A stretch of 64,000 bases of DNA from Leptobrachium leishanense (Eukaryota > Chordata > Amphibia > Anura > Megophryidae), in contig CM019067.1 of NCBI GenBank assembly GCA_009667805.1, positions 162,831,049 to 162,895,048 of the forward strand. Reading direction: 5' to 3'. The notes under the pieces are model-generated. The model made no database searches. It was not told the origin of the DNA and was given only the letters and a program-made list of their open reading frames with translations. Shown here piece by piece: positions 1 to 64,000 of the stretch (positions are counted from its first letter, which is position 1; the number at the start of each line of letters is the position of its first letter). The position numbers and the translations under genes are program-made.

Positions 1-590
1 TATACAGTGTATATGAGTATATCACAGAGCTCCACAGCAATAAAACTTAGGCTCATACCCATTACTGTGAGTTTTATTACTGTTGAGCGCTGTGATACGC
101 TCATACACACCGCACATTGCCGCATATCACAGAGCTCGACAACAATAAAACTCACAGTAATATGCAGTGTGTATGTGTTCATCACAGAGTTCCACCGCAA
201 TAAAACTCATAGTAATGTGCAGTGTGTATGTGCGTATCACAGAGCTCCACAGCATTAAAACTCACAGTAATGTGTGCCATGTATGAGCGTATCACAGAGC
301 TTCACAACAATAAAACTCACAGTAATGTGCAGTGTGTATGAGCGTATCACAGAGCTCCACAGCATTAAAACTCACAGTAATGTGTGCCATGTATGAGCGA
401 ATCACAGAGCTTCACGACAATAAAACTCACAGTAATGTACAGTGTGTATGAGCGTATCACAGAGCTCCACAACAATAAAACTTACAGCAATGTGTGGTGT
501 GTATGAGCGTATCACAGAATCCACAGTAAAAAAACTCACAGTAATGTTCAGGGCGTTTCAGCGTATCAAAGCAACACAGCAATACAATTT
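1..590 (+). repeat. 55-60 bp minisatellite, copy 1
   Basis: About nine diverged tandem units run from the window edge. Each has a core like AATAAAACTCACAGTAATGT followed by a TGTGTATGAGCGTATCACAGAGCTCCACA-like stretch. The AATAAA in every unit gives poly-A-signal-like motifs but nothing suggests a transcript. The same unit recurs inverted at 3318-3925 and direct at 55700-56095, so this array probably belongs to the same transposon-borne minisatellite. The short ORF here is read-through of the repeat. Confidence 0.85.
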
Positions 591-1684
591 AAAAATTGTA
601 CATTCTTAACCACTTGAATGCGGAGGATGCGCTCATCCTCGATGTCAGCCGCGCATCCGGGACCGCAGCCGCTGGAATTAGGTGTCATCGCGGCAGCGCG
701 ATGACACCTAATTCAGGCGCCCCCCGCATGTGCGGAGAAGGCGCCTGAAAGGGAGGGGGGGAGGTCCTTCGGACCTCTCTCCCTCCCGATCGGCGGCTCT
801 GCGGGGGTTAACCCAGGCATCATTTGGAAGGGCACAGCCTGCCCTTCCAAATGGTGCCTGGCATTAACCCCTGGGGAGCTGGATCGCGAATCGGCGCTGA
901 AAAGCGCCGGTTCGCGATCCTTTCCCGGAGCTGGCTGACATCTTGGATGTTGGCCAAGCCTCCGGGAACTCCCCCTGAGGACTGGCGTCATCGTGCGTAG
1001 CACGATGACGCCAGTCCTGGACTTAACCCCTAACTGCCACCAACGGTGGAGATAGGGAGTTCCAATGAACTCCCTATCTCCCAATCCGTGGCAGCTAGGG
1101 GTTAAAGTTTGATATGGTTGGATCGGCCAGAGCATGGCCGTTCCAACGATACCAAACACTACATTGAAAAATTTTGTCAAAAAAAAAAAATTAAAAATAA
1201 AAAAAAAAAAAAAAAAAAATTATAAAAAAAAATAAACACTTTTTTTTTCTTTTTTTGGTTTGTTAATGCAGCAATATTGTTCCCATTTCAATTATAATGT
1301 GAACAATGATGCTGCACTAACGATTTTTGTATGCGGTGCGTTTGTTAAAAATAGTGTAATTTTCCCCAAAAAAAAATGTAACGAGACCCCATCTCTAATT
1401 TTTTTAACAAGCGCACCCCATACAAAATATAACCGCAATTGCTCGCATGTTAAAATGTGAAAAAAACCACTTTACACATTGTAAATTATTGAAAATACAT
1501 ATTTTATTGCATTTTTTGTTATAATATACAGACATGACATGACGTATACATATAATAATGACATATTATGAATCTACCGAGTCTGACGGAAAGAACGATA
1601 TATAATATGTCTGGGTCATATACTAAAATAAGCCTTCAAAACACGTTTAAACATGATGAGCAAAACCGGTAAAAATGACCTCAG

Positions 1685-4241
1685 CCACTGGTGTATCTTG
1701 GCCTAGGCCAACAAGGCCCAGGCCTAGGGCGGCACTTTCCAGGGGGCGGCGGCCCGCTGGGTGGCCCCACCCCTAAAAAAAAAAAAAAATTTTTTTTTTT
1801 TTTGTTTTTTAAATTTTTTTTTTACTTTTGCAAACTATTTTACCAGGAAGGAAACATTGAGATGTCACTAATTTTCAAGTATGTCCTGAGTAGACAAGGC
1901 CTAGGCTTTCACTTTCCAGGGGGCAACAAAAAACCTCACCACTAATTGGGTTACTCACAGAGCACCGAAATGACGCCAACATTTTGGTGTTCTGTAGTTC
2001 CCTGCACTTCGGGGAATAAAATTTCCCAACCCTGCAGTGAATTCACCATTCACCGCAGGGTCCCCAAAGTGCATGGAGTCGGCCGCTGTATGCTGCCACC
2101 GCATTTTCAAAAGAACTACTGAACGAAAATGTCTGGAATTTACATATAAGATCCTATGATTGATAATAAAAAGTTCTGTTACAGAAAAAGGAGAACCGCT
2201 ATTAAAAAAAAGGGGGGAATTTAGCCCAAAAAATTCTGAAAAATCACTAAAAGGTACAAAAAAAAATCAATAAATAAATAAAGACTTTTTACTGCAGATT
2301 AAAATAATAAATGGTTTATTAGATATTGCATAAAAAACGGGAATATTTTTAACATTGAAACCTATGGGGTTCGCCTGAATAAACCTGCTGATTGAAACTA
2401 CTGAACATCAGGGCATTTCACTGACATTTCTCTGCTGTTTGGTGTTCTCTGAATAGATTAACCATTACTTCTCTATGGGGATTTGCACTGCCTTCAAACA
2501 GCACCGTACTTGCTGGCAGTTCGCCAAACTTGTGTGTGAGCATATCACCAGAGCAGTGGTGTACTTAGAGGAGTGGCGGAGGGCGGGCCGCCCCAGGTAC
2601 CAGTGATTATTGGGGTGTCATTAGGGGGTACTAGGAGGTGCCACTGTCACTGTGTGTCAGCTTTGAGCTGTGTTCTCAAACAACGAGCAGCGGAGCATGG
2701 CGTTTGCATACGGAATAAAATCGAATAGAATAAAAATCCCACTCTCCTCCCTCCATAGCTCCTCCCCTGCCCCGCAGCAGCTCTAGGAGAGGGGAGGGGG
2801 ATGTGATTTGTGTCCAGAGAGAGAAGATGACAGTAAACGGCAGGTAAAGGTGGGGGTTTCAGCAGAATATGAAGCCCTGTCTGCTTACTGCTGTTTAAAG
2901 TGGACCTTTCCTTAACCAGCACTGCAGTGATAGAAATTTGTCATTGAGCTGCCTGGCTCCTGGTGAGGCTGCTTGCGTGCAGGTCACACTCGGTCCGGCC
3001 AGTCAGGTGGTACTGAGTCTCAGTACCACCTGACTGGCTGAACCACGTGACACGCATGCACGCAGCTGCCCGCCCTTTCGTTAACATGGACTCTCACTCT
3101 ATTCTGGACTGAACACCCATCGGGAAGGGAATCAAAGCCACGGTGCACCCTCTGGCAGTGGCACCCCACTGCTGACAAGATGGCTCCACGCACAGGCACA
3201 GCTGTGATCCTAACGTGGCCGGGAGGGACCTCCTGCTGAGTCTGTACACAGTACCTGCTGACTCGGCACACAGCCCTACCGCAGACAGAGGCCGGTAAAT
3301 GTAGAATAAATAATTGCTGTGTGCTCATATACACTCGGTTTGCTGGGAGTTTTATTGCAGTGGATTCTGATGCACTCATACACACCACACATTGCACTGC
3401 TGGGAGTTTTATTGCAGTGGATTCTGATGCACTCATACACACCGCACATTGCATTGCTGGGAGTTTTATTGCTGTGGATTCTGATACGCTGACACACACC
3501 ACACATTGCATTGCTGGGAGTTTTATTGCAGTGGATTCTGATGCACTCATACACACCGCACATTGCATTGCTGGGAGTTTTATTGCTGTGAATTCTGATG
3601 CACTCATACACACCGCACATTGCATTGCTGGGAGTTTTATTGCTGTGGATTCTGTGATACATACTGCATATTACTGTGAGTTTTATTACCCTGGAGCTCT
3701 GGGATACGCTCATACACACTGCACATTACTGTGAGTTTTATTGCTGTGCAGTTCTGTGATATGCTCATACACACTGCACATTTCTGTGGGTTTTATTGCT
3801 TTGCAGCTCTGATATGCTCATACACAGTGCCCATTTCTGTGGGTTTTATTGCTATGCAGCTCTGTGATACGCTCATATGCAGTGCACGTTTCTGTGGATT
3901 TTATTGTTCCACCAATTAGAGCGGCTGTGATCCCGTTTACTTGACATGCGTGGCTGTTCTTTGTAAAAAATACTTGAATTTAAACATTTCATAATTTTCT
4001 TTATCTCAATAGATACATTTGAAATGGTATACAAAATATACAAGTAGGCACTTGGTATCCACTTTTAATATAAAGACAGGAAAAGGCGGAGCTCTAAGAG
4101 GAAAAGGTGGAGCTTAAAGAGGAAGGGTGGGGATTAACCAGGAAGAGGTGTGCCCTTGACAGGAAGGGGTGCGTCAAATTTAAATTAGGGGTGCACGAGT
4201 TTAGTCAGGCCTAGGGCAGCACAAAACCTAAATACACCACT
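1685..4241. mobile_element. hAT-ended composite element, copy A
   Basis: The insertion is flanked by GACCTCAG at 1677-1684 and 4242-4249, an 8-bp duplication typical of hAT. Its ends are related inverted repeats (CACTGGTGTATC left, AATACACCACT right). It is a patchwork: a LINE 3'-tail fragment near 1835-1905, a core shared with the CAGGGTTATTCA family at about 2000-2540, a second CAGTGGTGTACTTAG end at 2553, a GC-rich segment, and a minisatellite at 3318-3925. A diverged inverted copy lies at 55363-57548. No credible coding region; the long ORFs here are minisatellite frames. Confidence 0.7.
3318..3925 (-). repeat. 55-60 bp minisatellite, copy 2 (inside composite A)
   Basis: About ten tandem units in inverted orientation relative to 1-590, with the core GGGAGTTTTATTGCAGTGGA, a GATGCACTCATACACACC-like section and a CACATTGC spacer. 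Units at the left end are most alike, and those toward 3925 are more diverged. The 137-201 aa ORFs across it on both strands repeat the same peptide about every 20 residues, as expected from read-through of a unit near 60 bp. Confidence 0.85.
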
Positions 4242-4287
4242 GACCTCAGCACAGAGGCGGGAAAAGCCTCAGCAGCGAAAGGGTTAA

Positions 4288-5331
4288 AATACATTTACAT
4301 AAATTTATATATTTTAATATTAAGGTAAATTATGCATTAGAATAGATTAAAATGAATTTAAGTATATATTAAAATGCATAAAACTAAATAGTAAAAATAC
4401 ATTTAAATATAAAAATGCATAAAATTCTTAATATATTTATTAAATAATATTTTTTAAAACACTATTAAATTAATAATTTAATAACCTTTACTGATGGTAG
4501 TGAGGTGATATGGAAGGTGAGAGATGGAGGGCAGGTTAGGCTTGTGGTGACCCTTGATCACCAGAAAATATTGTGGGAGACATCAGTGAGGGGAGGGCAA
4601 GCAGGAAGGAAGCTCCCCCCCCCCGCTTAATGTGTCAGTCACTGACGAATACAGACAGGAGGAAGCAAACAAGAGAGGAAAAGTCAGTGAGCTGAAAGGG
4701 AGGAGGGAGAGAGGGTTAAAGTGAAAAATGTGAGGGATTTTAGGGAAGAGACAGGAAAAAGACAGAAATTCCCACAGCATCCAGAGTAGCACCCCCTCTC
4801 CAACTGCATCCAGAACAGCAAGCCCTCCCCCCCAAAAAGCATCCAGAGCAGCACTCCCTCCCCCAGCAGCATCCAGAGCAGCACCGCATTCCTCTCACCC
4901 TTCCCAGAAGCATCCAGAGCTCTGCACACACAGCGTGAGGGGCAGATCATACTAAAAAAACAAAAACATTGCCAGACCTGCACCCCCATGTAGCTTTGCT
5001 TCCTGCCCTAGGTCTCAGGATGGAATTTGTCCCTCGGCCTCCTCCCCAGCAGCCTCCAAGCCACATTGAGTGCTGCACCGGCACAGGATGATGCCGGGAG
5101 ATATGGGGAGGAGCCAGACATGGAAGTCCTGTATTTTTATCTCCGGCCTCACATTGTGGAAAGGAGGGGGCGCAGCACTGATGAGAGTATGACAGAGCAG
5201 TCAGCATGAATCCATATCCCTGGGCTAGTGATTTGGATTTTTTACAGCCCCCCCACCCAAGCACCAGTGTGTGTGTGACCCCTGCAACCCAGGGCGGATA
5301 GCCCCTGCCCCCACCTTAGTATGCCACTGGT
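4288..5331. other. AT-rich stretch, then G/C-skewed region ending in a hAT-like terminus
   Basis: 4288-4480 is AT-rich with recurring AAAATACATTTA-like words. 4490-5330 is purine/pyrimidine skewed, with the short repeat listed separately. The right edge reads TTAGTATGCCACTG; its complement CAGTGGCATACTAA is a typical hAT end, so this may be the 3' part of a hAT element whose other end I could not place. No gene seen. Confidence 0.4.
4775..4925. repeat. Short minisatellite (about 30-35 bp unit)
   Basis: Five spaced occurrences of GCATCCAGAGCAGCA-like sequence separated by C-rich CCCTCCCC spacers. The minus-strand ORFs with repeated Ser-Gly-Cys motifs across it are artefacts of the repeat. Confidence 0.65.
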
Positions 5332-5774
5332 CATGTCATAATGGAATATATTGTACATATTATTTGGAATTTGAATTCAGTTGTTTCGGATGTAAAATGA
5401 TAATACAGCCAATTGTCAGTCACATTGGTTTTGCAATATGTTGGATTGCTTTCTGACATAATTATTAGCCATGATGAATTTGGGATAGAGTTGTATCATG
5501 AGAAAAAATGGTTAAGGCAAACCAGAAGAGGAGTATCGCAAAAATGGGATATGGAAAAAAATAAGAGGCATTGGAACAGGTAAAAAAAATTCTATTTTTT
5601 TTAAACTTTTTATCCTTTATTTATATAGCGTCACAAATTCTGCATCGCTTTACAAGATCAGTGTACAAGGAGTTGATACATTGGAATACCACACATTCAT
5701 GGCCTGATTCATGGGGACCCTGTTCCCAAGGGAATTTACAATCTATGACATGTACAAGTAGTCATATCCAAAGA
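5332..5774. other. No gene; contains a dispersed-repeat fragment
   Basis: Mostly unrecognised. 5610-5755 has the wording TTATATAGCGTCACAAATTC, then CGCTTTACAA, then GGGACCCTGTTCCCAAGGGA and TTTACAATCTATGA. Related wording recurs near 20440-20480 and 12030-12060, so this is a degenerate interspersed repeat of a family I cannot name. Confidence 0.4.
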
Positions 5775-6905
5775 AAATGATTTTATCTTTATTCCAAATG
5801 ATTTCCAATGTGATATTACGATTATTTCTATTGAATCTTTCAAAAAATTATTTTAGAAATTCTTCACCGCCTTCCCATATGAAGAAAATGTCATCTATAT
5901 AGCAACCATAAAAAGCCAACTGTTGCTCCCAGCCTTGCAGGTCCTCCTCTTCCCGATGGGATATTAAGAGGTTTGCATTGCTTGGAGTAGCATTTGGCTT
6001 TTTATAGTCGCTATATAGATGACATTTTCTTCATATGGCGAGGCGGTGAAGAATTGCTAAAGGAATTTATTGAAAGACTCAATAGAAATGTTCGTAATAT
6101 CACATTGGAAATCATTTGAAAGAAAGATAAAATAATTCTCTTTGGATTTGAATATTTATATAGACAATAACCAATTACGAACCAAAACTTTTTTCCAAAA
6201 GGTGGAGAGTAATAACTTTAGTGATAAGACTTGTAGCCACTTACCCGGTGGCTAGAAAATGTACTTAGAGGACAAATCTTTAGAGTTCAAAGAAATTGTA
6301 CACAACAAGATAAATATATACAATAATCTAACACTTTAATATACGCCTTTGAAGAGAAAGGATATAAAGAAGAAGAATTGATTAAAACTCAGGAAGAAAG
6401 AGCAAATATGGAGATATGTACTCTTTTAAAATACAGAGAAAACAGTGATAAGAACACAACTAACTGCCCAGCTTTTATTTTTAATTTTTGTACATAAAAT
6501 GGCAAAATTAGAAAAATAATTTAACAATATTGGCCTTGCAGAACACAAAGTTTAAAAAAGGTTATTTCTGAATTAAGAATTTTTTTACATATTTTTTTCT
6601 ACAAAAAAATATTTTTTCTACATATAAAATAAGGGAATGACATGCTTTTCTAAAGGTGTTATATACTTACTCCACTACTCATATGTACTTCAGTATATAG
6701 GGCACACTTCCAGAGACCTCCGAATGTACAGATCCAAGAGAACATTAGAAACCTAAAACAAGGTTACGAATTGCACAATGTATCACCTTTTAAAATTAAA
6801 CATAATTGTAATCCAGGGCATCTATCTTTTATGGGGTTTAAAATGATTCAGATTCCAAAAAGAGGAGAAATCAGAATTTATTTTCAAAAAGAGATGAAGG
6901 GCCCT
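5775..6905 (+). pseudogene. Penelope-like retroelement (PLE) fragment: RT core and GIY-YIG-side C terminus
   Basis: Penelope-like elements encode a reverse transcriptase with a C-terminal GIY-YIG-type endonuclease. Plus-strand translation from 6009 gives RYIDDIFFIW, the PLE version of the RT catalytic motif, followed by GGEELLKEFIERLN and stops. Around 6190 it gives LRTKTFF-like wording, also seen in PLEs. Near 6640-6900 it gives QENIRNLKQGYELHNVS and then GFKMIQIPKRG, matching the region after GIY-YIG. Many stops and frameshifts show it is dead. 5775-5905 is an inverted copy of the same RT segment (complement of about 6005-6140), separated by about 100 bp. The 3' edge runs into another repeat at 6903. 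Confidence 0.7.
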
Positions 6906-7140
6906 ATTACAATCTTAGTGCTAGTGTTAGCGCTCAGATTTTTGAAAGGTAATGCTAGGTTAAGTGCATTTAATGCATGCCCCATATTACATTGCTAATG
7001 CTAACGGGTTAAAAGATCCATTATCACATCAGTGATTACGCTAGCTTGCGCGAGCTCACTGTACTTTGTGCTCCCTAGACCGAACATGGTCTAGGGATGA
7101 GAGTTAAGTGTCTTATATTGGGGGGGGGGGAGCTCTAGCT
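6903..7140. mobile_element. MITE-like fragment beginning GGGCCCTATTACA
   Basis: It starts GGGCCCTATTACAATC and contains GTTAGCGCTCAG and TAATGCTAACGGGTTAA. Its wording resembles the insertion at 58380-58976 (GGGCACCATTA ends, internal GTTAGCG and TTGTACTTTGTGCTC motifs). No matching right end was found, so it is truncated or diverged. Confidence 0.35.
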
Positions 7141-7194
7141 GGTGCTAACTGAAAAAGTCCCTTTTTTGTTGTTTGGTGGGTCCCATCATGAGTG

Positions 7195-8098
7195 CCGGGT
7201 CCGTGAGGCACCATGTGTGTCAGGCTCGCGCCAGGATGGAGTCATGGCGTGGCCTTAGGTTTATTTTCCCAGGCGCTGGGGGAGAGCAAATCAGGCAGAC
7301 ACAGGAAGCAGTATAAGTATATTAAGTGTATTCTCAAGGTAAGCACACAGCAACAGTCTTATATACACTTGCAGAATACTGAAAACAAATAGACAAGTCC
7401 TTCTTCACAAAAGGTAGTCTTTTCTGCTGTACCAGGGATAATGGGCTAGGTAGTGTTCCCCAAAAGGTACCTTGAACACAGATAGCCATAGGTGTAGTCT
7501 GGATACGCCAGGGATAGTGGGCTAGGCAGTGTCCACTGCTGACAAGATCCACAGGGCTGAACCAGGAGCTCTTCACAAAAGGTACCTTGAACACAGATAG
7601 CCACAGGAGTAGTCTGGATACGCCAGGGATAGTGGGCTAGGCAGTGTCCACTGCTGACAAGATCCACAGGGCTGAACCAGGAGCTCTTCACAAATGGTAC
7701 CTTGAACACAGATAGCCACAGGAGTAGTCTGGATACACCAGGGATAGTGGACTAGGCAGTGTCCACTGCTAACAAGATCCACGGGCCTGGAACCAGGAGC
7801 TCTTCGCAAAAGGTCTTGATGTAATGCAGGCAGATGAATAAGGAACACTTTAGAATAGCAATAACAGTGCAGAGGAATTTTGGGAATACAGACAGACTCA
7901 GGGAGAGGCGGCTCACATCTCCTCACAAGTAAAGGGCAGGGAACACAAAATGAGAGAGCCCTGAGAGAAGGGTGTGGCCAGGTTATATAAGCACACCCAC
8001 TCAGGAGCTGGCACAGGTAATTAACCCCTGAGTGGACGCAGACATAGAACAACAGAACATATGATGAATAAGCAGGCTTCTCGGGCTGAGGCATGACA
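7195..8098 (-). mobile_element. LTR with adjacent primer-binding-like site
   Basis: Read on the minus strand the block starts TGTCATGCCTCAGCC (8098) and ends CCTGACACACA (about 7214), with AATAAA shortly before the end (complement at 7257-7264). It is followed at once by TGGTGCCTCACGGACCCGG (7213-7195), which begins TGG like a tRNA-primed binding site. TG...CA ends, poly-A signal and PBS together suggest one LTR of about 0.9 kb from a Ty3/gypsy or similar retroelement, with almost no internal region left. No gag or pol remains were seen, and no target duplication was resolved. Confidence 0.55.
7440..7815. repeat. 113-114 bp tandem repeat inside the LTR
   Basis: About 3.3 units, with AAAGGTACCTTGAACACAG recurring near 7465, 7578 and 7692 and a decayed start near 7805. 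Units are very similar, so the expansion is recent relative to the LTR. The three minus-strand ORFs here share identical peptides for this reason. Confidence 0.85.
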
Positions 8099-9326
8099 GT
8101 GTGGAGCAAAATCCGGGTGTCTGGGCAGAAGACACTGCTCGCTATTGACAAGGCGCGCAGGAGAAATCTTAACATGTGTCTCAGCTAGACTCATTGTAAA
8201 AGCTGTTTTTACGTTTGCTTTTGCTACATTTCCAAAAAATGTTTGAGTTCAGTGATAAATATATTGGGTTGAATCAAGTATTACTATTATTATTAATTTG
8301 CATACTAATTTTATTTGAAATGAACAAACTTCCTTTGCATTGGTCCAGAAATAGACTAGATCAAATACACTAGATATCAGTGCACCACGGGTTGCTTTTG
8401 AAGATTGAGTACTCGGTCTTGGTAACGAAGGGGTTAAAGATGCAATGAAATCCAATCTCATTTATTCAGTTCAGTACATACACCGCATTGGGCTATCAAA
8501 ATGCATTTAGAAAAAAAAAATCCAAAAGATTTTCCAGGAGCAATATAATTAAATGGATGTTTCAAATCATAAAATGTTAAGAGTTCTCATAAAAAAATAA
8601 GAAATAGATGACTAAGTTTTCAAAGACAAATAAAACTAAATGTGTTGTCACCAATGGTAACCCAGAAAGAGAAGCCAGAAGAAAATACAGACGTTTTAAC
8701 AGCTCAAACTGTTTTATGAGTGAGAAGATTAATATCTAATTAAATTTGATGGAACGATAGCTAATAGCTACTCATAGGAATGGCCATATTCTGTTTCCTT
8801 ACGTTATGATGCTCTGTCTATTGTATTATAGAAACATTGCTAGCAATAATCTCTACAGCTATTCAATGATTTTAAGTGTCACATATCTAAACTTTTAGAT
8901 ACAATACATTTGTGTATAAATGTTGTTATATATTGTGCTAAGGAAAAAAGAAGAAAAGGTTCCCATGATAGAATTCAATGTCACTGTGCGCTTTGGAGGG
9001 GACTGTGCGCTGGCCTCCTGCCCAGAGACTATGGCCCGTGAAAGAGACTATTGGGGGAACTGGTGGGCCTTTTAAATATATTTGGTTTTCACTGTTTATA
9101 TATCTGCCAGTTAAATATTTCTGATGTCTGTGTGTTATTCTCTGTATAGTGTAGATCTCTGTATTAGTACCTGCTCTATTGTGTAAATTCTCTCTGCAAG
9201 AAATTCCTTTGTTTACCCTTGCTTTCTCTTTCCCCATTCTCCATTGTTTGAAGGTCCTGTGTAGTTAATCTGATTTGTACAGTTATCTGTTTGATTGTAT
9301 GTAAATGAGGTTGATGGTTGAGTGTA
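8099..9326. other. No gene; one TTAA-element right end
   Basis: Mostly unique-looking AT-rich DNA. 8380-8437 ends GAAGGGGTTAA and shares the words GTTGCTTTTGAAG with the small TTAA element at 52925-53088, so it is probably the right end of a truncated member. Nothing else was recognised. Confidence 0.4.
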
Positions 9327-9982
9327 TGTCAGGACTATACCTGTCCGTTCCTGTGTGATTTCATGAAAGTGGCAGCTGAATAAGACCTGCTACCATAAGC
9401 TCCAGAGAAACCTGCTTTCCCCTATCAACCCACGTGCTCTCCCACCCCTCAAGACCCTATGTGTTTCCTCCCTATCCCACCGTGCTCTCCCAGGAGCAAC
9501 TACCCTCGCACCTGGACTCAATGACTGCTTTCCCCATCACCCTCAGCCAACCTGTGAGTTTCAGTGTGCTCTGTCCCACAGCACTCCTGTGTTGTTCTCC
9601 TCTCCCACAAAGTGTGTGCATCCCCAAGACCTGCATATCGGCCTCATCACCTGTAAGGTCAGTACCTATAAGGTACCTACCCTGACAGTGTATCTCTGTG
9701 TTGTGTAATAAACAGTCAGTTCTATTTTGACCAAGCATGAAGTCACGGCTCATGATTTGGGGTACCAGGAATCTTCTGCCCGCTGTACCAAGGAAAGACT
9801 CCAGGTCTACAGCTACGGCTTATTTCTGGGGGTGCTAGCCAGGCTCTCTACATGCACCGGGCCTTAAGCTGCGACTAAGGTACTAGAGAAAGGTGTGAGA
9901 GTCACGAGGAGAAACTGGGTGTCCAGTGAGGAAGCGACATTTGGCAGATGTGACCCCGTCCGGGCACAGAGATCTGTTACAG
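9327..9982 (+). mobile_element. LTR-like block
   Basis: Possible LTR starting TGTCAGGACTATACC, with AATAAA at about 9706 and a possible end ATCTGTTACA. The C-rich, gene-free body is like other short LTRs in the window. No target duplication, PBS or coding remains were confirmed, so ends and family are uncertain. A degenerate retroviral or gypsy LTR is possible. Confidence 0.35.
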
Positions 9983-10315
9983 TTTCCCAATGGCAGCATA
10001 TAAATAAAAACCAGAAAGAAGTGCAGTGAATAAGTCAACCGTGCATAGTCACTTCTATCTATACACCCAATAATATAAAATTATACAGAAGGAAAGTGAT
10101 TCACACAGAAATACTTAAATAATGATCTTTTTCGTTTGAAGTATCTTCTTTTGAGGAGCTGGCATTCATTAGTCTTATTAAAGTGAATGGAATGGGGAGA
10201 TATTAGGTGAGATTGACGGGAAAGAGGAGTGACCTGGAGGGCATTTATCATTCACAAGTTTTTTTAAGCTAGTTTTATGTCTGTGTGGATATCTTGATTT
10301 ATGTATATGTGTATA
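9983..10315. other. No recognisable feature
   Basis: AT-rich sequence with no coding potential and no repeat family that I recognise. It ends in TATGTATATGTGTATA, which is partly duplicated on the far side of the next element. Confidence 0.5.
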
Positions 10316-10750
10316 CAGGTGTGGACTGACCCATCAGCATTCAGGCATTGCCCTAGAGCCTGGATGGGGGGTTCCCGACTAGCCTTGCTGCCCCTGCAGT
10401 CCAGGACATATGTAGATCGTCATGAGGATTCCCTCCCAGCTGCGCAGGACTTTGCACTCATGTTCGTTGTGCCCCTGATCGGTGCAGATCTGGCTTCAAA
10501 CAGGGGCTTCAGCCACAGCAGGCTGACATCGGCCCTTGCTGTGGGACGGCTTCTCATGTATGCCACAGGAACTTTCTATGCGCAACCTTAGCTGCAATAA
10601 GTGGGTGATGGCTGCAGCAGCAGACTGGTGGCCATCTGTAAGTCTAGAGGGGGCACTATGGATTCCATAATTCTCTGATGTGGGCGTGGCAAAAGGGACC
10701 CCACAATTTCCAATTGTGCGGGGGCCCAATTAGTTCTCAATCTGCTCCTG
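10316..10750. mobile_element. Short non-autonomous hAT-like element
   Basis: Ends are imperfect inverted repeats: CAGGTGTGGACTGA on the left and the complement of CAGGAGCAGATTGA on the right. Flanks match in the last six of eight bases (TGTGTATA and CATGTATA), consistent with an old 8-bp hAT duplication. The 96-aa ORF inside has no recognisable domain. Confidence 0.5.
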
Positions 10751-10790
10751 CATGTATATGTGTCTCTTTGTGTGCATGTGTATGTGTGTC

Positions 10791-11643
10791 TAGAGATCCG
10801 AATTGTGGCCGAAAGGTAACCGAACAGTGAAATTCAGCGTACGTTACCTTTCCTGGCCATTCGGCTATTCAGAGAGCAGGCAGTTTGCCAAATCCTGGCA
10901 AATTGCCTGAACATATTGTGCATGTTCGGTGCCTGTTTGAGGGCAGTGAAATCCCCATAGAGAAGAAATGTTTCATCTATTCAGAGAACAAAAACCAGCA
11001 GTGAAAGGTTGCTGAAGTGCCCTGCTGGTCGGTGGTTTCATTCAACAGGTTTATTCAGGCAAATCCCATAGGCTTCAATGTTACAAATATTCCCGTTTTA
11101 ATACAATATCTAATAAACCATTGATTATAATATTCTTCCGTAAAAAGTCTCTTTAACAAATAGATTTTTTAGGATCTTTTATTTAGGCATTTTTTGGGAT
11201 TTTTTAGCGAAAAAAAATCCTTTTTTTTTTTTAATCGTTTTTTCTTTTTTCTGTAACAGCCCTTTTTATTATCATTCATTGGATCTTATATGTAAATTTC
11301 ATACATTTTCATTCTGTAGTTTCTTTGCAAACAGGGTTTCACTTTTCAAACATTCAAGTTTTTGTTTCTTTTTCACTCCATTCGTCTGTGGTGTCGATTT
11401 TTTCCAGCGGCTGCTCGGGTTGCTCCAGTGTGTTCGGCAGGGTTAATCCAGATGTTTTTGTGGGTTTCGATGTGCATTCGCCGGGTTTTGTGGTGAGTGT
11501 TCGTTGGGTTTGCGGCAGCTTTTCCCTGCACTACGACGGCCCTGTGGTGCCGTGATCGCCAAATCGCACCGAATTGAAGAGAACGAAAAGTCACCGAACG
11601 TGTGGTGAGTCGGTGACTTTTCGTTTCTCTTTGAATAACCCTG
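10791..11643. mobile_element. CAGGGTTATTCA-family element, left end lost
   Basis: The right end is CTCTTTGAATAACCCTG, as in 31989-34046. The interior repeats that element in order: GAAAGGTAACCGAAC, ATTCGGCTATTCAGAGAGCA, the CATAGGCTTCAATGTT core module near 11060, and a 3' stretch with GACTTTTCGTTT. The left inverted repeat is degraded (starts about TAGAGATCCGAAT). No transposase. Superfamily unknown; the related copy at 31989 has a 3-bp duplication. Confidence 0.65.
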
Positions 11644-11689
11644 TAGGTGTTTGTATAAAGCAGTGAATGTGTATGAGTGTGCATCTGTG

Positions 11690-12000
11690 TACTTACCTTC
11701 CAAATGTTCTTATTTTGGGCACATATCTGTCTTTTTTTCTCCTAATGGCCCTCTTTTTATAATAAGACACTTTGCTCTTGTTCTAAATTAAATTTGTGCT
11801 CATCTTCTATAAATGTGATTTGAAGTCATGTTTTATTGTCGGACCCAGACATATTTTATATCCTTATTTTCAGCAGATTTGGCAGATTCAAAAAATATCA
11901 TTATATGTATACGTCATGTCCTGTCTAAATGCTATGACAAAAATGTCATAAAAGTGTAAATTTCCATTCAGATTTCAATCATTTACAGATTGTAAAATTA
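11690..12000. mobile_element. Fragment of the 1.1-kb TTAA family
   Basis: Carries the internal signature of that family: GCTCATC, GATTTGAAGTCA, GACCCAGACATATTTTATAT, then ATTATATGTATACGTCATGTC and ATTTACAGATTGTAAA. Both TTAA ends are missing. Confidence 0.5.
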
Positions 12001-12020
12001 TTTATTTCACATTTTATTAT

Positions 12021-12523
12021 TATTATCATCATTTTCATAGCGCCAACAGTTTTCGCAGCAATTTTTTTCGCTTCTTCAGTCTATCTGTGTTTGGCAAGGC
12101 TGTCCTTGGTGCTGAAACCTATTTCAGCACACGGAACAGGGGGTGGGTTTCTTCACTGCAGCGTTCAGCAATGTTTTTTTTTCTTTGGCTCTATTCGGTG
12201 GTGCTGTCCTTGGTGCTGAAACCCTTTTTCAGCACCAAGGAGAAGGTTTTTTTTCCCCCTGCAGCGTTTCTTTTTTTTTTCTTGTTCGGCGGCCAGTCTA
12301 TTGGCCGATCTGGGTTGTCTACAGATGCATTTCAGTGTACGACCCTGGTCGTGCAACGGCGTTGTCCGTAGGGGAAGGCCAGGTCGGCCATCCAACTACG
12401 GACCTACTGGACAGCCAGCCTAAATTATTGTAATTTTTTTTACCATTCTTTTTTAAAGACACCACCTTGTGTTAGGTGCCTGTAGGCACATGCCTACTCT
12501 GCCTAGTTATAAATCCAGCCCTG
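12021..12523 (-). mobile_element. hAT-like 3' end with an internal duplication
   Basis: The right edge reads TATAAATCCAGCCCTG; its complement CAGGGCTGGATTTATA continues with AACTAGGCAGAGTAGGCA, a very typical hAT terminal sequence. The partner end was not found. Inside, 12095-12170 and 12200-12290 are degenerate copies of a unit containing GCTGTCCTTGGTGCTGAAAC and CTGCAGCGTT. Confidence 0.45.
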
Positions 12524-12856
12524 CAATAGACCATTGCAGTCCACGGTGTGTTAGGTGAATAGAAAGAGAGACACCGCAAAAGCAATATTCTGAGATTCTG
12601 TGGATATTGTGCATGTCACTGTAAACCAAGCATCAGCTCAGTGAAACTGGTAGAGTATTCCAACTCTAAATTTGTGACTGGATCTTCCTGTAGTACTATT
12701 TGTGGATCTCGAATATTGACCTAATTACTCAATAGTAGAATACAACAGTACTTTCGTTCTACTGGATCTCTCTTATGCCTTATGTTAACTATAATCTTTT
12801 CAGGAGTAGGTATTAAGCTTCCGACAGACATTTCTGTGAAAATAGGGAAAAACAAA
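12524..12856. other. No recognisable feature
   Basis: No coding region or repeat signature was recognised between the hAT-like end and the next MITE. Confidence 0.5.
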
Positions 12857-13030
12857 CAGGGCTATTCACAGAAAGGTGAAAAACAGGAGAATTGGCAGGA
12901 GAAGAGAACAATCTAATAGACGATTTGGAGTGAAATAAATGGGAGGATTTTTCTGGTTTGGCTATTTTGACCTAGAATTTTCACTCTTCCAGTCATTCTC
13001 CTGAGTTTCACCTTTCTTTGAATAGACCTG
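12857..13030. mobile_element. Palindromic MITE (CAGGG(T/C)TATTCA ends)
   Basis: 174 bp with inverted ends CAGGGCTATTCACAGAAAGG and, on the right, CCTTTCTTTGAATAGACCTG. The interior is partly self-complementary around GACCTAGAATTTTCA. It is a diverged relative of 35276-35455. Confidence 0.65.
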
Positions 13031-13454
13031 ATTATTTTGATTTGCATTAGTAGAAATTTACTTACCATAATTTAGGGTAATATTTCTTTTAGGTAAATGA
13101 TAATGTGTACTATAAATGCTTAATCCTACAATGAGGTAATGTAAACCTATATATGTTCCATAAACCACGGCAATATATGATTTAAAGGTATGATTTACAC
13201 TATTACACAATACTTTCAATGCCACACATACAATTTGTCCGCATACACATTTCCTATATTTATATAATGGATTGTCACTTTGGACTGGGGGTACCTCGTC
13301 TTTGCATTACTGCTGGGAGATGTGGGGCTATAGATTCTGGGGAGTCTGCCATGTCATTTTATTCCCCATTTTATTCCTCTCTTATGTCCACGTCACCCTG
13401 TGCCTATAAGGGTACACAGTGTTTGTGTTATGTGTGAATACTGTTATTGTCAAT
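13031..13454. other. No recognisable feature
   Basis: AT-rich DNA up to the TA target of the Tc1 element. The 72-aa ORF at 13219 has no recognisable domain. Confidence 0.45.
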
Positions 13455-14329
13455 ATACAGTCAGGTCCAGAAATATTGGCACATCCACATAATTCTAACA
13501 CCTATGGCTCTATACACCACCACAATGGAGTTGGAATGAAACAAACACAATGTGCTTTAACTGCAGACTGTCAGCTTTAATTTGAGGGTATGTACATCCA
13601 GTTTGCAGATGTGCCTCCCACTTGTTAAGGGACCAAAGGTAATGGGACAGAATAATAATCATAAATCAAACTTTCCCTTCTTAATACTTGGTTGCGAATC
13701 CTTTGCAATCAATCACAGCCTGAAGTCTGGAATGCATAGACATCCCTAGGGATGAGCCGAACGCCCCCGTGTTCGGTTCGACTTCGAACTCGAACAATTT
13801 CAAAAGTTCGAGTTCGAACTTGAACACGATCCGAACTCAATGGAAGTCAATGGGACTCGAACGTTCGATTTTTATAGTGCCCTCCAAGAGGGCATATATG
13901 CTAGATATTTGCCATAAAAGGTGTATGGGGGTCCGGGTAGTGCCCTGGGGGACAGGAAACAAGGACAAAAAGTAAAAAAAAAAAACGTTTTTAAAGGAAC
14001 AGTGAGTTTTCCATGAAATAAAGGTTAAGAATAAAAATGAAAAATTCCTTCAAATATCATGCCTAGGAGGTCCCCATAACCTGCCCGTGAAGTGGCGGAT
14101 TTGTAGGATGTATAGAAACATTTAAAAACAAAAAAATTACATTTCGAATGACGGTAAATGGTTTTCCTTTAATCTATTCATAAACAACTGCTTGGGGCGG
14201 CAGTCTGTATGAAAAAAGGAGACATTTTAGGAGACGCAGAACAAGTTTAGTGATTTTTTTAGCTAAATTATGGTGAAACTTATGCAGGCTTTGGATGAAA
14301 GTAACAATAGGTGCTTTAAAATTGAGCCT

Positions 14330-14665
14330 TTAGTGTCGGCAACAGTATCGTCACACCGTAACCCCTCTGTGGTATTGTGGAAGAGTGCAGGGTTGGATCC
14401 TGCTGTCAAATATTAAAATGATATGAATCTGGTACAGGCGTCAGTGCACCCAAATATTTTACCTTTGGTGGCAGCAAGTACCTTCACACCGTAACCCCTC
14501 TGTGGTATTGTGGAAGAGTGCAGTGGTGGACCCTGCGGTCTAATATTAAAATGAAATGAATCTGGTATAGGCGTCAGTGGCAGTGCACCCAAATATTGTG
14601 CCTTTGGTGGCAGCAAGTGCCTTCACACCGTAACCCCTCTGTGGTATTGTGGAAACGTGCAGTGG
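14330..14665. repeat. About 130-140 bp tandem repeat inside the hAT
   Basis: Three units marked by CCTCTGTGGTATTGTGGAA at about 14364, 14499 and 14637 and CACCCAAATATT between them. The sister element has two units (about 60915-61110), so unit number varies between copies. Confidence 0.8.
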
Positions 14666-15439
14666 TGGAGGTTTTGGTAATGCAGAAGAGATCCCCGATC
14701 TATTCAGTTACATCAGCAGCTATAACAAAACTGGGTCAGCAATGTTTAGGCACTTGTACTGCGCTACTGTATATGGTGAAAATCAGCACACACCAGTAGC
14801 AACAGGAAGCAAATAGAACAGGCAGGGAATACACAGAGAGAATAGTCAAATGGCAGACAAAGTCAGCAACAGATCGGGTCCTCAGAACAAGCAGGGTCAG
14901 TAACAAGTATACAAACTGATTTGGTAAGCTAGAGATGCGGAAATAAAGGCTGAGACACACTGAGCGTGTAGCGATGCACAGCGTAGCGAAGAGAAGCAAA
15001 TATTTTGCAGGCTTGACTTCACTCCGCTCCGCCTCGCAGTGTGTCTATACTGCATTACGTTTGCTTCTCACCGCACTGGACAGGAATCCACTAACTAAAT
15101 TAAAATGTACACACTAAACCTTTTTATTTTCACAAAGCACATGATAAATAGGCAAAAAAGTTCCTACTCAATAAAATACATCAAAAATTACTGTTAATTT
15201 AATAGGAATAGTATAAAAATATAAAAAAAGGTAACCCCTGATCATATATATTATAGGGACACGGAGCGCTGTGTATAGAGTAGGGATGCATTGATACCAC
15301 ACACAGACACATACGTATATATCAACACGCAGACCTATTTATATGTATATATCAACACGCAGATATATATATACACCCACCCACAGATCTCAGACATGCA
15401 CATGGGGGGTGGCATGTGGACAATCTCAACTAAATGCGC

Positions 15440-15551
15440 CTCCCCATTTGGCTTTTCCCTCCAGAAGAAATGTTGAACCCGACAGAGCAGAGAATATATA
15501 TATTATTCTCTGCTCTATCGGGTTCAACATTTCTTCTGGAGGGATCAGCCA
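15440..15551. repeat. Near-perfect palindrome (about 55-bp arms)
   Basis: The left arm (CCATTTGGC ... TCCAGAAGAAATGTTGAACC ... AGCAGAGAATA) is matched by its complement on the right, with a short TATATA centre. It lies in the hAT but not in the sister copy, so it looks like a separate small foldback or MITE insertion. Confidence 0.75.
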
Positions 15552-16402
15552 AAATGGGGGGGCAATTAGTTGCCAAAATGTGTGTGTAATACAAGTCTGG
15601 ATATATATATTTATAAGAATATAGATATATATCTTATCTTTATATATATATCATACCTGCCCTTACCTTCCCCTATAAATTTGCTAAAAATATACAGACA
15701 CAAAAAACAAACCGCTGCCTCAGACCCCGCGCAGTCCACATGCCACCCCTCTCTACCTGGTTTAATGTATCTAATATATATAATTAAATACATTCAGCCA
15801 GGTAGAGAAAGAAAAAAAAAAGTTTTATTTTATGTTCCCGGGGACATTTGTCCTCTGATTTTATTTTTTTTAGAAATGTGTAACCTTACCTTAGCCTGGT
15901 GGTCAGTGGGGGTTCCCTGGATCCTAGTTGTGGGGGGGTCTGCCGTGGCCACAGGTGCAGTGGCTCCCTCCCTGCGCTGCTTGTCTCTGCCACATGCACC
16001 CGGGCGGCTAGCCCGCACAGTCGCAGCTCTGTCATCCGACGGCCACATAGTCCTCAAGGGGATCCTTGGGAGGCCCCAGCAGGCTACCCTCTACAGTGCC
16101 TGATTAGAGGGCTGTGTCTGCCTGATGTTTTAGTAACAAGAATGTTTTATCCATAGGCTTCAATGTTAAAAATATTCCCATTTTAATTCAATATCTAATA
16201 AACCATTGCTTATAATATTCTGCAGTAAAGAATCTCTTTCTTTCCAGATTTTTCAGTATTTTTTAAGCATTTTTTATACTATAAAAGTTTTTTTAGCACT
16301 TTTGGCGAACGTCCCAAAAAGTTCGAAGTTCGCGAACTTTTGAACGGCCAATGTCCGAATCGAACTCTGAACCGATTGAACCAAACAGCTCATCCCTAGA
16401 CA

Positions 16403-17377
16403 TCACCTGACGCTGGGTTTCATCCCTGGTGATGCTCTGCCAGGCCTCTACTGCAACTGTCTTCAGTTCTTGCTTGTTCTTGGGGCATTTTCCCTTCAGT
16501 TTTGTCTTCAGCAAGTGAAATGCATGCTCAGTGGGATTCAGGTCAGGTGATTGACTTGGTCATTGCATAACATTCCACTTCTGTCCCTTCAAAAACTCTT
16601 TGGTTGTTTTTGCAGTATGCTTTGGGTCATTGTCCATCTGCACTGTGAAGCGCCGTCCAATGAGTTCTGCAGCATTTGGCTGAATGTGAGCAGATAATAT
16701 TGCCCGAAACACTTCAGAATTCATCCTGTTGCTTTTGTCAGCAGTCACATCATTAATAAATACAAGAGAGCCAGTTCCATTGGCAGCCATACATGCCCAC
16801 GCCATGACACTACCACCACCATGCTTCACTGATGAGGTGGTATGCTTAGGCTCATGAGCAGTTCTTTCCTTCTCCATACTCTTCTCTTCCCATCACTCTG
16901 GTACAAGTTGATCTTGGTCTCATCGGTCCATAGGATCTTGTTCCAGAACTGTGAAGGCTTTGTTAGGTGTTGTTTGGCAAACTCTAATCCGGCCTTCCTG
17001 CTTTTGAGGCTCACCAATGGTTTATATCTTGTGGTGAAACCTCTGTATTCACTCTGGTGAAGTCTTCTCTTGATTGTTGACTTTGATACACATACACCTA
17101 CCTCCTGGAAAGTGTTCTTGATCTGGCCAACTGTTGTGAAGGGTGTTTTCTTCACCAGGGAAAGAATTCTTCAGTCATCTACCACAGTTGTTTTCCGTGG
17201 TCTCCCAGGTCTTTTGGTGTTGCTGAGCTCACCAGTGCATTCCTTCTTTTTGAGAATGTTCCAAACAGTTGTTTTGGCCACACCTAATGTTCTTGCTATC
17301 TCTCTGATGGGTTTGTTTTGTTTCTTCAGCCTAATGATGGCTTGTTTCACTGATAGTGACAGTTCTTTGGATCTCAT
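16403..17377 (-). pseudogene. Tc1-type transposase, frameshifted
   Basis: DDE transposase of the 13457-18816 element, which cuts and rejoins DNA at TA. Start chosen at 17377 (MRSKELSLSVKQ). The N terminus has the helix-turn-helix wording IREIARTLGVAKTTVWNIL and the GRPRK hook (about residues 30-65). The first catalytic Asp is in LWTDETKINLY, the second in VQMDNDPKHTAK, and the Glu in the NPTEHAFHLLK region near 16515. The reading frame breaks near 17160, 16870 and again near 16540, and the hAT truncates the region beyond the C terminus. Length and order fit a full Tc1 transposase of about 340 aa that has decayed. Confidence 0.9.
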
Positions 17378-17696
17378 CTTGAGAGTTGACAGCAACAGAT
17401 TCCAAATGCAAATAGCACACTTGAAATGAACTCTGGGCCTTTTATCTGCACATTGTAATTGGGGTAATGAGGGATTATCACACACCTGGCCATGGAACAT
17501 CTGAGAAGCCAATTGTCCCATTACCTTTGGTCCCTTAACAAGTGGGAGGCACATCTGCAAACTGCTGTAAATTCTACACCATTCACCTGAGAGTTGGATA
17601 TACATACTCTCAAATTAAAGCTAACAGTCTGCAGTTAAAGCACATTGTGTTTGTTTCATTTCAACTCCAATGTAGTGGTGTATAGAGCCAAATGTC

Positions 17697-18773
17697 TGCA
17701 AAGCTTCAACTGTACACATGTACGCAGACGACACGGTAATCTATACCAGCAAACCAAATCTCCCGCAGCTGGAGGCCGTGCTGCAAGAAGAATTCACAGG
17801 GGTAGAAAAGTGGATCGCAAATAACAAACTTTTTCTAAATACTGACAAAACGGTTACAATGCTCTTTGGAACAAAACCTAAACTACACAAATTGCAAACA
17901 CCCCATCTATGTGTTGGGACAAAATCAAACGGCACACTGACCACAGTCACCTCTCTCAAATACCTAGGTATGTGGTTAGACCCTAATCTATCTTTTGGCC
18001 CCCACATCGAAAAACTCTCATCTAAACTTTACCCCAAACTAGGTGCCCTGTACAGAAACAAATCCTGCCTGAGCCCCACGGTAAGAAAGCAGATTGTACA
18101 ACAAATGCTTATGCCAGCCATTGAATACGGAGATGTAGTGTATGCAGCCGCCCCGCAAACACACCTCCAGAAACTTACTACATTGTATAACTCATTCTGT
18201 CGCTTTGTGCTACAATGTAACTACATGACCCACCATTGTGACATGTTAAAAGAACTAAACTGGCCATCGCTGGACTCTAGACGCACCTTCACCTTTCCAA
18301 CCTGGTGTTTAAGAGCTTTTCTGGGAAGCTACCACCCTACCTGAATATGCTGATTCCCCCAGCAGTTCCCTCATCCTATAACCTCAGATCCAGGACCAGC
18401 ACCTTACTTGCAATACCGCAATACAAAAAGAAAATGGCTCGATCCGCATTTTCCTACAGAGCACCGCAAATATGGAATAACCTCCCAGACGTCGTCAAAT
18501 CTTCCCCCAGTCTAAAGTCCCTTAAGAGCTCCCTATTAGCATACCTCAATACAAAATGCACCTGTAAACATGTAACATAATGGCTACATTTCCTCCATAT
18601 TTATTTTTCTGTTAATCTGTATATTTGGTCCTGTGTTAATATCTTGCATTTTACTATTTTGTATTTCTGTAACCACTCAATGTTCTCGAACCCAGGACAT
18701 ACTTGAAAACGAGAGAAATCTCAATGTATCCTTCCTGGTAAAATCCTTTATAAATAAATAAATAAATAAAAGA
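17697..18773 (+). pseudogene. 5'-truncated L2/Rex1-type LINE: RT C-terminal half and 3' tail
   Basis: The insertion in the Tc1 element starts just before the RT active site: HMYADDTVIYTS (YADD at 17721-17732). It continues through NKLFLNTDKT, KYLGMWLDPNLSF and MLMPAIEYGDVVY to a frame change near 18300, then LPPYLNMLIPPAVPSSYNLRS and RSAFSYRAPQIWNNLP, the usual C terminus of CR1/L2/Rex1-group reverse transcriptases. The 3' end is a (AATA)n-type tail at 18750-18773. 5' truncation and a simple-repeat tail are normal for LINE retroposition. The same family occurs at 62612-63830, and tail pieces lie at 1835, 29458 and 57475. Confidence 0.88.
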
Positions 18774-18818
18774 TGTTAGAATTGTGTCGATGTCCCAATA
18801 TTTTTGGACCTGACTGTA

Positions 18819-20400
18819 GTTATTGTTTGTATTATAATGTTATATGATTACTATGTGTGTCACTGTAGCTCTTTCCACTCATATAAAATAAGTTGTAGAT
18901 CTGTGAAAGGTTTAAATAGTTAACGTCTGTCTTGTGTGTCAAACATTGGCCCATTATCAGATACTGTAAAATATGAATACCCTGTTTAAGCCCACAATCT
19001 GCTATGGTTCTTTTTTTCTGTTTTGTTGTTGTTGCACAATGTATCTTGGTTCCCAGCGTTAATTCAATTAACTATCTGTCCCTAATCTAATTATGTCCAA
19101 GACACCAGGCTACAGGGAGGAATGTTGTAGTGCACCAAGATGCCAGGGAGGAATTTCTGCTGTAACACCTGGGGCTTCAGTATGCGTGCTTTGACAATAT
19201 ACCAGGATGCTTGCCCAAGTACAATCGTGTCGTCCATTGGAAACCTTGCTTGACCTAGTATGATCGGTGTCCACAATGATATTAGGGACATTGAGAAATA
19301 TGCTTGACCCATTATTATCAGTGTTGTCTGTGATATTATGTACATTGGAAACTATGCTTGAGCCGTTACAATCGTTGTCATCTTTGATACTGGGTACTTT
19401 GAAAAACATGCAAAAGATGCTGTACTAGAGTTCCAGGACCAGATGAGGAACCTAGTCATGGCAGCCAAGGGACCTCATAGACTTTGGTTCCCATAACAAG
19501 GATTATGCAAATCTACAATATCAAGGGGACCATAATCTTTAAAAAAAATATTAATTTCCCAGAAAATTGTGCTCAGTGAAAATTCACAACTGACGCATAA
19601 CTGAAGCGATACATTCTTTTCAATTATTCCGTGCTGTCTAGAATGTAGTCATCTTTTTCCCATGTTTAGTATTCATTTTATTCTCAGAAGCTCAGTTTTA
19701 ATGTTTTAAATATTAGATAGTATAAAAGTAAAAAAATGGACAGCTGCAACTGCTTACACATTCTAATTATATGACAACAGCTGCATGTTTGATTGTCCGT
19801 AATTGTAACCACTTGTCTTTCATTTCAGCTTCCTGATATGATTTCAGATTCAAATATAATTTATTCTTAAACTATCTCTACCTTGATATGTCATGTATTT
19901 ATTTATGCATTTATTTATACTTTCTTATTTTACCCTCATACAACCGTCAGGCTAATATATTGAAACGGAAAGAAATGTTCAACTATTCTTAATAAATATA
20001 TGTGATATTTTGAAGTACTTGAGGGTTTAATTAGCAAATGTGGAAATGAGCTGAAGGACATATCCATGACAAATGACTTTATGTTCTGATATTGAAGTGT
20101 TTGCGTTTGCATTAAAATAAAATATACAAAAACATAGATGCACACCTGCACGTCGTTCAAATTTCAATATAAAATAATTGCACCACATAGGAGTGAAAAG
20201 AAACTTTATGGCAACAATACCGCTCATTCAAATTTGGTTTAACTTCAAAAAATTCAACAGTTTGTGTATTTTGTATTTAGGTGCTGTTTATCAGTCTCTA
20301 GTATTGTGTATGCAGAGAGGTTTATCTTTGAGGAGAGAAAATTGTAGAAAAAGATGATGGCCTTCTTTGTAGAAGACCCAATTTCCCTGTTATATGAAAT
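18819..20400. other. No gene; contains a degenerate tandem repeat
   Basis: AT-rich sequence with no recognised element ends. The only structure is the repeat at 19195-19410. ORFs here are short and not family-like. Confidence 0.45.
19195..19410. repeat. Degenerate tandem repeat of about 65 bp
   Basis: Three to four diverged units each contain CATTGGAAACTATGCTTGA-like wording and an ATCGTTGTC/ATCGGTGTCC stretch. The minus-strand ORFs over it (repeated Asn-Gly-Ser-Ser and Val-Asn/Val-Pro words) follow from this. Confidence 0.55.
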
Positions 20401-20429
20401 CAGAATGTAATTATGATTTTCTTGCAGTT

Positions 20430-21560
20430 ACAAGTACCTATACAGCACCAACAGGTTCCGTAGTGCTTTACAATGGGGTAAGCACAAATGCGAGACATAA
20501 TAAATAAAGATACATTAGGTGCCCGTAGGATAATTTTATTGCTAAAACAGCACTTGAAACAAGTAGTCAGCCAGACATCCCTTGAGCTTACAATCTAAGG
20601 GATTGTCAGGATCAGTATGCTCTGGCCCCTGGCAGACCCTTTTACGCATGGAATATGCAGGTTCCTGGACTTTCTGACAGACTTGTTTGACTTCAGGCCC
20701 TGGAGCCTCACCTGAACTCATCTTGATCTGATGAGACCTGCATAAGAGGAAGCTATTAAAGAAAGGGAAAGTCTGTACTTATAAAAGAGCCACCAGGTGT
20801 TGTCATGAGAGAGGCAATGCTATTTCTGGCAGCAGTGATAAAACACAGCAGTATCAAGCAGCAAACGAAGTTGCATAAAGAGCAATATACAGCAATGGAA
20901 AATTAACACGTCATAAACAATCCCTGTAAAGTTAGTTATAGCAGCAGTGTTAGGTAGCAGCAATACATAACACAAGATTGCAAGTGGATACACTTGATAT
21001 GTGCAAAACCTGCAAAACCTGCAAGCTGATGTGCAAATTTAGCAAAATAGGTGCAGCATAAACCAGTTCATTTAAAAGTGCATCTGTGCAGTGTTTAGTA
21101 AGTGATAGCATAACTAAAGTAGTTGATTCTATGGATAATGACAAACACTGTTAAAATTCACTGTGCAAAAGTCACAAAACACATGAGATTGTGCGCATAA
21201 AATAGTAGTCAAAATCAGTCCATTTATATCATAAAAAGTGCATAAGTGCAGAGCTGAGATGCGGACTGTGTAATTCAATAAGGTGAGCGGAATACAGCAG
21301 CTGGTAATGCTCACAAGTAGTGGTATATCCCAAACCACTCAAAGTCTCATGAAAGGGAGGGTGGTTATGAGCAAAGTAAGCGCTTCCTTCTGGTTATTCC
21401 TTCATTAGATGGAAAACAATTTGATAGGCCTTCAGCATTGCAAGAGTGCCTCCAAGAGAAAAGAATCATACAAAGCATAGAGCATTAAAGCTTAACATGC
21501 ATGTATATGATGGAAATGAAAGAATTTCACTCACATGATTCAGTGTCCTCAATCAGACAC
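20430..21560. other. Dispersed-repeat fragment followed by an LTR-like block
   Basis: 20430-20610 has CCTATACAGCACCAACAGGTT, GTAGTGCTTTACAATGGG and GAGCTTACAATCTAAGG, the family also seen near 5620. From about 20615 the sequence contains CCCTGGAGCCTCACCTGAACT, closely like the minus-strand LTR at 47738-52815. It may be a decayed relative. No ends or target duplication were resolved. Confidence 0.35.
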
Positions 21561-21841
21561 TCGATATGCAGGCCGCTGGCAGCTTGGGTAGGGAATGCCA
21601 GATTTCCCTTCTTTGTTGGCGGAGATGCAGGGCTTTGCAGAATACTGTAGTATAAGGGATCACAGTGCCTGTTCCCAACAAAGTTTGAGCAGGCTGGTGC
21701 TCTGGAAATATAACCTCAGTAGCAGAGGAAAAAATGGAACAAACGCTTACAGATGTGATAAAAAGTTTTATTCCCAAATTAATCAAATAAAATAGATAAC
21801 AGCAAAGCACACCGAAATGCATTTTGCGGTATGTCACCACT

Positions 21842-21915
21842 TCCTCAGTCAGTGTCTGACTGAGGAACACTGACTGAGGAGCGGTGACCTACTGCGAAAC
21901 GCATAGTAATGTGGC
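21842..21915 (+). ncRNA. Hammerhead-ribozyme-like motifs, two in opposite orientation
   Basis: Plus strand: CTGAGGA (21874-21880), a stem II GCGGT/ACTGC closing GACCT (21881-21895), GAAAC (21896-21900), and a small stem III CGCAT/ATGTG closed by AGTA, in the type I order. The expected cleavage triplet (NUH) reads GGC, so it is probably inactive. On the minus strand CTGAGGA (complement of 21842-21848) is followed by a similar stem but CAAAA in place of GAAAC. Hammerheads of this type are known from Penelope-like elements. The fit was made by eye. Confidence 0.4.
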
Positions 21916-21929
21916 ACACAAGTGGAAAG

Positions 21930-22030
21930 CTATGTGTTAAGGTTGGAGGCTAGGGTTAGAATTATGGTTAGGGATTTGATTTTGGGTTGGAGTTAGGGTT
22001 AGGGGTTAGACTTTAGGAGTTCGCATTTGC
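21930..22030 (+). repeat. Degenerate telomere-like (TTAGGG) words
   Basis: Several GTTAGGG and GGTTAG words (for example GGAGTTAGGGTTAGGGGTTA) in about 100 bp. Too irregular to be a real interstitial telomere array without further support. Confidence 0.35.
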
Positions 22031-22039
22031 ATTAGGTTG

Positions 22040-23929
22040 AGGTGCATTTTTTATGAAAGTTTTTAAAAAAAATTATATTATTGTTATTTTTTTTTAACCC
22101 AGTGAGGTTTATTTCCTACAACCTACCTGACACAATTTTAGACACTTGGTAAGGTAACCTCAAATGTTCACTTTTATTTATGAACTACACTGATGCACCT
22201 GTTCACAATAATTAAAAAATATTCAATTTGCAGTGAACTCCTGTTCAAACAACGGTGTTACTGTTGTTTGAATAAACTATGGCTTCACTTCAAACAATGG
22301 TACTATCATTGTTTGATGCTGTTCTCAACTCTTTTACACACTTACCATAAAATAAACTACTTATGTATTCTGATGCCTTGTCAAGTCACCTTTGCAAAAG
22401 TCAGCCATTAGGTGGTGAACTATAGATAGTAAACTGCTACTTCAAAAAACATCAATAAAACTTTCTGTTAGAAATATGGAGGAAAATGTGAAGCATGTGG
22501 ATGAGTGTAGGATTGCCTAAGGGTGATGTATGGGGAACTGTGTGTAGAATATGAAAGTGTGTGATTTGCTAAGGTTAATACTCAAGGATAATATCGGTAG
22601 ATACTCGAGTATACCGCTAGATTTTGGTGACAAAAAATTGACCTTAAAATTGGAGGGGTCGCGTTATATTCGAGACATCTGCATCGCGTGTAATAAAAAA
22701 TAAATACATAAATGTCTCGCTGAAGTGAACGCAGGCTCCCTGATGCTTGCAAACACTTCAGGAACTCCTGTATTCAGGAGAGATGGGATCCATCACGGCT
22801 AGAGGACATGCTCGGTTTAAGCCAATCTTTCACCTCACTAGCCTCCGCCTGCCATCTAATTGCCAGTAAAGAAGATGGGTGGTCGGTGGCTTCATACTTA
22901 GTTACAACTGCAATCATTCTAGCGCAGAGCACCCTGGCCTGAGGGGTAGCCTGACTGTGTTAAGAGAAACTGGAAGGATCTTAATTGTTTACCGGTACAG
23001 TAAAATTTTGCTCCTTGCGTTATAGTCGAGTCTTGAGCATTCTCTCATTTGCTGTCTGTTGTAGCTTTTCAAAGGAGTCAATAGAGATCAACACACGAAG
23101 CACGTGCGCACTTTTTCACGCGCGCAACGCATATTGCAACGGATGCCAAAATGGCATCAATGTGAAAAAGCTAGAGGGACGTAGAGAGACAACTGCATAC
23201 AGTTTTTTTTCTTTTTCTCAACATAAGTCAAAATTAACTGATACAATGTAACCACAATCTCATCAGTTAAAAAGTACGTCCGTTACTGTGCACAGTAGTG
23301 CGCTCGTCTGACCCCAGCCTTAAGGGCTTAGGCTGGGTTCACACATTTCATGTTTTTGTGTGTTATGTGATTGTTGAAAAGTTAAATAACTGAACACCTG
23401 TTTCTTGAAACTGCATTTTTTTTCTTACTACTGGTTGCAAACGAGAATAATGATTGAGCTTGGAATTATATGTTATTCTCAGGCTGCATACCCATTAGCA
23501 CTTCCTTCCTATACAAAGGATAGAAAGCATCAGTCAGCAGTGGGTAACTGCTACAGGACAGTAGAGACAAACAGCACGTTTGCAGCTGACCGGAATAGGA
23601 TGGGAACTGTTATGCAGTTATGTAGGGTACCTAGAATCTGGGAATGATATTGTGATAAGTTGAAAACGTCTTTATTCACATATCTTCACCTGTCCAAAGA
23701 AAGTGATGTGAAGGAGGGTCAGCAGAGCATAGACTCAGTAAATTAGAAATAACACAATAAGAACAACAAGATACTTTATATCATCCCCTATCAGCAGAAG
23801 CAAGTAGCAGTTGTTTGTTTCCAACACTTGAAAAAAAGAATCATCACCACCTGGATTTAAGAAAATAAGTGCGAGCCTTCCACTGATAATTACTCCTGTG
23901 ATTAATATGTTTTAACTGGCAAAAAATGA
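22040..23929. other. No gene; fragments of MITEs
   Basis: 22597-23036 has GGTAGATACTCGAGTATA at one side and GCGTTATAGTCGAGTC at the other, a decayed relative of the CTCG-TATA element at 61825-62611. About 23088-23319 resembles Harbinger MITE interiors and ends CGTCTGACCCCAGCC, with its left end lost. 23331 starts another Harbinger-like end, GGCTGGGTTCACAC, without a partner. The rest is unrecognised. Confidence 0.4.
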
Positions 23930-24318
23930 GGTCAGCTGACTATCTGAATATACTGCATGAGCAGGTTTTTCCATTATTTTTTACCTGTTGGTACAGGCAT
24001 ATTCCAAAATGATAATGCCAGGATCCATCGGGCTCAGTTTGTACAAGAATGGTTCGGGGAGCATGAGATAGAATGTTCACACGTGTGTTTGGCACTACAG
24101 AGTCGTGACTTTAATCCGATTGATTTGGGATGTGCTTTGAGAAGACTTTACAGAATCTCTGATGCTCCCATCATCAATACAGATCATGGCGACAAATTAA
24201 TGCAACTCTGGATGAAAATAAATGTTGTGACACTGCATAAACATATTAAAAGGATGCGACAATGAATGCTTGCTGTAATCAAAGCAAAAGGTATTACAAC
24301 AAAATATTACAATGCGTG
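23930..24318 (+). pseudogene. Tc1-type transposase C-terminal fragment
   Basis: Translation gives IFQNDNARIHRAQFVQEWF, the second catalytic Asp block of a Tc1 transposase, then RDFNPIDLG where the family has the catalytic Glu motif NPIENLW: the Glu is replaced by Asp and the context is damaged. It ends KLMQLWMKINVVTLHK and, after a stop, AVIKAKGITTKYY. N-terminal DNA-binding and first Asp regions are absent and no terminal repeats were found, so this is an old, truncated copy. Confidence 0.85.
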
Positions 24319-24554
24319 ACTTTTTTGGCTATGCCAGAGTATGTTCTGTACTAGGCAAACATGCAACATCCATAAGTCCCCGCTTTTCTGTTGTTGCTAT
24401 TGCTATATATGGGCTGACAAGGTATAAGAAGTCTTTACCCAGCTATGAGTGACATGAGCAATCACTCTATTACCCTATTGCTTATGCACAATTGCTGCTT
24501 TTGGCTGTAGAGGCACAATACATCTGCATCATTTGCGCAAAGCCTCTACATATC

Positions 24555-25020
24555 TTAAAGGGACACTCTAGGCAACATGACCACCTAAGCTATTTTAGGT
24601 GGTCATGATGCCCGGAGTATTCCCTTGCCTGTCCTTCCTGCCTCCGTTCAGCCGATCGTCAGGAAAGGCTGAAAACAGCTGAGAGAGGTGGAGGACTTTA
24701 CTCCGCCCTCCCAGCTGTCAGTCAGCAGAGCGGGAATCATATTTCCCGCTTCTGCCGACTTTTGCCGAGTAGGAGACATCATCCGCTTTCAGCGCAGAAG
24801 CTGGCGGCTCCCTCTGAGGGTTAGTGTTGCGCGCATCCACTTGCGCACAACACTAATCCTCAGAGGGAGCCGGGAGGAAGCCTGCCGATTGGCTGGCTTA
24901 TGTGAGAGGTGCGCATGCGCGCTTCTCACGTAAACCAGAAGCCAAGAAGCATGAAGAAAGACGGGAGCGGAAGAGGAGGGAGGTGAGTATAAAAATCTTA
25001 CCCATAAGTCTGTTTTATTC
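24555..25020. mobile_element. T2-like TTAAAG element, left end and body
   Basis: Begins TTAAAGGGACACTCTAGGCA, the end sequence typical of T2-type piggyBac MITEs of frogs. It is followed by a hairpin (GACCACCTAAGC/GCTATTTTAGGTGGTC) and a second palindrome around CTCCCTCTGAGGGTTAGTGTTG (24810-24870). The right TTAA end was not found. Confidence 0.5.
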
Positions 25021-27421
25021 AAGATGTGAAAAACAAGTACTAAAACTATGATAGTGAGTCTAAGAGCTCTGCAGCTATAATAGGCAGGGGGGGGGAACAA
25101 TCCTCCTAAAATCGACAAATATGTATAAGCAATAACAGAGGAAAATCAAAACCGCAACATTGAATACATTTGTACAGTGTCCATAAAATATACAACAGTG
25201 AGGCACATATGCAGTCCAATGCGAGTGACATAACTAGTGCAACACTTACACAATCAGTGACATCAAATAGGTAAATCTATAATCACAACAGAGAATATAA
25301 AGTGTATATGCTTATACTCCAATGAGTTTTGGTCCTGGGTATCTAAAATGAAACAAAAAATATAACAAATAATAGTTCAATATAGTCCATAGAGCAGAAG
25401 GTAACACAAATAGGTGTTCACATTTCTCACTCAGGTAGTTCACAGTCTATGGTAACGGACTTTGTACAATCAGTGGCATTCTAACTTGTGGGTGGCACAG
25501 CCCAGTCTGTTGCTTGATCTTCAGAGGTCCTCAACAGAGGTAGACACTTCAAAGGATCCTCCTCCGACCCGCTTCCTCAAGTTCACTTGTCTTCATGGAG
25601 TCCTATGGACTCTAAGGTACGATCCCAGTGACGGTTTGCAGTGGCCCTGCTGGTATCAATTAACAGATCCTTACTATTACAATTCGTGATGCTAACATAG
25701 CGGCCCACTTAAATCCAGTAATAGGGAGCTACTAAGGGTTAAAGACTTCATACTTTTGTGACTTCCTACTATTGGTTGAACCAGAACAAGGGCCCATATT
25801 GTTTGAATAAAACTGAAGCGTTTCTCCTGTATGCTTTTAATTCCCCAAATTATCAGGGTTCTAGGTCATGGGGATCTATTAATTGTATTCAGTTTTCTGA
25901 ATGCGAAATAAATAGAAAGACATTAATATCAATTTCTAAAAAAAATTATTGTTTATATTGGCAATAGCTTTTCATTAACTAATTAAGTACTTCACATGTC
26001 AGAATCCATTTTCCTAATTTTTCATGGATTTATAATGCATGCAACTTTAATTAGATTAATAGTGATAAAAGTTAATGTGTATATTGGGTATTGGTTAACA
26101 AATAAACCATACGTGCTTTATCACTTTTTGTCGTTTAAACCACTATTAAGGTTCAGTTCAATTACCTCATTATAGGGATTGATCACTCCATGGATATTAG
26201 AATAGTCTCTAGGACACAGTAATTAAACTCAATAGATTATATCTTTTGTAGACAATTCTTGATGTCAAGAAAATAAAATGGTGCCTTATATACTTATGGA
26301 AAATCACAAAAAAAACATACAGGTCCATGCAATATGGTAAGGTTCCTCTGCTACTATGTCTTCCAGATTGCGCTGATATCCCTTCACGTTATGTGCATAA
26401 ATGATAACCCATCCTGATACAATTCACCGAACATTTTACACTGTAACACAGCTGATGTTTTCACTCGCAGTTTATCATTGTATTACAGTTTATTAGGATC
26501 ATTATCTTCCAGAAGGTCTACATACAAGCTTTGATTTAAGAACAGAGGAAATGTTCAATTAATTGAGCTTGAAGAGTCAAATATATATACACTGTGATTA
26601 GTGGGTTAATAAGACAAACACAATGCCTCTACACAATTCCTGTAAATTAGAGATTTACTGGATATTAACTCTTTACCAGTGTAGTTTCAGACTTGTAAAA
26701 TATGGCTATTATTTACGTTTCCTTTTTCCCCACTGGTTAATTATTGGTCATACTTTTATACATGGTCATAGAATAAAGAAACCTATAATGAATTACAATG
26801 ATTAGTATAAAGTCCACGAGAAAAAAACAATAAACAAACAAGAAAAGTATAACCCTCACATTCCATTCAAACATATTATTGTCCATTTAAGATATAACAC
26901 AGCAATGACAGGAGATGAGTGTGGTCATGTCTGTTCCCAGTTTTATTTCTTTTTTTTCACCTTTGCATGTTTCACAATTCACTATAAATCAATTGAAGAT
27001 GTTTTCAAGTGTTCTTTAGTCAAATTATCAATTCTATGCAAGAGAAAAATTTTAACCAATTACTGTGTCTGTTCTAATCCTTGTAATTCAGACAAAATTC
27101 CACTTAGTATATACAATAAATAATGTATTAAAAATGTGGTTATCGGTGTAATGCTCCAGAAATTTATGCTGGCAGGTTTTAGCATTATGTAAAATTAAAC
27201 TTGTTAAATATTCTCGCTCACTTGCAATACAATTCTACACTGTATAGATACTAGTTTTTACATTGTTCATGAAATATTGTCATTCCATACAAAGCCCTAC
27301 TGATCTTTGCAATATATATTTAGACCTCCATTTGGATACACTCAAGGACTTCTTTTAGAAATTCAAATATGTATTACATATACTGTACATTAAAAACACA
27401 ACATTTACTCTCCTCAGAGCA
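25021..27421. other. No recognisable gene or repeat
   Basis: About 2.4 kb of AT-rich DNA. No domain-bearing ORF, element ends or tandem arrays were recognised. It may be unique intergenic or intronic sequence. Confidence 0.5.
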
Positions 27422-28576
27422 TTAACCCCATAGTGACCAGGCAGTTTTATCATTGTCTGTCCGAAAGTAGCCACTGCTGTTTTAACATTTCTGTACTGTT
27501 TGTGTTTAGGTCTAGTTTTCCTCTTACTCGTTTGTGGAACCCACACATATTATATACCGATTTTCTCGCCATTAAATTGACTTTCTAAAGATATCATTAT
27601 TTCCATCATATCGTATAATTTACTATAAAAGAAAAATATGAAATATGATGAAACAATTGGGAAAAAACACACTTTTTCGAACTTTAACCCCCAAAAATCT
27701 ACCCCAAAGTACCCAGCTAAATAGTTTTAAAATTTTGCCCTGAAATAAGAAATACCCAATTTTTACATATTTTTGCTTCTTAACCTCTTCCCTGCTTAGT
27801 CATTTCACCTCTGTGTGCTGAGCTTCTTTTGACCGTTGTATGCTCATCATGTTTAAACGTGATTTCAAGTCCTATTTTATTATACCCCCCGACATTTTTT
27901 TTTTTTAAAAAAGCACACTTTTTAATATTTTTTTATTTTTACATCAAACCTAGTGATGTTTGATATCATTGGAAAGGCCATAGTCAGGACCTTCCAATGA
28001 TACCAAACATGACCCTCTAGCTGCGGATCAGGAGATAATCATTGGAGCTCCACTTGGCAGCTAGTGGGTTAACTGGCCAACTGACTTCATCGCACTTATG
28101 GTGAAGACGTCATTGGATGAGGGGGGTGACCTGGAGGCCTGGCTTACATCCAAGATGTCAGCCACTTTTGCTTGCGATTCACACCTATGCAGTTAAAGAG
28201 AGGAACCGCTGAAAAAGGCAGACTCTTCCCTCTCCAGCGGTATTGTTCTTTTTTCTCTAGCTCTAGCCATTGTGGAGGGAGAGTGGTCCAAATTACACCC
28301 TACCCTTTCAGGGTCCCCCTGCAGGCACCAGGGGGTGCCTGAAAATGATGTCATCGCATGATGACATCATCACGACGGCTGGGGCCCATAAAAACATCGG
28401 GCAGGCTTCAATGAAACCATTTCAGCGTGGGACCCTGGCCAGAGAGGTGAGTATAGGGAGTGTGGGGGGTTAAAGGACCATGACATACATAGTACGTCCT
28501 TGGTCCATAAGGGGAATTTTCCCCAGGACGTACTATGTACATCAGTGGTGTACATCAGTGGTCCTTAAGGGGTTAA
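27422..28576. mobile_element. TTAA element (TTAACCCC-TAGTGACC ends)
   Basis: Left end TTAACCCCATAGTGACCAGG, right end GGTCCTTAAGGGGTTAA. Body order matches 32237-33432 in inverse orientation: a 5' cap with ATATTATATACC and AAAGTCAATTT-type words, a TTAACCTCTTCCCTGC junction at 27780, the hairpin GATATCATTGGAAAGGCC (near 27960-28010), AGGAGATAATCATTGG, and the palindromes ATGATGTCATCGCATGATGACATCAT and ACGTACTATGTA (28485-28540). No coding region. Confidence 0.75.
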
Positions 28577-29001
28577 ACATTGGGGTTTTTTAATACATAT
28601 TTTTTGCGAGGGGGGGTTGAGACTGAGTACTTTTCCTCCATGATCTATTATGATATTAAGTTGCCTGGTATATATTGTTAATTTATCTGCATTGCATCAC
28701 TGTAATTCTCAAATATACAGTACACTATTGCTATGTATGCATACCTAACAACCTATCTATCGATAACCAAAACGAGTAGTGCAGAGATCAGGACATCTGG
28801 TTCCAGTAAGTGGGCTGACAGAAAAGGTTCAATAATGAGTAATCAATTAGAGGTCAAGTCCAGCTGCATAATAATAATAACTGTAATAAATATTATAAAT
28901 TAGAGTCCATGGTACTATATTAGAGTAAAATTGGAGAAGGCATGTATGAATATAATAGTCTCAAGAGATCTGATCCTCCCAATTGCAAGTATGAGTATTC
29001 T
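28577..29001. other. No recognisable feature
   Basis: Spacer between two TTAA elements. AT-rich, without coding or repeat signature that I recognise. Confidence 0.5.
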
Positions 29002-29629
29002 TTAACCTCCCTGCCGGTATTCCTGAGTGTGACTCGGGGTTAAATTTCGCTACCGCGAACGGTAACCCCGAGCCACACTCGGGCTGGATGCATACTCACC
29101 ACCTCCTGGCTCCCTCGCTGTCCCCGGGAGTGTGATCGCGGCGAGCTGCTTCCTGGAAGGCTCCCTGCGAGTCACACGATGCAGGGGGCGGGACTAGCAA
29201 CAAACTTAGAAAAATTGGATTCTACAGTGTAAAATGATAAGTGCAATGTTTATGAACGGCCACTAGGTGGCAGTACAGGATAAGAAATAGACCATACATC
29301 CTCTCACCCTTGTTTCAAGACAGATTTCAGTGTTTTTGTTGTATTTTAGTGAATATCATTTATTTGCATTATTTTGGATAATTATTTTTGGGATAATAAA
29401 TTATTATGTCGTGTTTCAAACTTTATCGGACTCAGTGTATTTACTAATTTTTATATATTTATTTATTTATTTATAAAGGATTTTACCAGTACTTGATTTC
29501 ACGGATTTCAGTGCGTGATTCCTAATTATTACAGGCTAACTATGTACAAAAACACCTTTCCTTTAAAAAAGAAATTGAGACGCTTTTAGACATGAAATTT
29601 TGAAAAAATTAGACCGCCAGGGAGGTTAA
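29002..29629. mobile_element. TTAA MITE with CCTCCCTGGCGGT-type ends
   Basis: TTAACCTCCCTGCCGGT on the left and ACCGCCAGGGAGGTTAA on the right are clear inverted ends inside TTAA. Sub-terminal GTGTGACTCGGGGTTA and ACCCCGAGCCACACTCGGG form a hairpin. A LINE 3'-tail piece, (ATTT)n then AAAGGATTTTACCAG, sits at 29455-29495. Non-autonomous; piggyBac-like by target. Confidence 0.85.
29257..29275 (+). promoter_or_regulatory. CTCF-like binding motif in the MITE
   Basis: Reads CGGCCACTAGGTGGCAGTA. The core CCACTAGGTGGCAG agrees closely with the known vertebrate CTCF consensus. Occupancy cannot be told from sequence. Confidence 0.4.
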
Positions 29630-29678
29630 ACCACTTTTTTTGCGAGTAACCTTTTTAAAGGAATTGTGGGAATGTATT

Positions 29679-30809
29679 TTAACCCTTTCGCTGCTAAGCC
29701 TTTTCACACCTCTGTGCTGAGCTCATTTTTACTGATTTCGCTCATCATGTTTAAACGCGTTTTTAATCCTTATTTTAATATATGACCCAGACATATTATA
29801 TATCGTTCTTTCCGTCAGACTGTGCAGATTCATAATATGTCATTATTATATGTATACGTTATGTCATGTCTGTATATTATAACAAAAAATGCAATAAAAT
29901 TTGAATTTTCAATAATTTACATTGTGTAAAGTGTTTTTTTTCAAATTTTAACATGCGAGCATTTGCGGTTATATTTTCTATGGGGTGCGCTTGTTAAAAA
30001 AATTAGAAATGAGGAATCGTTACTTTTTTTGGGGAAAATTATGTGTTTTTTAGCAAACGCCCCCATAGAAAAAATAGTTAGTGCAGCATCATTGTTCACA
30101 TTATAATTGAAATGGGAACAATATTGTTGCACTAATAAAATGAAAAAAACAAAAAAAACATTCTCTTAATTTTTTAATTTTTTTTTTTTACATTTTATAT
30201 GGTCATGTTTGGTATCATTGGAAAGGCCACGCACTGGCCGTTCCAATGATAGCAAACATTAACCCCTAGCTGTCACAGATCAGGAGATAGGGGGTTCATT
30301 GGAACCCCCTATCTCCACTATAGGTGGCAGCAAGGGGTTAATTTCAAAACTGGCACCATCGCGCCAAATGACGCCAGTCATTAGGGGGATATCCCGGAAG
30401 CGTGGCCAACATCCAAGATGTCGGCCAGCTCCGGGAGGGGACCGCGATACTGCGCATGTTAGCGCCATATCGCAATCCAGCCCCCTAGGGGTTAAAGACA
30501 GCTGCCGCTTAGAAGGGCAGGCTGTGCCCTTCCAGGAAGTGCCTGCCTTTAATCGCTGGCCCGCGGGGAAGGGGAGGGGGAAAGGTCCGAAGGACCTCCC
30601 CCTCCCTTTCAGACACCTTCCCTGCAATGGTGGGGGGGTGCCTGAAATAGACGTCATCGCGCATGCGCGATGATGCCTATCGTGCCCGCCGGGGTCCCGG
30701 AGGCTGGGCTGACATCGATGATGTCAGCCCGCACCGGGGGGCGCGCGATCGGCCGGAATACCAACTGTTCGCGGCTGCAAAAGGAGGACGCGCTCAGCTC
30801 AGGGGTTAA
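29679..30809. mobile_element. 1.1-kb hairpin-rich TTAA element, uninterrupted copy
   Basis: Left TTAACCCTTTCGCTGCTAAG, right CTCAGGGGTTAA. This is the best intact guide to the family that includes 606-4287 and 39718-47729. From 30200 to 30800 it is a series of short inverted repeats: GGTATCATTGGAAAGGCCA/TGGCCGTTCCAATGATA, GGAGATAGGGGGTTC/GAACCCCCTATCTCC, CATCTTGGATGT-type and GAAGGTCC/GGACCTCC-type arms. The two overlapping 124-125 aa ORFs on opposite strands arise from these palindromes, not from a gene. Confidence 0.8.
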
Positions 30810-31397
30810 AGAAACCCTCTACTGGAAAGTAGAGTGTCCCTTTATTGACCTTGAATAATTGGGCAGAGGTTGCTGAGAGGCCTCTGCCCAAATATTTTTT
30901 TTAAAAATTTTGCCCCATTTTACTCACCTTTTGTCCCTCGTCGCGTACAGCTCTTACTCTTCGACTCAGGGACTCCCGAACCTGAAAGTCTCTGAGGCTT
31001 TTCTGTGTAATTTGTGCTCCGTGAGCTACTTCCGTAGCGTAGGAAACTTAAATTACGGAACGCAACAGGACTTGCGAACTTTACGTACGCAAGTGCCGTA
31101 GCACCTGCACAGAATGATGGATCCATTGCAGCCTCCCTGATACTGATAGCTAGCGCAATTGGTCTCAGAGACAGTGACATTGACACGCTCGCTGTCTGAC
31201 AATGTCACTAGTGACCGAGTAGTAACAGACAGCAGGGAAATTCTAATTCCCAGGATGCAGGAGACGCTGGGTGCAAACTCCTCCACTTCACCCAGCATTT
31301 TATGAAAAATAGGGGGCTGTTGGGGAGGGGGGCACTACTCACATTCTGACCATTTGAAAATTATAAAGTGGTCAGGATGTGTACAGTGTTTCTTTAA
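30806..31397. mobile_element. T2-like TTAAAG element
   Basis: Left end TTAAAGAAACCCTCTACTGG, right end GTACAGTGTTTCTTTAA, with TTAA on both sides. The left TTAA is the same four bases that end the preceding element. The interior holds palindromes such as GGCAGAGGTTGC/GCCTCTGCCC. Non-autonomous. Confidence 0.75.
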
Positions 31398-31779
31398 ATT
31401 ATTGCCTGCATTGAGAGAATTTGTAGTTTCTTTGTTTGTTTGAAAGCCATACTGCTCATAATCTACTTGTGTTCTGTTGATTACATTACACTAATGCACT
31501 AATAAGTTTGCAATATATGTGTAAGATTTTATTGTTTCTGCACTACCTTTTAATATTTTTATTTGATCTTCTATTGACCTGTCCTTCTACATGTTTTTTT
31601 TTTAAATTCTATATATACCTGCTAAGCACAGTACAGGAATAAGTGAGTAGTTGCTGACTGCAGAGTAAGGATTTCATTCTAATCATAGTCTTATAAAGGA
31701 GAGCAGATAATTGCAATTACAATTATAATGATAACACTTATATTTAGTCAACATCTTAGAGCTACAGGACATTCAATGT
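31398..31779. other. No recognisable feature
   Basis: AT-rich spacer between the T2-like element and the LINE remnant. Confidence 0.45.
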
Positions 31780-31988
31780 GTGCCATTGTGTTATAGTCCT
31801 GAGGGACATCACTTACCACTGTTGTCTATCTTGAAAATTTTACCATTTATGTGTGGTGTCACTCTCTGTACTCTATCTTTCAGCCAGTGTTCTATCCAAG
31901 AACAAGAATTTGCATTTAGACCACTTTTTATTAATTTGAATAGTAATCTCTTGTGTGAAACTGTGTTAAAAACTTTGGCAAAATCCAA

Positions 31989-34046
31989 CAGGGTTATTCA
32001 AAGAGATCTGAATGGCTGGAGAAAGGTAACCGAACGCTGAAAATCAGCGTTCAGTTACCTTTCTTGGCCATTCGGCTATCCAGAGAGCAGGCAATTCGCC
32101 AAATCCTGGCGAATTGCCTGCACATTCGGTGCCTGTTCGAGGGCAGTGAAATCCCCATAAAAAAGCAATGCTTCGGCTATTCAGAGAACACAAACCAGCA
32201 GTGAAAGGTTCCTGAAATGCCCTGCCATTCGGTGGTTTAACCCCTTAATGACCCCTGACGTACCCTGTACGTCCTGTCCTCGGGTCTCCCTTAGACCCGC
32301 GGACGTACAGGGTACGTCAGCGGCGCCAAATCCCCCTCCCGCCCGATACTCACCTCCCTCGTCGGATCCCACGGCGATCTGGCAGGGAGGAAGCCTGCCC
32401 ATGTGATTTACATGGGCAGGCGAGGCTGATGACGTCGCCACGCTGCGTGGTGACGTCATCAGAAGGTGCCCCCATGTGTTTCAATGGAGGGGAGGGGGGG
32501 CTCCTTCGGAGCCCTCTATCTCCCCAACCATTGAAGCTAGGGAGATGCCGTTTGCACCGCTGGAGAGGGGAGAGCCTCCCCTTTCCAGCGGTGTATGGCA
32601 TTAACAGTTTCGCCGCCGGATCACGTTGCGGCGCCAATTGGCGCCAAAACGCGATTCAAACCTGGAGGGGGGCTGACATCTTGGATGTCAGCCAAGCCTC
32701 CAGGTCCCCCCCACCCACTGACAACCTCACCATATGTGTGAGGATGTCAGTGGGCCAGTTAACCCTCTAGCTGCCATGTAGAGATAAGGGGATCCTAAGG
32801 ATCCCTTTATCTCCCGATCCATGGCAGCTGGATGGTCATATTTGCCATCATTTGAAAGGCCTGATTATGGCCTTTCAAATGATACAAAACATGACCAGGT
32901 TTGGTTTTAAAAATTTTTTTTTAAAAAAATTAAATAAAAAAAAAATAATAAAAAAATTAAATAAAATAAAAAAATTTTTTTTTTTAAAAGTTTTTTTTGT
33001 CTGGGGGGAGTTTAATTAAATAGGACCTAGGCTGTCATCTAAAAATAATTAGCACAAAATGGTCAGAATGAGCGCAGCGCACATAGGTGAACTGTCTCAG
33101 CAGTGAAGGGGTTAAAAAGCAAACGCATGTTAAAATTGGGTATTTCTAGTCTCGGGACAAAATTTTGAACCTATTTAGCCGGGGTCTTTTTGGGTGGTTG
33201 TAGATTTTGGGGATTAAATTACGAAAAAGTGTGTTTTTACCATTTTTTTCCTCATATTGGTATTTCTAGAAAGTCCATTTAATGGCAGGAAAAAGGGTGT
33301 ATAATATGTGTGGGTCGAATAAACGAGTAAGAGGAAAAATTGTCCTAAACACTAACAGCGCAGAAACGTAAAAACAGCAGCGGTCACTAAAAGACGGATT
33401 TGTGTAAAACCGCTCGGTCACTAAGGGGTTAATTCGGCAGGTTTATTCAGGCGAATCCCATAGGCTTCAATGTTAAAAATATTCCCGTTTTTTTCAATAT
33501 CTAATAAACAGTTGATTATAATATTCTGCAGTAAAGAGTATCTTTATTTATAGATTTTTTAGGATATTTTAAGTATTTTTCAGGATTTTTTTTAACTTTA
33601 CTTATTTTTTTCTGTAACAGCCCTTTTTATTATCATTCATTGGACCTAATATGTAAATTTCAGACATTTTCGCTCAGTAGTTTGTCTGCAAACAAAGTTT
33701 CACTTTTCAAACATTCAAGCAAACTGTTTTTCTAATTTATTCACTGCCTTCGTCTGCGGTGTTGGCTTTTTCCGGTGGCCGCTCTGCGTGTGATCGGCTC
33801 CTTCTCTGGTTTTTCCGGCGTTTTCGGCAGGTTAACCCAGATGTTTTTGCGGGTTTCGGTGTGTGTTCACCCTCGTTTTGCGGGGATTTTTCGGTGGGTT
33901 TGCGGCGACCTTTCCCTGCAATTCTGGGACCCTGTGGTGCTTGCTGAATACCACGCAGGGTCACCGAAATGGGATCGCCAAATCGGGCCGAATTGAACGA
34001 AAAGTCAAACGTGCGGTGGCTTTTCAATTCTCTTTGAATAACCCTG
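31989..34046. mobile_element. CAGGGTTATTCA-family element, complete copy
   Basis: Ends CAGGGTTATTCAAAGAG and CTCTTTGAATAACCCTG are a near-perfect inverted repeat, flanked by CAA at 31986-31988 and 34047-34049. Removing it restores the LINE reading YLDFAK. The resident sequence is about 860 bp; 32237-33432 is a nested TTAA element. It carries the shared core module near 33455-33590. No transposase. A 3-bp duplication would fit PIF/Harbinger or CACTA-like enzymes, but I cannot assign it. Confidence 0.82.
32237..33432. mobile_element. TTAA element nested in the CAGGGTTATTCA element
   Basis: TTAA at 32237-32240 and 33429-33432 with inverted ends TTAACCCCTTAATGACC and GGTCACTAAGGGGTTAA. The interior is a chain of hairpins: ACGTACCCTGTACGT (32268-32310), the CCATGTGATTTACATGG area, GATGACGTCGCCACGCTGCGTGGTGACGTCATC (32429-32461 region), GGGCTCCTTCGGAGCCC, TTTGAAAGGCCTGATTATGGCCTTTCAAA. 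Same family as 27422-28576. Confidence 0.85.
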
Positions 34047-34200
34047 CAAGTAAATCACATCTACTGGAACACCTGATCTATATTGATCTATATTTTTATT
34101 TACTTCTTTGTAGAATGCAATTAGGTTAGTCTGTCATGATCTGTGTTTCAGAAATCCATGCGGATTCCTGCTTATGACATTATGACTCAATCTAGTTTAT

Positions 34201-34592
34201 TAAAATGTATACATTATAAGAGTCTAAGGAAGCATTCTCAGTCCCTGCTCATGACAAGCTAAACATGTACTAAATAATTACAACACATGAGTAATAATTA
34301 ATCATAGTACTACTAGTGTTATTACTAGTAATGTTTTATCACCATTTTTTTAATGTTATAGCTTCTAAATTGTGCGCTGTGCACTCTATTCACTGTGCAT
34401 TGAACATCTGTGTCTGAATTTCTTGATCACTGGGAAATAAGATTGAGAATTAATCCTTTTGTATAAATAAGTATAAGGGCTTGATTGTAAGTGTGGTGTA
34501 AACTTAACCAGAGCTCTGGTACACTTAACAACTCCATAACTGGAGTCTAGTACAACACTCATTGCATTGTGTCAGCTGGTAAAAATAATTAA
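34201..34592. other. No recognisable feature
   Basis: AT-rich spacer, no coding or repeat signature recognised. Confidence 0.45.
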
Positions 34593-35052
34593 GGCCCATG
34601 TCAGACAAATGCAGTGAACACGTCCGTGTTGCGGCACAGTTTAACGTCCATCGTAGCATAGAATCATGAGCAATAGAGACCCACACACGAAGTACGTGCA
34701 CACCGAACTGCGCACGCACAACGCACGTGGCAAACGGACGCAAGTTAGGCAAGAACGTAAAACTGCTAGGACAGACGCACAGAGTGCGCCACGTCCACCA
34801 CATCTGCATAGCGTTCTGTGTGCGTGATGAGGAGACGTCAGACGCAGCGCATTTGCGACGTCCAGCACCTTGACGCACAAAATGCCTTTTCATATCCTTT
34901 TTCATATTAATTTTGTTTCCCATATTTCCCTTTTATTCTACGTCCGTCATAAAAACCGGACTGTGTGGTGTCTACAGTATCTTCCGTCAGAATGTACGTC
35001 TGTTGTGCACAGACACACAGTGCGCTCAGAATGTGCTCGTCTGACATTAGCC
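34593..35052. mobile_element. Harbinger-like MITE, diverged
   Basis: Ends GGCCCATGTCAGAC and GTCTGACATTAGCC, with TAA before the left end and TCA after the right. Interior words such as ACGAAGTACGTGCAC and GATGAGGAGACGTCAGACGC match the sub-terminal region of the autonomous element at 47921-51051 (GATTAGGAGACGTCAGACGC). ORFs within are incidental. Confidence 0.7.
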
Positions 35053-35275
35053 TCAAAATAAACAACAACAAAGAATGTTAAATCTTTAGGGATTTGGTTA
35101 AATTCAAAAGACACTCTTGGAAATGGAATGAACCATCCAGAGAAGAGCAAATAGCATAAATTTATTTTCTGTTTGTTTATATAGTAGCTGTCATGTTTAT
35201 GCAAGGGGTTGCCAGAAGGTAACCACAAAAAGTAGGATAAATGACACAACAGCATGGACAATACTTGAAGTGTAA

Positions 35276-35455
35276 CAGGGTTATTCAGAGAGCGTGAAAA
35301 GCAGGAGAATGACTGGAGAATGAAAAATTCTAGGTCAAAATAGCCAAACCAGAAAAATTCTCCCTTTCATCTCACTTTCCAAATCGGCTATTTTGACCTA
35401 GAATTTTTCATTCTCCAGTAATTCTCCTGCTTTTCACACTCTCTGAATAACCCTG
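35276..35455. mobile_element. Palindromic MITE (CAGGGTTATTCAGAGAG ends)
   Basis: A 180-bp element that is nearly self-complementary throughout: GTGAAAAGCAGGAGAAT / ATTCTCCTGCTTTTCAC and TTCTAGGTCAAAATAGCC / GGCTATTTTGACCTAGAA. Flanks TAA and TAG suggest a 3-bp duplication with one change. Related to 12857-13030. Confidence 0.88.
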
Positions 35456-37013
35456 TAGGTGTTCGTTTTGCAGGATATGGAGATTACAGGAGAAGGCATT
35501 CAGTTTTACTTGACAAACAGTAAAAGCTCCAGCAGCAAAAATATACTGTTGAGTAAAGGAACAGAGTAGTAAGATTGACTTTAGAGGGATTATTTGGTTT
35601 GTTGGGTGTCACGTTTAGGAGCATGCACATTCCTCTTGATGTGAGGTTGCTATACTTTTGACGGGCTATATATTGTGGCTACATTGGATGACCTTACAAC
35701 ATAGTGAGTGTTGCGATTTGTTTCGCTTCACAATGTAGTTGCGATAAATTGCAACCTTCACATTTTTAAAATGCAGAATTTAGTAACTTCTCATTAGGCT
35801 GGATTCACTAAGTAAAAAGTATTCCACTAGAATTGCAGATGATGTAGGCTCAGGTTTGTACCACATCTCTTTAAAACGTTAAGCAAAATGTTAACAGAGC
35901 ATTGGAAACTAATTAAAACATCTAAACGAAATTTAAAATTTGAACAAAAATTTACAGTCATGACAAAATATAGATAGAAGGATGAAGTAACACGAACAGG
36001 TGTGCAATAAAATGAATTTCAGGACATCTGGTTGCATTGGACGATACGCCAAGTAGAGTCCATTAAACCCTCATGGTTTCTAATTTAATGAGAAAGCACT
36101 GCATAAATGCTGGCACATTTATTTATCATGTTGGCACTTACAGGACATTCATTTCACTTTGAAATTTGGCACAACTGTTTTCTAGCACAAGAAATGTCAT
36201 GTGTTTGAAAAAAGTATGTGCATTTTTAGGTTTACCAATAAATTAGCACCTGTATGAATAATAGTCTATTGAAATTAAGGTACAGCCACAATAATCTGGT
36301 TCATATGAAACCTAAATAATTGCATGTTACACAATTAAAATGCTATATGTCATGTAACATTACAGCAACTTCTTATTTTTTTAAAAAAACTATCACTAAA
36401 CATTCAATGATTAACATAGTTGTTTTTATCTTTATTGACATCTTTCTTAGAACCCTAGTCAAACATATTTATCGAGCACATATGTGTGGTATTAAAATTT
36501 AGTAATAAATTTTAATATGATTTGAAGTAGTCTGTATGTATTTATAATAATTTGAGCAGATAATAGTTTTTTTAACTTCCTGTCGCCAGAAAACACTTTT
36601 GAGAAACAAAATCACAGCATTTATTTGATACATGCAATTATTAGTTAAGATATACATATAGGGTATTTTTTTTCTGAGACAGTCTAGCATTTCTCAATTT
36701 TTACATTACCCTGTACCTGTATTAGTTTATCCTTTACAAAATACTTCTGTATTGAAATGTTCTAAACTGTAAATGCTATCTTTTATCTTGCAAAGTATGA
36801 AAACGGGTCTGCACTATTTGCATAGAGACAGAAATTACCTTTGTACCAAATACAATAAATGTGATCAAGACAAAGAGGAGGAATAATCAGATATCCTTTT
36901 TACAAGTATTAGTAGTGACCATCATGAGATTTTTAGCAATGCAGCATCAGAAATTTATCAACTGGATATAAATTACAATACCACCTTATATTTGACCCAT
37001 ACCATGATAGTCA
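35456..37013. other. No recognisable gene or repeat
   Basis: About 1.5 kb of AT-rich DNA, with no element ends or family-like ORFs. Confidence 0.5.
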
Positions 37014-37680
37014 ACAGTTATAACTGTGAGGATATCACCCTTACCGGTCCTCCCAGACCCTGCTGTGATGCAGCGCGTGATGCCCGAGCCGTGTCGACGG
37101 CATGTCATGGAACCACGAAGCCTCCCAGTGGGACTACAATACCCGGCAGCCTCCTCTCCGGCAGACAAGATGCTCCGCGCATACGTGAGATTATAAACGG
37201 CTTTGTAGGAGCTGCGAGATGCTGGCGCAGGAAGAAGACGTCAGAGCGTACTACAGCTGCTTAACATAATGCCCTCTAAAGAAGACACTGAGAGGGTAAG
37301 TCATTGCTCAAGTATTCTGTTGATGTGAGCTACTTACCCTTTATCCTGAAAACTATTGCATTGATTCCCTTGGCTTTGAACTCCTGCTTACCACCGACTA
37401 TGTATTGAACTCTGCCTACCCTCGACTCCTGCAATCCCTTACGACTATCCTCGAACGCCACCTACCCTTGACTACTGCTACATCGTTTATGCTTGGATAT
37501 ACATTGCCTACTAATACCGTACGCTGACTGACTTCACTGCACTCCACTATTGAATTAACCCATACTGGGCCTTCACCTCCATGAACCTGATGCCACTGAT
37601 ACCAGTAGACAGGTAGCGTCTATTAGACTATTACTCCTGACTCTGGTACTTGCTATGTACAGGCAAGATTACTGCACATT
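37014..37680 (+). mobile_element. Possible LTR fragment
   Basis: Begins TGTGAGGATATCACCC, changes from the AT-rich flank to balanced composition, and contains short pyrimidine-rich repeats (CTCGACTCCTGC, CTTGACTACTGC) like those of amphibian gypsy LTRs. No target duplication or poly-A signal was confirmed. Confidence 0.25.
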
Positions 37681-39717
37681 GATTCCTCAAATCCTTGGTT
37701 TTATTTCTCCTGATAACTGTACTGAGTGACAATAACAACCTAACTCTTATCACAGTACAGCAGTTAGCATCCCCGGAGCTATTCTGTCATCCCCATGGCA
37801 GTTGTAATTTAGTTGTAAAGTTTGTTGAACTTTTTGTTACATCAAGGGGGACGGCTGCTTCTTCTAGCTATTCTACAGTAATACAAAGTAACAGGAGTAA
37901 AAACTGAGAATTTTGTTTCTCTCCATAGAGAACACTAACCTTGTATCTAAAGGTTATATGGAAAGCCCATGTATTTATTTATGCAACACAATTTCTTTGA
38001 TATCTGTTAAACATTTCACTAACAATACTGATGCCCTGATATCTAGTATAGTCTATATGGTGTAAAACTGGAGCAATCCAAAGGAATTTTGTTTAAAGCT
38101 GCACCCCAGAACACGCCCCTAAATTTTTAATACCATGGCAAAGACACTTGAGGCGCTAACGCTCTTTAAAACAAGCTCAGAAATGTATCTAAAAGGCACA
38201 TCCCCAGCTGGTTCAGCACAGAGCCCAGTGATGCAGTAGCTCCTTTTGGAATATTGAAAAAGCCATTTATCATTGCTAATTGAAAGTCAAAAGTTTTGAA
38301 AAAAATGATAACGCTTGACAATTAGTTGAAAAGACTAGTCATTAAAAAGTCAAACAGTCAATTGCTAGCCATAATATTCTGGAAGCTGAGAATAACACTT
38401 CAAACCACTTTCCTACATTAGGTAATGGAATATGTTTCAGCCACCAACAACAGTTCCATTCATCACATCAGATAAATGGAATTGTTATTTAACATGACAG
38501 CAGCTATGGTGTGTAGCTTAATCATGGAGCAAAATTTAGCAAGAACTGCTCATAAGGTTTCCTTTCAAGTACAGGAAATGACCCAATGGTAGCTCTTAAT
38601 TTGCCAAAGCGCTAAATATTCATGATAATGCTGACAAGATGTGACTGACTGAAGTGCTTGACATCTTGGTTCTAGCCACTGTGACGTAATAGTGCTATGT
38701 AAAGTGTACTGTACTTCAATATTGCAATCCATACTGCTTTAATGACTTCTTTTCTTACAATAAGCTCAAAGTGAGTAGATGAAAAATTATGTATGTATGG
38801 AAGGGGAACTCATTTACTGTATCACCAAAATTACATCTTCAATGGTGAATTGATAAAGACATAAAAAGCACTTTACAAATAATATTCCATTCACACTGTG
38901 ATTGTTCAAATCATAATGAACTCAGAAAACAGAAAAATATTGGCATCGGAAAGAATTAAAATACGGGCTCCTATAAAGTGCTATAGTAACCATGTTACTT
39001 TTATTTCCTTATTACATTTTATTCTTCATATAATTTTATTGATCAAGACTGTCGGAACATTTCAAATTTTATTGAATAAAGGAGAACATGTTAAAGCAAG
39101 GTTCTCTGAATAAATATTTGAAAGTTTTAAGTAAAGTGTTACTTGATAAAATGTTAGCTCAGCATCTTTAAACAGACACTTGCAAAGGAATCCACAGAAT
39201 GAATTATTATTTTAGATTAAGGGAAACAAGAACACTTTCAACAACAGATAACTTGATAAGGGAATACAACTACACAAACAATGATTAGATTATATAGACA
39301 AACCATGATTCTGTTATTCTTTCAATTTTAAACCCAATAATAGCTCTAATTGATAAATTTCATTATTTTCAACATATAAGATCATAAGATACAGAAAACT
39401 GTACATCATATAAATATATATATATATATATGCCACCCATCGGCCTTCACGGTGTATAGAGCTAGAGAACTGTTGTGGAAGCTCTATACATGTGAAGGGC
39501 AATGGGTGGCTGATCAAATGACCCGTAAGCGATCCCAGTGTGAGCCTCATTTAATGCCTTCACTACCAAGTGATTTTCCAAAAACAACATTATCAGAAAC
39601 CAGTGGTCTTGTGTAATATCATTTTAATTAATTATACAGTAATACATATCTATTACAGTAAATAACCTATTTCGTCAGTAGATGGCACCATCTACTACCA
39701 AATTGAGTTACAGAGGT
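37681..39717. other. No gene; one small hairpin
   Basis: AT-rich DNA up to the TTAA element at 39718, unrecognised apart from the hairpin at 39432-39514 and a (TA)n run just before it. Confidence 0.45.
39432..39514. repeat. About 83-bp hairpin, miRNA-precursor-like
   Basis: Arms GCCACCCATCGGCCTTCAC...TGTATAGAGCT and AGCTCTATACA...GTGAAGGGCAATGGGTGGC pair over about 32 bases with few mismatches and a loop of about 18. It directly follows a (TA)n run, so it may be a tiny TA-targeted MITE instead. Confidence 0.6.
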
Positions 39718-41232
39718 TTAACCCTTTCAATGCTGAACCATTTCACCTCTGTGTGCTGAGCTCTTTTTCTACAGTTTTTGCTCATCATGATTAAACGCGA
39801 TTTGAAGTCACATTTTATTGTACGACCCAGACAAATTATATATCCTTTTTTTCAACACACAATATATCATTATTATTAGTCATGTGCATTAGTTTTAGTA
39901 CTAAAACGATTTAGTCCGAATTTTGGGATAATTTAGTTTTTGTATGACTCAAGAAATACGAAACTGCTCAGTACAAAAAACAAAGAAACTAAAATACAAT
40001 GCACTACATTTTATTTTCAGTCCTTTTTGTGATATTACAATGATGAGTGAAGGAGACCAGCAATGAAGAGCGCAACATCACAAAGCTACAGAAAAGGTTT
40101 GTATGCGTAGTCCTTTCTGACCCCTACCCGAAAATCTGACAGCGATAGAGCTCCAGAATACTCACTCGCTGCACAGACAGACAGCACAGGAGAGGAAACC
40201 TTTACTTAACCCTTGCATGTCTATGAGGCAGACAAGATGATAAAAGCAGCTGGAGAAGGAAAACATTCAAATAAAGGAGGGCTGGATAGAGGAGGGCTGG
40301 ATAGTAAAACCCGCTTTATAACTTGTTGTACACATTATACAGAAAGGGGTATTAATTAATGCAGGAGGATGTTATCTACATTATACAGAGAGGAGCTTTT
40401 TTTTTTTAGCCCTTTAAATCCAGTGGCTGTGAGCGCTGAGATCGGCTGCTTGTTATATTATCTCTCAGTACAATGTATCAGGCTCAGCTGTTACAGTAAC
40501 TGACTGTATGTGACATCTGCGGCCCCCGTGGCACTTCCTGGGGGGTCAGGGCGCCCAGTGGCATCGCTGGTTGGCCGGTTGCCAGTAGTGAGAGCTGGCA
40601 AAACGGCTTCTGAGGGGGCGGGGCTTGGCATAATTGCAAGGAGCCATCAGCCTTTAAAACAGGGTGAGAGGAGCTGCTCTTTGGACTGTCGTGGAGTAAA
40701 TTGGAGTATAGTGGAGTCCTATTTCCTGCATTACCTGCTATCCTGTTATCTAGTATCTGTCTACTTCAAGTCCTGGTTATTTCTAGTTAATGTATCTGAG
40801 TTTCTAGTCTCGTTTTCTTGTTCAGGTTTTCTCCGTATGGTTCATGTCTGTTTGTTTGTCTGGTTTCTAGGCCTAATCGCAAGGCATCCAGTTCTGTGTA
40901 CTATCTAGGTTCAAGATTCAAGTTCTGTCCTGCTTCTTGCAGAATATATTTTCTGTCTAGTATCTGTCTGGTTTTAAGGCCTAATCACGAGGCATCCAGT
41001 TCTGTGTATTTTCCTAGTTTCTAGATTTAAGTCCTGTCCAGTCTATTGCTGAATATATCAATTGTCTTTTATCCTGTCGAGTATCTGTGTTTTCTTGGTC
41101 GCTATACAGAAGCCGATCTCTGATTGCAGGCCTGCCTGCAGGCTATTGAACTGTGTGTTCCCCCTCTGTATAGCTGAGTACATACAGAATCCAATCACTG
41201 ATTGAAGGCCTTCCCTGCAGGCTATTGAACTA

Positions 41233-42842
<1,610 letters not shown>

Positions 42843-43426
42843 TATGTAAGTTCCCACTCTGTATGTCTCAAAACAGTAAAGTTGTGCATCTGTTTTATGT
42901 GCTTCAGTTCTCACAACCATTGATATTCAGCAATCTGTATACCTATCGTGTTCATGCTGTTCTTGTATCATGTTATGTCAATGTCTTGAGTCATTGTAAC
43001 AGTGCGCAGATAGTTAATGTGTTTTTGCTCAGCGACCTCCTGGCCACGAAGCCATTTGGCACTGAGGTGGTAATTAGGTTTTTTGTAGTACCTCCCTGGT
43101 GTGAGAATCAAGGTATTACAGCCTTTTCCTGCAGTCTGTGTTTATGAATCTGTCCTAAAGAATCCAAATAAACGCTACTCCAGGGTAGCACCATTATCGC
43201 ACTGTTGCACTGTAAAAACAAGGAAATAATTTTGTTCTTACCTCTTATATATAAAAATATTATTTACTAGTTTTACTGAAACTTTGAGCGCTGTGATGAG
43301 CAGCAGTCAGTTACTGTAACAGCTTTCAAAACAGAAACAATGGTAAGCGCCCAGATTCGTGATACCGCCCAATACCCAGCTCAACCAGATGGTCAGTGGT
43401 TTCCCCCAAACCAAGATAAAGCACTA

Positions 43427-45189
43427 GAATGAAAATACGTATCTGGTCGGCGCGAAAATAAACGCAATGGGATGTCGGGCAGTCTTTATGATGACGTCCT
43501 CAATAGGAAAATTTGTGGAGGAGACAAAACGAAAATACTATATTGTGCAGAATGTCTCACACAGAGTATATATTGTATATAGTGATATGATATTCACTCA
43601 CAAAGGGAGAGCCTCAACACTGGCTCTAAGCGGGTAAACGCCTGCGGGTTGTTTTTTCTTCGAGTTATTCTCAGGAAACCCACTCCTTAGTGCCGGTAGT
43701 TCTTCGCAATGTATTCAATGAAAGAATATAAAACGGAAACAGAAGAGATCTCTGTGCATATCTGGTATGTGATAAATCTCATAAAGAAATTTGAATGAAA
43801 TGACAACTCACATTCGTTGGAGCCTATTCAAGCTCAAAATAAACGCCCATGGATTTTTGTGTGGTCAAAAATCCAAGAAAAAAACAGGTGGAATGCTGGA
43901 ACTCGTTCTAAGAAGAATTTATTTAAAATTAACAAATGTTAAAAACAAACTATACAGGTCCAGGATGTGTTTCGTCGCTAAACTGCGGCTTCATCAGCTG
44001 GTATCATTAGGTCAGAACTTCCAGACTTGTTGTTATAGTCTCCCAAATCAAAAACGGAATGTTTCCACATGTTGCCAATCCGCGGATGGCGTGCGCTCCG
44101 TGCCTCGCTCTGAAGCTTCTCCTGATTCCTCAGGTACGGCGCCATTTTGCGCAGGCGCGGTGCGCAGCTTCCGCGTTCCAGCTGTGCGTTCCATTTACTG
44201 CGTGAGGTCGCGATCTCTCAAACGTCGTTCACAATGTGTACCCCCGGGCAATTGTGTAAAAGAATAATAAAATACAAAAGTTACATGCATCCAAATGCTT
44301 TTTTCAATAACCTAGATGAGGAAGCCATACTCCAATTGTTGTATATATCAGAATTTGGGCATTTAGAGGGTGCAAACTATATTCGTCTAGTCTGAAATTA
44401 TAGATCAATTTTAAATGAACATTTCATTGTAAGAAAAAGGAGGAAGAGGGAGTTCTCACTTTCTAGCTGTCGATATAGTTGTTGGTATTATGAAACCATT
44501 GTATGAACTATTGTGAAGAAACTGAAAAAAATTATGTGTATTAAAATACATTCCTTAGTGTAAATTATTTGATTGTTAAACTAAATATAAAGTGTTATTT
44601 GTAGTCCACAAAGGACTCATTGTAGGACTCATTGTAGGATGGTTAGTAATAAATAAGCTACAAGTGTAATCCTATATGTTATATAAAAAAAAAAAATCTG
44701 AAGTAAAAAAATATATTAGTCATATAATAATACAATAATGGCAATAAATATTAAATTCGTATTCTGTGTTAGGAACCTTAAATAGGTGATTTTTATCTGA
44801 AGTGTTAAACACTTAAAGGAATTAATACCTATAACAAAACAGTTAATTAATGACACGTGACTCGTGTAATATATTATTCTTATTTGGGGCTTATTTGAAT
44901 ACATTGCGAAGAACTACCGGCACTAAGGAGTGGGTTTCCTGAGAATATCTCGAAGAAAAAACAACCCGCAGGCGTTTACCCGCTTAGAGCCAGTGTTGAG
45001 GCTCTCCCTTTGTGAGTGAATATCATATCACTATATACAATATATACTCTGTGTGAGACATTCTGCACCAATATAGTATTTTCGTTTTGTCTCCTCCACA
45101 AATTTTCCTATTGAGGACGTCATCATAAAGACTGCCCGACATCCCATTGCGTTTATTTTCGCGCTGACCAGATACGTATTTTTATTCTA
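43427..45189. mobile_element. Foldback-type element with about 295-bp inverted arms
   Basis: 43427-43722 and about 44895-45189 are near-identical inverted repeats (outer ends TAGAATGAAAATACGTATCTG and its complement; inner ends near ACATTGCGAAGAACTACCGG), separated by about 1.17 kb. The middle has no gene; ORF 43791-44267 shows no domain. It holds a hammerhead-like core at 43969-43997 and the words GGAATGCTGGAACTCGTTC and TGGATTTTTGTGTGGTCAAAAATCCA. It may be an inverted pair of Penelope-like terminal segments. Confidence 0.7.
43969..43997 (-). ncRNA. Hammerhead-ribozyme-like core
   Basis: Minus strand: CTGATGA (complement of 43991-43997), AGCCGC-AGTTTA-GCGAC forming stem II with one C-A mismatch, then GAAAC (complement of 43969-43973). 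These are the invariant hammerhead core sequences in the right order and spacing. I could not identify convincing stem III and cleavage site. Confidence 0.4.
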
Positions 45190-46224
45190 CTGTAACAGCT
45201 TTGCCTGACACATTGTGCTGAGAGTGAGAGATACTGTAACAAGCAGCACTCAGCCCTGTAAGGAGCCACTACAATAGTAATTGTATCCACTGGTTTTCGG
45301 ATGAATGAAATTAGTTTTCATACTAAAGAACTGAAAACGAATTTCTTTAGCAACTAAATAAATTGCATTTTAGGACTAATCCATTAGTTCAAAACGAAAT
45401 TTTGTGCTGTGCACATGTCTAATTATTATTTGTATACGTCATGCACTGCCAGAATGCTGTAACAAAGAAAATTAAAAAATGTAAACAAATGTGAATTTCC
45501 TTTAAAATTTCTATCATCTACAGCGTGTAAAATATTTTTTTTCACATTTTATCTTTCGGGTCTTTGTGGTTATATATTCTATGGGGTACGATTGTTAAAA
45601 AAATTTAAATGGGAATTTTTTTGAGAAACTATGTGATTTTAGCGAACCCCTAAAAAAATCGTTAGTGCAGCATCATTATTCACAATATAATTGAAATGTG
45701 AACAATAGTGCTGTATTAATAAAGAAACAAAAAACAAAAATCCAAAGGATCTCCCTATCTCCACCATAAGGTTTCCAAAGGGAACCCCCTTGGCAGCTAG
45801 GGGTTAATTCTCATACTGACATACTGACATCATCCCCCCATGCGTGATGACGTCAGTGGGTGGGGGGGATCCCCACGTCTGGGAGAGGTTCGCGATCCGG
45901 CACTGAATGGTGCTGGATCATGGACCGGCACCTCAGGGCTTAAAGAGAGGCATGCTGGAAAGGGCAGACTCTGCCCATTCCAGCGGTGCCTCTCTTTTAA
46001 TTTAGTCTCCTCCCAATCGGGAGGTAGATGAAGGACCCCACCCCTTTCTTTAGGATGCTCATCCCCCCAGGGTGGGTGCCTGAAACTGATGTCATTGTGC
46101 CAGCAGGGGTATAAACTCACAGATCTGACTTCAAGAAAGTCCTATCCACGTTGGACCACTGATGGAGAGGTGAGTACCGAACAGGAGGGGGATTCCAATT
46201 GATGACATGTGGGGGATGTCCTCT

Positions 46225-47662
46225 CAGGGCCGGCCCGACCATGGAGCAGTATGGTGCAACTGCTCCAAGCGGCAAATCCTGTGGCCAGTGGGAGGGCGGC
46301 ATATTTTTCAGCCAACCATATGTTCCTGCTGGGCTGAGCGCCTGCGCGCGCGCACACAGACGCAAGCTCAGCCTCTAGCGCACATGTCCCTGCTTCGCGC
46401 GCCGCAGCTCCAGCTCCTCTTACACGCTGTGACACAGCGCTCCGGCGCCTCATCAGTCATGTGGGCGGTGGGAAGCAGCTGGACGAGTTGAGCGCTCGCG
46501 AAGGACCCCATCACCTCACCCCTTGCTTCTCTCGGACAACCAGGCAGGCAGGCAGGTAGGTATGTTTGTCCATGAGTGTATCACCCTGTCCGTGGCCGGC
46601 CCCCGATCACACAAATACAGAAAAGTTGGTTCCGGGCGGCGGCTGACATATAGGAGACTGTGCACTGGACCCTGCCCCCGCTTCAGGCCGAGTCCCCGGC
46701 ATGTCTTGCATGCCCAGCCGCGTGTTCTGCAGCTTGGAGCGCTGCCCTACGCAGAGGCCTCAGTGGTGCAGGAGTGCTGGATGAGGGCGGCCAGGGATGC
46801 CTCCGAGCTCTGGGACACCATGCCATTTACACGATGGGGATCCGGTGGGGCCTGTACCTGGTGCAGGAGGAGGAGAGACTGCGGCCCGGTACTTGGCCGA
46901 CTTCCAGCTCCTCATCAGTTTATTTCCACGGCCCCAGCAGCAAACTGAGGCTTGGGGATCCAGTCACCGGATGGCACGCTGGGCTCAGGAGATCCAGTGC
47001 TGTCTCAGCTCTTTTGGATCATGTGACTGGACTCTCTTGCAGGATATGGATTCTGCACACAGCTGTACAGAACTTTCCATTCCCTGGTGCTCAGGGGAGA
47101 ATGGCGACTATTATATGAAGATGGCCAGCTGGTCTGCTACCCGGTGCTGCACCTCTCCTGCAGCCTACAGGCTGAAGGTCGCCATGATAGGCCTGTGCCG
47201 GAGCCTCAGGCTGGAGGCGGGCAGGGACCCGGAGACAGGGGTGTGGGTCCAGAACAGGAAGATCTGTGCCATCGGTGAGAGCCTGGGGGGGTAGCTGTGC
47301 ATGTAACCCCATAACTGGCCTGCCAGAGCCTCCACGTCCCGCTTGACACCTGTCACAACTTTACCTTTGCTGGGCAGGAAAAGTGCTGCCCTGCAGTGTG
47401 AATGTTCCTATGCTGCTGGAGGCAGGTTTTTCTATATGAAAGCATTAATCCTCAGAAAAAATGGATTAGTCAGGTCCCTGACTGTAGCCTGTGAACTGTG
47501 CACACTTCAGGGCAGCATTCTTCATGCATTCCCCATGAAAAATATTGCTAATTTCTGTAGCAGCCTCAGAGCAGCTCCTCTCGGTGTATTTTAGGCAGCC
47601 TGGTGGGGGGGGCAGCATTTCATCTTGTGCTCCAGACAGCACAATGTCTTGGGCCGGCCCTG
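46225..47662 (+). mobile_element. hAT element carrying a captured host exon
   Basis: Ends CAGGGCCGGCCCGACC and GGGCCGGCCCTG, a well-known style of hAT terminus. The duplication is TGTCCTCT (46217-46224) against CGTCCTCT (47663-47670), seven of eight. The 1.44-kb element encodes no transposase. Its interior is unusually GC-rich for this window and is largely a copy of LIPT2 exon 1 with its splice donor and some following sequence (separate entry). Confidence 0.88.
46718..47274 (+). pseudogene. LIPT2: LIPT2 exon 1 copy (octanoyltransferase), broken, inside a hAT
   Basis: LIPT2 is the mitochondrial lipoyl(octanoyl) transferase that moves octanoate from acyl carrier protein to lipoate-dependent enzymes; it belongs to the LipB family. 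In three frames the sequence gives the family's blocks in order: VLQLGALPYAEASVVQECW (from 46721), AIYTMGIRWGLYLVQEEERL (the VYT-G-R block), FHGP (46924-46935), then after a 187-bp interruption GQLVCYPVLHL (47123), and finally GLCRSLRLEAGRDPETGVWV followed by KICAIG. The coding ends exactly at ATCG/GTGAGA (47274/47275), a consensus splice donor, so the copy was taken from genomic DNA, not mRNA. At least three frame changes and the interruption make it non-coding. The lysine of KICAIG remains; the catalytic cysteine region would lie in exon 2 and is absent. Confidence 0.85.
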
Positions 47663-48242
47663 CGTCCTCTGCATGCAGCGTGCACACATAAGGATGCCCC
47701 CCACACGTCATCAGCAGTTAAAAGGTTAAACAACAGTTGTTACGTTGGGCCAGACCTGGCTGGATGCAGAAAGGGTGTGAGCCTAATGTGCAGTGATACC
47801 ACGAACAGATTTAGAAACAGCATGAGCAAACAACATATTTATTTTAGTAAAACTAAATAAACAGCAGGGATCCAGAACAAAAGGAAACCAGACACAAGGA
47901 TCAGAACCTAAGAACTCTAAGGCTAGGGTCAGAGTGGGGCAGTCGGAACGCGCGTGCAGACGCACTAAATCACGGCGGCAGTAGCAGCACATAACGGCCA
48001 ATGACGGGCAATATACGCAGTACGTGCGTACAAAAGTGCGCCGACACCACGCAACCAGCAAATGAACGCATTTTTATCAGAACGTGAAACCGCTGCTACT
48101 GACGTACAAAGTGCGCGGCGGCCGCATGGCAGCGTGTGTGCGTGATTAGGAGACGTCAGACGCTGCTAGTGTGCGGCCTACATAACGTCCAAACTGCCAA
48201 AGTTTCCTGCATTTCGTTGGAGTGTACCTGCGACCGTTGAAC

Positions 48243-50226
48243 ATGGCTGCTGGACCAGAGATGGACGTGGAGAGGCTGATAAGCGCTGTGGGAGAGCATC
48301 CAGGGATCTGGGATACGGCCTGCGAGCGTTATAAGGACAAGGGGAGGAAGGCGAGCGCATGGGTCGAGGTGTCCCGTCATGTGTACCCGGAGTACGATAC
48401 GTGGTCCGAGAAGGAGCAGCACATACAGAGTGAGTATAATATTATTTAATTCATAATCCCATAAATGTAAATCACAAAAATGATAATAAACAAACAAATG
48501 AAATCATTGATGTGAAAATCAAATGCTCCCCAGCTGCCAGGACACCTCACCTGCATCACTGATGAAATAATTAGATAGAGCATCGCGATACCTGTTGCTG
48601 TATCTATTCACAGCTATGATGTCATAGTTCACATCATCCTCAAGACCGACAACTGTGAGGGTATCGTCAAAATTAAAACCATCCCTGGCCCGCACATAAT
48701 TATGTAGAATGCAACAGCATTTCACTATGTCCACACAGAAGTCCACATTTACATCCAGCGGTCTATGTAGAATCCTCCACTTGTTGGTCAGTATGCCAAA
48801 GGTACACTCCACATACCGTCTCGCCCGCGACAGCCTATAATTAAACACCCGCTTCTTCACAGTCAGGTGTGTCCCTGAGTAGGGCCGTAGGAGGTGTGTG
48901 GATAGGCCGAATGCTTCGTCACCCACGAAGGCATAGGGACTGTCACGTCACTGCCAGGCAATGGTGCGGGTCTGGGGATGTTCAGGGTCCCACTCTCAAT
49001 TTCATTCCACAGTGTGGAGTTCCTGAACAGTGTGGAGTCAGAGTCCTTGCCGTATGAACCGACATCCACATACACGAAACTATAGTTGGCATCTGCCACC
49101 GCAGTAGGCCAATAGAAAAGTAATGTTTATAATTCTGATACAGTGAGCCGCTGTGCGGTGGCTTCACTATGCGGACATGTTTGCCATCCACGGCTCCAAG
49201 GCAGTTTGGAAAGTTGGCTCTCTCCCAGAATCCTGCTGCAATTTCCAGACATGCCGTATGTGTCGGTCTTGGCAAACATTCGCCCTTCATGGTCTCCCAT
49301 ATTGTTTGGCACACCTTGCGGACGATCTCACCAGCTGTTGATCTGCCAACGCGGAAGCTATAATGCAGATCCTTCAAACTGCACCCACTACCGAGATACC
49401 TAGAAGACAAAACAAAACTGTTTGAATATGATCACATACCATGAACACAAGCTAATGTCACTCTCATCATGTTTTTCAGCACAAGAGGCAATGAACAAAT
49501 GGCGCACAGTACGCGACAACTACATGCGCGTCCAGAAGAAGCAGGCCATGGCTGCGCGCTCTGGAGCTGGTGCGAAGAAGGTCCGGGGTACATTTACGCA
49601 GAGCAGCTATCGTTCCTCCGCAGGACCCAGGAGCCGCGCAGGTCTGTCAGCAGCATGGACCAGCCATCGACCTCCGGCACCCAGGCACAACAAATGGTGC
49701 CAGGATTCTGCCAGCTGCCAGGAGGAGGAGAACCAGGGTGGTGCTGAGTCGCAGATGGAGGAGGATTTGGCGACACCACAGGTGGCAGGTACCGCGACAA
49801 CGGCCAGCACCAGACCTGGCCAGAAGAGAAGGCACAGGCTGCAGACCTGGAGCAGGCCATGGTCATGTTCATGGAGGCACAGACCACCCATGCACACCAA
49901 CGCTGCATGCTTGCGGACTCCGTCGACATGTCGTTCTCCAATGCATGTACGCTCCTCCTGAACAGGATGAGCGAGGCGGAGAAAATGGAGTATCGCCACA
50001 GATCTCTCGGGATATTGGAGGACATCCTTTCACGTCCCCATCACGCAGCCGCCTACCATGCTGTGCCACAATCCGCCAGTGGATCTTCCGTCTCCAGTGA
50101 GGTGCTGTCCACCCACCCAGCCATGCCCCTGGAGCCAGGCCACACACGGAGTCGGGGTCCAGCTGTAGCCACACCACCGGCCCTCATGACCCAGATGCTC
50201 CGCGGTATCAGCAACTTTGATACATG
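48243..50226 (+). pseudogene. Harbinger MADF/Myb-like DNA-binding protein, two exons, frameshifted
   Basis: The second Harbinger protein, thought to bring the transposase to DNA and into the nucleus. Exon 1 (48243-48429) starts MAAGPEMDVERLISAV and contains the MADF N-terminal half: VGEHPGIWDTACERYKD and AWVEVSRHVYP. The donor is A/GTGAGT at 48430. The acceptor TTTTTCAG (to 49479) opens exon 2 at 49480, and the joined frame reads HIQTQEAMNKWRTVRDNYMR, completing the MADF fold. After this the frame shifts near 49590 (to YIYAEQLSFLRRTQEPRR and SSMDQPSTSG) and again near 49740 and 49850, reaching a C-terminal BESS-like segment, AEKMEYRHRSLGILEDIL, and ending ISNFDT at 50226. The 500-bp ORFs on the minus strand here are shadows. 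Confidence 0.8.
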
Positions 50227-50814
50227 AGCTAAATATGTTTGATTATTTGTTTGTTATGTGTTATTGTTTTGATTTTGTATATATACTGACCTTCACTTTA
50301 CGACTTGTAATATATGTCCATAATATATTACAGTTTCTTTTCATATTATAGTATTATTTTTCAACATTGTTGTCGGAGTCATTTATGATTATGTACGTGT
50401 GATGTGATGCCCGTGTGTGTGTGTGCATGTAACAGTGGGCATGTGACTACAGACATGATGCACTCATGTCAGGTGACTGGCAGCGATGTCATGTATACAG
50501 GTGTGTGACAGTACGTACCTCAAAGTGATGACCAGCATCTCCTCCGGTGGTATGGCGGGCCGCATGTTGGTGTCCCTCTTGGTCAGCGGCTCCCGTACCC
50601 GCGACAACAGTTCATCAAAGGAGGCGATGGACATCCGCATGTAGTTGAAGAACTTCGCGGGGTCCCTCTCTCGCAGTGGCCTGTACAGCGTCACAAAGTG
50701 TCCATGCGTGGGTCTGGCAGCGTTGATTTCATGAACCCAGGTTCGCCGCTTTCTCTTCCTCTTTAGGTACAGGTACCCCATCACACCAAACACAAAGACG
50801 TGTGCAGGATCCAT
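48519..50814 (-). pseudogene. Harbinger (HARBI1-like) DDE transposase, two exons, frameshifted
   Basis: Nuclease of the DDE_4 family that excises and inserts Harbinger DNA at TWA sites. Exon 1 (50814-50519) starts MDPAHVFVFGV and includes FFNYMRMSIASFDELLSRV and PPEEMLVITLR. The donor is AG/GTACGT (50518), the acceptor TCTTCTAG, and exon 2 starts at 49399, joining to LRYLGSGCSLKDLHYSF as in the family. First Asp: NCLGAVDGKHVRI; second: FVYVDVGSYGKDSD; Glu: NYRLSRARRYVECTFGIL. One-base losses near 49103 and near 48925 (before FVGDEAF) put these blocks in three frames. Stop at 48519-48521. Full-length order suggests fairly recent death. Confidence 0.9.
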
Positions 50815-51054
50815 CTTAGAAAAACGCCACCATCCCCGAAACGACTTTTTATAGCCCTTGCCCTTATTATTTCATTTTTAAAGGGATTAGATTCATCTGA
50901 TTTTTCTCTTTTTTCACCCCACCGTCATGGAATACGTCCAGAATTGCGCATCGTCCGACCACTCAAGCGCATTCCGTGAAAAAATGCGTGCGCACGCATC
51001 GACGTACATTTTGACGGTGGCTGCAGAAAATGCGCTCATCTGTCCCTAGCCTTA

Positions 51055-51479
51055 GGCTAGGGTCAAACGAAAGCATTTTTACACGCGAACGTAAAAAAGT
51101 GCGTCCGAACGAATTGACGTATTTTTTCACGGAGTGCGCGAAAATGGTCATACGATGCGCATTTTTCGTGCGTGATTTTTTCAGATCGTCAATAAAACTC
51201 TTTTTGCGTCTGGGCGTTATGTAGGCTGGACATTAGCAGTGTCTGACATCTCCTAATCACGCAAACACGCGCTATGCCGCAGCTGCGCACTCAGTACGTC
51301 AGTACTAGCGGTTCGGCGTTCTCGAAAAATGCGTTCGTTTTCCACTTGCGTTGCACGGCCGGACTTTCGTGCGACCGTACTTCGTATATTGGCCGTCATT
51401 GCCCGTCATTTGCTGCTAGTGCGGCCGTAATTATGTGCGCCAGAACGCACGTTAAAAGTGCGCTGGTCTGACCCCAGCC
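51055..51479. mobile_element. Harbinger MITE abutting the autonomous copy
   Basis: Ends GGCTAGGGTCAAACG and GGTCTGACCCCAGCC; TTA on the left and TAA on the right. Its right half is the inverted equivalent of the autonomous element's left 270 bp (ACGGCCAATGACGGGCAAT, GATTAGGAGATGTCAGACAC, CTACATAACGCCCAGACG). It is a 425-bp internal-deletion derivative lying head-on, three bases from the autonomous right end. Confidence 0.8.
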
Positions 51480-51888
51480 TAAGCAAAAAAACACAAGCAT
51501 GAACCAAAATACAGAGATACAAAAGCAACGCAGGATACAGGGCTACAAGCAGGGCACATACAAAAAGCAAGGAGATAGACAGACCTGAACTAAAGTGCAA
51601 TATAATAAACTAGACCAGAAGAACACAAAAAATACATAAATTCAGGAAACTAAATAACTATGAACTGGCAGAGAAATAAATAAAACTAAGCAGGGAGTCT
51701 ATTATGAATAAACGTGAAAACATAAAGTCCTAGAGAGTACCATGAATGCAGACAGGAGATCCAGAAATCAAAGTTGCACACAATCAGGACTGAAATTAAG
51801 TGAATGAGAATCAGAATCAGATTGAGGATCAGAATGAGGCATCCCCTTCCTAGGGTGATGCCTCCTTTTAAACACAGGTGATGAGAAC

Positions 51889-52596
51889 TAGACCTGTGCA
51901 TTCATTTTAGTACTAAAACGATTTCATCCGAATTTTGGGATAATTTCATTTTCATATGACTCAAGAGATACGAAACTGCTCGGTCCAAAAAACGAAAGGA
52001 AAAGGCATTACATTTTAGTTTCAGTTCTTTTTGTAATATTACATTGATGAGTGAAGGAGACCAGCAATGATTAATGCCGGAGGATGTTCTAAGCGATTAA
52101 TTAATGCAGGAGGATGTTCTATACATTATACAGAGAGGAGCATTTTTTTTTTACCCCTTTAAATCCAGTGTCTGTGAGTGCTGAGATCGGCTGCTTGTTA
52201 CATTATCTCTCAGTACAATGTATCAGGCTCAGCTGTTACAGTAACTGACTGCTGCTCATCACAGCGCTCAGAGTTTCAGTAAAACAAGGAAATAATATTG
52301 TTATAACCTCTTAAATATAAAAAATATTATTTACTAGTTTTACTGAAACTCTGAGCGCTGTGATGAGCAGCAGTCAGTTACTGTAACAGCTTTGCCTGAC
52401 ATATTGTGCTGAGAGTGAGAGATACTGTAACAAGCAGTCACCACTACAATATTAATTGTATCTGCTGGTTTTCAGATGAATGGAATTTGTTTTCATACTA
52501 AAGAACGGAAAACAAATTTCTTTAGCAACTAAATAAATTGCGTTTTAGGACGAATGCATTCGTCCAAAACAAAATTTTGTGCTGTGCACATGTCTA
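51889..52596. mobile_element. Non-autonomous hAT, 708 bp, uninterrupted
   Basis: Ends TAGACCTGTGCATTC and TGTGCACATGTCTA, with exact duplication ATGAGAAC at 51881-51888 and 52597-52604. Inside, an about 47-bp inverted repeat (CAGTAACTGACTGCTGCTCATCACAGCGCTCAGAGTTTCAGTAAAA and complement; 52238-52285 and 52335-52384) makes a large hairpin. No coding region. Reference copy for 39877-45421. Confidence 0.95.
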
Positions 52597-52924
52597 ATGA
52601 GAACTAAAGAGAGTCCAGGTGAGGCTCCAGGGCTTGAACGTGAACCAGCATATGTAACGCAGAACATGTCAAAAGTTCATGGGACCAGAGGGGGCGCCAG
52701 ATGCACAGAATGTCCAAAATCAAATGGAAGTTCAGGAACCTCAATACAATACATAGCAATGTTCTTTATATCAGAGGGGGAGCTAGGCGCACAGAAAATC
52801 CAAAACGTGACAACAGGTCTATGGGGGTTTTTCCCCCTGCATCGGCCTCTGAAAGCCAGATATTTAAAAGCATTCATCAACTGATTTTACAGTTTTAGCT
52901 CTTTGCCCATTATGGCCACAGTGC

Positions 52925-53088
52925 TTAACCTTCGGGGGCATCTTCTGCTGCCCAAAAGCAAATGAAATTTGTTGGTAGCAAATGAATTTCACTTGATTTT
53001 GGGCTGCAGGTCGGCATTTCTCGATATTGGGGCACCAGGTGTTGCTTTTGAAGCCTGAGATATCGTGATATCGGTAGTGAAGGGGTTA
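52925..53088. mobile_element. Small TTAA element
   Basis: TTAACCTTCGGGGGC on the left, GTAGTGAAGGGGTTAA on the right, 164 bp. The interior contains CATTTGCT/AGCAAATG and GATATCGTGATATC palindromes. Shares GTTGCTTTTGAAG wording with 8380-8437. Confidence 0.55.
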
Positions 53089-54301
53089 AGGCTCTCCAAT
53101 GTGTGAGTGCACTGGACTCTTACTACTGATATTCATACTTTTTTATTGCAATATTACCTTATGTTGTTTTTATATTTTTTTGGATGTTTACCCTATTGCC
53201 TGTGAGCACTATATGTGTTCTCCATATTTCACCTCAGAATATATTCAGAAGATAAAACTGTTGTCAGTACTGTTATCTGCCTAGTGTGTTTTTTTTTGTT
53301 TACTACCATGTTACGAAGAATGCTATACCATTTTGTGTACTTTAAAACTGCTTTGTGGTTATATATTCTATGCGGTACTCTTTTTAAAAACAATTTAAAT
53401 TGGAACCTGTTACTGTATTTTTCTGAGAAAACATGGATTACTAACCAAAACCTGAAAAATACAGAATTTTTCATTGTGGGAAATGAGAAGGTGAGTACAT
53501 CAAAAGGACCCCCCCTCCTCTTCAGGCATTCACCTAGCTCTCTGAAAATGACGTTGTTGCGGTGGCACAAAGATGCATGTGCGTTGGGAGGGGTCCAACA
53601 GACTGGCCTGACTTCAAGGAAGTCAGACCACCATAGGACTCCCACCAGAGTGGTTGAGGTCACCACATTGGCTATGGAAACCCAGTGACGTGGGGGACGT
53701 CCTCCGCATGTTGTTGTTCAGTAGGCATAAGAAAGACAAGGGCAAACACATTATAGCCTTTCACATAACATAAATAGTAAGCAAACATACAGTATATATA
53801 TATATATTTCTTGTATTGAGGTTTCCTTTTCTTGATTAGCAAAAAATAGCAGTTCAGAAGAAAGTGTGCATTTGATTTTTATTCAATATTATTGCTTACA
53901 CTTTGGAACACTGTGGAATTATTACATGCATTGAGATAAATCCAGTGAAATGTATTTTCTTTGCTGAAACCTCAAGCATCAACTGTACCCTTAGGATATA
54001 TTTTGATTCATATTTAATTTGCAATGACTTTCAATAAACCATCCGTAAGCCTAAAGAAATAAATTTGTTAAAGATCAGCAGCAAAACCTACTGGAAAAGC
54101 AGCAAGAAAATATAAACATCTTTTTATTTGATATTTAAATATGTCTCTTTATAAATGTCTTTTTAATTACTCTGATAAAATCATATAATTCTTTTCTTTT
54201 TCTTGACATGATGATCAGCTGTAAATTAAATAGATACATGCAACAATCACACTAGACTCACAATCTAATAATAATGCTATTTCCGTTAGGTAATATGTGA
54301 T
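53089..54301. other. No gene; degenerate TTAA-family piece, then AT-rich DNA
   Basis: 53340-53700 keeps family wording (GGTTATATATTCTATGCGGT, GAGAAGGTGAGTACAT, TTCAAGGAAGTCAGACCACC) without clear ends. The 157-aa and 145-aa ORFs are opposite-strand readings of it with no domain. 53750-54300 is AT-rich and unrecognised. Confidence 0.45.
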
Positions 54302-54689
54302 TTAAAGTGATACTATGGATAGATTGATTTGACCCCTTCACGCTCCCCTCTCTCATTATAAACCTTTTATTTCCTTTAAAAACTCCCCTGAATCCAGCAC
54401 TGGTCTCTCTCTGCACCCTGCAGGACATAAAATGCTTCCAGGAGCATCATTTCTTATGACCTCAGGGGACTGGAGACTCCAGCATATCCAGTGGCTGCCA
54501 AAGCCCTGTAGCCAGAGATTAGAGCTTGCTGACTTCAGGTTGTGGGAGGGACTAACCATTTGCACTACTAGGGATAGATCAGACTTCCAAGCCTCTCAGC
54601 AGAGGAGGAAGAGGGATCAGAGAGATCCCAGCAGTGTAGTCATTCAGAAAACACTTGAGTAGTAGATGTAGAGTGTCCCTTTAGGTTAA
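54302..54689. mobile_element. T2-like TTAAAG element
   Basis: Left TTAAAGTGATACTATGGAT, right GAGTGTCCCTTTAGGTTAA, with TTAA at both edges, 388 bp. Weak inverted ends in the T2 style. No coding region. Confidence 0.6.
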
Positions 54690-55362
54690 ATGGAATGTAA
54701 TATACATAATATTCATATAAATATGACTTAAATGAGCTATGTCTAAAGTTAAAGGGACACTAGCCATGGTGGTTGATCAAGGCTATAACCATTTAAGTAG
54801 ACTTAAGACTTTATTAGGTAATGAATCTGAAACATGCAGGCCAGGCAAGCCATGCAGACTATGCAAATACTTCTGTTGACGATGAACATGACAATGAAAT
54901 GTAGATGGACCCATTCTTTTAGGAGCAGCGAACTGCAAGCACAAACATGCTGAATTACTGTTCCCTGTAACCTGTTTGCACAAGTAGGTTATTATAAGAC
55001 ATTCCTTTAGTAGCTCAAGGCATTCTATGCCAAACCATATTACTATGACCAATGACAGTCATCGTTCACGCCATACTCTCTTTTAAATTCATAGAACTTA
55101 ATTACATACTACCCCAAGACTGCCCCATGAACACTCAAAATATCCATTGTGCAGTACGCCAGGAGATTTTTCTTTTCAAAGGCCTGCCATAAGGAGGTTA
55201 ATTTGCAGTAGAGGGTGACCTTTTCCCAACAGTATGTAACATGGGACCTGTGGACCATTCTGCTATGACTGCAAGACTGAATTCAAGTAGGAGATTGTTT
55301 AAATGGATACTCTAAGCCAGTGGTTCTCAACCCTGTCCTCAAGTACCCCTTACAGGCAGTGG
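54690..55362. other. No gene; T2-like and hAT-like end fragments
   Basis: TTAAAGGGACACTAGCC at about 54750 is a T2-like left end without a right partner. CAGTGGTTCTCAACCCTGTC at 55319 is a typical hAT start, cut off after about 40 bp by the next element. Otherwise unrecognised. Confidence 0.45.
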
Positions 55363-57548
55363 TGTATTTAGGTTTTGTGCTATCCTAGGCCTGACTAAAC
55401 TCGTGCACCCCCTAATTTAAATTTGACGCACCCCTTCCTGTCAAGGGCACACCTCTTCCTGGTTAATCCCCACCCTTCCTCTTTAAGCTCCACCTTTTCC
55501 TCTTAGAGCTCCGCCTTTTCCTCTCTTTATATTAAAAGTGGATACCAAGCGCCTACTTGTATATTTTGTATACCATTTCAAATGTATCTATTGAGATAAA
55601 TAAAATTATGAAATGTTTAAATTCAAGCATATTTACAAAGAACAGCAACGCATGTCAAGTATACTGGATCACAGCCGCTCTAATTGGTTGAACAATAAAA
55701 TCCACAGAAACGTGCACTGCTTATGAGCGTATCACAGAGCTGCACAGCAATAAAACCCACAGAAATGGGTACTGTGTATGAGCATATCCGAGCTGCATAG
55801 CAATAAAACTCACAGTAATGTGCAATGTGTATGAGCGTATCTCAGAGCTCCAGGGCAATAAAACTCACAGTAATATGTAGTGTGTATCACAGTATCCACA
55901 GCAATAAAACTCCCAGCAATGCAATGTTTGGTGTGTGTCAGCGTATCAGAATCTACAGCAATAAAAATTCCAGCAATGCAATGTGCAGTGTGTATCAGAA
56001 TCCACAGCAATAAAACTCCCAGCAATGCAATGTGCGGTGTTTATGAGTGCATCAGAATCCACTGAAATAAAACTCCCAGCAAACCGAGTGTATATGAGCA
56101 CACAGCAATTATTTATTCTATATTTACCGGCCTCCGTGCGTGGTAGGGCTGTGTGCAAAGTCAGCAGGGACTGTGTATGGACTCAGCAGGAGGTCCCTCC
56201 AGGCCACATTAGGATCGCAGCTGTGCCTGTGCATGGAGCCATCTTGTCAGCAGTGGGGTGCCACTGCCAGAGGGTGCACCACGGCTTTGATTCCCTTCCC
56301 GGTGGGTATTCAGTCCAGAATAGAGTGAGAGTCCGTGTTAACGAAAGGGCGGGCAGCTGCGTGCGTGCGTGTCACGTGGTTCAGCCAGTCAGGTGGTACT
56401 GAGACTCAGCCTCACCAGGAGCCAGGCAGCTCAATGACAAATTTCTATCACTGCAGTGCTGGTTAAGGAAAGGTCCACTTTAAATAGCAGTAAGCAGACA
56501 GGGCTTCATATTCTGCTGATACCCCCCCTTTACCTGCCGTTTACTGTCATCTTCTCTCTCTGCACACAAATCACATCCCCCTCCCCTCTCCTAGAGCTGC
56601 TGCGGGGGAGGGGAGGAGCTATGGAGGGAGGAGAGGGGGATTTTTATTCTATTCGATTTTATTCCGTATGCAAACACCCTGCTCCGCTGCTCGTTATTTG
56701 AGAACACAGCTCAAAGCTAACACACAGTGACAGTGGCACCTCCTAGTACCCCCTAATGAAACCCCAATAATCACTGGTACCTGGGGCGGCCCACCCTCCG
56801 CTCACACACAAGTTTGGCGAACTGCCAGCAAGTACGGTGCTGTTTGAAGGCAGTGCAAATCCCCATAGAGAAGTAATGGTTAATCTATTCAGAGAACACC
56901 CAACAGCAGAGAAATGGCAGTGAAATGCCCTGATGTTCGGTGGTTTCAATCAGCAGGTTTATTCAGGCGAACCCCATAGGTTTCAATGTTAAAAATATTC
57001 ACATTTTTATGCGACATCTAATAAACCATTTATTATTTTAATCTGCAGTAAAAAGTCTTTATTGATTTTTTTTTTAGTACCTTTTAGTCATTTTTCCGAT
57101 TTTTTTTGGGGCAAAATCCCCCCCCCCTTTTTTTTAATTGCGGTTTTTCTTTTTTCTGTAACAGACCTTTTTATTATCAATCATAGGATCTTATATGTAA
57201 ATTCCAGACATTTTCGTTCAGTAGCTCTTTTGAAAACAGCAGGCCACGGGTTTGCGGTGGCAGCATTCAGCGGCCGACTCCCTGCACTTTGGGGACCCTG
57301 TGGTGAATGGTGAATTCACTGCAGGGTGGGGAAATTTTATTCCCTGAAGTGCAGGGAACTACAGAACACCAAAATGTTGTCGTCATTTCGGTGCTCTGCG
57401 AGTAACCCATTTAGTGGTGAGGTTTTTTGCTGCCCCCTGGAAAGTGAAAGCCTAGGCCTTGCCTACCCAGGACATACTTGAAAATTAGTGAAATCTCAAT
57501 GTATCCATCCTGGTAAAATAATTTGCAAAAGTAAAAAAAAAAAAAATG
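55363..57548. mobile_element. hAT-ended composite element, inverted copy B
   Basis: Begins GCAGTGGTGTATTTAGGTTT and runs as the reverse of 1835-4241: minisatellite, GC-rich segment, ACCTGGGGCGGCCCACC, the CAAGTTTGGCGAACTGCC junction, the CAGGGTTATTCA-type core (56850-57240), GGGGCAAAATCC, CAGAACACCAAAATG, and the LINE tail with CATACTTGAAAATTAGTG. Copy B lacks about 36 bp including the inner hAT-like end (between 56803 and 56804) and lacks the outer end beyond the poly-A near 57540. Confidence 0.75.
55700..56095 (+). repeat. 55-60 bp minisatellite, copy 3 (inside composite B)
   Basis: About seven units with CAGCAATAAAACTCACAGTA and CAATGTGTATGAGCGTATC wording, fewer than in copy A, showing that unit number changed after the two copies separated. 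Confidence 0.85.
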
Positions 57549-58109
57549 CCTCCTGGCCGCAACCCCATAACACAGAAAAAGGTGTGCATTGATGTAAAAA
57601 CAATGAAAGATTTCAAGAAGGAGTTTCAAAGACGTGAGTCCACTGGGACACTTTACAGGAGGGGGTGTGACTGACAACTCAACATTCTAAGAATTCAAGC
57701 TAGTTATACATGATTATTTACAATTCAAATATATAAATATATAAAAATGAGAGTGTCCATGGTAGGACAAAATCCACTTCTGTTGTAACGTGTTAAAAGT
57801 GCAGTGTATAAACTGACATTATGTGTCACACTGTGACCTTTCCAGCAATGCCTCTCTTCTTCTTCCTGGTATGTATCCTGAATATCATTGGTCCCTAAGG
57901 GGTTAAGGTGGGGTCGGAATACATTAATCTCCAATCTCCTTTTAAATAAATATATGCACATTCGTACAGTTAATGTTTATGGATGAATATTGTATATGTA
58001 TTGTATAAATTGACGTTCTCCCAATACAACCCCGATTGATTAAATCCATACATCAAAGGTGTAATAAACCACTCCAATATTATTGCGCAGAAGCGTCCGG
58101 ACCGAATGT
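57549..58109. other. No gene; TTAA-type right end
   Basis: Contains GGTCCCTAAGGGGTTAA at about 57889-57905, the right end of a TTAA element whose left part is not recognisable. Remainder AT-rich. Confidence 0.4.
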
Positions 58110-59307
58110 GAAAGAAAACCCCCCATTCTCGATCAGTGGCAGCTAGAGGGTCATGTTTGGTATCATTGGAAAGGCCATGTTTGGTGAAAAAAATTAAATT
58201 CAATAAAAAAAGAATTGTTTTTTTAAAAAAAATTGTGTCTGGGTCATATAATAAAACAGGACTTCAAATCGCATTTAAAAATGATGAGCACAAAACAGTC
58301 AAAATGAGCGCAGCACACAGAGGTGAAATGGCTCAACAGTGATTGAGGTAAAAAGCAAAAAACATGTAAACATTGGGGGCACCATTAAATTTCTATCGCT
58401 AACATTAGCGCTCACCTGAGTAAGCATTAACGTTAGCCGTGGTGGCCCTAGTACGGGCCACCCATATTACAATTCAAACGCTAAGAGGTTAAGAAACCCG
58501 TTAGCGATTGGAATCTTGCGCTTTTCAGCGTGAGGTTATTGTACTTTGTGCTCTTTATGCTTAACATGGGGAGTTCAAAGAGCTAATTACCATCCGGCAG
58601 CGGTTACACGAAAGTTAAGCACAGCCAGGACCTGGTGCTGCAGAATCCGTCAGCACCAGCCAGAGACCCCCCAAAAAAACCCAGATACTGATACCTCTAA
58701 TCCCAAAGCGAGGACTGCGGCTCTAACCGCCTCCTCTGTCCGCCAGGAGCAGGGAGAGACTGTCGAAAAAAGTCCCCCAGTCTCTCTCTGCGGATCACTA
58801 CATTGACCAGCCGTATTTCGCGAGGTCATGTGACCAGCAGCGTCTGCCTCAATGGAGTCCTATTCTAGCGCCTGCATTGTAATGTCACGCTAAAATGGAG
58901 ATGCAAAGGAGAAACCTGCAGGCGCAGGTTTTTCTCCTTTGCGTTCCCGTTTTAGCACGATGAATGTAATGGTGCCCTGGGTATTTCTAAACACAGGACA
59001 AAATTTAGAAACTATTTTGCTGGAGTCTTTTATGGCGTTTGTAGATTTGGGATCAAATTTAAAAAAAGTGTTTTTTTTTTAATTTTCACATCATAGTTCT
59101 TTTACAGTAAATTATACAATATGATGGAAATAATGATATCTTTAGAAAGTCCATTTAATGGTGAGAAAATGGGATATAATATGTGTGGGTTTCATAAACT
59201 AATAAGAGGAAAATTAAAGCTTACCACAAATAGCACAGAAATGTAAAGACAGAAGTGGCTACTTTCGGACAGACAATGGTAAAACCGTCTGGTCACTATG
59301 GGGTTAA
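58110..59307. mobile_element. TTAA element fragment with a nested MITE
   Basis: Right end GGTCACTATGGGGTTAA (to 59307), and family wording upstream: GGTATCATTGGAAAGGCC (58157), GTGTCTGGGTCATATAATAAAA, GCGCAGCACACAGAGGTGAAA, GTAAAAAGCAAAAAACATG. The left TTAA was not found. The order equals 32800-33432. It is interrupted at 58380-58976. Confidence 0.6.
58380..58976. mobile_element. MITE with GGGCACCATTA ends
   Basis: GGGCACCATTAAATTTC and GTAATGGTGCCC are inverted ends inside the TTAA fragment. Comparison with AATTGGGTATTTC in the sister element (about 33136) suggests duplication of TGGG. The interior has GTTAGCG-type repeats and a palindrome AGGAGAAACCTGCAGG/CGCAGGTTTTTCTCCTTTGCG near 58905-58945. 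Superfamily not assigned. Confidence 0.55.
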
Positions 59308-60080
59308 CGTTTTTTTATATCTGTTATAGGGTTTCAAAGCTTATTTCATTTTTTATGATTTCTCCATGTATGCCACTAGGGATGAGCTGTTCAGTTCGAT
59401 CGGTTCAGAGTTCGATTCGAACTTTGGCTGTTCGAAAGTTCGCGAACTTCAAACTTTTTGGCATGTTCGGTTCGAGTTAAAAAAAAAAAAAAATTGAAAA
59501 AAGTATAAAAAATGCTTAAAAAATACTAAAAAATGTAAAAATAAAGAGACTCTTTACTGCAGAATATTATAAGCAATGGTTTATTAGATATTGAATTAAA
59601 ACGGGAATATTTTTAACATTGAAGCCTATGGGATAAAACATTCTTGTTGCTAAAACATCAAGCAGACTAGGCCCTCTAAATCAGGCACTGTAGAGGGCAG
59701 CCCGCCGGAGCCTCCCTCCCAAGGACCCCTTGACTTGAGGAGCATGCGGCCGCAAGATTACAGAGCTGCAACTGTGCGGGCTGGCCAGCCGGGTGCATGT
59801 GGCAGAGAGGTGGCGTAGGGACTCCAGGGAGGGAGCCACAGCAGACCCCCCCTTCCGCCCAACCAGGATCCAGGTTGCAGGGTGCATGTGGCAGAGAGGT
59901 GGCACAGGAACTCCAGGGAGGGAGCCATGGCAGACCCCCCCTTCCGCCCAACCAGGATCCAGGGAGCCCCCACTGACCACCAGGCTAAGGTAAGGCGACA
60001 CATTTTTTAAAAAAAATTAAATCCGAGGACATTTTTAAATGTCCCCAGCAACATAAAATAAAACTTTTTTTTCTTTCTAA

Positions 60081-60264
60081 GGCTGGGGTCAGACCAGCGC
60101 ACTTTTAACGTGCGTTCTGGCGCACATAATTACGGCCGCACTAGCAGCATATGACGGGCAATGACGGCCAATATACGATATACGGCCGCACAAAAAATAC
60201 GTCAATGCGTTCGGACGCACTTTTTCACGTTCGCGGGGAAAAATGCTTTCGTCTGACCCTAGCC
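60081..60264. mobile_element. Harbinger MITE, 184 bp
   Basis: GGCTGGGGTCAGACCAGC to GTCTGACCCTAGCC with TAA on both sides (60078-60080, 60265-60267). Its left half is nearly the same as the complement of the 51055-51479 right half (GCGCACATAATTACGGCCGC). Confidence 0.9.
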
Positions 60265-60352
60265 TAATACTAACCTGATTCCTGGATCCACAAACTGTAG
60301 AGGTGCTGCCCGGCAGTGTGCGGAATCATATGCTGCATTAATTATACTGTAA

Positions 60353-60668
60353 GGCTGGGTTCACACCTGCGTTTTTCTTACGCACGCAATACGTGCTTTT
60401 TTTAACGCGCGTGTCGCGCAAACGTAAAAAAAATGCAAACGCTCATTGCAGCGCGTTCACGGCCATAGACTGCAGAGTGAACGCACTGCAATAAGCCCCA
60501 AAGAAGCTCCTGTACTTCTTTGGGCGTAGAACATTTTACAGCGCGTTCCTGCGCGCTGTAAAACACCCAGGTATGAACGGGTCCCATAGCAAATAATGGG
60601 ATTTCCCTGTTTATGCGTTTTACAGCGTGCAGGAACGCGCTGTAAAACGCTTAGGTGTGAACCGGGCC
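60353..60668. mobile_element. Harbinger-like MITE (GGCTGGGTTCACAC ends)
   Basis: GGCTGGGTTCACACCTGCG to GTGTGAACCGGGCC, with TAA before and TTA after. The interior is largely palindromic around TTTTACAGCGCG. A 46-bp host segment, AGGTGCTGCCCGGCAGTGTG..., occurs on both sides (about 60301-60346 and 60671-60716). Confidence 0.75.
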
Positions 60669-61706
60669 TTAAGGTGCTGCCCGGCAGTGTGAGGATTCAT
60701 ATGCTGCATTAATTATTCTTCTTACAAATTTGGTTACTTAATCCGTTTGCGTTTGGATTGTAATATTGTGACATCCAGGGCCCCGGGTGGAGATCGGGGG
60801 GGTCCCGGACGCATGGTGCCGCCAGCTGGCCGAATGCCAGGAGCTCCGGCGGCACCCGGCGCAGCTGTGAGTGATCAGGGGGCAGGGCGCTGCTTGATAC
60901 TGCTGCTTGATACTGCAGGGTCCAACCCTGCACTCTTCCACAATACCACAAAAGGGTTACGGTGTGAAGGCACTTGCTGCCACCAAAGGCACAATATTTG
61001 GGTGCACTGACGCTTTTACCAGATTCATATCTTTTTAATATAGGACCGCATGGTCCAACCCTGCACTCTTCCACAATACCACAGAGGGGTTACTGTGTGA
61101 CGGCACTGTTGCCACGCTAAAGGCCCAATTTTAAAGCACCTATTGTTACTTTCATCCAAAGCCTGCATAAGTTTCACCATAATTTAGCCAAAAAATAACT
61201 AAACTTGTTCTGCGTGTCCTAAAATGTCTTTTCATACAGGCTGCCGCCCCAAGCAGTTGTTTATGAATAGATTAAAGGAAAACCATTTACCGTCATTTGA
61301 AATGTCATTTTTTTCTTTTTAAATTTTTCTATACGTCCTACAAATCCGCCACTTCACAGGCAGGTTATGGGGACCTCCTAGGCACGATATTTGAAGGAAT
61401 TTTTCGTTTTTATTTTTAACCCTTATTTCATGGAAAACTCACTGTCCCTTTCAAAAACGTTTTTTTAAAAAACTTTTTGTCCTTATTTCCTGTCCCCCAG
61501 GGCACTACCCGGACCCCCATACACCTTTTATGGCAAATATCTTGCATTTATGCCCTCTTGCAGGGCACTCTAAAAATCGAACTTTTGAGTCCCATTGACT
61601 TGCATTGAGTTCGGTTCGTGTTCGCGTTCGAACTCGAACTTTTGAAATTGTTCAAGTTCGAATGCGAACCGAACATGGGGGTGTTCGGCTCATCCCTACA
61701 TGCCAC

Positions 61707-61824
61707 CTTAGTTCTGCACTTATGAACATATGAAAATAAGCATACTGAGTATTGTTTTATTCATTGAAGTATCTCCTGTTGCATATATATAGCACTTAAT
61801 ACACCTGCTAGCAGCTTACACTTA
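61707..61824. other. Short spacer
   Basis: About 120 bp of unrecognised DNA between the hAT and the TA-flanked element. Confidence 0.5.
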
Positions 61825-62611
61825 CCGTATATACTCGGGTATAAGCCGACCCGTGTATAAGCCGATCCCCCTACTTTTTCCCAAAAAACCTGTGAAAACT
61901 TATTGACTCGCGTATAAGCCTAAGTATGAAGGGGCAGTATGAAGGAGTAATACAGGGCACAGCATTGATACCCAGGGGCAGTATGAAGGAGTAATACAGG
62001 GCACAGCATTGATACCCAGGGGCAGTATGAAGGAGTAATACAGGGCACAGCATTGATACCCAGGGGCAGTATGAAGGAGTAATACAGGGCACAGCATTGA
62101 TACCCAGGGGCAGTATGAAGGAGTAATACAGGGCACAGCATTGATACCCAAGGGCAGTATGAAGGAGTAATACAGGGCACAGCATTGATACCCAGGGGCA
62201 GTATGAAGGAGTAATACAGGGCACAGTATTGATACCCAGGGGCAGTATGAAGGAGTAATACAGGACACAGCACTGATCACAGTATGAAGGAGTAACACAG
62301 AGCCCCAGCAGACAGACCTGCCGAGCCGCCAGTCTCAAATGACAGCAGCGCCTGGAGCGGAAGACACGCATTTCCGGCTCCGCCACTACGGGGTGCTGCT
62401 GTCATCGAAGGAGCAGGCCGGCGCGGGCCGGGTGTCCGTGAAATTATCACGGACACCGGCGGGCCTTAATTCTATGGCCGGCGGGCCGGGTACGGCCCGC
62501 CGGCCGTAGGTTGCCGATTGCTGCGCTCCTTGACTTGCGTATAAGCCGAATCGGTTTTTTTTTACTCAAAATCTGAGTCAAAAAACTCGGCTTATACGCG
62601 AGTATATACGG
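61825..62611. mobile_element. TA-flanked MITE with CCGTATATACTCG ends
   Basis: CCGTATATACTCGGGTATAA to TTATACGCGAGTATATACGG, bounded by TA at 61823-61824 and 62612-62613, a Tc1/mariner-type target. These ends recur in many vertebrate MITEs. 22597-23036 may be a decayed relative. It contains the 44-bp minisatellite and a very GC-rich palindromic patch (62400-62510, GGCCGGCGGGCCGG and similar). Confidence 0.82.
61931..62300. repeat. 44-bp minisatellite, about 8 units
   Basis: Near-identical units GGGCAGTATGAAGGAGTAAT + ACAGGGCACAGCATTGATAC + CCAG; the last unit is shortened and diverged (62270-62300). The 117-171 aa minus-strand ORFs through it are read-through in three frames, possible because 44 is not a multiple of three. 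Confidence 0.95.
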
Positions 62612-62612
62612 T

Positions 62613-63830
62613 ATTTATTTATAAAGTATTTTACCAGGAAGGATACATTAAGGTTTCTCTCTTTTTCAAGTATGTCCTGGGTTCAAGAACATTTAATTTT
62701 TATAGTAGGTACAAAAATACAAAGTAATAAATGCAAGATTTTAAAAACAAAACACAAATCTACAGATTATCACAGAAAATAAATATGTAGGAAATTTACT
62801 CACTAGGTTACATGTTTACAGGTGCATTCTGCATCAAGATATATTAATAGAGATCTCTTAACCCCTTCACTGCTGTGCCATTTCACATCTTAAAAAAACA
62901 CACTTTCTATTTTATTATTATTGTAATTACTTTTTTCTTTACATTAAACATAGTTTTGTTTGATATCATTGGAAAGGCCATGCTCTGGCCTTTCTAATGA
63001 TACCAAACATGACCCTGCTAGCTGCCAACAGCTGGGAGATATCGGGTTCAAAGGAACCCCCTATCTCCACCCCATCTTTCCTTAGGAGTCAATGAGGACG
63101 TTCCCCACACGTCCTCCGCAGTGAAAGGGTTAAGTGACTTTAGACAGGGAAAGATTTGGCGTCTGGAGATTATTCCATATTTGCGGTGCTCTGTAAGAAA
63201 AGGAGGATCGAGTCACTTTCTTTTGTATGTGCTATTGCAAGTAAGGTGCTAGTCCTGGATCAGATGTTTTAGGATGAGGGAACTGCTGAGGGAAGCAGTC
63301 TATTCAAGGTAGGGTGGTAACTTCCCAGAAAAGCTCCTCAACACCAGGTTGAAAAGGTGAAGCGTGCGTCTGGATTCCAGTGATGGCCAGTTTAGCTCTT
63401 TTAACATGTCACAATGGTGGCACATGTAGTTACATTGTAGCATTGTAGCACAAAGCTGCAGAATGAGTTATACAATATCGTTCGTAAGCGTATGAAGGTG
63501 TGTTTGCGGGGCAGCTGCATGCACTACGTCTCTGTTTTCAATGACTGGCATAAGCATTTGTTGTACTGTCTGCTTTTTTACCGCGGGGCTCAAGCAGGAT
63601 TTGTTTCTGTACAGGGCACCGAGTTTGGGGTAAAGTTTAGATGAGAGTTTTTCGATGGGGGCCAAAGGATAGTTTTTTGGTCTAACCACATACCTAGATA
63701 TTTTAGAGAAATGACTGTAGTCAGCATGCCATTTGATTTTGTCCTGACATATAGATTGGAAAGTTGTAATTTATGTAGTTTAGGTACTGTTCCAAAGAGC
63801 TCACATCTGCATAGTCTCATATATTCCTTT
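62613..63830 (-). pseudogene. L2/Rex1-type LINE, 3' part, split by a TTAA MITE
   Basis: Minus-strand relative of 17697-18773. From 63830 down: KLHKLQLSNLYVRTKSNG, SLKYLGMWLDQ, LYPKLGALYRNKSCLS and QQMLMPVIENRDVVHAAA in two frames, then the 3' region with ACCAGGTTGAAAAGGTGAA (63345) and CCATATTTGCGGTGCTCTGT (63174). The 3' tail is (ATTT)n at 62613-62622. Interrupted at 62858-63133. Frameshifts and stops throughout. Confidence 0.82.
62858..63133. mobile_element. Short TTAA MITE inside the LINE
   Basis: TTAACCCCTTCACTGCTGTG to GTGAAAGGGTTAA, 276 bp. It keeps only the ends and two hairpins of the 1.1-kb family: GATATCATTGGAAAGGCCAT/TGGCCTTTCTAATGATA and GGGAGATATCGGGTTC/GAACCCCCTATCTCC. Confidence 0.88.
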
Positions 63831-63888
63831 GTGCCCAGGAAACCCCTTTCTATCTATTTGTAAAATTAACTCATATATATCTTCTATC

Positions 63889-64000
63889 TTAACCCTTTCG
63901 ATGCGGTGGACGCGCTCAGCGCGTCCAACCGCATGTCACTTTGCGTGCGGAGGACACGCTGAGCGCGTCCAGCCTTTGGGGTCAGCGTTCGTCCGGGTTC
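63889..64000. mobile_element. Left end of a hairpin-rich TTAA element, cut by the window edge
   Basis: TTAACCCTTTCGATGCGGTG, then two hairpins built on GGACGCGCTCAGCGCGTCC (63908-63926 and about 63951-63970). Similar to the start of 606-4287 (TTAACCACTTGAATGCGGAG). Confidence 0.65.

Follow-up and report, generated by a model that had tools for sequence, protein, structure and literature searches.

A decayed first exon of LIPT2 between the ends of a hAT-type transposon in the frog Leptobrachium leishanense

Results

Boundaries of the element

The window, that is, the whole stretch of 64,000 nucleotides of Leptobrachium leishanense DNA analysed here, contains at 46225–47662 a single element of 1.4 kb with a decayed LIPT2 exon 1 inside it (Table 1). 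The element has CAGGGCCGGCC ends of the hAT type, and the 8-bp duplications at its flanks, TGTCCTCT and CGTCCTCT, differ by one T/C mismatch. An 8-bp target-site duplication and short inverted ends starting with CAG are features of hAT elements. Judged by its 8-bp duplication and end sequence, on which the assignment rests, the element would be a non-autonomous hAT-type DNA transposon.

The whole window was scanned for perfect 12-bp inverted pairs that start with CAG, lie 60–5000 bp apart and carry a flank duplication of at least 7/8. The pair at 46225/47662 is the only one to satisfy all of these criteria, and a qualifying pair occurred in 0 of 100 dinucleotide shuffles. With the flank condition dropped, 29 pairs were found in the window, against a shuffle mean of 0.38 (50 shuffles). 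The DNA of the window is repeat-rich and inverted pairs by themselves are common there; it is therefore the flank duplication that sets the 46225–47662 pair apart. A reading made earlier from the sequence alone had proposed that hAT ends and a 7/8 duplication enclose the LIPT2-like piece, and the perfect 12-bp pair with its flank duplication, a combination unique in the window and absent from the shuffles, bears this out. Neither a blastn self-search of the window (E up to 1) nor a search for the exact 10-base ends turned up the element or its ends a second time. Within the element, 21 bases at 46582–46602 are 76% like its own right end, with GGCCGGCCC exact, perhaps by chance.

Table 1. Features of the element and its flanks (window positions).
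Feature	Position	Strand	Basis or remark
Left target-site duplication TGTCCTCT	46217–46224	.	7/8 with 47663–47670
Left terminal inverted repeat CAGGGCCGGCCC	46225–46236	+	exact reverse complement of 47651–47662
hAT subterminal DNA, probably grading into captured LIPT2 5′ flank	46237–46700	+	composition
LIPT2 exon 1, first part (LGALPYAEAS, YTMGIR, FHGP), frameshifted	46701–46935	+	tblastn with P0001; frameshift alignment
187-bp insert between FHGP and GQLV	46936–47122	+	not present in P0001 or in any other native LIPT2 of the alignment
LIPT2 exon 1, last part (GQLVCYPVLHL, GVWV, KICAI), partly deleted, frameshifted	47123–47274	+	tblastn with P0001; frameshift alignment
Splice donor GTGAGA and intron-like DNA	47275–47560	+	G+C 0.49, CpG observed/expected 0.12; ESLG read-through as in P0003 and P0006
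hAT element 3′ end	47567–47662	+	translated match to P0003 residues 136–166, up to 47661
Right terminal inverted repeat	47651–47662	-	12/12 inverted match to left CAGGGCCGGCCC
Right target-site duplication CGTCCTCT	47663–47670	.	7/8 with left copy

The LIPT2 exon and its insert

The native LIPT2 protein of L. leishanense (P0001) served as the reference for tblastn and for the alignments. Against the raw window it matches 46721–46822 (frame 2) and 46816–46935 (frame 1), linked at E = 1.8e-16, and 47172–47276 (frame 3) at E = 1.4e-12. Without any stitching, the three frames stand in the correct order along the window, just as the earlier reading of LIPT2 blocks in native order but in broken frames had it. 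The ATG at 46701, which opens with MSC as in several frog LIPT2 proteins, was positioned by eye, the tblastn match itself starting at 46721. In a frameshift-tolerant alignment with P0001, 93 of 122 aligned residues are identical and no stop falls within the aligned codons; this identity is flattered, since such an alignment chooses its frames freely. The same alignment contains six small frameshifts, 3 extra bp and one insert of 187 bp, and residues are missing in four blocks; a large part of what follows HL in P0001 (GRLRRS...) has been lost from the window copy. When the stitched window peptide is aligned to native LIPT2 without frame choice, the identity is 68–69%.

A protein search with a peptide stitched by eye from the three frames yielded 14 candidates and 5 hits, of which P0001 was the best at E = 2.4e-37. 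Because stitching skews a search of this kind, the raw window was searched with native proteins as well. Among the single-frame stretches, four in number, the frame-3 ORF gave LplA-B_cat in Pfam (E = 0.0012; 19.3 bits, below the cut-off of 27) and lipB in NCBIfam (E = 0.16), and the other three matched no family in Pfam or NCBIfam. The stitched peptide scored 27.2 bits for LplA-B_cat against the cut-off of 27, and 29.8 bits for lipB (E = 3.9e-7), below the cut-off of 83.55; among solved structures it matched lipoyltransferases from E = 5.3e-6 (three at E up to 1). A protein search with the last 44 residues of the frame-3 ORF returned three candidates, none at E 0.01. Old and broken, the copy in the window most likely has no role as a protein, and a working product from it is unlikely.

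At the place of the 187-bp insert, between FHGP and GQLV, two further predicted proteins, P0003 (A0A8C5LNX6) and P0006 (A0A8C5LSP3), likewise carry foreign residues (RWYTD), so that foreign residues before GQLV are common to all three captured sequences. The insert in the window contains a pyrimidine tract followed by CAG (AG at 47041–47042), resembling a splice acceptor, and has an open frame that continues into GQLV; for this frame beside GQLV no match was found among solved structures.

Splice donor and flanking DNA

The final base of the exon is 47274, and GT follows at 47275–47276 (ATCG/GTGAGAGC) as part of the donor GTGAGA. The exon thus ends at a consensus splice donor, as had been claimed for it. 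Where the native proteins compared read AIGVHC, the window, P0003 and P0006 all read AIGESLG, which indicates that the captured piece includes intron-like DNA. A native exon 2 downstream, which according to the sequence-only reading would turn the piece into a decayed gene beside unrelated ends, did not appear: over the ~16 kb downstream of the element that the search could reach, and in the window as a whole, tblastn produced no hit past P0001 residue 145 with E below 1.3. A short repeat at 47380–47416, in the intron-like part, recurs at 60303–60336 and 60671–60707 (84% and 79%).

The ratio of observed to expected CpG is 0.76 at 46225–46420 and 0.71 at 46420–46700, falls to 0.41 in the exon and to 0.12 in the intron-like part, and is 0.56 for the window. 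The CpG-rich first ~480 bases suit a captured promoter region, or may be DNA of the element. In mammals LIPT2 has a divergent neighbour gene, a piece of which might also lie in the probably captured 5′ flank here.

A second copy in predicted proteins

P0003, a UniRef entry of 236 amino acids from L. leishanense labelled 'uncharacterized', was found with the stitched window peptide. It contains LIPT2 exon 1, in which RWYTD separates the FHGP and GQLV blocks, followed by the ESLG read-through and then a tail. By tblastn the tail matches 47567–47611 and 47608–47661 of the window, linked at E = 4.7e-6; taken as a plain single hit it scores 31.2 bits, a value equalled by the best of 300 shuffles. 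A frameshift-tolerant local alignment of the tail against 47276–47962 reaches a score of 105, compared with a maximum of 65 in shuffles of the protein (0 of 2000 reached 105); 179 stretches taken elsewhere in the window, on either strand, gave at most 46. The last residue in this alignment is 166, opposite base 47661, which is one base short of the element end, and the 300 bases available past that end were left unused. The similarity therefore ends with the element, and the right flanks of the two copies differ.

P0006 shares 116 of 125 residues of the LIPT2 part with P0003, diverges after GPRNG and is without the element tail; the two may be models of one locus. In a protein search P0003 matched 864 proteins at E 0.001, and among the best 120 of these 864 P0001 comes next after P0006, followed by LIPT2 and LipB-type proteins. 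These relationships suggest that A0A8C5LNX6 is a transposon-derived model rather than an ordinary gene, and A0A8C5LSP3 is probably one as well. The earlier expectation of multiple copies, with the same ends and the LIPT2 piece, stood in part: P0003 joins exon 1 to the same 3′ end, whereas the left hAT end and the duplication of this second copy, known from predicted proteins alone, lie outside what protein evidence covers. The hybrid is thus probably present at two or more sites; the evidence here reaches as far as two, the second being seen through a protein model.

Descent of the copies

A tree was built from 15 rows, namely the two copies (window and P0006) and 13 hand-picked native frog LIPT2 proteins. 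The two copies form a sister pair (93/88), with which L. leishanense LIPT2 groups at 98/95, and Spea, Pelodytes and Pelobates fall outside. This placement beside Leptobrachium LIPT2 puts the capture in the line leading to Leptobrachium, and by the same tree the parent would be the LIPT2 of that line, known as the protein P0001. Over 106 columns shared by the window, P0006 and P0001, the window agrees with the native protein in 76 and P0006 with the native protein in 79, and the window and P0006 agree with each other in 66; both copies thus lie closer to the native protein than to one another and have long decayed apart. Over various alignments the copies are 57–76% alike to the native protein. 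In only four columns do the copies agree with each other and differ from P0001; one of these four residues is common among the 12 other frogs, and another occurs in a single one of them. The case for a common origin of the copies later than the capture is made mainly by the 3′ end that they share, by their foreign residues ahead of GQLV and by the 93/88 fork.

Discussion

Capture and movement of the hybrid

The element is best read as a Pack-hAT, one of the Pack-TIRs, in which host sequence of 100–5000 bp lies between the ends of one TIR element, and it shares this arrangement with the animal Pack-TIRs described in PMC8277862. We propose, with a probability of roughly 0.88, that a non-autonomous hAT element captured the start of LIPT2 as DNA and later moved to two or more sites. 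The captured piece would comprise exon 1 and the beginning of intron 1, probably together with the 5′ flank. Capture at the DNA level is the best reading of a sequence that continues beyond the donor, with the same ESLG read-through in the window, P0003 and P0006; the proposal of such a capture, made before these comparisons, gains from the intact ends and duplication, the intron-like DNA after the donor, the lack of exon 2 in the window and the second copy in P0003. The capture itself may have occurred by template switching, followed by transposition, as in the FoSTeST model (PMC8277862). Because a second, different copy of the hybrid can be made out in a predicted protein, the hybrid most likely moved after capture. 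Given the element ends and the target duplication, it could have been mobilised in trans, by cut-and-paste, by the hAT transposase of another element.

The effects of the window copy were probably those of a passive insertion, and it possibly donated a promoter region and a splice donor. A far wider role can also be imagined, in which a long-lived megophryid Pack-hAT family would have spread the promoter region of LIPT2, along with its start codon, exon 1 and donor, to many sites; transcription of some copies there, with splicing into neighbouring DNA, would yield products such as P0003 and P0006 and give rise to new chimeric genes or to antisense control of LIPT2; we regard this as speculative and rather unlikely.

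Two other histories have a slim chance each. The piece could be a LIPT2 pseudogene that arrived by segmental duplication, its hAT ends being coincidental or separate insertions. It is indeed decayed, and the window holds no other copy or 10-base ends; but its two ends match each other and are flanked by a 7/8 duplication, the homology of the second copy halts one base before the right end, and no exon 2 lies in the window, ~16 kb downstream included. Equally improbable is a Pack-TIR formed in place, when a gap in an earlier hAT insertion was filled, with the second copy arising by later duplication of the locus. Such an origin is the one proposed for most animal Pack-TIRs, and that these are mostly single copy (PMC8277862) speaks for it, but here two copies have different right flanks, with similarity ending at the element end, and for this reason capture followed by transposition fits better than gap filling at one site. 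A processed (retro) copy of LIPT2 within a transposon, to which the sight of coding exon 1 alone might point, has next to nothing in its favour, for the sequence goes on beyond the donor as non-coding DNA, the window showed no exon 2 and P0003 runs on into the same ESLG.

Comparison with known gene-carrying elements

PMC8277862 reports 370 Pack-TIRs in 100 animal genomes, 208 of them hAT and 25 in Xenopus tropicalis; 13.4% contain exonic sequence, the median capture is 224 bp, and four of the 370 (three frog, one alligator) are multicopy. The view in the sequence-only reading that such captures are seldom described for vertebrate hATs was too strong in the light of the 208 Pack-hATs, yet animals rarely have gene-carrying TIR elements in more than one copy, with those four among the 370. 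The screen of that study was aimed at young cases (parent identity of at least 90%, length ratio of 80–120%). At 93 of 122 residues, with indels, the window element falls short of its 90% identity, a cut that relates to age and not to mechanism.

A close case there is Pack-hAT-N8_XT of Xenopus tropicalis (Tan et al. 2021, PMC8277862), likewise an element of a frog with hAT ends and host gene DNA, and likewise at more than one insertion site, although for the window element the second site is known from protein only. Pack-hAT-N8_XT carries 291 bp of the CAPSL 5′ UTR and occupies three sites, each with a duplication of its own; unlike it, the window element holds a coding exon and the start of an intron in 1.4 kb, and is old and broken. 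Ssk-FB4 of Drosophila melanogaster, in the same source, is similar in that a coding gene was captured and reached several sites via transposition, but it contains nearly the whole gene, is transcribed, has a protein that was found and probably has Mutator-like ends, whereas the window element has one broken exon. Turmoil-1 of C. elegans, with host gene fragments in a TIR element (PMC2572040), and the plant Pack-MULE or Pack-TYPE elements (PMC8903248) follow the same principle in other elements and hosts.

In the open-licence literature, the matches listed for LIPT2 within a transposon or as a pseudogene, and for amphibian hATs or gene capture, included no LIPT2 case; those listed for the end sequence of the element bore titles all on other subjects, and for animal Pack-TIRs PMC8277862 was the sole match. 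What is new is a further Pack-hAT, probably multicopy, with a coding exon, in a class that is itself known but uncommon. A multicopy case with a coding exon from another frog family would help to separate template switching plus transposition from gap filling.

Other elements in the window

An Rfam scan of the window gave no family at threshold. Tc1-like transposase pieces (DDE_3 and HTH, some below the Pfam cut-off) on the minus strand, together with an RVT_1 reverse transcriptase piece on the plus strand, lie at 16563–17614, 41453–41944 and 17676–18341. At 48243–50871 there is a PIF/Harbinger-like element. Its MADF exon on the plus strand runs from 48243 to a donor GT at 48430 (Pfam MADF, E = 2.2e-7), and the likely continuation of this gene at 49480–50227 was recognised by eye in more than one frame. 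On the minus strand, a DDE_Tnp_4 transposase piece occupies 48519–48947 (E = 4e-19); 48982–49431 and 50467–50871, which had no Pfam hit, were given to the same gene by eye. If these assignments are right, the antisense exons of the MADF and DDE_Tnp_4 genes interleave, each lying within an intron of the other gene.
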